A DNA stretch of 33,036 nucleotides, from assembly GCA_021820105.1 (NCBI GenBank), contig JAKAED010000024.1, positions 1 to 33,036 on the forward strand, read 5' to 3'. Positions 1-33,036 of this stretch are shown piece by piece. This stretch comes from Actinomycetes bacterium. Its GTDB lineage: Bacteria; Actinomycetota; Thermoleophilia; Solirubrobacterales; Solirubrobacteraceae. Position 1 is the stretch's first letter. The number at the start of each line of letters is the position of its first letter. A model generated the notes under the pieces. It ran no database searches, was not told where the DNA came from, and was given only the letters and a program-made list of their open reading frames with translations. A program made the position numbers and the translations under genes.

Positions 1-429
1 CAGATCGCTGCCGTTGCTGCCCAGATGCTGGGCAACGGCGAGGATCGGAGGCACGTTGTCCCCCGGATGTGAGTAATCCGCGGCGAGAAAGGTGTCGTGG
101 AAGTCGAGTTCACGCACTGCGACCCCGTTTGCCCACGCCGCCCACTCAGCAGAGACTCGATCAGCGACCCCGTAGATCAGAGCGCCGCGCCCGCCACGGG
201 AGGGAGCGTGCGCCAGGGCCTGCGCTCGCGCGGCCACAACGGGCGCGCGATTCAGTGATGCGATCGCCACCGCCGTGTTCTCGATGATGCGGTTGATCAC
301 CATCTCGGCGACCTCCGGCACGGTCTCCGCCGAGCCCGCCGCAAGGACCGCGAGCCGGTGAGCGAGCTGCCGTTCGCGCGGGAGCTGCTCAGCGCTGCTG
401 TGGACTCGGATCCTGAGCGTCTCGCTCAC
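1..429 (-). CDS. prpD: MmgE/PrpD family 2-methylcitrate dehydratase, 5' part only
   Basis: Amino-terminal 143 codons of a leftward gene that leaves the window at base 1. The translation contains ELDFHDTFLAADYSHPGD followed by NVPPILAVAQHLG, and upstream AEMVINRIIENTAVAIASL, which I recognise as the conserved first domain of the MmgE/PrpD family. Members dehydrate 2-methylcitrate in the propionate (methylcitrate) cycle or act on related tricarboxylates in the cytosol. I chose the GTG at 427-429 because GAGGT lies five bases upstream; a second GTG at 430-432 is too close to that ribosome site. It follows the ABC importer operon in the same direction but behind a terminator, so it may have its own promoter or depend on read-through. 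Family assignment is confident; the exact substrate is not settled because the rest of the gene is missing. Confidence 0.88.
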   Translation of the reverse strand, partial: MSETLRIRVHSSAEQLPRERQLAHRLAVLAAGSAETVPEVAEMVINRIIENTAVAIASLNRAPVVAARAQALAHAPSRGGRGALIYGVADRVSAEWAAWANGVAVRELDFHDTFLAADYSHPGDNVPPILAVAQHLGSNGSDL

Positions 430-480
430 CACTCACCTCGTTCAGAACCACGAATGCCAGTCATTCCAACAAAAGCGATT

Positions 481-511
481 GGGGCGAGGCCGGATACCCC
501 GGCCCCGCCCC
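481..511 (-). terminator. Intrinsic terminator after the livK-like gene
   Basis: GGGGCG-A-GGCCGG, loop ATACC, then CCGGCC-C-CGCCCC: a 12-pair stem with one A/C mismatch. Read leftward it is followed by CGCTTTTGTT (about 469-478), a short T-rich tail. It lies 20 bases after the stop of the binding-protein gene and before prpD, so it should end the importer transcript or attenuate read-through into prpD. Confidence 0.7.
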
Positions 512-531
512 AAGAACCTAGAAGGCTGCTA

Positions 532-1803
532 TCAGCCGCCCATGGCGACGACAGACTGCAGCTGCTTCGGCGTCACGATCGAACGCGTGACGTTGTTCAG
601 ACTCGAATCGAACCCGAGCATCTGGAAGCCGCTGAACACGTTGTGATGCTTGTTGAAGTCATCATTTCCTGAAGCGCCCGTGTAGTTGATCTTCTTGCCC
701 TTCTTGATCAGTTTCACGCAGGACGCGTACGTGTAGCACTTGATTCCGGGAGGATTCGAGACCGCGAGGACATCCTTGACCCAGACCTTCGGGTTGGTCG
801 AGTTCGCCTTGGTCATCGCCAGCGAGGCCAGCACGATCGAGTCGTAGCCGTTGAACGTCGTCGGCAGAATGCTCGTGGTGTGGAACACCGCCTTGTAGTC
901 CTTCAGGAAGTGGTTGTAACCAGCTCCCGAGGGCGAGGCGGGCAGGGCGGCGGTCAGCTCTGTGCTCGCCGTCGGTCCAAAGGCCTTGGCGTAGTCACCC
1001 TGCGGGGCGGACTGAAGGTCGTCACCGATCCACGGGATGTTCATGTAACCAAGCTGCTGGCCGTCGGAGAAGAGCGTCGCCGCCGACTGTGAATCCTCAG
1101 AGTCGAAGATCACCTGTGGGTGGCCTGAGAAAGCCTGAGCGAGCTCAGCGCTGTACGACGACTGTCCCGGCACCAGTGTGATGTTGGCGAGGATCTTCCC
1201 GCCCAGTTTCTTGAATGCCTTCTCAAGCGGCGGCACGAACCCCTGGGAGTTCGCCGAGTTGTCGAAGATGAGCGACGCGGTCTTCCAACCGTGCTTGATC
1301 GCGTAATAGGCCATCGCGATGGCCTCGTTAGAGTCCGACGATGAGGTCCGGAAGACGTACTTGTAGTTCATGTTGTCGAGGGTCGTCAGACCACCGATCA
1401 TGAAGTCAGCGACGTTGTTCGGCTGGAACTTGTTGATCACGGCCTCGATCGTCGGTGAGAACGGTCCGACCATGAACGTCGGGTGCTTGAGCATCAGCTT
1501 GCGGAAGGCCGGCAGGGCATCCACGGAGTCAGCTGAGTCGTCAGCGTAGGTGGCAACGAGCTTGTGACCGAGCACACCACCCGCCTTGTTGACCTCATAC
1601 ATGCCGACCTTCACGCCGCTCGTTCCCCACGTTGAAAGCAGGGACTTGGAGCCGGTGAACGGGAACATCCCGCCCACCACGATCGGCGAGCCGCTTGACC
1701 CCTTGGCGGCGGCACCGGCGACACCGGTTGCGCCGGAGGCCACCATCGTTGCCGCGGCGAGCGCTGCACCGATTGCAGCCGAGCGGCGTCTGGTATTGAA
1801 CAT
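532..1803 (-). CDS. livK: ABC importer substrate-binding protein, LIV/HAAT type
   Basis: A 423-residue exported solute-binding protein of the Leu/Ile/Val-binding (Peripla_BP_6) family. It captures the substrate outside the membrane and delivers it to the LivHM permease. Residues about 1-32 form a signal peptide (basic start, Ala-rich core, AGA near the end) with no lipobox cysteine, so it is not an obvious lipoprotein. The mature part begins with PIVVGGMFPFTGS, the usual first beta strand of the family. A CYTYASC pair near the C-terminus may form a disulfide. The ATG at 1801-1803 is preferred over an upstream in-frame start because GGAGGAGGAGG lies just before it. Last gene of the importer operon, 84 bases after livF. 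Specificity cannot be read from sequence; the citrate-type kinase and prpD nearby make a carboxylate as plausible as a branched amino acid. Confidence 0.9.
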   Translation of the reverse strand: MFNTRRRSAAIGAALAAATMVASGATGVAGAAAKGSSGSPIVVGGMFPFTGSKSLLSTWGTSGVKVGMYEVNKAGGVLGHKLVATYADDSADSVDALPAFRKLMLKHPTFMVGPFSPTIEAVINKFQPNNVADFMIGGLTTLDNMNYKYVFRTSSSDSNEAIAMAYYAIKHGWKTASLIFDNSANSQGFVPPLEKAFKKLGGKILANITLVPGQSSYSAELAQAFSGHPQVIFDSEDSQSAATLFSDGQQLGYMNIPWIGDDLQSAPQGDYAKAFGPTASTELTAALPASPSGAGYNHFLKDYKAVFHTTSILPTTFNGYDSIVLASLAMTKANSTNPKVWVKDVLAVSNPPGIKCYTYASCVKLIKKGKKINYTGASGNDDFNKHHNVFSGFQMLGFDSSLNNVTRSIVTPKQLQSVVAMGG

Positions 1804-1887
1804 CAACTTCCTCCTCCTCCTTCTCAATGTTTCTGAACAGGAACTGCTTTGAACCAACTGCGTCTGACCGTTTCTATGGCATCCCCC

Positions 1888-2610
1888 TCAGGCGGGTTGG
1901 TCCGCGACTGACCTGCCCAGGAAAATCGATGGCAGGTCAAGCGCGGCGATCTCCTCGGCCGGACCGTGAACATGACTGCGGCCGGCCACGAAGATGTGCA
2001 CGTAATTGGAGTGCTTGAGCGCTCGCTCGACGTTCTGCTCGACCACGAGCGCCGCCGTGTCCAATTGCGAGATTCGCTCGATCTGCTCCCAGACCACGCT
2101 CGTATAAGCCGGCGAGAGACCGGCCGTGGGCTCGTCCAGGACGATCACAGTGGGTTTTGCCATCAGCGCCCTGGCAATCGCAAGCAGATTCTGCTGGCCA
2201 CCGGAGAGGAATCCCGCCTTTTTGTCCTTCGCCTTGGCCAGATCCGGGAAGATCTGGAAGAGCTCATCGATCCGTTCGCTCGGATCCGCCTTTGAGACGA
2301 AGCCCCCGACCTCAAGGTTCTCGCGGACGCTCATCCGCTTGAAGACGTTGTCATTCTGCGGCACGTAGACCAGACCGCGACGCGGAATCTCATGCCCGGG
2401 CAGCTTTGTGGTCTCCGTGTCGCCGACGAAGATCCTGCCGGACATCGGCTTGAGGATGCCGACCAGCGTCTTTGCGAAGGTCGACTTTCCGGCCCCGTTC
2501 GGCCCGATGATCGTCGTCACCGAACGCAGTTCGGCGGTCACGCTGATGTCGTGGATGATCGGGGACCGCCCGTATCCGGCCGTGACGGCCTCAGTGCGCA
2601 GCGCCGGCAT
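1888..2610 (-). CDS. livF: Branched-chain-type ABC transporter ATPase LivF
   Basis: A 240-residue cytoplasmic ATPase subunit that powers the LivHM permease as a heterodimer with LivG. Walker A GPNGAGKST (about residues 37-45), signature LSGGQQNLLAIARAL and Walker B VIVLDEPTAGLSP are all intact, followed by the H-loop region with VVEQNVERAL, typical of LivF rather than LivG. Its ATG lies inside the end of livG (20-base overlap), so the two are probably translationally coupled. Length is normal for the family. Confidence 0.93.
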   Translation of the reverse strand: MPALRTEAVTAGYGRSPIIHDISVTAELRSVTTIIGPNGAGKSTFAKTLVGILKPMSGRIFVGDTETTKLPGHEIPRRGLVYVPQNDNVFKRMSVRENLEVGGFVSKADPSERIDELFQIFPDLAKAKDKKAGFLSGGQQNLLAIARALMAKPTVIVLDEPTAGLSPAYTSVVWEQIERISQLDTAALVVEQNVERALKHSNYVHIFVAGRSHVHGPAEEIAALDLPSIFLGRSVADQPA

Positions 2611-3412
2611 TGATCACCTCTCCCAGATAGGCACTGACAACTGCAGTGTTAGAGCGAAGCTCGCTCATGCTTCCCGTCGCGAGCGTGCGGCCCTCGGCAA
2701 GGACCACAACGTGGTCACAGATCTTCTCGACGATCCCGAGGTTGTGCTCGATCATCATCACTGTCACGCCGCTGCGCTTGAGGTCGAGGATGTATTCACC
2801 GATCACCTCGATCAGTGCAGGGTTGACGCCGGCCATCGGCTCGTCCAGCAAGAGCAGCTTCGGAGAGGCCATCACCGCACGCGCGATCTCAAGCAGCTTC
2901 TTCTGTCCCCCGGACAGCTCGCGTGCACGGGTGTCTCTGTGTCGGTAGAGGCGGTACACCTCCAGAAGCTCCAGGGCTCGCTCGGCATTCTCCCGCTCCT
3001 GGCGACGAACCAGGCCCGGACGGAAAAGAACGTTGACCAGCGAGTCGCCGGCCTGAACCGCTGGTGCGGCCAGCAGGTTCTCAAGCACCGTCAGACCGCC
3101 GAGCTCCCGCGATAGCTGGAAGGTCCGCAGCAGCCCCTGTCGCGCGATTTTGTACGCCGGCCAATTGGTGATCTCCGTATCGCCGAGGAACACACGACCG
3201 GAGTCCGAGCTCATCGCACCAGAGAGGATGTTGACCACGGTCGTCTTGCCGGCGCCGTTGGGACCGATCAGAGCCGTGATCTTGCCCTCTGGCACCTCAA
3301 AGGCGGCGCCATTAACCGCGTGGACACCCTGAAAGGCCTTGGTGAGCCCCTCGCAGCGAAGCGCATCCACCGTGAGCGGCGGAGAGCCCGCCGTTGCGTT
3401 GGCGGCGCTCAC
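2591..3412 (-). CDS. livG: Branched-chain-type ABC transporter ATPase LivG
   Basis: A 273-residue ATPase subunit of the same importer. Walker A GPNGAGKTT, signature LSGGQKKLLEIARAV and Walker B LLLLDEPMAGVNP are intact, and MMIEHNLGIVEKICDHVVVL is the LivG-type switch/H-loop segment. It carries the longer insert between Q-loop and signature (the FRPGLVRRQERENAERAL stretch) that separates LivG from LivF. It overlaps the upstream livM by four bases (ATGA-type junction) and the downstream livF by 20, so livM-livG-livF are tightly coupled. The first 13 residues are low-complexity and the true start could be slightly later. Confidence 0.93.
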   Translation of the reverse strand: MSAANATAGSPPLTVDALRCEGLTKAFQGVHAVNGAAFEVPEGKITALIGPNGAGKTTVVNILSGAMSSDSGRVFLGDTEITNWPAYKIARQGLLRTFQLSRELGGLTVLENLLAAPAVQAGDSLVNVLFRPGLVRRQERENAERALELLEVYRLYRHRDTRARELSGGQKKLLEIARAVMASPKLLLLDEPMAGVNPALIEVIGEYILDLKRSGVTVMMIEHNLGIVEKICDHVVVLAEGRTLATGSMSELRSNTAVVSAYLGEVINAGAAH

Positions 3413-4443
3413 TTCGCACCCTCTGTCGCAGCGGCCACCGGCGCGCCCAGAACCTCGGCCGAGCCCAACTCCCGTGCGTCTATCTCAGGTCTGTCAGGCA
3501 CTCCGAAGGTGACAGCCCGCCGCACCCGTTCGGGGACGATACCCTGCGGCCGGGTCCAGAGCATGACCATCAGGACGATGCCGACGAGGGCAGAGTCGAT
3601 GTATTCGATCAGGCCCGGATGGCCGGGAATCTCGGGAAGGAAAGCCGGAAGGTGGATCAGCAGCGTCTCAACGAGCAGCGCCCCGACAAACATTCCGATG
3701 TTGTTCCCGGCGCCGCCGACGATCAGCACCGCGAAGACCACAAACGTCTCGCCAGGCAACCAGGCTGTGGGGTTGAACGAACCACCGAACTGGATCAGCA
3801 GGCCACCGCCGATGCCGGCATAGAAGGACCCGATCAGCATCGACTTCAGCTGCATCCGGAAGACGTCCTTACCGAGCGCTCCGGCGACGGTGCTGTCATC
3901 GCGAATTGCACGCAGGCTGCGTCCCAGCGGCGCATTGGTGACCCGTGCCATCACGAACCAGAGGATCAGCGCCACCACACCCGTGACGCACGCAAACACA
4001 ACTATGAACGAGTTCACGTTCAGGCCAAGAGCCTTGGTGAGCGGCGCCGGAACGTTGTAGAGCCCGTCAGCGCCATTGAACAGCGGCACAAAGTTGTTGC
4101 AGAAGTCATAGAGCACGAGGGACAACGAGATCAGCACGATCGCGAGGTAGTCCGTGCGCAGACGCCTGAGCGTGATGAGGGCAACGATCACGGCCATCGC
4201 CATCGCTGAGAGGCCTCCAAAGAGCGTGTTCAGCGGGAAAGGAAGGCCGAGTCCGAGGATGTAGTGCTGCCCCGTGATGTTGGAGGGCATCCCTGCAACG
4301 CCGGTCATGTAGGCGCCGACCGCCACGAATCCGATGTAGGCGAAGTTCAGGATCCCGGTGGCGCCGTACTGGATGTTCAGCCCCATCGCGAGGATGAAGT
4401 AATCGAACAGGAAAAAGACGAGCGTGAAGACGTAGTAGAGCAT
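3409..4443 (-). CDS. livM: Branched-chain-type ABC transporter permease LivM
   Basis: A 344-residue integral membrane permease subunit. Multiple hydrophobic segments run from residue 1 to about 300, with the family signature QYGATGILNFAYIGFVAVGAY near residues 25-45 and the cytoplasmic coupling segment GRSLRAIRDDSTVAGALG near 175-190. The last 35 residues (after RPQGI) form a hydrophilic, Ala/Glu-rich tail. It pairs with LivH to form the translocation channel. The ATG starts six bases after the livH stop, and the gene overlaps livG by four bases. Confidence 0.92.
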   Translation of the reverse strand: MLYYVFTLVFFLFDYFILAMGLNIQYGATGILNFAYIGFVAVGAYMTGVAGMPSNITGQHYILGLGLPFPLNTLFGGLSAMAMAVIVALITLRRLRTDYLAIVLISLSLVLYDFCNNFVPLFNGADGLYNVPAPLTKALGLNVNSFIVVFACVTGVVALILWFVMARVTNAPLGRSLRAIRDDSTVAGALGKDVFRMQLKSMLIGSFYAGIGGGLLIQFGGSFNPTAWLPGETFVVFAVLIVGGAGNNIGMFVGALLVETLLIHLPAFLPEIPGHPGLIEYIDSALVGIVLMVMLWTRPQGIVPERVRRAVTFGVPDRPEIDARELGSAEVLGAPVAAATEGAK

Positions 4444-4449
4444 TGGACG

Positions 4450-5328
4450 TCAGGCTGTTCCTGGGCGCGCGATGAGCCCGTTAGGCCGGATGAGTAGGGT
4501 GATGATCAGCGCGATGAACGCGATGTCGAGCTTGTAGGCCGGGTCAATGAAGGCGGCCGAGATCTCGGTAGCGAGGCCGATGATGATCGCGCCGCCCATG
4601 GCCCCGTAGATGCTTCCGATCCCTCCGAGAATGACGGCGGCGAAGATGACGAACAGGAAGAGTTCTCCGGAGGCCGGGGTGAGATTGCCCTCGCTGATGC
4701 CGAGCACCGTCCCCGCAAGGCCGGCCATTGAACCCGACAGGAACCAGGTCAACGTTGTGATCCGCTTCGTATCGATGCCGCTGGTCATGGCGAGCGTCGT
4801 GTTGTCTGACATGGCTCGCATCGACTTCCCCAGCCGTGTGCGCTGCAGTACCAGGTGGATCGATCCGATCATCAGGGCCGCGATGCCGATCACAACCAGC
4901 TGTGTGACGGTCAGACGCAGCGGACCGATGCTCAAGGCCGAGGCGATCGGCATCGAGTAGAACCGCACGTCAGCGCCCCAGATCGAGTAGATCAGGTTGA
5001 GCATGACGAGAGACAGGCCGAACGTGACGATGAGGACGTAGTGGGTGGTCTGAAAGCGTCTGGCGAACGGACCCAGGAGGTACCGGTTGACAATCACCGC
5101 AAAGGCCCCCACGAGGAGCGAGCCGATGACCATCGCTATCCAGATGTTGAAGTGCAGCACCTGGTTGTTGAAGACGTACGTGAAGAAGGCGCCCAGCGCC
5201 ATGAAGTCGCCGTAGGCGAAGTTCACGTAGTTGGTGATGCCGAACTGCAGGCTGAGGCCGATGGAGGCGATTGAAAGCACCGAGGCCGTGACCAGCCCGA
5301 AGCCGACTGAAAGCCAGAAGAGCGACAT
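4450..5328 (-). CDS. livH: Branched-chain-type ABC transporter permease LivH
   Basis: A 292-residue membrane permease subunit, first gene of the importer operon. The signature SLQFGITNYVNFAYGDFMALGAF (residues about 27-49) and the coupling-loop segment GKSMRAMSDNTTLAMTSGI (about 168-186) identify LivH. About eight hydrophobic segments are visible. The ATG at 5326-5328 has GGAGG seven bases upstream. It is transcribed divergently from the CitA-type kinase gene across a 290-base spacer, which is the classical layout for a transporter controlled by a neighbouring two-component system. Confidence 0.93.
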   Translation of the reverse strand: MSLFWLSVGFGLVTASVLSIASIGLSLQFGITNYVNFAYGDFMALGAFFTYVFNNQVLHFNIWIAMVIGSLLVGAFAVIVNRYLLGPFARRFQTTHYVLIVTFGLSLVMLNLIYSIWGADVRFYSMPIASALSIGPLRLTVTQLVVIGIAALMIGSIHLVLQRTRLGKSMRAMSDNTTLAMTSGIDTKRITTLTWFLSGSMAGLAGTVLGISEGNLTPASGELFLFVIFAAVILGGIGSIYGAMGGAIIIGLATEISAAFIDPAYKLDIAFIALIITLLIRPNGLIARPGTA

Positions 5329-5618
5329 CAGCGCGCCTCCCCATCTCTGTGTGCGGCGTGTCCTCCCGGGACGGCGCGCGGTGAAACGTTCTTGGCCGGC
5401 TCAAGGTTGAACCGTGCGTGTGCGCCGCCGCGCAGGCGCACGGACGTGCTGCTGCGACGCGACGTGCGCGTTCTTCTCTCCTCCATGGCGGGAATCTTCG
5501 GCCACCTCGACGTGTCTGTCGAGATTGCGGCGCTAAGTCGTGGTTTGCTGCATTTAGTGACGCTTTTGCGCATTTTCTGCATGCCCAAAGGCCGGCAAAA
5601 GGGATTACCTTCCGTCCC
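5329..5618. promoter_or_regulatory. Divergent control region between importer operon and two-component system
   Basis: This 290-base spacer has no convincing gene. Most of it is GC-rich, but bases about 5541-5590 are conspicuously A/T-rich. They contain two similar elements in the same orientation 20 bases apart, CATTTAGTG (5551-5559) and CATTTTCTG (5571-5579), and two TGCAT words (5549 and 5578). CitB/DcuR-type regulators bind A/T-rich sites in such divergent spacers, so this is a candidate operator. I could not find a convincing -35/-10 pair for either direction. Confidence 0.45.
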
Positions 5619-7253
5619 GTGCGATCACTAGCAGCACGCGCCGGGGCACTGCGCCTCTCAACGCAGGTGGCAATTGTCCAGCTGGTAATCACGACGCTGA
5701 TAGTCATCAGCGGCATCGGTATCTCGGTGGTGCGCGCGCGGCACAACCTCGACTCCCGTGCGGAGCACCAATCGCTGGCCATTGCACACTCGGTCGCGGC
5801 GATGCCGGCGATCGTGGACGCCTTTGGCAAGCCTCATCCGGCACGCATCATCAATCCGCTGGCTGAACGCATCCGGCGCTCAACGGGCGCCTCATTCATC
5901 GTGGTGGCCAACCGCAAGGGCATCCGCTACTCCCATCCAAATCCGGCTGAGATCGGCAAGTCGCTGCTGCACGACCCTGGGGAACCGGTGACCTCGGTGC
6001 TCGCCGGCAAGACGCAGGTGGCGGTCCAGACGGGCTCGCTGGGCCGGTCTGCGCGCGCAAAGATCCCGCTGCGCAACGCGCACGGTCGGATCATCGGCCT
6101 GGTTTCAGTCGGTGTCCTGGAGACAGCGCTCGGCTCCGAGTTGGCAGGCGAGTTGCCCAGTATCCTCACGCCCTCGTTGATCGCCATGCTCCTGGGCAGC
6201 CTGGCGGTGGCGCTCTTCGCGCGCCAGCTTCGACGCCAGACCTTTGGGCTGGAGATCCGCGAACTCGCCATGCTGGTGGAACAGCGCGAGGCAATGCTTC
6301 ACGGTGTACGCGAGGGTGCCATCACGCTTGACTCAGGTGGACATGTGACGCTGCTCAACGATGAGGCAAAGCGACTGCTTGACCTGGACGACTCGCTGCT
6401 GGGTCGGCCACTGGCCGAGGCTGTCCCGGATGGTCGAGTACGCGAAGTGCTGACCGGCGAGGTTGCCGGCTCAGATCAGGTGATCCTCACCAACGACCGT
6501 GTCCTGGTGGCCAACCACACGCCGGTCGCACTACATGGACGACCAATCGGCGCTGTGGTCACGCTGCGAGACAGGACGGAGCTCGATGCTCTGCTGGGCG
6601 AGCTGACCGAGGCACGCGACCTGGCGGAGGCGCTCCGAGCACAGGAACACGACTTCCAACACCGTCTGCATGTGGTCAGCGGCCTGATCGAGCTCGGCCG
6701 CTATGACGACGCCGTTCATGAGATAAATCGTGTGTCGCTCATGCACCAGGAGCTCGCAGGCTCGCTGGTCAGCGGCACGAACGACCCGACCCTTGCCGCG
6801 CTCCTGCTCGGGAAAGCATCGGTAGCGAGCGAACGCGGAGTGAAGCTCGCGGTGTCCGCCTTTGAGGACGTCTCGGATCGGCTTGAGGACGTCAATGGTC
6901 TCGCCGCGATGCTCGGAAACCTGATCGACAACGCGATTGACTCCGCTTCGCATGCCGAAAGCGGCGGGCGGGTGGACATCTCCCTGACCGTTGAGGAGGA
7001 CCGACTGGTCCTGCGAGTCCACGATTCGGGAGAGGGCATCAATCCAGCGCTGACCGAGGAGATCTTCCGCGACGGCTACACGACCAAGGTAGCCCGGCAG
7101 GGGAGCCGCCGCCGCGGTCTGGGTCTGGCGCTGGTCAGCCAGGAGGTGCGTCGGCGGGGCGGTGAACTGAGCGTCGAGAATGCCGGCGGCGCCCTGTTCA
7201 CGGTGCGCATCCCGCTGGCCAAAGAGAACGACCTGGAGGCGACCCAATCATGA
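5619..7253 (+). CDS. Sensor histidine kinase, CitA/DcuS family
   Basis: A 544-residue membrane sensor kinase. Order: helix about 17-38; extracytoplasmic PAS/Cache-like sensor about 39-183 containing KGIRYSHPNPAEIGKSL (100-116), which matches the carboxylate-pocket motif of CitA/DcuS; helix about 184-203; cytoplasmic PAS about 220-320; DHp with EHDFQHRLHVVSGLIELG (343-360), where H344 is the likely phosphorylated histidine; HATPase with NLIDNAIDSA (434-443), DSGEGI and GLGLAL. The GTG at 5619 is chosen because the first helix then starts normally and the length equals that of DcuS/CitA; an open frame extends to 5418 but adds an unlikely basic tail. It overlaps its response regulator by four bases. 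Ligand is inferred to be a di- or tricarboxylate. Confidence 0.9.
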   Translation: MRSLAARAGALRLSTQVAIVQLVITTLIVISGIGISVVRARHNLDSRAEHQSLAIAHSVAAMPAIVDAFGKPHPARIINPLAERIRRSTGASFIVVANRKGIRYSHPNPAEIGKSLLHDPGEPVTSVLAGKTQVAVQTGSLGRSARAKIPLRNAHGRIIGLVSVGVLETALGSELAGELPSILTPSLIAMLLGSLAVALFARQLRRQTFGLEIRELAMLVEQREAMLHGVREGAITLDSGGHVTLLNDEAKRLLDLDDSLLGRPLAEAVPDGRVREVLTGEVAGSDQVILTNDRVLVANHTPVALHGRPIGAVVTLRDRTELDALLGELTEARDLAEALRAQEHDFQHRLHVVSGLIELGRYDDAVHEINRVSLMHQELAGSLVSGTNDPTLAALLLGKASVASERGVKLAVSAFEDVSDRLEDVNGLAAMLGNLIDNAIDSASHAESGGRVDISLTVEEDRLVLRVHDSGEGINPALTEEIFRDGYTTKVARQGSRRRGLGLALVSQEVRRRGGELSVENAGGALFTVRIPLAKENDLEATQS

Positions 7254-7957
7254 TCAGGACGCTGGTGGTGGACGACGATTTCATGGCGGCATCGGTCCAC
7301 CGCCAGTTCACCGCTCGCGTCCCCGGCTTTGAAGTCGTGGGTGAGGCGACCAGTGGAGCCGAGGCACTGCGTCTGATCGCGCAGCTGAAACCCGACCTGG
7401 TGCTGCTCGACATCTATCTGCCGGACCTGAGCGGGCTGGAGGTTCTGCGACGCGTGCGCGCCAGCAGAGAGGCCCACGTCGATGTCATCGCGATCACCTC
7501 GGCCAAGGAGGTCAATGTCTTGCGAGACGCGATGCATCTTGGCGTCGTCCACTACATAGTCAAGCCGTTCACGTTCACGATGCTCAGCGAGCGCCTGCAG
7601 AGCTACGCAACGGTCAAGCAGCGCCTGGATGGGCTCGACCAAGCCGAGCAGGCAGAGATCGACCGGCTCTTCAGCGTGCTCAGGAGCCACCACAGCGCCG
7701 AAACCCTGCCCAAGGGGATATCGGCGCCGACGCTTGCGCACGTGATTGCCATCCTGCGCGAGCACGACGAGGGAATGTCGTCGGCGGAGCTCGCGACCAT
7801 GACAGACCTCAGCCAGGGCGTGGCGCGGCGCTACATGAAATTCCTGGTCGACTCCGGCATGGTGACGTTGGCGCTTCGCTACGCGACGGTGGGTCGCCCC
7901 GAGCACATCTACAGGTGGGTGGTCGGAGCAGCAACTGAATCTCGCGAGCTGCCCTGA
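7250..7957 (+). CDS. Response regulator, CitB/DcuR family
   Basis: A 235-residue transcription factor partner of the upstream kinase. The receiver domain shows acidic DDD at 8-10, phosphoacceptor D54 in LLDIYLPDLSG, and the conserved Lys in YIVKPF (about residue 105). A linker follows, then a C-terminal winged-helix-type HTH (about 155-225, with SSAELATMTDLSQGVARRYMK) as in CitB, DcuR and DpiA. ATGA overlap with the kinase gene indicates coupled translation. Likely target: the AT-rich stretch at 5541-5590 and hence the divergent importer operon; that is inference from layout. The stop lies 12 bases from the convergent next gene. Confidence 0.91.
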   Translation: MIRTLVVDDDFMAASVHRQFTARVPGFEVVGEATSGAEALRLIAQLKPDLVLLDIYLPDLSGLEVLRRVRASREAHVDVIAITSAKEVNVLRDAMHLGVVHYIVKPFTFTMLSERLQSYATVKQRLDGLDQAEQAEIDRLFSVLRSHHSAETLPKGISAPTLAHVIAILREHDEGMSSAELATMTDLSQGVARRYMKFLVDSGMVTLALRYATVGRPEHIYRWVVGAATESRELP

Positions 7958-7969
7958 GCCAGCCGTCGC

Positions 7970-8530
7970 TCAATCCTGACCGCGCTCAACCCTGACGCAA
8001 TCGAATTCGACGTCCACGGGTCCCCTGAAGCGGCATCCGTTGACCTCGTCATGGCGCATGAACGTCGGCGGGTCGATATGGACGCTGAGTCTGTAGTCGC
8101 CGTCGCTGGGAGCCTTCAGATTGCGCCCGTAGTGGTAGATCATGGGATGCCACAACAGCGGCAGCTCCACTGGACCGAGGCTCTCGCCACCTGGAGCGGT
8201 CAGCACCGCCTGCACCGTCAATCCTGGGACGAACCGCCCGTCGGCTCCATCTCGGACGCTGATCTCAAGGTGGAGATTCTCCCCTTCAGGGTCCCTCCAT
8301 TCGAGCTGGCCGCCGGCCCACTCGTACATGCCCTCAGCTTCCTCCACGGCGTAGCCGACGATGTACTCGCCTGCCGCTCGCATACCCCCGTCGTGGGCGA
8401 CCCGTTCCGCCATGTGCTGGAGCGCGCGCCCATAAGCTTCGCCCTGCGCTCGTGCAAGCGCGAGCTGCGTGGCGTCGGTTTCGCTCGTGTTCGGATCCAT
8501 CGGTGGCGTATGCGTGTGACTCGTACTCAT
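7970..8530 (-). CDS. P19/Tp34-like iron/copper-binding domain protein, no signal peptide
   Basis: A 186-residue protein. Residues about 85-180 (LHLEISVRDGADGRFVPGLTV, LLWHPMIYHYGRNLKAPSDG, HIDPPTFMRHDEVNG) resemble the P19/Tp34/FetP fold (the family named iron transporter, PF10634), whose exported members bind Cu/Fe through His, Met and Asp residues. Candidate ligands here are H88, H128, M130, H133, M158 and H160. Unlike the known exported members there is no signal peptide or lipobox; the first 85 residues are hydrophilic and helical (ALARAQGEAYGRALQHMAER). The ATG has AGGAGG six bases upstream. No ftr1-like or other iron-uptake gene is adjacent. Family assignment is by motif memory and deserves a profile search; the metal role is inferred. 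Confidence 0.6.
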   Translation of the reverse strand: MSTSHTHTPPMDPNTSETDATQLALARAQGEAYGRALQHMAERVAHDGGMRAAGEYIVGYAVEEAEGMYEWAGGQLEWRDPEGENLHLEISVRDGADGRFVPGLTVQAVLTAPGGESLGPVELPLLWHPMIYHYGRNLKAPSDGDYRLSVHIDPPTFMRHDEVNGCRFRGPVDVEFDCVRVERGQD

Positions 8531-8727
8531 CGGGTACCTCCTGTCTCCTTTGGGTCGACTCAGCCCCTCCCTGCTTGCTCGTCCCGGTCGAGCCCCCTCT
8601 CTCCCAGGCTTCCCAGCAGCTTGCTCTGTGACGCACGCCGTCAGCCGACGCCGCCGCTAGGGTGCAGCGCAACGGCACCAACGAGTGATTCGGATCGGAT
8701 GCCGCAGACCTCAACGAGGAGAGACAG

Positions 8728-9090
8728 ATGCCGCAGTTCCTGATCGCCGTCTACGACCAACCCGATACGCGAAGTCGAGCCGCCGAGGAGATGGCGGAGA
8801 TTGTCGCCGCCGTCGGCGCGGTCAACCAGCGCGCGATGGACGACGGGATCTTTGTCTTTGCCGGAGGGCTTCACGATCAGAGCGCGACAACGACCGTCGA
8901 TCCCCGTGGAGGTACCGCCGTGATGTCGGATGGGCCCTACCTGGAGGGCGAGCAATATCTCGGCGGGTTCTGGGTAATCGACGTTCCGGACCTTGACGCA
9001 GCGCTGGACTGGGCTCGGGAGGCGGCCATGGCGTGCCGTCAGCCTCTGGAGGTGAGGCCGTTCATGGAGGCTCCTCCCCAGGGAGCCTGA
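8728..9090 (+). CDS. YCII-related (DGPF domain) protein
   Basis: A 120-residue protein of the dimeric alpha+beta-barrel YCII family. It opens with MPQFLIAVYDQP and has MSDGPYLEGEQYLGGFWVIDVPDLDAALDWA in place of the DGPF motif, the normal signature. Related proteins are often encoded beside ECF sigma factors, but none is adjacent here. GAGGAG lies eight to nine bases before the ATG. The function of this group is generally unknown. It is divergent from the P19-like gene, with a 197-base GC-rich spacer that shows no clear promoter. Confidence 0.8.
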   Translation: MPQFLIAVYDQPDTRSRAAEEMAEIVAAVGAVNQRAMDDGIFVFAGGLHDQSATTTVDPRGGTAVMSDGPYLEGEQYLGGFWVIDVPDLDAALDWAREAAMACRQPLEVRPFMEAPPQGA

Positions 9091-9115
9091 GCACACGCGC
9101 CGGCCCGCTCGCGGG

Positions 9116-9571
9116 TCAGCGAGGAGCCAGCGCAAGCGCATCGATCACGCGCAGCAGCTCTGCCGAATCGGCGAGCTGACCGACAATCACCACCCGCAGG
9201 CGGAGACGTTGAGCGTCATACAGGTGCTCGACCCTGAGTGCCGGCTCTCCCTCCCCTCCCCCGGACACGCCCCGCGCAGCGACGAGCGTCCGCTCGATTC
9301 TCGAGCTCAGGTCAGCATCGATGCCCTCCAATTGGACGACACTGGAGACCTCGCCGACCGGATGCGGCGCGGACGGTTGTCGCGCGGGCTCATCCGCCCG
9401 CTGTGTCGGCTCGTGGTTCAGCGCGCCGGCGGTGAAGGCCTCCAGGTCCTGCCGCGCGATTCGGTATTGCTTGCCGATGCGGACACCCGGGAGCCGTCCG
9501 TCTCGGACGTAGTTGCGCACAGTCCGCACCTGTAGACCCAGGATCGAGGCGGCATCCTCCGCCGACAACAT
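9116..9571 (-). CDS. Excisionase/MerR-type helix-turn-helix DNA-binding protein
   Basis: A 151-residue protein. Residues 1-50 (MLSAEDAASILGLQVRTVRN then YVRDGRLPGVRIGKQYRI) are a clear HTH_17/excisionase-family winged helix, followed by RQDLEAFTAG. The rest is a Pro/Arg-rich linker and a C-terminal domain of about 85 residues (SVVQLEGIDADLSSRIERTL and the following residues) that I do not recognise. An in-frame GTG at 9620-9622 would add 17 residues, but it has no ribosome site and abuts a triple direct repeat, so I prefer the ATG at 9569-9571. No integrase is nearby, so a transcription-factor role is more likely than excision. It probably acts on the repeat-rich region just upstream. Confidence 0.78.
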   Translation of the reverse strand: MLSAEDAASILGLQVRTVRNYVRDGRLPGVRIGKQYRIARQDLEAFTAGALNHEPTQRADEPARQPSAPHPVGEVSSVVQLEGIDADLSSRIERTLVAARGVSGGGEGEPALRVEHLYDAQRLRLRVVIVGQLADSAELLRVIDALALAPR

Positions 9572-9598
9572 TGCTTCACTCACAGTTTGCGCAATGTT
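9567..9598 (-). promoter_or_regulatory. Inverted repeat covering the start codon of the HTH gene
   Basis: AACATTGC at 9567-9574 and its exact complement GCAATGTT at 9591-9598 flank a 16-base spacer that includes most of the 8-base palindrome TTGCGCAA (9587-9594). In the mRNA the eight-pair stem would enclose the AUG (9569-9571); as DNA it could be an autoregulatory operator. Either role is inference. Confidence 0.4.
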
Positions 9599-9623
9599 AT
9601 GTGCACCATCGGCGCTTGTCACG

Positions 9624-9650
9624 GTCGTTTACAGTCGTTTCCCGTCGTTA
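9624..9650. repeat. Three direct repeats GTCGTTW at 10-base period
   Basis: GTCGTTT at 9624-9630, GTCGTTT at 9634-9640 and GTCGTTA at 9644-9650 repeat at exactly one helical turn, immediately upstream of the HTH gene. The spacing places the sites on one face of the helix, as in an operator for a regulator that binds cooperatively. The repeats are visible directly; the binding protein is inferred to be the adjacent HTH protein. Confidence 0.75.
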
Positions 9651-9997
9651 TTGGTCTATTTGAGCGGCTATAACCAGCGGTTTTAGCGGCGATACGACAG
9701 CTATGGCTGGACCTGCTGCTGGTTATAGATGCGCAGGATTCGCATCGGGCCATAACCAAAGGTGAGTACGGTTATCGATGCCGGTTATGGCCACGCGAAA
9801 GTAGCGGCGCACCAGTACGAAAGCCCATACGAAGTTATTGCGGCTATATCCATGAGTTATGGCTTGGGTGAGGTTCGGCACATCATCGGCCACTCCGAGC
9901 CGATGCTCACAGTCGGTGCGAGCGCAACTCAGTCCGTGCGGCTGGTTAACGTGAGAGGACACCTGAACGCGTACAGAGCCCCTCGGAGGAGGTAGGG
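9651..9997. repeat. Intergenic region with a cluster of GTTAT/ATAAC elements in inverted and direct pairs
   Basis: No convincing gene. The stretch is less GC-rich than its surroundings. An 11-base inverted repeat is formed by CTATAACCAGC (9668-9678) and GCTGGTTATAG (9718-9728). A 10-base inverted repeat is formed by GGCCATAACC (9748-9757) and GGTTATGGCC (9783-9792). CGGTTAT recurs directly at 9770 and 9782, and further GTTAT words lie near 9647, 9835 and 9856. Together they look like a multi-site regulatory array between the HTH gene and the secreted FN3-like gene. A 77-codon frame (9762-9995) crosses the repeats but is probably not coding. Confidence 0.65.
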
Positions 9998-10993
9998 ATG
10001 CGAAGACTGATCACTTTCACAGCGCTGCTGACAGCGCTATCAATCGCGCCGTTGGCGCTCGCAGCCTCTGCTCCAACCGTTGCGGCCAGCGGACCGACCA
10101 GCATCGGGCAGACCTACGCCACGCTCCAGGGCACAGTCGATCCCAACGGCCTTGCCGCCACCTACCAGTTTCAGTATGGGTCGACGAGCTCGCTGGGCCA
10201 GCTCGCCCCGGCTACTGCAACGAGTGCGGGTGCCGGTACGGCCGCGGTTGCGGTGTCGGCCAAGATCGGTGGGCTTGCGCCGGCCACGACCTACTATTAC
10301 GAGCTGGTCGCCACCAGCAGCGCGGGGACCGCCACCACACCGATCGGATCGTTCACGACAACCGGCAACCCGGCGCCCACCGCCGCAACCGCGACCGCGG
10401 CGAATGTGCGACGGAACTCGGCAACTGTCGTCGGCACGATTGACCCGAGCAACCAGGCCACGACCTACTACTTCCAGTACGGCTTGGGGACCTCCTACGG
10501 AATGCAGACGGCGCCGGCGTCGCTTCCGGCCGGGACGGCACCGGTTCCGGTCACGGCCGTTCTACAGGGCCTGGCGCCCGGAACGGTCTTCCACTACCGG
10601 CTGGTGGCCAGTCACGGGACCGTGGTCTCCACAAGCGGCGCCGACCTCACCTTCCAGACCCTTCCCTGGCCCCGTCGCCGCACCGGCCTGAAACTGAGCG
10701 TCCGGGCCAGACGGGCGACCCCCACAAGTTCGACGGTCAGGACAAGCGGCGCTGTCAGTCTGGCCAGCGGAACAACCACGGCCCTCGGCTGTCACGGCGT
10801 CATAGATGTGCGGTTCTTCGCGGGCAGGCACCTCCTCGGCACCACGAAGGTGCTGGTCGAGCCCTCCTGTGGGTTCAGCGCCGCCGCCACTGTCCCGCGC
10901 TCAAAACACGAGCGGATCTACGTGCGGGCGAGCTTCGGTGGAAACACCTATCAGGCCCCAACCAGGAGAACAGCCGCAGTCGTACTCGGGTGA
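9998..10993 (+). CDS. Secreted protein with two fibronectin type III-like repeats
   Basis: A 331-residue exported protein. Residues 1-22 are a signal peptide (MRRLITFTALLTALSIAPLALA). Two related modules follow: about 23-125 (TVDPNGLAATYQFQYGSTSSLG, GLAPATTYYYELVATSSAG) and about 127-223 (TIDPSNQATTYYFQYGLGTSYG, GLAPGTVFHYRLVASHG), each with the FN3-like TxYxFQYG and LxPxTxYxYRLVA strands. The C-terminal 100 residues form a basic beta-rich domain with two cysteines (near 268 and 292) that may pair. GGAGGAGG lies eight bases before the ATG. Probably a cell-surface or exoprotein adhesion/binding module; no catalytic residues seen. The only control sequence upstream is the GTTAT repeat array. 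Confidence 0.8.
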   Translation: MRRLITFTALLTALSIAPLALAASAPTVAASGPTSIGQTYATLQGTVDPNGLAATYQFQYGSTSSLGQLAPATATSAGAGTAAVAVSAKIGGLAPATTYYYELVATSSAGTATTPIGSFTTTGNPAPTAATATAANVRRNSATVVGTIDPSNQATTYYFQYGLGTSYGMQTAPASLPAGTAPVPVTAVLQGLAPGTVFHYRLVASHGTVVSTSGADLTFQTLPWPRRRTGLKLSVRARRATPTSSTVRTSGAVSLASGTTTALGCHGVIDVRFFAGRHLLGTTKVLVEPSCGFSAAATVPRSKHERIYVRASFGGNTYQAPTRRTAAVVLG

Positions 10994-10998
10994 GCCAG

Positions 10999-11033
10999 TG
11001 ATTCTGAAGCGGCCTCAGCCCAGGCCGGAATCA
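10999..11033. terminator. Hairpin between convergent genes
   Basis: Outer arms TGATTC (10999-11004) and GAATCA (11028-11033) enclose CGGCCT (11010-11015), loop CAGCCC and AGGCCG (11022-11027). It sits at the converging ends of the FN3-like gene and the hydrolase gene, overlapping the last hydrolase codons. There is no T-tract, so it is a candidate bidirectional terminator of the GC-rich type. Confidence 0.45.
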
Positions 11034-11848
11034 GCCGCGGCCGCGGCGATGATCTGCGAGAGCTGACTGCCCTGCCAGGCGATCGGCGACCGTCCCGGCG
11101 GATCCCTCACCAGCTGCGCGCCGGGAATCTCCTGCGCATAGGCAAGCCCGAGCGCCTCTGGATGCTCAGGATCCGCCGCATCACCTGAGGCCACAACCGT
11201 CGCCGGAACAGAGATCGTTGCCAGGTCGCTCAGCTTGCCGAACGGCGCAGAGCGCGGCAGCGCGTGCAGGGCGTCAGCCAGTGCCTCAGGATTGTCGTGC
11301 TGAGAGAGACGTTGGCGGGTCACCGTCAGGAGCGTCCGCACGAAGTCAGGCGACGCCCCCGTGGGCTCCCCATAGGCTTCCAAGAAGCCGTCGACGCCGC
11401 CCAGGCGAAGACCCCTCGCGAGACGATCCCAGCGCTCCAGGCGTGCAGCCTCCTGGACCGAATTCCCGCTGTACGCCGGCGTGATCACGACCAGAGCAGC
11501 CACGCGGTCCGGGTGGCGCAGCGCGAGGTTGAGCAACGTGTGCGCTCCCATCGACGCTCCCGCCAGGACCGCTCGGTCGACGTCACGGTCATCCAGGACC
11601 GCTAGCGCGTCATCAGCCAGGAGATCGTAGGTGTAGGCGTCGGGGGTCGGCGCCGGTGAGGAGTGGCCGTGGGCTCGAGCGTCATACATGATCACCCGGT
11701 GCCCTGAGCGCTCGAGGGCCCGGGAGCCCATGACGACATAACGCCTGCTGGCGGTGAGGCCGTGCAGGAGAAGCACCGGCACCCCCGACCCTGCCTCCTC
11801 ACCGAGGAGCTCCACGCCGTTGGCATTGACCTTGAACTGAGTTGACAC
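11015..11848 (-). CDS. Alpha/beta hydrolase, possible loss of catalytic histidine
   Basis: A 277-residue cytosolic alpha/beta hydrolase fold protein. The oxyanion-hole segment LLLHGL (27-32) and nucleophile elbow GASMG (97-101, S99) are intact, and YDARAHGHS (55-63) is the usual beta-4 turn. A candidate acid lies in ASGDAADPEHPEALG. Where a catalytic His is expected near the C-terminus, the sequence reads DPPGRSPIAWQGSQLSQII, with Arg where His would fall and no other His in the tail. The GTG start (11846-11848) has only a weak ribosome site. The gene is divergent from the thioredoxin gene with only 26 bases between start codons. Substrate unknown; esterase, lipase-like or a non-enzymatic role are all possible. 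Confidence 0.82.
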   Translation of the reverse strand: MSTQFKVNANGVELLGEEAGSGVPVLLLHGLTASRRYVVMGSRALERSGHRVIMYDARAHGHSSPAPTPDAYTYDLLADDALAVLDDRDVDRAVLAGASMGAHTLLNLALRHPDRVAALVVITPAYSGNSVQEAARLERWDRLARGLRLGGVDGFLEAYGEPTGASPDFVRTLLTVTRQRLSQHDNPEALADALHALPRSAPFGKLSDLATISVPATVVASGDAADPEHPEALGLAYAQEIPGAQLVRDPPGRSPIAWQGSQLSQIIAAAAADSGLG

Positions 11849-11865
11849 CCCGGAGACTCTAGGAT
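11842..11865 (+). promoter_or_regulatory. Possible promoter for the thioredoxin gene
   Basis: A consensus -35 TTGACA (11842-11847, inside the first codons of the divergent hydrolase) is followed by TAGGAT (11860-11865). The 12-base spacing is short for sigma-A. TAGGAT lies nine bases before the ATG, so a leaderless or near-leaderless transcript is possible. Weak because of the spacing. Confidence 0.3.
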
Positions 11866-11874
11866 CAAAGCACT

Positions 11875-12609
11875 ATGGACGTCACCGAGGAAACATTCGC
11901 GACCGCTGTACTCGAGCGGTCAAAGCAGGTGCCCGTCGTCGTCGACTTCTGGGCAGAATGGTGTGGCCCCTGCCGCCAGCTTGGGCCGGTGTTAGAAAAA
12001 GCCGTTGCCCAGCGAGCCGGGAAGGTTGAGCTCGCCAAGGTCGACACCGATCGCAACCAGGGGCTCGCCCAGGCCTTCAGGATTCAGGGCATTCCCGCGG
12101 TAAAGGCCTTCAAGGACGGCGCCGTCGTGTCCGAGTTCACGGGCGCGCAGCCACCGCAGGCCGTCGAGCGATTCCTTGACGGGCTGGTTCCGTCAGAGGC
12201 GGATGGCCTGGTGGCTCAGGGCGATGAGGCTTCCCTGCGCCATGCGCTGGACCTGGAACCCGGTCGTGCGGATGCCGCTGTTCCGCTCGCGCGGCTGCTG
12301 CTCGCGCGTGGCCAAGCTCAAGAGGCTGAGACCATCCTGCATAACGTCTCAGGCAGCTTCGCTGCAGACGGTCTGCTCGCCCGGATCGAGCTGGAGCGCT
12401 CGGGTGAGCCGAGTGTCGGAGCCGCGTTATCCGTGCTGGACTCGGGTCAGACCGAGAGCGGACTGAACCTGTTGATCGATGCGATCCCGGCCGCGGAGCA
12501 GAGCCGCGACGAGATCCGGAAGGTCGTCGTCGGTGTGCTGGACGAGCTGGGAGCCGAGAGCGAGCTTGCCCGCGCGGCCCGTCGACGGCTCGCAACCGCG
12601 CTCTACTAG
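11875..12609 (+). CDS. CnoX/YbbN-like thioredoxin with C-terminal tetratricopeptide-like domain
   Basis: A 244-residue cytosolic protein. Residues 1-108 are a thioredoxin fold with an intact active site AEWCGPCRQ (C30, C33) and the cis-proline segment GIPAVKAF. Residues about 115-244 are helical TPR-like repeats (LRHALDLEPGRADAAVPLAR, LLLARGQAQEAETIL, IPAAEQSRDEIRKVVVGVLD) ending with the ARRRLATALY tail typical of the YbbN/CnoX family. In E. coli the family member is a chaperedoxin that protects and hands substrates to GroEL and has lost one active-site Cys; here both cysteines are present, so disulfide reductase activity is expected. The ATG is preceded by no strong ribosome site, consistent with a leaderless or short-leader mRNA. 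Confidence 0.88.
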   Translation: MDVTEETFATAVLERSKQVPVVVDFWAEWCGPCRQLGPVLEKAVAQRAGKVELAKVDTDRNQGLAQAFRIQGIPAVKAFKDGAVVSEFTGAQPPQAVERFLDGLVPSEADGLVAQGDEASLRHALDLEPGRADAAVPLARLLLARGQAQEAETILHNVSGSFAADGLLARIELERSGEPSVGAALSVLDSGQTESGLNLLIDAIPAAEQSRDEIRKVVVGVLDELGAESELARAARRRLATALY

Positions 12610-12621
12610 GCGCGCGATGGT

Positions 12622-12654
12622 CGGGCGGGCTCCACCGGCAGGCGGGCCCGCCCG
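12622..12654. terminator. Hairpin between convergent trx-like and dinB genes
   Basis: CGGGCGGGC (12622-12630) pairs with GCCCGCCCG (12646-12654) around a 15-base loop, ending one base before the dinB stop codon. There is no T-tract on either side. Candidate bidirectional terminator. Confidence 0.45.
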
Positions 12655-12655
12655 G

Positions 12656-13711
12656 TCACAGCGCCAGAGCCAGCTGCTCAGTCTCAACCCCACCGGAGCT
12701 GAGTCCCGCGACCCGCACTCCGAGCAGCCTGACCGGCCTGGATGGACCGAATTCACGCAGGAGTTCGAGCGCCACCCGCCCCACGTCAGCCGGAGTGTTG
12801 ACCGAGACGTTGAGCGTGCGGGCACGCGTATGCGTTGAGAAGTCGTCAAGACGCACCTTGATGCCCACCGTGCGTCCGCGTCGCCCCTGCGCCTGGAGCG
12901 CCGTGCACAGTTCGCGCACAAGACGCTCAAGGACCAACTCGAGCTCGGTGACCGTCGCGACGTCTGCATCGAACGTCCGCTCGCGCGATTCGGAGATCAC
13001 CTTGCGCTGCTGCGTCACCGCTCCGTCATGCTCAAACCTCGCCAGCGACTGCAGATGAAGCGTGGTGCGGGCGCTGAAGGCCGCCCTCAGCGTCTCGGCC
13101 GGGGCTGTGGCCAGCTGCCCGATCGTCCGCACACCGAGCGTCTGGAGACGCTCGTCGGTCTTCCCGCCGATCCCCGGGATCAGACGACACGGCGACTCCG
13201 CAAAGCGCTCACACGCCTGTGACCTGGTCAGCACCACGAACCCGTGTGGCTTCTCAGCATCCGAGGCGACCTTGGCAACGAGCTTGTTGGGGCCGATTCC
13301 CACTGACGCGGTCAGGCCTGTTGCAGTCCTGATCTCGTTGACGATCCTCCGCATGCAGGCCTTGGGTGCCGGGAGTCCGCTGAGATCCAGGTAGACCTCA
13401 TCCAGACCAACGACCTCGACTGTATCCACGTGTCGGCGGATGATCTCCATGACCTCCTCAGACGCTGCTCGGTAGTGCGGAAAGTCCGGCGCCAGGAAGA
13501 TCGCCTGGGGACAGCGGCGTCTGGCAAGTGAGGCCGGCATGGCCGAACCTACGCCAAAACGTCGTGCCTCATAGGAGGCCGTTGTGACAACGGCTCGCGG
13601 GCCGGTACCGGAGACCACAACCGGCTTGCCGCGGAGTTCAGGATGACGCCGCAGCTCGACCGACACGTAGAAGGCGTCCATGTCGAGGTGCGCGACGCAA
13701 CGCTCGCTCAT
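12656..13711 (-). CDS. dinB: DNA polymerase IV (Y-family translesion polymerase)
   Basis: A 351-residue Y-family polymerase that copies past DNA lesions. The metal-binding catalytic residues are present: D10 in HLDMDAFYVSVE, and D104/E105 in VGLDEVYLDLSG (the usual SxDExYLD motif, here with GLDEV). Also visible are SYEARRFGVGSAMP (46-59), the helix-hairpin-helix region IPGIGGKTDERLQTLGV, and the little-finger domain with RKVISESRERTF. It ends QLALAL without an obvious beta-clamp motif after that; QLAL itself resembles the core of a clamp-binding peptide. A LexA box lies 30 bases upstream of the ATG, so SOS induction is expected. Length is normal. Confidence 0.93.
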   Translation of the reverse strand: MSERCVAHLDMDAFYVSVELRRHPELRGKPVVVSGTGPRAVVTTASYEARRFGVGSAMPASLARRRCPQAIFLAPDFPHYRAASEEVMEIIRRHVDTVEVVGLDEVYLDLSGLPAPKACMRRIVNEIRTATGLTASVGIGPNKLVAKVASDAEKPHGFVVLTRSQACERFAESPCRLIPGIGGKTDERLQTLGVRTIGQLATAPAETLRAAFSARTTLHLQSLARFEHDGAVTQQRKVISESRERTFDADVATVTELELVLERLVRELCTALQAQGRRGRTVGIKVRLDDFSTHTRARTLNVSVNTPADVGRVALELLREFGPSRPVRLLGVRVAGLSSGGVETEQLALAL

Positions 13712-13740
13712 TGAACCTATGCAACACGAGCGGGCGGACA

Positions 13741-13752
13741 GAACAGATGTTC
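13741..13752 (-). promoter_or_regulatory. LexA (SOS) box upstream of dinB
   Basis: GAACAGATGTTC is a perfect GAAC-N4-GTTC palindrome with the R-N-R-Y centre of the Gram-positive/actinobacterial LexA (DinR) consensus. It lies 29 bases before the dinB start codon, where a repressor would overlap the promoter. Confidence 0.8.
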
Positions 13753-13797
13753 GTGCGCGTCAGCCCGGCTGCGCCGCATGCGGACACACGCCCGCGA

Positions 13798-13831
13798 CCG
13801 GGGGTGCCGTCAAGCGGGACGGCACCCCCGG
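13798..13831 (-). terminator. Strong hairpin after the GH6 gene
   Basis: CCGGGGGTGCCGTC (13798-13811) and GACGGCACCCCCGG (13818-13831) form a perfect 14-pair stem with the six-base loop AAGCGG. It lies 23 bases after the stop codon of the leftward GH6-like gene. There is no T-tract; typical of GC-rich actinobacterial terminators. Confidence 0.65.
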
Positions 13832-13854
13832 GGATCCCTGCATCGAGGAGAGCT

Positions 13855-15333
13855 CTACATGTTGATGCTGGACTTCAGCAGGTTGAAATGCGGCCCTGTG
13901 ACGTGCTGGGTGCCCCGCTGCACAAGACCAACCGCATACGCCGGCCAGAACACGGAGACCGGAGGGTCGCCCGCGCCACACGGACCATCGGAGTTGCCCG
14001 GGTTGTTGAACCAAAGGAATCCGTCGACATACTCGTAGCCGGTGTTCCAGCTGAGCGGCCCGGTGCCCCTTCCGGGCGGATTGCACAGGTTCTCGTTGCC
14101 GTTGTGAACCCGATCCCCGGGTACCAGTGGCCCGCGACCGTTGTCCCCGGTCTGGACGATGAAGTGCTTCCCGCCGGTCAGCCGTGCGATCTGCTGTCCA
14201 TAGTGAACGTCAGTGGTCGTCCAGTCATTGTGGGTTGCATTGACGTAAAAGCCCGCCGCCTGAGCGATATCAGCCTCCCGCAGATACCGCGCGGTCTGCG
14301 CGGCTGTCAGCCACGCGTCAGGAGCACCAGCATCCATGTACACGAGCAGGTGCGGGTCCCGCGAAAGGGTCTTGACTGCAAAGGCAAGCTCCTGGAGCCG
14401 GGTCTGCAGTTGTCCTGCGGAGAGGCAGTGGACCTCAATGAGCGAGTCCTCCTCCAGGTAGAGCACCACTCGGAAGTTGCCGATTCCGTTGGCGAGCTGG
14501 GTGATCCACTGCTCGTAGCGACTCTTGATCGCCGCAGGGTCCTGACAGGCGCCATGTACGAGTGAGTAGGTGCTCAGCGGGATGGTTGTGTTGGGCTGCG
14601 CGACCTCAGCGTCCGCCAGGTACTTCTCGACCGTTGAGGCCAGCGAGCGAGCCGGTTGGTTCCACATCCAGAAACGGAAGCTTCCGGAGCCCGGGGTGTA
14701 GGCGATCGTATGCAACGCCTGCGTCCAAGCGGGCTTCTCCGCGTAATGGCCAAGGTGCTGGCCAGCCGGCGATTGGTTGCCAAACACGTACCAGTGGACG
14801 TACTGGAGCGGATCGCCGTTCGTGGGCGCCTGCGGGTACCCCAACGGGTTCTCAGCGTTCCTCACGGCGAGGGGGTCGTTCTGGAGCAGTTCGATCGTCG
14901 CCTTGCTGGGTGACCCAAGCGGCTGTGGATGTGCGCCGTAGAGATAGGCACGCGCCGTCCGCATCGGCCCGTTGATGCCCTGATCATGGATCGTCACGTA
15001 GAACGTGTAGGTGCTCTGACCTGGGGCGAAGTCGGCCTCGCTGTTGCCGATCTTGTCGAAGTTTGAGCCCGCCGAGGCGCTCTTGTTCGTGACGCCGTAG
15101 TAGACGATCTCGGGGCCGCTGGCGTTGGTGCGCTGGATCGTGACGGCGAACCTCCCGACGTTCTCACTGGCCCGATACACGGAACTGCTGAAGAACACCG
15201 ATCCGGTGCCCGTACTGCCGGAGCTGTCGTGCCCGGTGCGTGCGCCTGCCAGGGCCGGCGGCGCGAACATCAGGCACGATGCGATCGTGATGAATCCTGA
15301 TATGAGACGGCGTAGCTTGGTCACAAGGTCCAT
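13855..15333 (-). CDS. Secreted Calx-beta domain plus glycoside hydrolase family 6-like protein
   Basis: A 492-residue exported protein. Residues 1-30 are a signal peptide ending PPALAGA. About 45-152 is a Calx-beta-like domain (SVYRASENVGRFAVTIQRT, SASAGSNFDKI, FAPGQSTYTFYVTI). About 160-490 resembles GH6 cellulases: YLEEDSL (292-298, replacing the usual EPDSL, D296 the likely acid), YMDAGAPDAWL (332-342), GFYVNATHND, TGGKHFIVQTGDNGRGP (386-402), CNPPGRGTG (417-425) and VDGFLWFNNPGNSDGPCG. GH6 enzymes cut beta-1,4-glucan by inversion. The ATG at 15331-15333 is chosen for a normal signal peptide; an in-frame GTG at 15348 would add five residues, and neither has a clear ribosome site. A strong terminator follows. 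No other cellulase gene is nearby. Confidence 0.82.
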   Translation of the reverse strand: MDLVTKLRRLISGFITIASCLMFAPPALAGARTGHDSSGSTGTGSVFFSSSVYRASENVGRFAVTIQRTNASGPEIVYYGVTNKSASAGSNFDKIGNSEADFAPGQSTYTFYVTIHDQGINGPMRTARAYLYGAHPQPLGSPSKATIELLQNDPLAVRNAENPLGYPQAPTNGDPLQYVHWYVFGNQSPAGQHLGHYAEKPAWTQALHTIAYTPGSGSFRFWMWNQPARSLASTVEKYLADAEVAQPNTTIPLSTYSLVHGACQDPAAIKSRYEQWITQLANGIGNFRVVLYLEEDSLIEVHCLSAGQLQTRLQELAFAVKTLSRDPHLLVYMDAGAPDAWLTAAQTARYLREADIAQAAGFYVNATHNDWTTTDVHYGQQIARLTGGKHFIVQTGDNGRGPLVPGDRVHNGNENLCNPPGRGTGPLSWNTGYEYVDGFLWFNNPGNSDGPCGAGDPPVSVFWPAYAVGLVQRGTQHVTGPHFNLLKSSINM

Positions 15334-15476
15334 ATCGGTTACACGCACGGCCGATTTGAATGTCGCGCCGCGGGATCAACTTTTTTTCGATCATCCGCAT
15401 CCATGACCGCCGGCAGCTGGACGGCAGGCCGTCACGTGAGGCCCCGGTGACGGCATCGGACTGAGACAATCTCCGG

Positions 15477-16886
15477 ATGACCCACGGCACCCGCCTGACG
15501 GCCCTCGACCACTCCTTCCTGGAACTGGAGGGGCGCACGACTCACATGCACGTCGGCGGCTGTGCGATCTTCGATGGCCCAGCTCCGGCCTACCAGGAGC
15601 TGGTCGACGCTGTCGCCGGTCGGCTGGACATGGTGCCTCGCTACCGCCAGCGGTTGCTCCCCGTCCCATTCGGTCAGGGACGGCCGGTGTGGGTTGACGA
15701 TCCTCAGTTCAGATTGCCGTTTCACCTGCGGCACACCGCGCTGCCGGCACCTGGCAGCGAGGCGCAGCTGCGGCGTCTGGCGGGTCGGATCTTCTCCCAG
15801 GCCCTTGATCGTGGGCGTCCGCTCTGGGAGCTCTGGCTTGTCGAGGGTTTGACCGGTGACCGTTTTGCCCTGATCTCAAAGACGCATCATGCGCTGATTG
15901 ACGGCGTCTCCGGAGTCGACATCGCGAGCGTGATCTTCGATACCGCTCCCAACCCGGAGTCCTCCGCCCCGCCTGCACGTCCGTGGGCGCCACGACCGCT
16001 CCCGTCCGCCGCCCAACTCCTGGCCGACGCGCTCATCGAGCGCGGCACCAAACCCGCTGAGGCCGTGCAGACGCTCAGTGCCTTGGCAACCGGTCCACGG
16101 GCGCTCGTGGGGCGGCTTGGAGCGTCGATCGGTGGCCTTGGGAGCGTGGGCTGGATGGGTTTCGATCCGGCCCCGCGAAGCCCGTTCAACGTGCCGATTG
16201 GACCGCACCGCCGCTTCAGCTGGGTGGATGCCTCGCTCGCGGACTTCCAGAGGGTCAAGCGGGCTCGGCAGACGACGATCAACGACGTCATCCTGACCGT
16301 GGTCGCCGGAGCCCTGGGTGCTCACATGCGAAGTCATGGGCTGGATACGGACGGGCTCGTCCTGAGAGCACTGGTCCCGGTGTCGGTCCGCGATGGCTCT
16401 CAGCGCGGGGCACTCGGCAACCGGCTGGCGGCCATGCGCGCGCCGCTCCCCGTTGGCGTCATCGACCCACTCGTGCGACTCTCGACTGTGGCTGAGGCGA
16501 TGGCGTCAGTCAAGCGGTCCGGGCAGGCGGTGGGCGCGCAAGCACTCACCGAGTTGGCGGGTTTCGCGTCGCCCACGCTGGTCGCTCAGGCAGCCCGCCT
16601 GCAGACCCGCCAACGGCTCTTCAACCTGGTTGTGACCAACGTTCCGGGACCGCAGCAGCCGCTGTATCTGCTCGGTAGGCAGATGCTCGCGATCTACCCA
16701 CTGGTGCCGCTGGCCGCGAACACCGCACTTGGGATCGCGGTTCTCAGCTACAACGGCCGGCTTGATTTCGGACTGAATGGCGACTTTGATCAACTGCCAG
16801 ACCTGGAGGAGCTGGCCGACGAGCTGTCGCGGTCGATCCGGGAGATCGTTCAGGTCGCTTCGACCGCTGCGGCGGTCGCGAGCTGA
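15477..16886 (+). CDS. Wax ester synthase/diacylglycerol acyltransferase (WS/DGAT)
   Basis: A 469-residue membrane-associated acyltransferase that makes wax esters or triacylglycerol from acyl-CoA. The catalytic HHxxxDG motif is intact as HHALIDG (137-143). Other family landmarks are MTHGTRLTALDHSFLELE at the N-terminus, RPLWELWLVEGL (114-125), FNLVVTNVPGPQQPLYLLGR, and SYNGRLDFGLNGD near the C-terminus. Length is typical. The first ATG is used; the ribosome site before it (TCCGGATG) is weak. The gene is convergent with the hotdog thioesterase and overlaps it by 37 bases. Storage-lipid synthesis is common in actinobacteria; the substrate choice cannot be read here. Confidence 0.93.
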   Translation: MTHGTRLTALDHSFLELEGRTTHMHVGGCAIFDGPAPAYQELVDAVAGRLDMVPRYRQRLLPVPFGQGRPVWVDDPQFRLPFHLRHTALPAPGSEAQLRRLAGRIFSQALDRGRPLWELWLVEGLTGDRFALISKTHHALIDGVSGVDIASVIFDTAPNPESSAPPARPWAPRPLPSAAQLLADALIERGTKPAEAVQTLSALATGPRALVGRLGASIGGLGSVGWMGFDPAPRSPFNVPIGPHRRFSWVDASLADFQRVKRARQTTINDVILTVVAGALGAHMRSHGLDTDGLVLRALVPVSVRDGSQRGALGNRLAAMRAPLPVGVIDPLVRLSTVAEAMASVKRSGQAVGAQALTELAGFASPTLVAQAARLQTRQRLFNLVVTNVPGPQQPLYLLGRQMLAIYPLVPLAANTALGIAVLSYNGRLDFGLNGDFDQLPDLEELADELSRSIREIVQVASTAAAVAS

Positions 16887-17299
16887 GCCGCCTGTTCCTC
16901 AGAAAGCTGACGCACCGCCAGAGTGATGCGTGAGAGAGCGCAGACCCGGCCCTGATCGTCGCGCATCTCAACCTCCCACACCCAGGTGGTCCTCCCCGCG
17001 TGCCTGCATGTGGCTTCGGCGTGGATTGTCCCGCCGGTCACAGGTCGCAGGAAGCTCGTGTGGTTGGACATGCCGCTGGCGCTGTAACCGTCGGCAAGCA
17101 CGACCAACGCCGTCGAGTATGAGGCGAGCCCCTCTGCAATAGCCGCGTAGACACCACCGTGCACAAGCCCAAACGGCTGCTTGTGCTGGTCGGTCACGAC
17201 CAGTCGGCCGCGTGCGATCTTCGGCCCCAGCTCAAGCATTTCGAGCCCGTACCAGGCGTCGAAACCGAGGCTGCGCCTGAAGTTCTCGGGGTTGATCAT
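16850..17299 (-). CDS. Hotdog-fold thioesterase, PaaI/EntH-like
   Basis: A 149-residue acyl-CoA thioesterase of the hotdog superfamily. The key stretch FGLVHGGVYAAIAEGLAS (43-60) has the HGG (47-49) and the catalytic Glu (E56) of the PaaI/EntH/YbdB group, and MSNHTSFLRPVTGG follows as usual. The C-terminus (SRITLAVRQ) is normal, with an Ala-rich tail of about 20 residues lying in the overlap with the WS/DGAT gene. The proximity to an acyltransferase suggests acyl-CoA housekeeping, but the two are convergent and so not co-transcribed. Confidence 0.87.
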   Translation of the reverse strand: MINPENFRRSLGFDAWYGLEMLELGPKIARGRLVVTDQHKQPFGLVHGGVYAAIAEGLASYSTALVVLADGYSASGMSNHTSFLRPVTGGTIHAEATCRHAGRTTWVWEVEMRDDQGRVCALSRITLAVRQLSEEQAAQLATAAAVEAT

Positions 17300-17377
17300 C
17301 AGTGTGGAAGATAACGACTCCTGCGCCTGCAGCCGAGCCCGGCCAGACCTGCCCGGGCTGCACTACTCTCTGCCCGG

Positions 17378-18451
17378 ATGGCTGCCCTGAACGACCTGCC
17401 GCCGGACCAGCGCGCGGTGCTGCAGCTGGTTCTGCAACGCGGCCGCACATACGACGAGATCGCGGGCATGCTCGCCATCGACCGAGCCGCTGTGCGCCAG
17501 CGTGCCCTGGCCGCACTCGACGCCTTGACGCCGGCGGATGTGCTTCCGGGCCCCGAGCGCGAACTGGTCAGTGACTACCTGCTCGGCCAGCTGCCAGAGA
17601 AGGTCTCCGAGCAGGTTCATGGCTACCTGCAGGCCGCCGAGGCCGACCGCCACTGGGCTGCTTCGCTGATTGAGCTGATCGCCCCGCTCGCAACCACAGG
17701 GCTGCCACCGATCCCAGCGGCCGCACACACCACATCGGCGGCTTCGGATGAGGTCGCCGTCGGCGCCCCGCTGGGCGCCGACGGCGACGCAGCCGGCGAG
17801 CTGCATCAGAACAGCCATCCGACTCAGACTCGGCCTGTGGAGCTGATGCAAAGCGGTCCGACCGGCGGTCAACCCGCGCGCCACCGCAGCTCGCGCCGTG
17901 GTGGCGCGATCCTGCTCGTGATCACCGTACTGCTGCTGGCGGTGGCGGTGACGGTTGCAGGACTCTCCGGCACCGGCTCCAGGACCGGTGGCGCCAAGGG
18001 CGGCGGTGGCGCGACCACCACAACCCAACCGCGGACCACCCGCACGGTGCCCACAGCCACGACGACAATCTCCACGGCGACCGTCAGCACCAGACCGCAG
18101 ATACTCTCCCGGCTGGCGCTGAGTTCGCCCACCGGTGCCACCGCGACCATCGGGATCGCCGAGGTGGTGCGAGAGGGTCACCTCACCGGCGTGGTGGTCG
18201 ACGCCCAGGGCATGCCCGCCAACAGCGCCCACAACGCCTACGGCGTCTGGCTGTACAACTCACCGGCAAGCGCCAGGTTCGTAGGCTTCGTCCCGAACCT
18301 CGTCGGCAAGTCCGGCAAGCTCGCGGCGGAAGGCCAACTGCCGGCCAACGCGTCCGACTTCCACCGGTTACTGATCACGCTCGAGACCCAGCGTCATCCG
18401 AGCACTCCCGGAGAGGTCGTCCTGAGCGGCCCCTTCCGCGAGCATCCCTGA
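17378..18451 (+). CDS. Sigma region 4-like HTH fused to a membrane helix and RskA-like anti-sigma C-terminal domain
   Basis: A 357-residue membrane regulator. Residues 4-52 resemble sigma-70 region 4 (LPPDQRAVLQLVLQRGRTYD, EIAGMLAIDRAAVRQR). Residues 60-105 (RELVSDYLLGQLPEKVSEQV) resemble the N-terminal anti-sigma segment but lack the His/Cys zinc ligands. After a low-complexity linker comes one transmembrane helix (about 176-197), a Thr-rich external linker (212-238), and a C-terminal domain (about 245-353) resembling anti-sigma-K factor RskA (YGVWLYNSPASARFVGF, LLITLETQ, GEVVLSG). Regions 2 and 3 of a sigma factor are absent, so it cannot act as a normal sigma factor. A signal-transducing DNA-binding or sigma-sequestering role is inferred. 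The same architecture is, to my memory, seen in Thermoleophilia. Confidence 0.75.
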   Translation: MAALNDLPPDQRAVLQLVLQRGRTYDEIAGMLAIDRAAVRQRALAALDALTPADVLPGPERELVSDYLLGQLPEKVSEQVHGYLQAAEADRHWAASLIELIAPLATTGLPPIPAAAHTTSAASDEVAVGAPLGADGDAAGELHQNSHPTQTRPVELMQSGPTGGQPARHRSSRRGGAILLVITVLLLAVAVTVAGLSGTGSRTGGAKGGGGATTTTQPRTTRTVPTATTTISTATVSTRPQILSRLALSSPTGATATIGIAEVVREGHLTGVVVDAQGMPANSAHNAYGVWLYNSPASARFVGFVPNLVGKSGKLAAEGQLPANASDFHRLLITLETQRHPSTPGEVVLSGPFREHP

Positions 18452-18532
18452 CCCGGGTGCTGAACAGCTCGCGCTGCTCCGGTCGAGCGACCTCGCGACC
18501 GCTCGCGCGAGTCTGAGAGGACTCTTACCTGC

Positions 18533-18561
18533 GTCACATCCGCGTAAAAAGGCGTGCTAAT
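18533..18561 (+). promoter_or_regulatory. Candidate promoter of the Pls-like synthetase gene
   Basis: GTCACA (18533-18538) and GCTAAT (18556-18561), each matching four of six consensus positions, are 17 bases apart, inside the 202-base spacer upstream of the synthetase. The rest of the spacer has a weak hairpin (GAGTC/GACTC, 18509-18524) after the previous gene and nothing else recognisable. Confidence 0.4.
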
Positions 18562-18653
18562 CGAGCCCTAACACATCGCTTAGCGGAGCTTCGGATACAG
18601 GCACTTCAATTCTGACCGTCACCCCACCAGCAGTGCAGGAGGCCGGGAAGCTA

Positions 18654-21600
18654 ATGGATATTGAAGCGCCCATCCGCGGCGTAGAAGGCGCACGCCTCGA
18701 GACAACTCAACAGGTTCCCTCGCCCGCTCTAGGCGATTCTGTCGCGCGTCAGCGAACACTGCTCGACATCTTTCGTCAGACCGCGACGCGCTGGCCGCTG
18801 CGTACCGCACTGGAAGCTCCGGACGGCACCTACAGCTATGCCGAACTCTCCGAGGCAGCCGGTGAACTGGCCTGGCGACTGCACACGCATGGGATTGGAC
18901 GCGGTGACCGTGTGGCGGTGCGCGTCAGCAGCGGTCGTGCTGAGCTCTACATCGCCATCCTCGGCGTCCTGCTCGCAGGCGCGGCATATGTGCCGATTGA
19001 CGCTGAGGACCCCGCGGAACGGGTGCACCACATTCTCCAGAGTTCCGTCGCCTGTGCGACGGTCGCCGACGGTCTCAAGTTCGAACTGCATCGCAAGCCG
19101 ACGCTGGCGACGGTCAACGAACCCACGCCGGACGATGACGCTTGGGTCATCTTCACCTCCGGAACCACCGGGGTTCCCAAGGGGGTGGCGGTGACACATC
19201 GGTCGGCCGCCGCCTTCGTGGACGCTGAATCCCGCCTATGGGAGGTGCTCCCTCAGGATCGCGTGCTGGCGGGCCTCTCAGTTGGCTTTGACGCGAGCTG
19301 CGAGGAGATCTGGCTCGCCTGGGCTCACGGCGCTGCCCTGATTCCGGCTCCCCGTGCGGTGGTACGAGCCGGCGAGGAGCTGGGGAACTGGCTGGTCGAT
19401 CGCGGAGTCACCGTCGTCTCCACGGTTCCGACACTGGCCGCACTCTGGGATGAGTCCTGCCTACATCGGGTCCGTCTGCTGATTCTCGGAGGCGAAGCCT
19501 GTCCCGAGAAGCTCGGCTGGCGGCTGGCGGCCGGGCGGGAGGTCTGGAACACCTACGGGCCGACCGAGGCAACGGTCGTCTCCACGGCCTGCCGCATCAT
19601 TCCCGGCGAGCCGATCACGATCGGACTGCCGCTTGAGGGCTGGGAGGTCGCGGTGATGGAGGGAGACCATCCGGTTGAGTCCGGCGAGAGCGGTGAGCTC
19701 GTGATCGGTGGTGTGGGGTTGGCCCGCTATCTGGACCCGGAGCTTGACGCCGCGCGGTTCGCCGGCATCCCAACACTCGGCTGGGAGCGCGCCTACCGGA
19801 CCGGGGACATCGTTCGTCTGACAGCCGGCGGCCTGTCATTCCTCGGCCGGCGCGACGACCAGGTCAAGATCGGCGGCCGTCGCATCGAGCTGGGCGAGGT
19901 CGAGGCAATGCTTCAGTCAGCCCCAGGCGTGTCGGTGGCCGCCGTGGCCGTGCGTGAGAGCGTCTCCGGGAACAAGCTGCTGGTCGGCTACATCGTCGGC
20001 GATGCGGATTCTGAGTCCGTGCGCCACCATGCGGCAAGACACCTGCCTGCCGCGATGGTTCCCCTCGTGGTCAACCTGCCCAGCATGCCGATGTCAGCTG
20101 CCGGCAAGGTCGATCGCCGCGCGCTGCCGTGGCCGGTCGGCGACGATCAGGCCGCACTCGCGGCCGGCATCGGGGCTGACGGCACCGTGCTCTCAGAACA
20201 TGAGGTGTGGGTCGGCCAACAGTGGGCAGCTCAGATCGGTCCTGTCCCGATCGGGCCAAATACAGACTTCTTTGCCTGCGGGGGCACCAGTCTCGCCGCC
20301 GCGAAGCTGATCTCGAGTGTTCGGTCGCGATATCCGGCCGTCGCGGTTGCGGATATCTACAAGAACCCGACACTCCGCACCTTCGCGCAGAGGCTCCACG
20401 ACATTGCGGCACCCGCCCGGGCCGAGGCGGTGGAGTCACTTCCGGGGAGGCGACTGTTCGCACTGGCCCAACTTGCGGGAATGATCGTGCTGTTCGCGAT
20501 CGGGGCGGTGCCCTGGTTGCTGGCCACCCTCGCCTACGGCGACATCTTCCCGCTGGGAACGCCTCATGTCGGCTGGCTGTGGCTGGTCGCCGCCTACGCG
20601 CTGCTGGCCAGCCCGCCAGCCCACGCGGGGATGCACGTGCTTGCGGCGCGCAGCCTGTTGAGCAAGGTGACACCCGGCCGTCACTCCCGCTACAGCTCGC
20701 TCACCTGGCGGCTCTGGTTCGTGGAACGGCTCGCCGAGGTCTGTCATGGCGCTCGTCTCGGTGGCACACCGTGGGCGGACCGCTACGCCCGGCTGTTGGG
20801 CGCCAAGGTGGGTGAGGGCGCGCGCCTCGGTTCAATGCCGTCGCTCGGCGCGCTGCTCACTGTCGGTCCCGGTGCAACGATCGAAGGCAACGTGGACCTC
20901 CACGGCTGGATGATCGAAGGTGAGCAGCTGGTCGTCGGTCCGATCACGGTGGGTGCAGACGCCCGCATCGGCACCCGCACGCTGCTTTCGCCCGGTGCGG
21001 TGGTCGGCGCCGGCGCGGAGATCGAGCCTGGCAGCGTCGTCCAGGGCGTCGTGCCGGAGCGCGAGTGCTGGAGTGGGGTACCTGCGGTGGCAGTGGGCAC
21101 AGCCGGCGTCAACTGGCCAGCACAACCGCCGCAGCCATCGCATCATGCTCGCGGCCTGCGATTGATGTTCGCCTTGAGCCTCCCCCTTGAGGCGCTGCTG
21201 GGAACTCTGGCCGCGGCGCCCGCAACCCTGCTGATCTACCTGCTCGGAGGCTTCGCCCCCACTCCCGGTCGTCCACTCTTGGGGATCATGGTGGAGATCG
21301 TCTGCGAGGTTGTGATCACAGTCCCAGTGTTTGCGCTGCTGGTGGCGCTGACGCTGCGCTTCGTGTGGCGGTTTGTCAAACCAGGCTGGTACCCGGAGTA
21401 CGAGGCGGTCGGCTGGGCGCTGTGGTTCAGCGAGGAGCTCCGCGGGACCGCCGCCACCTACCTGTTCCCGCTCTACGCGTCGCTCTACACCCGCGCCTGG
21501 CTGCGCCTGATGGGGCTGCAGGTGGGCCGGCGCACCGAGGTGTCGACCAGCACCGGACTGAGCCCGATGGTTTCGTTCGGTGCCTACAGCCAGAGCACCG

Positions 21601-22529
21601 ACGACGTTGGCTTCTGCTGTGCGCGCGCGCGTGGCGGCTGGATTCATGTGGCGCCGGTGACCGTTGGGGATCGGAGCTTCCTCGGCCCCGGCGCCGTGCT
21701 GAAGGGAGACACGAGGATGGGCGACCGCAGCCTCCTGGGCGTGCTCACGCTCGCCCCGCGGCAGATCCCGGAGGGAACCTCCTGGTTCGGCGTTCCGGCG
21801 CTCGAGCTGCCCCGCCAACCGGACTTCTGTGACGTGAGCAGAACCACCGATCCGCCGCGGCGTCTGATCCTGGCGCGGGGTGTGATGGATCTGGTGCGGC
21901 TCTTCCTTCCAAACACCATCGCACTGACGATCGGCGCCGGTGAGATCTTCGCCATGGCCGAGATCTTCCGCGTGCTCGGCCCAGCCGCCGCCGTGATCCT
22001 CGCGCCGCTGGTGCTGCTTGCCGGTGCTGTCTGCGCGACCGTCATCACCGTGATCCTCAAGTGGATCGTGATAGGCCACTACAGGCGTGGAGAGCACCCG
22101 CTCTGGTCGTGGTTTGTGTGGCGCGACGAGCTGATCAACTCTGCGCAAGAGCAGCTCGCCGGCTCGCTGCTCGGCAACGCGCTGGGGACGCCGCTGATGT
22201 CGCTCTATCTGAGAGCACTTGGTGCCCGCGTCGGACGCGGCGTGTGGCTTGAGTCGCTGGCGGTGACCGAGTACGAGATGATCACGCTCGGTGACGGGGT
22301 GGCGGTCAACCGCGGCGCTTGCCTGATGACGCACCTGTTCCACGACCGGCTTCTGCGTATCGGTCCGACGGAGCTGCAGGCCGGCGCCACGCTTGGCCCC
22401 ACCGCCGCTGTCCTGCCTGACACGATGATTGGTGTCGGCACATCAGTCGCCGGCCACTCGGTTGTGCTCCGCGGCGAGGAGTTGCCGTCGGGAACCCGCT
22501 GGCAGGGAGCGCCTGTTGTCGCGTGCTGA
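18654..22529 (+). CDS. Pls-like single-module NRPS: epsilon-poly-amino-acid synthetase family
   Basis: A 1291-residue membrane NRPS. Adenylation domain about 35-495 with A3 FTSGTTGVPKGVAVTH, A5 NTYGPTEATV, A7 YRTGDIVRL, A8 KIGGRRIELGEVEAML and A10 PMSAAGKVDR (K485). Thiolation domain about 512-585 with ACGGTSL (S546 carries phosphopantetheine). Then three repeats of two membrane helices plus a left-handed-beta-helix-like domain: helices about 603-660 and domain 715-820; helices 838-905 and domain 955-1055; helices 1080-1140 and domain 1185-1290. This is the A-T-(2TM-C)x3 layout and length of epsilon-poly-L-lysine synthetase Pls, which polymerises lysine through its side-chain amine without a standard condensation or thioesterase domain. 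The pocket code reads DAESIGTVVK, suggesting lysine or another basic residue. ATG 18654 is chosen for the AGGAGG upstream; in-frame GTG 18633 is an alternative. Confidence 0.88.
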   Translation: MDIEAPIRGVEGARLETTQQVPSPALGDSVARQRTLLDIFRQTATRWPLRTALEAPDGTYSYAELSEAAGELAWRLHTHGIGRGDRVAVRVSSGRAELYIAILGVLLAGAAYVPIDAEDPAERVHHILQSSVACATVADGLKFELHRKPTLATVNEPTPDDDAWVIFTSGTTGVPKGVAVTHRSAAAFVDAESRLWEVLPQDRVLAGLSVGFDASCEEIWLAWAHGAALIPAPRAVVRAGEELGNWLVDRGVTVVSTVPTLAALWDESCLHRVRLLILGGEACPEKLGWRLAAGREVWNTYGPTEATVVSTACRIIPGEPITIGLPLEGWEVAVMEGDHPVESGESGELVIGGVGLARYLDPELDAARFAGIPTLGWERAYRTGDIVRLTAGGLSFLGRRDDQVKIGGRRIELGEVEAMLQSAPGVSVAAVAVRESVSGNKLLVGYIVGDADSESVRHHAARHLPAAMVPLVVNLPSMPMSAAGKVDRRALPWPVGDDQAALAAGIGADGTVLSEHEVWVGQQWAAQIGPVPIGPNTDFFACGGTSLAAAKLISSVRSRYPAVAVADIYKNPTLRTFAQRLHDIAAPARAEAVESLPGRRLFALAQLAGMIVLFAIGAVPWLLATLAYGDIFPLGTPHVGWLWLVAAYALLASPPAHAGMHVLAARSLLSKVTPGRHSRYSSLTWRLWFVERLAEVCHGARLGGTPWADRYARLLGAKVGEGARLGSMPSLGALLTVGPGATIEGNVDLHGWMIEGEQLVVGPITVGADARIGTRTLLSPGAVVGAGAEIEPGSVVQGVVPERECWSGVPAVAVGTAGVNWPAQPPQPSHHARGLRLMFALSLPLEALLGTLAAAPATLLIYLLGGFAPTPGRPLLGIMVEIVCEVVITVPVFALLVALTLRFVWRFVKPGWYPEYEAVGWALWFSEELRGTAATYLFPLYASLYTRAWLRLMGLQVGRRTEVSTSTGLSPMVSFGAYSQSTDDVGFCCARARGGWIHVAPVTVGDRSFLGPGAVLKGDTRMGDRSLLGVLTLAPRQIPEGTSWFGVPALELPRQPDFCDVSRTTDPPRRLILARGVMDLVRLFLPNTIALTIGAGEIFAMAEIFRVLGPAAAVILAPLVLLAGAVCATVITVILKWIVIGHYRRGEHPLWSWFVWRDELINSAQEQLAGSLLGNALGTPLMSLYLRALGARVGRGVWLESLAVTEYEMITLGDGVAVNRGACLMTHLFHDRLLRIGPTELQAGATLGPTAAVLPDTMIGVGTSVAGHSVVLRGEELPSGTRWQGAPVVAC

Positions 22530-22535
22530 GCGCGA

Positions 22536-22988
22536 ATGCGCCCGAGCTGCGAGCTGATTCGCGTCCCAGAGGGCAGTACCGAGGCCGAACTGCGAGCGTT
22601 GGCCAGAACGCACCCGGCAGCAACCGGAGCGCGACACGTGTCGCGCTCCTACCGGCTTCCGCTGGCGCTGGTCGCGTGGGGGAACACGCGGCTCGGCGTT
22701 GACCTCGAGCGTGTGGAGGCAACCGAGCGGGACTTTGCGGAGTCCATCTGCACCCCGGACGAGCTCGCCGCGTTTGGCGAACGACTCGATGACGCCACCT
22801 TCGTCAGCTCGCTGTGGGCGAGTAAGGAGGCCCTTGCCAAGGCACTGGGAGACCCGCTCGGCTACGACCCGCGCCGCCTGGCGTCGCCGCTCGGCTGGGT
22901 GCAGGAGCGAGCGGGAAGCTGGCAGGCCAGGGAGTTCAGCCCCGCGCCAGAGCATGTGGCCTGGGTGGTATGGGAGCAGGCGGGCTAG
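22536..22988 (+). CDS. 4'-phosphopantetheinyl transferase, compact Sfp type
   Basis: A 150-residue protein that begins six bases after the synthetase stop, so it is almost certainly co-transcribed and coupled. It shows the family motifs LGVDLERV (53-60 region, Mg-binding Asp) and LWASKEALAKALGDPLGYD (WxxKEAxxK), giving transfer of phosphopantetheine from CoA to the serine of a carrier protein. At 150 residues it is shorter than Sfp (about 220), having a short N-terminal pseudo-repeat. The obvious client is S546 of the upstream synthetase. The ATG at 22536 has no good ribosome site, which fits translational coupling. An immediate hairpin follows the stop. Confidence 0.86.
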   Translation: MRPSCELIRVPEGSTEAELRALARTHPAATGARHVSRSYRLPLALVAWGNTRLGVDLERVEATERDFAESICTPDELAAFGERLDDATFVSSLWASKEALAKALGDPLGYDPRRLASPLGWVQERAGSWQAREFSPAPEHVAWVVWEQAG

Positions 22989-23016
22989 CTGGGGTGGATC
23001 CGGGATCGATCCCCAG
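22989..23016 (+). terminator. Hairpin directly after the phosphopantetheinyl transferase gene
   Basis: CTGGGG (22989-22994) pairs with CCCCAG (23011-23016), and the inner GATC words can pair as well. It starts at the first base after the stop codon. No T-tract. Likely end of the two-gene synthetase operon. Confidence 0.5.
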
Positions 23017-23363
23017 CGCCGGCTCCCGGAAGCGCCCGGTCGCGCGACGCCGCAGGGCAGGCTTCTGCGTGGCGTCGGCGGCAGTGATGCCGCTGTCCTG
23101 AACCCTAGTCTCCGGCTCGGACGACACCGTTACCGGCGAGTGAACTCGTTAAGCAAAGCGCGGTCCGGGGGCGACGATCCTGCCTGCTCTCGCGCGTAGC
23201 CTGCGCGCGAAATAAGCCTCGTCAGTCGCCTTCAGGAGCCGCTTCGCTTGGCTTTGCGAGGCCTGCTCCCTCCCGAACCGCAGATTGAAATAAAGCGCTT
23301 GGCGTCGATGAGCGCAAGGGGCGCCGGCACCGTCTTCCCGCAATTTGGAAGAAGTTGCAGATG
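23017..23363. other. Non-coding stretch with several hairpins
   Basis: I see no convincing gene here on either strand. Notable structure: CGACGCCGCAG (23045-23055) against CTGCGTGGCGTCG (23065-23077), an 11-pair stem with a two-base bulge; GCGGC/GCCGC (23078-23082, 23089-23093); TCGCGCG/CGCGCGA (23190-23196, 23204-23210) followed by AATAA; and TCTTCC/GGAAGA (23333-23338, 23347-23352) just beyond the stop of the leftward SRPBCC gene, which could be its terminator. The first two may be further termination or an RNA structure. No tRNA cloverleaf found. Confidence 0.45.
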
Positions 23364-23807
23364 TTACGTTCCCCCGAGCAGCTCGGATAGGCACGCCAAC
23401 GCAGCAGTCAGGCGTCGCTGCGCGGAGCGCCGTTGGAACAGTGAGCCAATCCGGAAGTAACCACGGAGCTGCTGGTGCTCGGCAAGCGTGACCAGGGTTC
23501 CCTCACCAGCGCCCTGGCTGAGCGTGATAGTCGTGGCCCAGGTTCGGAGCATCCGCTCGAACGGCGTTCCCGCCAACTGCTGTGTCCAGACGAGTCGCCG
23601 CTGCGGTTCAACCGATACGAGGCTGAGGTCCCGGCGCATGAAGCGCCCATTGCTGGTCGGGATGACCTCGGTGAACCGGTCGGCCGCTATTCCCTCCACC
23701 CGTGTCACGCCCGGCCACCAGTTCGGCATCTGCCGTGGATCGGAGATGACTGCCCAGATCGCCTGTGGCGAGGCCCGGATCCAGCGGCTCGCGGTGGTGC
23801 TGGCCAT
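23364..23807 (-). CDS. SRPBCC (START-like) family protein
   Basis: A 147-residue protein with the helix-grip fold typical of polyketide cyclase/dehydrase-like proteins: SRWIRASPQAIWAVISDPRQ and MPNWWPGVTRVEGI at the N-terminus, RRLVWTQQLAGTPFERML in the middle, and a C-terminal helix. These proteins bind hydrophobic ligands or act as small-molecule cyclases or lipid-binding proteins; the specific role is unknown. Last gene of the leftward rsiG-like/FHA/merR/apt cluster, starting 13 bases after apt. Confidence 0.83.
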   Translation of the reverse strand: MASTTASRWIRASPQAIWAVISDPRQMPNWWPGVTRVEGIAADRFTEVIPTSNGRFMRRDLSLVSVEPQRRLVWTQQLAGTPFERMLRTWATTITLSQGAGEGTLVTLAEHQQLRGYFRIGSLFQRRSAQRRLTAALACLSELLGGT

Positions 23808-23820
23808 CGCCTCGGCTGTT

Positions 23821-24372
23821 TCAGTCGTACTGAATCAGTGAGTGAACCTTGTAACCCTGCAGTTGCCTGCGGCCATGGAACGATTCGAGCTCGACAAGGA
23901 ACACGCAGGCCATCACCTGTCCACCAAGGCGTCCGACAAGCTCGGCCAGCGCGTGCGCCGTGCCGCCGGTGGCCAGGAGATCGTCATGGATGAGCACACG
24001 TGCCCCACCGGCAAACGCATCGGCATGCATCTCGAGCGCATCCACGCCGTATTCCAGCATGTACTCGGCGCTCACCGTCTCATGCGGCAGCTTGCCCCGC
24101 TTGCGAGCAGGCACAAAGCCCGCCTTGAGTGCATGGGCGAGCGCACCGCCGAGGATGAACCCACGGGCCTCTGCCGCCACAACGATGTCGATCTCAAGGT
24201 CGCGCGCGTAACGTGTCAGCCGGGCGACGGCTGCCGCCAGTGCCCGCGGATCGAGCAGCAGCGGAGTGATATCTCGAAACAGAATTCCGGGGGCTGGAAA
24301 GTCCGGGATGTCGCGCACATAGCCGGCGAGTTTGATGCCATCGTCAGCCACACCGTCAGGCATCGGTGACAT
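23821..24372 (-). CDS. apt: Adenine phosphoribosyltransferase
   Basis: A 183-residue cytosolic purine-salvage enzyme that makes AMP from adenine and PRPP. The PRPP-binding loop VLIHDDLLATGGTA (about 126-139) is intact, with the flanking EARGFILGGALAH and the FVPARKRGKLPHETVSAEY stretch typical of Apt. The N-terminal VRDIPDFPAPGILFRDITPLL is the family hallmark. The ATG lies one base after the merR stop. In many bacteria apt is next to relA, not here; its link to a cell-division-type regulator cluster seems accidental or actinobacterial. Confidence 0.94.
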   Translation of the reverse strand: MSPMPDGVADDGIKLAGYVRDIPDFPAPGILFRDITPLLLDPRALAAAVARLTRYARDLEIDIVVAAEARGFILGGALAHALKAGFVPARKRGKLPHETVSAEYMLEYGVDALEMHADAFAGGARVLIHDDLLATGGTAHALAELVGRLGGQVMACVFLVELESFHGRRQLQGYKVHSLIQYD

Positions 24373-24373
24373 C

Positions 24374-25132
24374 TCAGGACGCGATCTTGCGGAGATCGCG
24401 GATCAGCAGGAGGTGCTTCAGATGAGTGGTGACAGACGCCAGGTTCTCCAGTGCCTCAACGGCCTCACGGCGTCGCTCTGGGTTACGCGAGCGCAGCGCG
24501 GGCGCGAGGATGCTCTGCAGCAGAGCTGCCTCGCGGTCAGCTGAGGTTCGGAACACGCGCAGGTTGCGTCCGCCGACGCCGTATCGAGCCAGCTCTGAGA
24601 CGGCTCTGACGATCTCCCGCTCGGTGTCGTCAAAGTAGCGTGTGCCGGCGCGCAGCTCGCCTCGGATCACACCGAACTCGATCAGCTCGTTGATGAGCTT
24701 CGGCTCCGCGCCCGTCTCCTCAACAACGTCCTCAAGGGAGTAGAGCGAGCCCGGATCACGGCTCACCGAGGCTCGCCTCAGTGAGAGCGTGTCGCTGGGG
24801 GGCGCGACCTCGCGCTCGTTGCGACCACCGGCCAGCTCCTGCCTGATCACGCGCAGCGGCAGGAACTCATCGCGCTGCAACCGGAGAATCGTCCGCAGGC
24901 GCTGGACATCCTCCGGACTGTAGAGCCGGTAGCCACCCTGGGTGCGTCGCGGCGCCAGGAGTTTCTGATCTTCCAGATAGCGGATCTTTGAAATCGATAT
25001 GTCCGGGAACTCAAGCTCGAGTGCCTTGCAGACCGCGCCGATTGTGACCGCCTTCTGGCGCGGACGACCGTTAGCCGGGTCCGCGGCGTCCGGCAGCTGC
25101 ACGGGCACCTCCTGGCTATCGCCCATGACCAT
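24374..25132 (-). CDS. ftsR: MerR-family regulator, FtsR-like (Rv1828-like)
   Basis: A 252-residue DNA-binding protein. The N-terminal winged HTH is at about 28-95 (TIGAVCKALELEFPDISISK, IRYLEDQKLLAPRRTQGGYR, LYSPEDVQRLRTIL), with a C-terminal helical effector-like domain (YSLEDVVEETGAEPKLINEL, GTRYFDDTEREIVRAVSEL) rather than the short coiled coil of classical MerR. This two-domain form and the direct linkage to an FHA protein match Rv1827-Rv1828 (GarA-FtsR); in Corynebacterium FtsR activates ftsZ. The ATG overlaps the FHA stop by one base. A second ATG two codons later is also possible. No effector ligand can be read. Confidence 0.82.
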   Translation of the reverse strand: MVMGDSQEVPVQLPDAADPANGRPRQKAVTIGAVCKALELEFPDISISKIRYLEDQKLLAPRRTQGGYRLYSPEDVQRLRTILRLQRDEFLPLRVIRQELAGGRNEREVAPPSDTLSLRRASVSRDPGSLYSLEDVVEETGAEPKLINELIEFGVIRGELRAGTRYFDDTEREIVRAVSELARYGVGGRNLRVFRTSADREAALLQSILAPALRSRNPERRREAVEALENLASVTTHLKHLLLIRDLRKIAS

Positions 25133-25599
25133 CAGTGCCCCAGAAAGGCAAGCTTGTATTTGCCGATCTGGAGCTCGTCACCGTCGCTCAGCCGCTGCGA
25201 GTCGATGCGCCGCCGGTTGACGTAGGTTCCGTTGAGCGAGCCGCAATCGTCCAGGTAGTAGTGCTCGCCGCGCTTGACCACCACGGCGTGGTCTCGCGAG
25301 ACCGTCACGTCGTCGAGGAAGACATCGCTGTCGGGCCGGCGCCCGACTGTGAGGCGGGGGCGCTCCAGCGGGAAGGCCTCGCCTGCTCGCCCGCCGCCGG
25401 CGCGGATCACCAGCACGGCTCCGCGAGCGCTGACCGGCCTGATCGGAGCCTCCTCGAACTCGCCGGCCTCCCCGATCCTGAAGCTGGCGGTAGAGGCTCC
25501 TGTGGCGGTCTCCGAGATGCTCATGAAGGCGCCACAGCGCTGGCAGTAGTTGGCGCCGTCAGCGTTGGCGAAACCGCACTCGGGGCAGTGCTGCGCCAC
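25132..25599 (-). CDS. FHA-domain protein with N-terminal zinc ribbon, GarA-like
   Basis: A 155-residue regulator. Residues 5-23 (CPECG ... CQRCG) form a zinc-ribbon knuckle pair; about 60-155 is an FHA domain with the phosphothreonine-binding residues GRRPDSDV, SRDHAVVV and GSLNGTYVNRRRI. In GarA the FHA domain is N-terminally controlled by a PknB/PknG-phosphorylated TT motif; here the same linker reads SETATGASTASF and lacks an adjacent Thr-Thr. GarA regulates 2-oxoglutarate metabolism in mycobacteria. Six bases separate it from the rsiG-like gene, so all are likely one operon. Confidence 0.88.
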   Translation of the reverse strand: MAQHCPECGFANADGANYCQRCGAFMSISETATGASTASFRIGEAGEFEEAPIRPVSARGAVLVIRAGGGRAGEAFPLERPRLTVGRRPDSDVFLDDVTVSRDHAVVVKRGEHYYLDDCGSLNGTYVNRRRIDSQRLSDGDELQIGKYKLAFLGH

Positions 25600-25605
25600 G
25601 ATGTC

Positions 25606-25905
25606 TCAGTTTGACTCGGAGTCGTCCCCGGAGCTGGCGGGGGGTTCTTCGGGCAGATCCTCAGGCAACGGGAAGTTACCGGTGAGGATGTCGGTGAGTC
25701 GCTGCACATCGGCACCGCTGATGAGCAGCTCACCGCTCTCATCCTTGCGCCGCAGACGGCTCACGAGCTCCGCGCGCAGAATGTCGATCTTGCCGTGGAG
25801 AATCCGCCGGCGGTAGGAGACCTCGATCTCCTCATCCGTCATCTCCTTGATGAGATCTTTCAGCTCTTGGTCGGTGAGCGAGCCGAGGTCTGGGAAAGTG
25901 TCCAT
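25606..25905 (-). CDS. RsiG-like small helical protein (c-di-GMP/anti-sigma family candidate)
   Basis: A 99-residue acidic protein. LTDQELKDLIKEMTDEEIEV followed by SYRRRILHGKIDILRAELV forms a helical hairpin. The known RsiG c-di-GMP signature E(X)3S(X)2R(X)3Q(X)3D is matched as E26, S30, R33, H37, D41, with His in place of Gln. RsiG family proteins sequester a WhiG-type sigma factor when loaded with c-di-GMP; short forms act as homodimers in Rubrobacter. The C-terminus is disordered (Pro/Glu/Asp/Ser-rich). GGAGG precedes the ATG. A near-consensus sigma-A promoter lies about 55 bases upstream. The gene heads the FHA-merR-apt cluster. No sigma factor gene is adjacent. Family call is from motif reading. 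Confidence 0.7.
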   Translation of the reverse strand: MDTFPDLGSLTDQELKDLIKEMTDEEIEVSYRRRILHGKIDILRAELVSRLRRKDESGELLISGADVQRLTDILTGNFPLPEDLPEEPPASSGDDSESN

Positions 25906-25959
25906 TGCGACTGTCCTCCGTGCTTGCAGGCCCGGCGATCGGGGTGTTCCGGGCTGCTG

Positions 25960-25987
25960 AGTATAACCCGGCGCGCCGTAGGGTCAA
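25960..25987 (-). promoter_or_regulatory. Sigma-A-like promoter for the rsiG-like/FHA/merR/apt operon
   Basis: Reading leftward: -35 TTGACC (25982-25987, overlapping the pgsA stop codon), 16 bases, -10 TATACT (25960-25965). One mismatch each from consensus. It is the best-looking sigma-A promoter in the window and lies 55 bases before the rsiG-like start codon. Confidence 0.7.
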
Positions 25988-26640
25988 TCTGAGCTTGAGA
26001 GTTGCCGTTCCTCGGCGCCATCGGCAGAGGCTCGGCGCGCTTCGCTCACGCCCCGGCGGATATACAGCGCCGTTGCCGAGAGCGACAGCGCCAGCCCAAT
26101 GTAGAGCAGTGCCAGGGCCAGCGCGTGCACTCCGGTCATGGCAAAGAACGGGGCCCCCATCGTGGGCGCGACTCCGAGCCTTCCGGCCCAGTTGATTTTG
26201 ATCTCCATGCCGCGATGGATGCTGTAGCGGCTGAGCGCCAGCATCAGGACTTCCCGGACAACGACCACGGCGATGGCCCAACGCGGGAGCAGTCTGAAAT
26301 CCCATGTCACAGCCATCCCCGAGATCACCAGCAGGCGGTCGACGATCGGATCCAGCAGCGCGCCCAGACGGCTGAACTGACCTGTCAGCCTGGCCGTGAA
26401 ACCGTCCAGGTAGTCAGCCCAACCAATCACCGCAAACAGCGTGGCTGCAGCCGCGCTGACACCGTCGGAGCTGGCAAGCGCCACCAGCAGGAACACCGGG
26501 ATCAGGGCCAGGCGCAAGAATCCGATCGCGTTCGGGATCGTGAAGGGATGCAGAGGCTGGTCTGGTCGAGTCGCCGCCGGGTTGGGACCGGAGCGATCAA
26601 TGCCCAGCAGGCGCTTGGTGGTCAGGCGGTTTCGCGCCAC
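25984..26640 (-). CDS. pgsA: CDP-alcohol phosphatidyltransferase (phosphatidylglycerophosphate synthase-like)
   Basis: A 218-residue membrane enzyme. The CDP-alcohol signature D(X)2DG(X)2AR(X)8G(X)3D(X)3D is intact as DYLDGFTARL, TGQFSRLGALLDPIVD (about 76-101), with several hydrophobic segments on either side. It transfers phosphatidyl from CDP-diacylglycerol to an alcohol, most likely glycerol-3-phosphate in phospholipid synthesis; PgsA versus cardiolipin or inositol-phosphate synthase cannot be decided by eye. The GTG start overlaps the end of proS by 19 bases, so the two are coupled. The N-terminal 30 residues are basic and hydrophilic. Confidence 0.85.
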   Translation of the reverse strand: MARNRLTTKRLLGIDRSGPNPAATRPDQPLHPFTIPNAIGFLRLALIPVFLLVALASSDGVSAAAATLFAVIGWADYLDGFTARLTGQFSRLGALLDPIVDRLLVISGMAVTWDFRLLPRWAIAVVVVREVLMLALSRYSIHRGMEIKINWAGRLGVAPTMGAPFFAMTGVHALALALLYIGLALSLSATALYIRRGVSEARRASADGAEERQLSSSD

Positions 26641-28316
26641 AGATCAAAGACCGTTGCGGCCGCCCCATCCAACGGGACGGTGCGGGACTCCTGCCCCCTG
26701 CGCACCTGGACCTCGATCTCGCGGTTCTGCAGGGTCCGGCGACCGACCGTGACCCGCAACGGGCAGCCGAGCAACTCAGCGTCTGCGAACTTCTCCCCGG
26801 GCCCGGCATCGCGATCGTCATACAGCGTCTGGAGCCCAGCGGTCTCGAGTTCCTCGTAGAGCCGGTCCGCATACGCGCGTTCCTCTGCACCCTCCTTGCC
26901 GAGCGAGACCAGGTGCACGTCGAAGGGAGCTATCGCGCGGGGCCATGAGATTCCAGAAGCATCGGCAAACTGCTCAATCGCCGCCGCCGCTATGCGAGCG
27001 GGGCCGATGCCGTAGCAGCCCATCCAGATCGGCTGGCTTGAGCCACTCTGATCAAGGTAGTTCGCCCCCAGCGCGACGCTGTAGCGCGTTCCGAGCTTGA
27101 AGATGTTCCCGACCTCAATCGCGGGTTCGATCCTCACCGCATGCCCGCCCACCGTGTCTCCGCTCAGCACCGTCCGGAAGTCTCCACGCTCATAGGCGAA
27201 GTCACGGCCTGGGACGACGCCGCGCAGGTGGAGGTTCGGTCGATTCGCGCCGACGACGTAGCCGCCCCCGTCAGCGACCACAGCGTCGTCGAGCAGGATC
27301 CTCACCTGGGCACCGACGGGGCCGATCGAGCCGGGCGGCCCCAGCCGCTCCTCAATCTCCTGCGCGGTGGCGGGTCGGAACTGCGCACCCAGAGCCAGCC
27401 CGAGCTTGATCTCGTTGACCTTGTGATCGCCTCTCAGCATGGCCAACACCAGGCTGTCGTCGTTCAGGACCACCGGGTAGGCCTTGAGCAAGGCGCCCTC
27501 AGCGACCTCAAGAGCACCCGCCACCTCGGCGATGGTCGTCAGCCCGGGAGTGGCGACCTCCTCAGGGGCAGCGAGCGCCGGGGGCAGTTCCACGTGCGGT
27601 GCTTGGGCGGATGCGACCTCCAGATTCGCGGCGTAACCGGGTGCCAGAACCACGTCATTCTCGCCCGCAGGGCAGGGCGCCATGTACTCGTGCGCCCCGA
27701 AGCCGCCCATCGCACCGACGTCAGCCTCGACGCTGTACCACTCAAGACCACAGCGGTCAAAGATGCGGTCGTAGGCGCGCGCGTGCTTCTCGTAGGAGAC
27801 ATCCAGGCCAGCGCGATCACGGTCGAAGCTGTAGGCATCCTTCATGACGAACTCACGCGAGCGCAGCACCGCGGCGCGTGGCCGTGGCTCGTCACGCTCC
27901 TTGGTCTGGAAGTGATAGAGGATCTTGGGCAAATCACGGTATGAGCGCACGAACGCGGCCGCGTGCGTGGTCACGACCTCCTCACTGGTCGGCCCGAGCA
28001 CCAGGTCGGCCTGTTTGCGGTCTTCCAGCTTGAAGAGCTCATCGCCAAACGCGTCATAGCGACCGCTGCGCCTCCACAACTCGGCCGGCTGCATGATCGG
28101 CATCAGCATCTCCATGGCCCCGATCGCGTTCATCTCCTCACGGATGATCTGGACGATCCGTTGGTGCGCCCGCCATCCGGCAGGCATCCAGGACCATAGG
28201 CCGGCGCCAACCTGCCTGACCAGCCCTGCGCGTACGAGCAGCTTGTGGCTCAGCGCTTCGGCATCAGCCGGCGGCTCGCGTTCGGTCGGCAGCAGGTATT
28301 CGGATAGACGTGGCAT
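26622..28316 (-). CDS. proS: Prolyl-tRNA synthetase, bacterial type with editing insert
   Basis: A 564-residue class II aminoacyl-tRNA synthetase. MPRLSEYLLPTERE at the N-terminus, GPTSEEVVTTHAA and KERDEPRPRAAVLRSREFVM (motif 2 region) and KDAYSFD are typical. An INS/YbaK-like editing domain follows about 215-375 (LLKAYPVVLNDDSLVLAMLR, GDHKVNEIKLGLALG), then MGCYGIGPARIAAAAIEQ (motif 3) and the C-terminal anticodon-binding domain from about 455. The ATG at 28314-28316 is chosen because it gives the normal start; an open frame extends 41 codons further upstream. It overlaps pgsA by 19 bases. Confidence 0.95.
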   Translation of the reverse strand: MPRLSEYLLPTEREPPADAEALSHKLLVRAGLVRQVGAGLWSWMPAGWRAHQRIVQIIREEMNAIGAMEMLMPIMQPAELWRRSGRYDAFGDELFKLEDRKQADLVLGPTSEEVVTTHAAAFVRSYRDLPKILYHFQTKERDEPRPRAAVLRSREFVMKDAYSFDRDRAGLDVSYEKHARAYDRIFDRCGLEWYSVEADVGAMGGFGAHEYMAPCPAGENDVVLAPGYAANLEVASAQAPHVELPPALAAPEEVATPGLTTIAEVAGALEVAEGALLKAYPVVLNDDSLVLAMLRGDHKVNEIKLGLALGAQFRPATAQEIEERLGPPGSIGPVGAQVRILLDDAVVADGGGYVVGANRPNLHLRGVVPGRDFAYERGDFRTVLSGDTVGGHAVRIEPAIEVGNIFKLGTRYSVALGANYLDQSGSSQPIWMGCYGIGPARIAAAAIEQFADASGISWPRAIAPFDVHLVSLGKEGAEERAYADRLYEELETAGLQTLYDDRDAGPGEKFADAELLGCPLRVTVGRRTLQNREIEVQVRRGQESRTVPLDGAAATVFDLWRETA

Positions 28317-28478
28317 CCGCGCAAGCGTACCCACGGGAAGGACGGAGCGACTCGTGACGGCGGTTTGTCGCGTGGAGGACACCCCCGTGCCTGAGTCGGC
28401 AGAGGCTCTGATAGAACGAGAGCTGAGCAGTAGAACCATTAGCGCAATACAGCGAAGAGAACGAAGACAGGAGCGTCC

Positions 28479-29084
28479 ATGGCCTTTTCAGTACCAGACC
28501 TGCCCTACGCCTTCGATGCGCTCGAGCCCCACATCGACGCGCAGACGATGGAGATCCATCACGACAAGCATCACGGCGCCTACGTCACCAACGCGAACGC
28601 CGCGCTCGAGGGCACCCAGTGGGCCGACAGTCCGGTGGAGGAGATCCTCAAGAACCTCGGGGCACTGCCTGCTGAGAAGCAGGGGCCGGTGCGGAACAAC
28701 GCGGGCGGCCACTACAACCACACCCTCTTCTGGGAGTCGATGGGCCCCGGCAAGGGCGGCGAGCCGACCGGCGCGCTGGCGGACGCGATCAGCTCCACGT
28801 TTGGCTCGTTCAGCGACTTCCAGGCGCAGTTGAAGGCCGCGGGCATGGGCCGCTTCGGCTCTGGCTGGGCATGGCTTGTGCACAACGGGTCAGGGCTGGC
28901 GATCGTCTCCACGCCCAACCAGGACAACCCGATCAGTGACGGCCACACGCCGCTGCTTGGCGTGGACGTGTGGGAGCACGCCTACTACCTCAAGTACCAG
29001 AACCGCCGTCCCGACTACATCGATGCGTGGTGGAACACCGTGAACTGGGATGTTGTCGCCGGCCGGTTCGCTGCCGCCTCCTGA
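28479..29084 (+). CDS. sodA: Superoxide dismutase, Mn/Fe type
   Basis: A 201-residue enzyme that converts superoxide to O2 and H2O2. Metal ligands are visible as H27 in [10 protein letters not shown]81 in [10 protein letters not shown], and the Asp and His of [22 protein letters not shown] is the usual core. [15 protein letters not shown] looks more like Mn-SOD or a cambialistic form than Fe-SOD. AGGAG lies seven bases before the ATG. It lies in opposite orientation between ispG and proS. No signal peptide; cytosolic. Confidence 0.96.
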
Positions 29085-29120
29085 GCGGAGCTGCAGCAGC
29101 TGACGACCGCCACATTCCTG

Positions 29121-29156
29121 ACCATCGCCACACGCCTGCAAGCGTGTGGCGATGGT
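29121..29156. terminator. Perfect 15-pair hairpin between sodA and ispG
   Basis: ACCATCGCCACACGC (29121-29135), loop CTGCAA, GCGTGTGGCGATGGT (29142-29156). No T-tract. It lies between the convergent sodA and ispG ends, 37 bases after the sodA stop, and should terminate both. Confidence 0.7.
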
Positions 29157-29184
29157 GATCGCCACCAGCGGCTGCTCGCTCAGC

Positions 29185-30492
29185 TCAAGCGCGCGTGAAG
29201 CGTCTGCCCGCCACGGGCGAAACAGACTCGTCCAGCCGGGCGCCGTTCAACTCGCCGGCGTCGGGCGGTGTGGCGGCGCTCTCCCCCGTCTGGCCCGCAG
29301 CTTCCGCGGCCTCCTGCTCAGCGGCGGCTGCCTCCAGTGCAGCAAGCCGCTCGGGAGTCATGGCGGTGGCATCCTCATTCTCTGATAGCCACTGGGCTGC
29401 TTCAGCGGCGCTGGCGTCGTCCCGTACGAGCTGCTTGCCGGCCGCGTAGTAGCGGTCGATCTCCTTGAAGAGCTCGTCCACAAGCTGAGCGGTCGGCACC
29501 TTCTTGAGCGGCTCACCCTTGGCGTAGATCATGCCCATGTCCTTGGCCCCGGTGATCCCGAAGTCAGCGTGACGAGCCTCGCCGATGCCGTTCACCGCAC
29601 AGCCCAGCACCGATACCTGGATCGGGTCTTCGTAGGCCTCCAGTCGCTTCTCAACCTCGGCCACGACGGTGTCCATGTCGAACTGCAGGCGTCCGCAGGT
29701 GGGGCATGCGATCAGCTCTGGACCGCGACGCCGCAACCTGAGTGCCTTCAGGATCTCCCATGCGACCTTGACCTCCTCCTCCGCGTGGAAGGTGGAGAGT
29801 GAGATCCGAATCGTGTCGCCGATGTCGTCGGCCAGCAACGTCCCGAGGCCCACAGCGGACTTGAGCGAACCCGACCACTTGGTGCCCGCCTCAGTGATCC
29901 CCAGGTGCAGCGGGTAAGGGATGCGCTCAGCCAGCTGCCGGTTGGAGGCGATGGTGTTGGGCACGCTGGTCGACTTCATCGATACCTTGAAGTTGGTGAA
30001 GTCGAGTCGCTCCATCAGCTCGACAAACTCGACCGCGGCTGTCACCAGCGCGTCAACCGGATTGCTGTACTCGAGCTCGCGCAGGTGAGCAGGCAGGGAG
30101 CCTGAGTTCACGCCGATCCGCATCGGCCTATCCAGCTGCTTGGCCCGGGCCACCACCTCGGCGACCTTCTCAGGTCCCCCGATATTGCCCGGATTGATGC
30201 GGATGCAATGAGCGCCGGCGTCCAGGGCCTTCAACGCGAGCGTGTGGTTGAAGTGGATATCCGCAATCACCGGTATCGGCGATTCGCGCACGATCGTCCT
30301 GAGTGCCTCTGCGTCCTTCTCACGCGGAACCGCACAGCGGACCAGGTCCGCGCCCGCATCGGCGACCCGCTTGATCTGTGCGAGTGTCGCCTCTATGTCG
30401 GCGGTCTCCGTCTTGGTCATCGTCTGCACTGCGACCGGTGCGCCGCCGCCGATTGGCACACCGCCGACGTGGATCTGATTCTTTGACGCCAT
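29185..30492 (-). CDS. ispG: 4-hydroxy-3-methylbut-2-enyl-diphosphate synthase IspG
   Basis: A 435-residue enzyme of the MEP isoprenoid pathway that reductively opens MEcPP to HMBPP. The TIM-barrel portion ([35 protein letters not shown]) is followed by the Fe-S domain with ACPTCGR and [10 protein letters not shown] giving the three [4Fe-4S] cysteines. The core ends near residue 352; about 80 further residues (Ala/Glu-rich, ending [11 protein letters not shown]) are not part of a standard IspG. The ATG at 30490-30492 is chosen for the usual start region; an in-frame start at 30537 is an alternative. It is divergent from the glycolate-oxidase-like operon. Confidence 0.94.
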
Positions 30493-30637
30493 TACCAGCC
30501 AGTCTAGAGCTTGATCTGGGTCAGCCGGCTGACGCACGGACGATCAGACACGACGGGCAGTCGCCAGTTGCGCCTCGTGATCCGCGGTGGATCCCGTCCA
30601 CCTGTGGAACGTCATAGACATGGTGGAAACTTCCGGC

Positions 30638-31282
30638 ATGGAGGCTCACGCGGAACTGATTGCCCGTGCACGTCTGATCTGCGGCACCGAGCACGTCCTG
30701 ACCAATCCACGCGTACTGTCCACCTATCGGTCCGATGGCATCAGGCGCGACGGCGCACTGCCGCTGGCCGCGATTCTGCCCAGCAGCACCTCCGAGGTGA
30801 GCGGGGTTGTGGCCGCCTGCCGAGAGACCGGCGTGCGCCTGCGCGTGCGCGGAGCCGGCACGAGCCGGGCCGGTTTCGCGCTCCCGATGGCTGATGAAGT
30901 CCTGGTGGTGCTGACACGGATGCGCGCGATCCTCAGCGACTCTGGTGACGAGCTGACCGTCCAGTCAGGGGTGCCGGTCGCCGCTCTCCCCCGTGATCGT
31001 CGCTGGCTCAGGGCGGTCGAGCCGGTGATGCCTGTGGCCGAGAGACAGGCCGCGCCCACGCTCAACAGGGCTCTGACTGCCGCTGCCGGCACCGTCGGTG
31101 GACATATCGCGGAGCACGGCGCCAGCGCGGATATTGCTGCGATGGACCTGGTTCGTCCCAACGGCGAGATCGTGCGGATCGACCGGCGTCATCCAGGCTA
31201 TGACTTCACAGGAGCATTCCCCGGCTCGCGCGGAGCCGCCGGGATCGCCGCGACGATCACCTTGAGGAGCATGTGTTGGTGA
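30638..31282 (+). CDS. Short FAD-binding (GlcD-like) protein, degenerate, lacking C-terminal oxidase domain
   Basis: A 214-residue protein aligned only with the N-terminal FAD_binding_4 domain of GlcD. LRVRGAGTSRAGFALP (68-83 region) matches the GGGTG-like FAD loop; AAAGTVGGHIAEHGASADIA and the following VRPNGEIVRI match the second FAD segment, but the usual SEGTLG motif reads PGSRGAAGIAATITL. The whole C-terminal FAD-oxidase_C domain of GlcD (about 280 residues) is missing, and the gene stops just at the domain boundary. ATG 30638 has GGTGGA upstream; ATG 30620 and an earlier start are possible. The stop overlaps the next gene start (GTGA). May be a structural subunit or a decaying copy. Confidence 0.7.
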   Translation: MEAHAELIARARLICGTEHVLTNPRVLSTYRSDGIRRDGALPLAAILPSSTSEVSGVVAACRETGVRLRVRGAGTSRAGFALPMADEVLVVLTRMRAILSDSGDELTVQSGVPVAALPRDRRWLRAVEPVMPVAERQAAPTLNRALTAAAGTVGGHIAEHGASADIAAMDLVRPNGEIVRIDRRHPGYDFTGAFPGSRGAAGIAATITLRSMCW

Positions 31283-32460
31283 GCGGCGCGGTGGTGCCCC
31301 GCAGCTTCAGCGAAGCTGCCTCCGCCCTGGCCGGCGCGGCCGCGCAGGGTCGCACGGTGCGCATCGTCGGTGGCGGCACGAAGCTCGGCTGGGGACGCGC
31401 CAAACCACGGCCACGCCACAGTCCGCAAACTGAGCTTGATGGCAGCCGCTCAGGCGCGCTGCGCCTGCACACGGCGCACCTCAGTCGCCTGGTGATCGCC
31501 GATGACCGTGAGTCAGCGACCATCAACGCCGGAACGCCCCTGGCCCGCGCGCAGGCGATGTGCGCCCGCAGCGGTCGCATGCTCGCGATCGACCCGCAAC
31601 TTGGGCTGCTGAGCGCCGCCGCCACGATCGGAGGGGTGATCGCCACCGCTGACTCCGGGCCGCTCAGTCATGGCTATGGGCCGCCCCGGGACCAGATTCT
31701 GTCTATAACGGCAGCCCTCAGCGACGGTCGTATCGTCCGCGCCAGCACGGGGCTGGACCGTACTGAGGACGGGTTTGATGTCGCCACCCTCTTCACCGGC
31801 GCCCATGGCACGCTCGGCCTGCTGCTCGCGGTCCAGGTGCGCCTGCGGCCACTGCCGATGCGCACTGCCACCGCACTCGCTTCAAGCGCAGAGCCGGACC
31901 GATTGCTTGCGGCGGCGACGCTGGTTGCGAACCGCCATCCGGAACTTCAGGCGCTCGACCTTGCGTGGCGTGCGGGAAGAGGCGGACTGCTTGCGCAGTT
32001 GGCCGGTGAGGACGCTGAGGCGCGTGCGACCCGAGTCACCGCGACGATGATCGACGCCGGACTGGAGCTGCCGTCCGTGCGGACGGACGATGTGGAGCTG
32101 TGGGCGAGGCAGCGCAGCGGACAACGCAGCGGCGACCGAGCCGTCCTGCGCCTGCACCATCGACCGCGGGAGCTTGCCGATGTGGTGGGACTGACCGACC
32201 AGATCGGCGGGACGCTGGTTGGGCGCGCCGCCCTGGGAATCTCGTATCTCACGCTCGATCCCATGCAGATCGGACTGGTGCGGCGCGAGCTCCCATCCGG
32301 GACCGGTTCGGTCCTGCTCGATCTTCCGAGCGACGCCCCAGACGACGTGGACCCCTGGGGGGCGCCGGTGTCGCTCCCGCTCGAACTCATGCGCGAGCTC
32401 AAGTCCAGCTTCGATGCGGCGGGGATCTGCAATTCAGGAATCTTCGCGAGCGGGATCTGA
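31279..32460 (+). CDS. FAD-binding GlcE-like oxidase subunit
   Basis: A 393-residue FAD-linked oxidase subunit of the glycolate/lactate oxidase type. The FAD-binding segments VRIVGGGTKLGWG, SAAATIGGVIATADSGPLSHGY and GPPRDQILSITAAL, and LFTGAHGTLGLLLAVQVRLRP are intact, unlike the previous protein. The C-terminus SFDAAGICNSGIFASGI sits where GlcE proteins have NPGR. GTG 31279 is chosen because GTGA overlaps the upstream stop and GAGGAG lies nine bases upstream. The partner Fe-S gene follows in the same frame after the TGA. Confidence 0.78.
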   Translation: MSGAVVPRSFSEAASALAGAAAQGRTVRIVGGGTKLGWGRAKPRPRHSPQTELDGSRSGALRLHTAHLSRLVIADDRESATINAGTPLARAQAMCARSGRMLAIDPQLGLLSAAATIGGVIATADSGPLSHGYGPPRDQILSITAALSDGRIVRASTGLDRTEDGFDVATLFTGAHGTLGLLLAVQVRLRPLPMRTATALASSAEPDRLLAAATLVANRHPELQALDLAWRAGRGGLLAQLAGEDAEARATRVTATMIDAGLELPSVRTDDVELWARQRSGQRSGDRAVLRLHHRPRELADVVGLTDQIGGTLVGRAALGISYLTLDPMQIGLVRRELPSGTGSVLLDLPSDAPDDVDPWGAPVSLPLELMRELKSSFDAAGICNSGIFASGI

Positions 32461-32475
32461 CGGGCGGCAACGGCG

Positions 32476-33036
32476 TTGTCCTGTACTCACTGCGGACTCT
32501 GTCTCGAGAGCTGCCCGACCTACTCGCTTTGGGGCGCGGAGCCGGACTCTCCGCGTGGCCGCATCGTGATCATTGAGGACCTCCTCAGCCCCGGCTCTGG
32601 TGCGGATTCCCAGACGGCGTTGCACCTCGACCGATGCCTGGGCTGCATGGCCTGCATGAGCGTCTGTCCGGAGGACGTGCCCTACGCCGATCTGCTCGCC
32701 ACCGCCCGTGCCGTGGTCGAGCGCGACGTCAGCCGGCCTTGGGCGGAGCGACTCCGGCGGGAAGTGGCTTTCCGCTCCCTACCCGACGCTGGTAAGGCCT
32801 ACCGGAAGCGCGGGATTCCGCACCACTCCGCCGCCCGGGGTGATCAACGCGGACGGGTGGGCCTGCTGCTGGGCTGCGCCGGGCGCGCAGAGCAGATACG
32901 GGTGCACGAGGCGGCACTCAAGCTGCTCACTGCCGAGGGCTACGAGGTGATTGCCCCCAAACTGCCCGATTGCTGCGGCGCCCCCGACTTCATCAACGGC
33001 GATCGGCGGCGCGGCATGCAGCACGCGCAGAGATCG
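32476..33036 (+). CDS. GlcF-like iron-sulfur subunit, 5' part, non-ATG start
   Basis: At least 187 codons to the window end. Two [4Fe-4S] motifs: CTHCGLCLESCP and CLGCMACMSVCP, with WGAEPDSPRGRIVIIEDLL between; then a CCG-type motif LPDCCGAPD further on. This is the ferredoxin-like subunit of glycolate/lactate-type oxidases (GlcF/LldE-like), passing electrons from the FAD subunits to the respiratory chain. There is no ATG or GTG in frame after the previous TGA (32458-32460); TTG at 32476-32478 is the only plausible start, two codons before the first Cys. The previous gene is in the same frame. Incomplete at the right edge. Confidence 0.8.
   Translation, partial: MSCTHCGLCLESCPTYSLWGAEPDSPRGRIVIIEDLLSPGSGADSQTALHLDRCLGCMACMSVCPEDVPYADLLATARAVVERDVSRPWAERLRREVAFRSLPDAGKAYRKRGIPHHSAARGDQRGRVGLLLGCAGRAEQIRVHEAALKLLTAEGYEVIAPKLPDCCGAPDFINGDRRRGMQHAQRS

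Follow-up and report, generated by a model that had tools for sequence, protein, structure and literature searches.

The two adjacent genes considered here are best read as encoding a single-module synthetase of the Pls family, which at the membrane likely turns L-lysine into epsilon-poly-L-lysine, and a compact Sfp-like phosphopantetheinyl transferase (PPTase), which likely primes it; judged from sequence and structural models, we put the probability of this at roughly 0.8. The Pls family is already known and NCBI names it in Solirubrobacteraceae. For the PPTase-paired lineage no report was found in open-licence literature, and we propose in addition that a histidine in the third of the synthetase's beta-helix domains serves in bond formation. 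By the window is meant the whole stretch of DNA analysed, 33,036 nucleotides, and the features within it are collected in Table 1.

How might the pair work? In the scheme proposed, all four steps of which we infer from sequence and models, the compact PPTase would attach phosphopantetheine to Ser546, the adenylation (A) domain would adenylate lysine and load it as a thioester, and the C-terminal part would then link this lysine to an acceptor lysine through the latter's side-chain amine. That part is pictured as a pseudo-trimer, made by fusion of three beta-helix domains (C1 to C3) and lying above six predicted membrane helices. In the fourth step H1227, an invariant histidine kept in the third domain only, would act as base; further candidate residues of the site are D1231, E1159 and E1206 and, from the second domain, D983.

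Table 1. Coordinates in the window of the features of the synthetase-PPTase pair.
Feature	Position	Strand	Basis
Pls-type synthetase gene, 1291 aa	18654..22529	+	ORF without internal stop; Pfam, TIGR02353
AGGAGG, likely ribosome-binding site, 11 bases 5' of the ATG	18637..18642	+	read from sequence
Adenylation domain, about residues 31-494	18744..20135	+	Pfam; code residues identical to 7wew
Carrier (T) domain with predicted phosphopantetheine site Ser546 (codon 20289-20291)	20187..20423	+	PF00550
First helix pair, about 599-668, predicted membrane	20448..20657	+	AlphaFold2 helices; hydropathy for the first helix only
C1 beta-helix domain, about 670-826	20661..21131	+	Hexapep; homologous to C3, hhalign 99.8%
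Second helix pair, about 832-907, predicted membrane	21147..21374	+	AlphaFold2 helices and hydropathy
C2 beta-helix domain with conserved D983 (codon 21600-21602)	21375..21833	+	homologous to C3, hhalign 99.1%
Third helix pair, about 1069-1139, predicted membrane	21858..22070	+	AlphaFold2 helices; hydropathy flags 1098-1143
C3 beta-helix domain, proposed condensation site E1159/E1206/H1227 (codon 22332-22334)/D1231	22086..22526	+	alignment conservation
Compact Sfp-type PPTase, 150 aa	22536..22988	+	ACPS superfamily

For the synthetase the ATG at 18654 is favoured as start over an in-frame GTG at 18633 because of the AGGAGG at 18637-18642. A sequence-only reading of this DNA had proposed an A-T module with a Pls-type terminal part behind it, resembling the Streptomyces albulus enzyme, and this is borne out. 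The 1291-residue frame is free of stops, and Pfam places AMP-binding at residues 40-358, AMP-binding_C at 415-485 and PP-binding at 522-581 (PF00501, PF13193 and PF00550 in the A and T parts), with hexapeptide repeats besides. The domain search which that reading had called for gave TIGR02353, the NCBIfam Pls/PosA terminal domain, at 489.8 bits versus a curated cut-off of 423.1, the match spanning residues 605-1288 and positions 2-695 of the 695 in the profile. The likeness to S. albulus Pls is upheld both by this match and by the closest solved relative, 7wew, with its identical ten-residue code. An unrelated acyltransferase tail, which the same reading had held out as a finding that would speak against it, is ruled out by the full-length TIGR02353 match; what stands there is the Pls/PosA terminal domain, which does have hexapeptide acyltransferases among its relatives. 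By sequence, then, the synthetase is a member of the Pls/PosA family, a kind already known. Its own genome (4.01 Mb in 264 contigs, 88.9% complete) has three TIGR02353 matches, with the window's synthetase alone exceeding the curated cut-off. The nearest named proteins are from Solirubrobacteraceae, and by these names the host probably belongs to that family. NCBI titles some of them 'Pls/PosA family non-ribosomal peptide synthetase', so that annotation already recognises this kind of enzyme there. Ser546 is a serine in 165 of 166 aligned rows, with a gap in the remaining one.

What would be polymerised? The specificity code of the A domain, DAESIGTVVK (D213, A214, E217, S256, I277, G279, T300, V308, V309 and K485), equals that of 7wew, the A domain of the S. 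albulus epsilon-poly-L-lysine synthase and best solved relative (514 bits), at all ten positions, and therefore lysine is the likely monomer. The ten positions keep to the PheA spacing, with no gaps. Of 120 protein rows, counting the query, 118 share this code, as does a Corynebacterium locus (L039); production of epsilon-poly-L-lysine has been shown experimentally for C. variabile, a relative in that genus (PMC8117764). In a distant clade the first four positions are DFEC or DFEV. According to PMC10522769, position two is Ala in lysine enzymes, Met for ornithine and Phe for diaminopropionate or diaminobutyrate, and the code phenylalanine of the distant clade is thus the residue tied there to the shorter diamino acids. 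Could the A domain instead activate another diamino acid (ornithine, diaminobutyrate, beta-lysine), giving a different cationic isopeptide? A specificity code has predictive value only, and in PosA small pocket changes shift monomer preference (PMC10522769). However, with ten of ten positions matching S. albulus Pls, with the codes given in that paper for PosA (DMEHNGTVSK) and the beta-lysine enzyme (DGESISVVNK) both different, and with DFEC or DFEV in the distant clade, we consider this quite improbable. Activation of a hydroxy or fatty acid, the other outcome that had been named as adverse, is ruled out by the Pls code in the A domain.

The second open reading frame begins six bases past the synthetase stop codon and, as had been noticed beforehand, it encodes an Sfp-type transferase. 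PF01648 is matched at 45.9 bits versus a cut-off of 25; the TIGR00556 score, 27.1 bits, is under the NCBIfam cut-off of 45.35. G54, E76, W94, K97, A99 and K102 are kept in all 120 aligned rows and D56, E58 and E98 in 119 of them, and the catalytic D/E/E/K set (D56, E58, E98, K102) is intact; we take the corresponding residues to have that role in Sfp. Compared with Sfp itself (4mrt, 1qr0), the fold is matched over 148 of the 150 residues, in effect the whole length, and the catalytic residues agree, but the two-lobed Sfp has 225-228 residues. Where Sfp has what we take to be its SISHS-like motif, the compact enzyme has SRSY. It is not the truncated remnant of a longer gene, as an upstream stop allows at most two extra codons (a 152-aa open frame), and its relatives are mostly of 130-190 aa among the 120 matches listed.

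Is the pair kept elsewhere? A check of related genomes had been suggested, and PPTase lies directly after Pls in eight of eight related loci (L008-L013, L018, L019) with at least 49% identity and the 3' flank present. Four further related Pls loci (L014-L017) end at contig ends, and in two genomes with cut loci, G013 and G049, the pair was found on another contig piece (L150, L152). PPTase is absent from the flank of L020, a distant Pls-like locus (34% identity) in a same-genus genome. At the level of the class, compact PPTase (E <= 1e-8) is in 13 of 299 genomes and TIGR02353 (E <= 1e-30) in 14 of 299, namely the 13 with PPTase and G666, the counts being from two draws of 299 class genomes each whose listed genomes agree except for G666. 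In the latter a distant Pls-like terminal domain lies in a 1595-aa frame (L161), with an A-domain-like match further along the locus. There are 15 PPTase places: 13 are directly downstream of Pls, one is at a contig end (L148, a second compact PPTase of G004, 61% identical, besides the one after that genome's Pls), and one, L160, a weak match of 36% identity, is without Pls. Because of shared descent the pair-conservation counts are less than independent. The distribution of Pls in the genus is patchy, matches of at least 50% identity reaching into the C-terminal part being found in 11 of 28 same-genus genomes, own included, of which 28 many are incomplete.

These distributions bear on the possibility that other carrier proteins are the main substrates of the compact PPTase, with its position after pls incidental. 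The genome has six further PP-binding matches above cut-off, and G004 has its second compact PPTase, L148, at a contig end. But no compact PPTase without Pls in the same genome was found among the 299 class genomes, and the directly downstream position at 13 of 15 places also argues for a role in priming the synthetase, so that an incidental position seems improbable to us. The pair is conserved in the class, but 'self-contained', as in the earlier suggestion of a 'self-contained biosynthetic unit', is too strong, because the genome encodes two further Sfp-like PPTases; for the same reason the compact partner of the synthetase may be dispensable.

As to the surroundings, beyond the PPTase are an apt-like phosphoribosyltransferase gene and a MerR gene (23821-25132, minus strand), also present in L009 and L010, and therefore part of the genus has the pair at one and the same chromosomal location. 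Might the locus be a transferred or decaying copy without function? Presence in the genus is patchy, but neither reading frame is broken, the catalytic residues are in place, and L009 and L010 have the apt-like and merR genes as well, all of which makes this very improbable. On the other side, at 15477-17299, are a wax-ester synthase/DGAT gene (plus strand) and a 4HBT thioesterase gene (minus strand), both of which are near Pls in L010 and the thioesterase also in L014. Further away a glycosyl hydrolase of family 6 with a Calx-beta domain is encoded at 13855-15348 on the minus strand; a 284-aa plus-strand ORF that overlaps it has no Pfam match and may be spurious. About 200 bases upstream of pls, at 17378-18451 on the plus strand, is a gene whose product contains sigma-70 region 4 and a stretch resembling RskA_C (under cut-off). 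As a shared regulator it had no match in the relatives' upstream flanks of about 1.5 kb, and it is not claimed as belonging to the unit.

Outside this lineage the gene that follows pls is usually a different one. Neighbours were examined at 47 loci from Pls or TIGR02353 searches, made up of 13 loci of a first set of 30, 10 of 80, and 24 of a second set of 30 (L117-L140), from which L001, the window itself, and five weak loci were left out. The set of 80 is from a scan of named genomes with A-domain patterns, most of whose loci are ordinary NRPS genes, and just the ten matching Pls over nearly its whole length were used. An M1-peptidase relative adjoins pls at 23 of the 47, PPTase at 10, both at none and neither at 14; of these last, four are cut at contig ends, and others are distant, or partial, or come with a flank of no more than 1.5 kb. 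Outside the PPTase lineage the peptidase is at 23 of 32 loci (L038, L039, L041-L045, L067 and L117-L140 being the 32); it is typed as Peptidase_M1 in L038 and L042, and in four of the 11 loci viewed (L038, L042, L123, L131) the longest frame starts 4 bases inside the pls stop. An overlap of 4 bp is described for S. albulus too, between pls and pldII, the gene for a polymer-degrading enzyme (PMC4361855), and by analogy the M1 peptidase would be the pldII counterpart. An M1-peptidase query had no match in five of five genomes of the PPTase lineage, the window's own, 88.9% complete, included, and matched four of four chosen control genomes. At the window locus the peptidase gene that adjoins pls in the usual Streptomyces context, a common but not strictly a defining companion of epsilon-poly-L-lysine synthetases, is absent, with the PPTase there instead.

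In the tree, a clade of 12 rows, 11 with peptidase and one, L039, whose flank has neither gene, has support of 100/100, and a Solirubrobacter-type clade of 13 rows, in which all eight whose flanks were viewed have PPTase, has support of 100/99. The PPTase-paired Acidimicrobiaceae protein L040 is apart from both, and since it branches there and unlabelled rows are intermixed, no single origin is claimed for the pairing. A further Solirubrobacter-type Pls-PPTase pair, inside that clade, is labelled Chlamydiae bacterium (L037) and is probably on a misbinned contig. The PPTase-paired lineage, in five genomes of which no peptidase relative was found, is a variant of Pls systems; searches of open-licence literature, not aimed at the compact PPTase as such, found no report of it.

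Turning to the C-terminal part, three repeats of two membrane helices plus a beta-helix had been foreseen. An AlphaFold2 model of residues 502-1291 (pLDDT 91.9, pTM 0.90) has three pairs of long helices at about 599-631/641-668, 832-863/875-907 and 1069-1108/1110-1139, with beta-helix strands after each pair, so that the six helices and three beta-helix domains hold in the model. But a plain hydropathy scan backs four membrane stretches (600-629, 837-867, 872-908, 1098-1143), leaving helix 641-668 unflagged and touching helix 1069-1108 at its end only, so membrane insertion of these two is unsupported by hydropathy; an extra segment it flags in the A domain, 96-118, is likely false. Foldseek gave hexapeptide acetyltransferases at low coverage, and VIA-align on the T+C model mostly carrier domains, with little information on the remainder.

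Where, then, would the isopeptide bond be made? H1227 is the sole histidine at >=97% among residues 500-1291 in an alignment of 166 rows, and no acidic residues besides D983, D1231, E1159 and E1206 are kept as well as that. H1227, D1231 and E1159 are identical in 162 of the 166 rows, all that reach them (the four without H1227 being the cut loci L014-L017), E1206 in 161 of 162, and D983 is D in 165, with a gap in the other. The rows include forms from Rhodobacter, Arthrobacter and Amycolatopsis at 23-25% identity, and contain neither PosA nor fungal forms; they are mostly close relatives, 120 being from one search at >=54% identity, and are hence not independent evidence. The C3 profile matches galactoside O-acetyltransferases at E about 1e-9, with H1227 on their TH, that of SACOL2570 included, in the three alignments shown. 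This histidine is presumably the catalytic residue in LacA. A gamma carbonic anhydrase heads the profile search but aligns over the repeats only, outside the histidine loop, which the second row, 3ixc, does include. The catalytic histidine loop of LacA/MAT-type O-acetyltransferases has its match in C3 only, with no conserved counterpart kept in C1 or C2. The place in C1 equivalent to H1227, W752, is occupied by W in 137 of the 166 rows, by Y in a further 14 and by H in 10, and because of these ten the loss of histidine in C1 is incomplete; the hhalign-equivalent place in C2 has A or V in 121 of 166. Since no other histidine of the T+C part is conserved, H1227 is aligned to the acetyltransferase TH, and C1 and C2 keep no such histidine, a single condensation site at H1227 is suggested; the one active site that we infer would lie either within C3 or where C3 borders on C2.

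Against this can be set the notion that all three beta-helix domains are catalytic, or that condensation occurs elsewhere and H1227 is structural. Profile comparison has C1 and C2 each homologous to C3, D983 of C2 is no less conserved than H1227, and there are several conserved arginines and tryptophans as well. The position of H1227 on the galactoside O-acetyltransferase TH, its being the sole conserved histidine, and the predominance of W in C1 and of A or V in C2 at the equivalent places nevertheless point to the single site, and the notion is doubtful, though deserving more weight than the other alternatives considered above. PMC10522769 states that structural information on the C-terminal domain is lacking and proposes one joint catalytic domain; its account of that domain names no catalytic residues there.

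A wider generalisation, that all Pls isopeptide bonds are formed at one histidine site, derived from hexapeptide acetyltransferases, in one of three fused copies, and that Thermoleophilia and some Acidimicrobiaceae have a separate poly-lysine lineage whose private compact PPTase replaces the peptidase of other actinobacteria, is offered with doubt and confidence about equally balanced. Epsilon-poly-L-lysine is an approved food preservative (PMC8117764), and a Pls lineage with a matched PPTase would be a ready two-gene cassette to try in laboratory hosts. The single invariant histidine would reduce the question of the bond-forming place to one mutant, and the proposal concerns a step that PMC10522769 describes as lacking structural resolution. 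The change of partner gene raises the question of how these bacteria tolerate their own polymer.

Set beside the epsilon-poly-L-lysine synthetase of S. albulus, the window's enzyme has the same A-T module, Pls/PosA C-terminal domain and ten-residue code, but there pldII overlaps pls (PMC4361855) and here a compact PPTase follows it. With PosA, the delta-poly-L-ornithine synthetase of Acinetobacter baumannii, it has family and domain order in common, and a model of the PosA C-terminal domain has likewise been interpreted as a single domain of three beta-helices; PosA differs in its ornithine code and in being reported as a single-gene operon (both as given in PMC10522769). The galactoside and maltose O-acetyltransferases share the hexapeptide fold, C3 matching the galactoside enzymes, whereas here three such domains are in one chain with six predicted membrane helices, and the donor, acetyl-CoA in those enzymes, is predicted to be a carrier-bound aminoacyl group.
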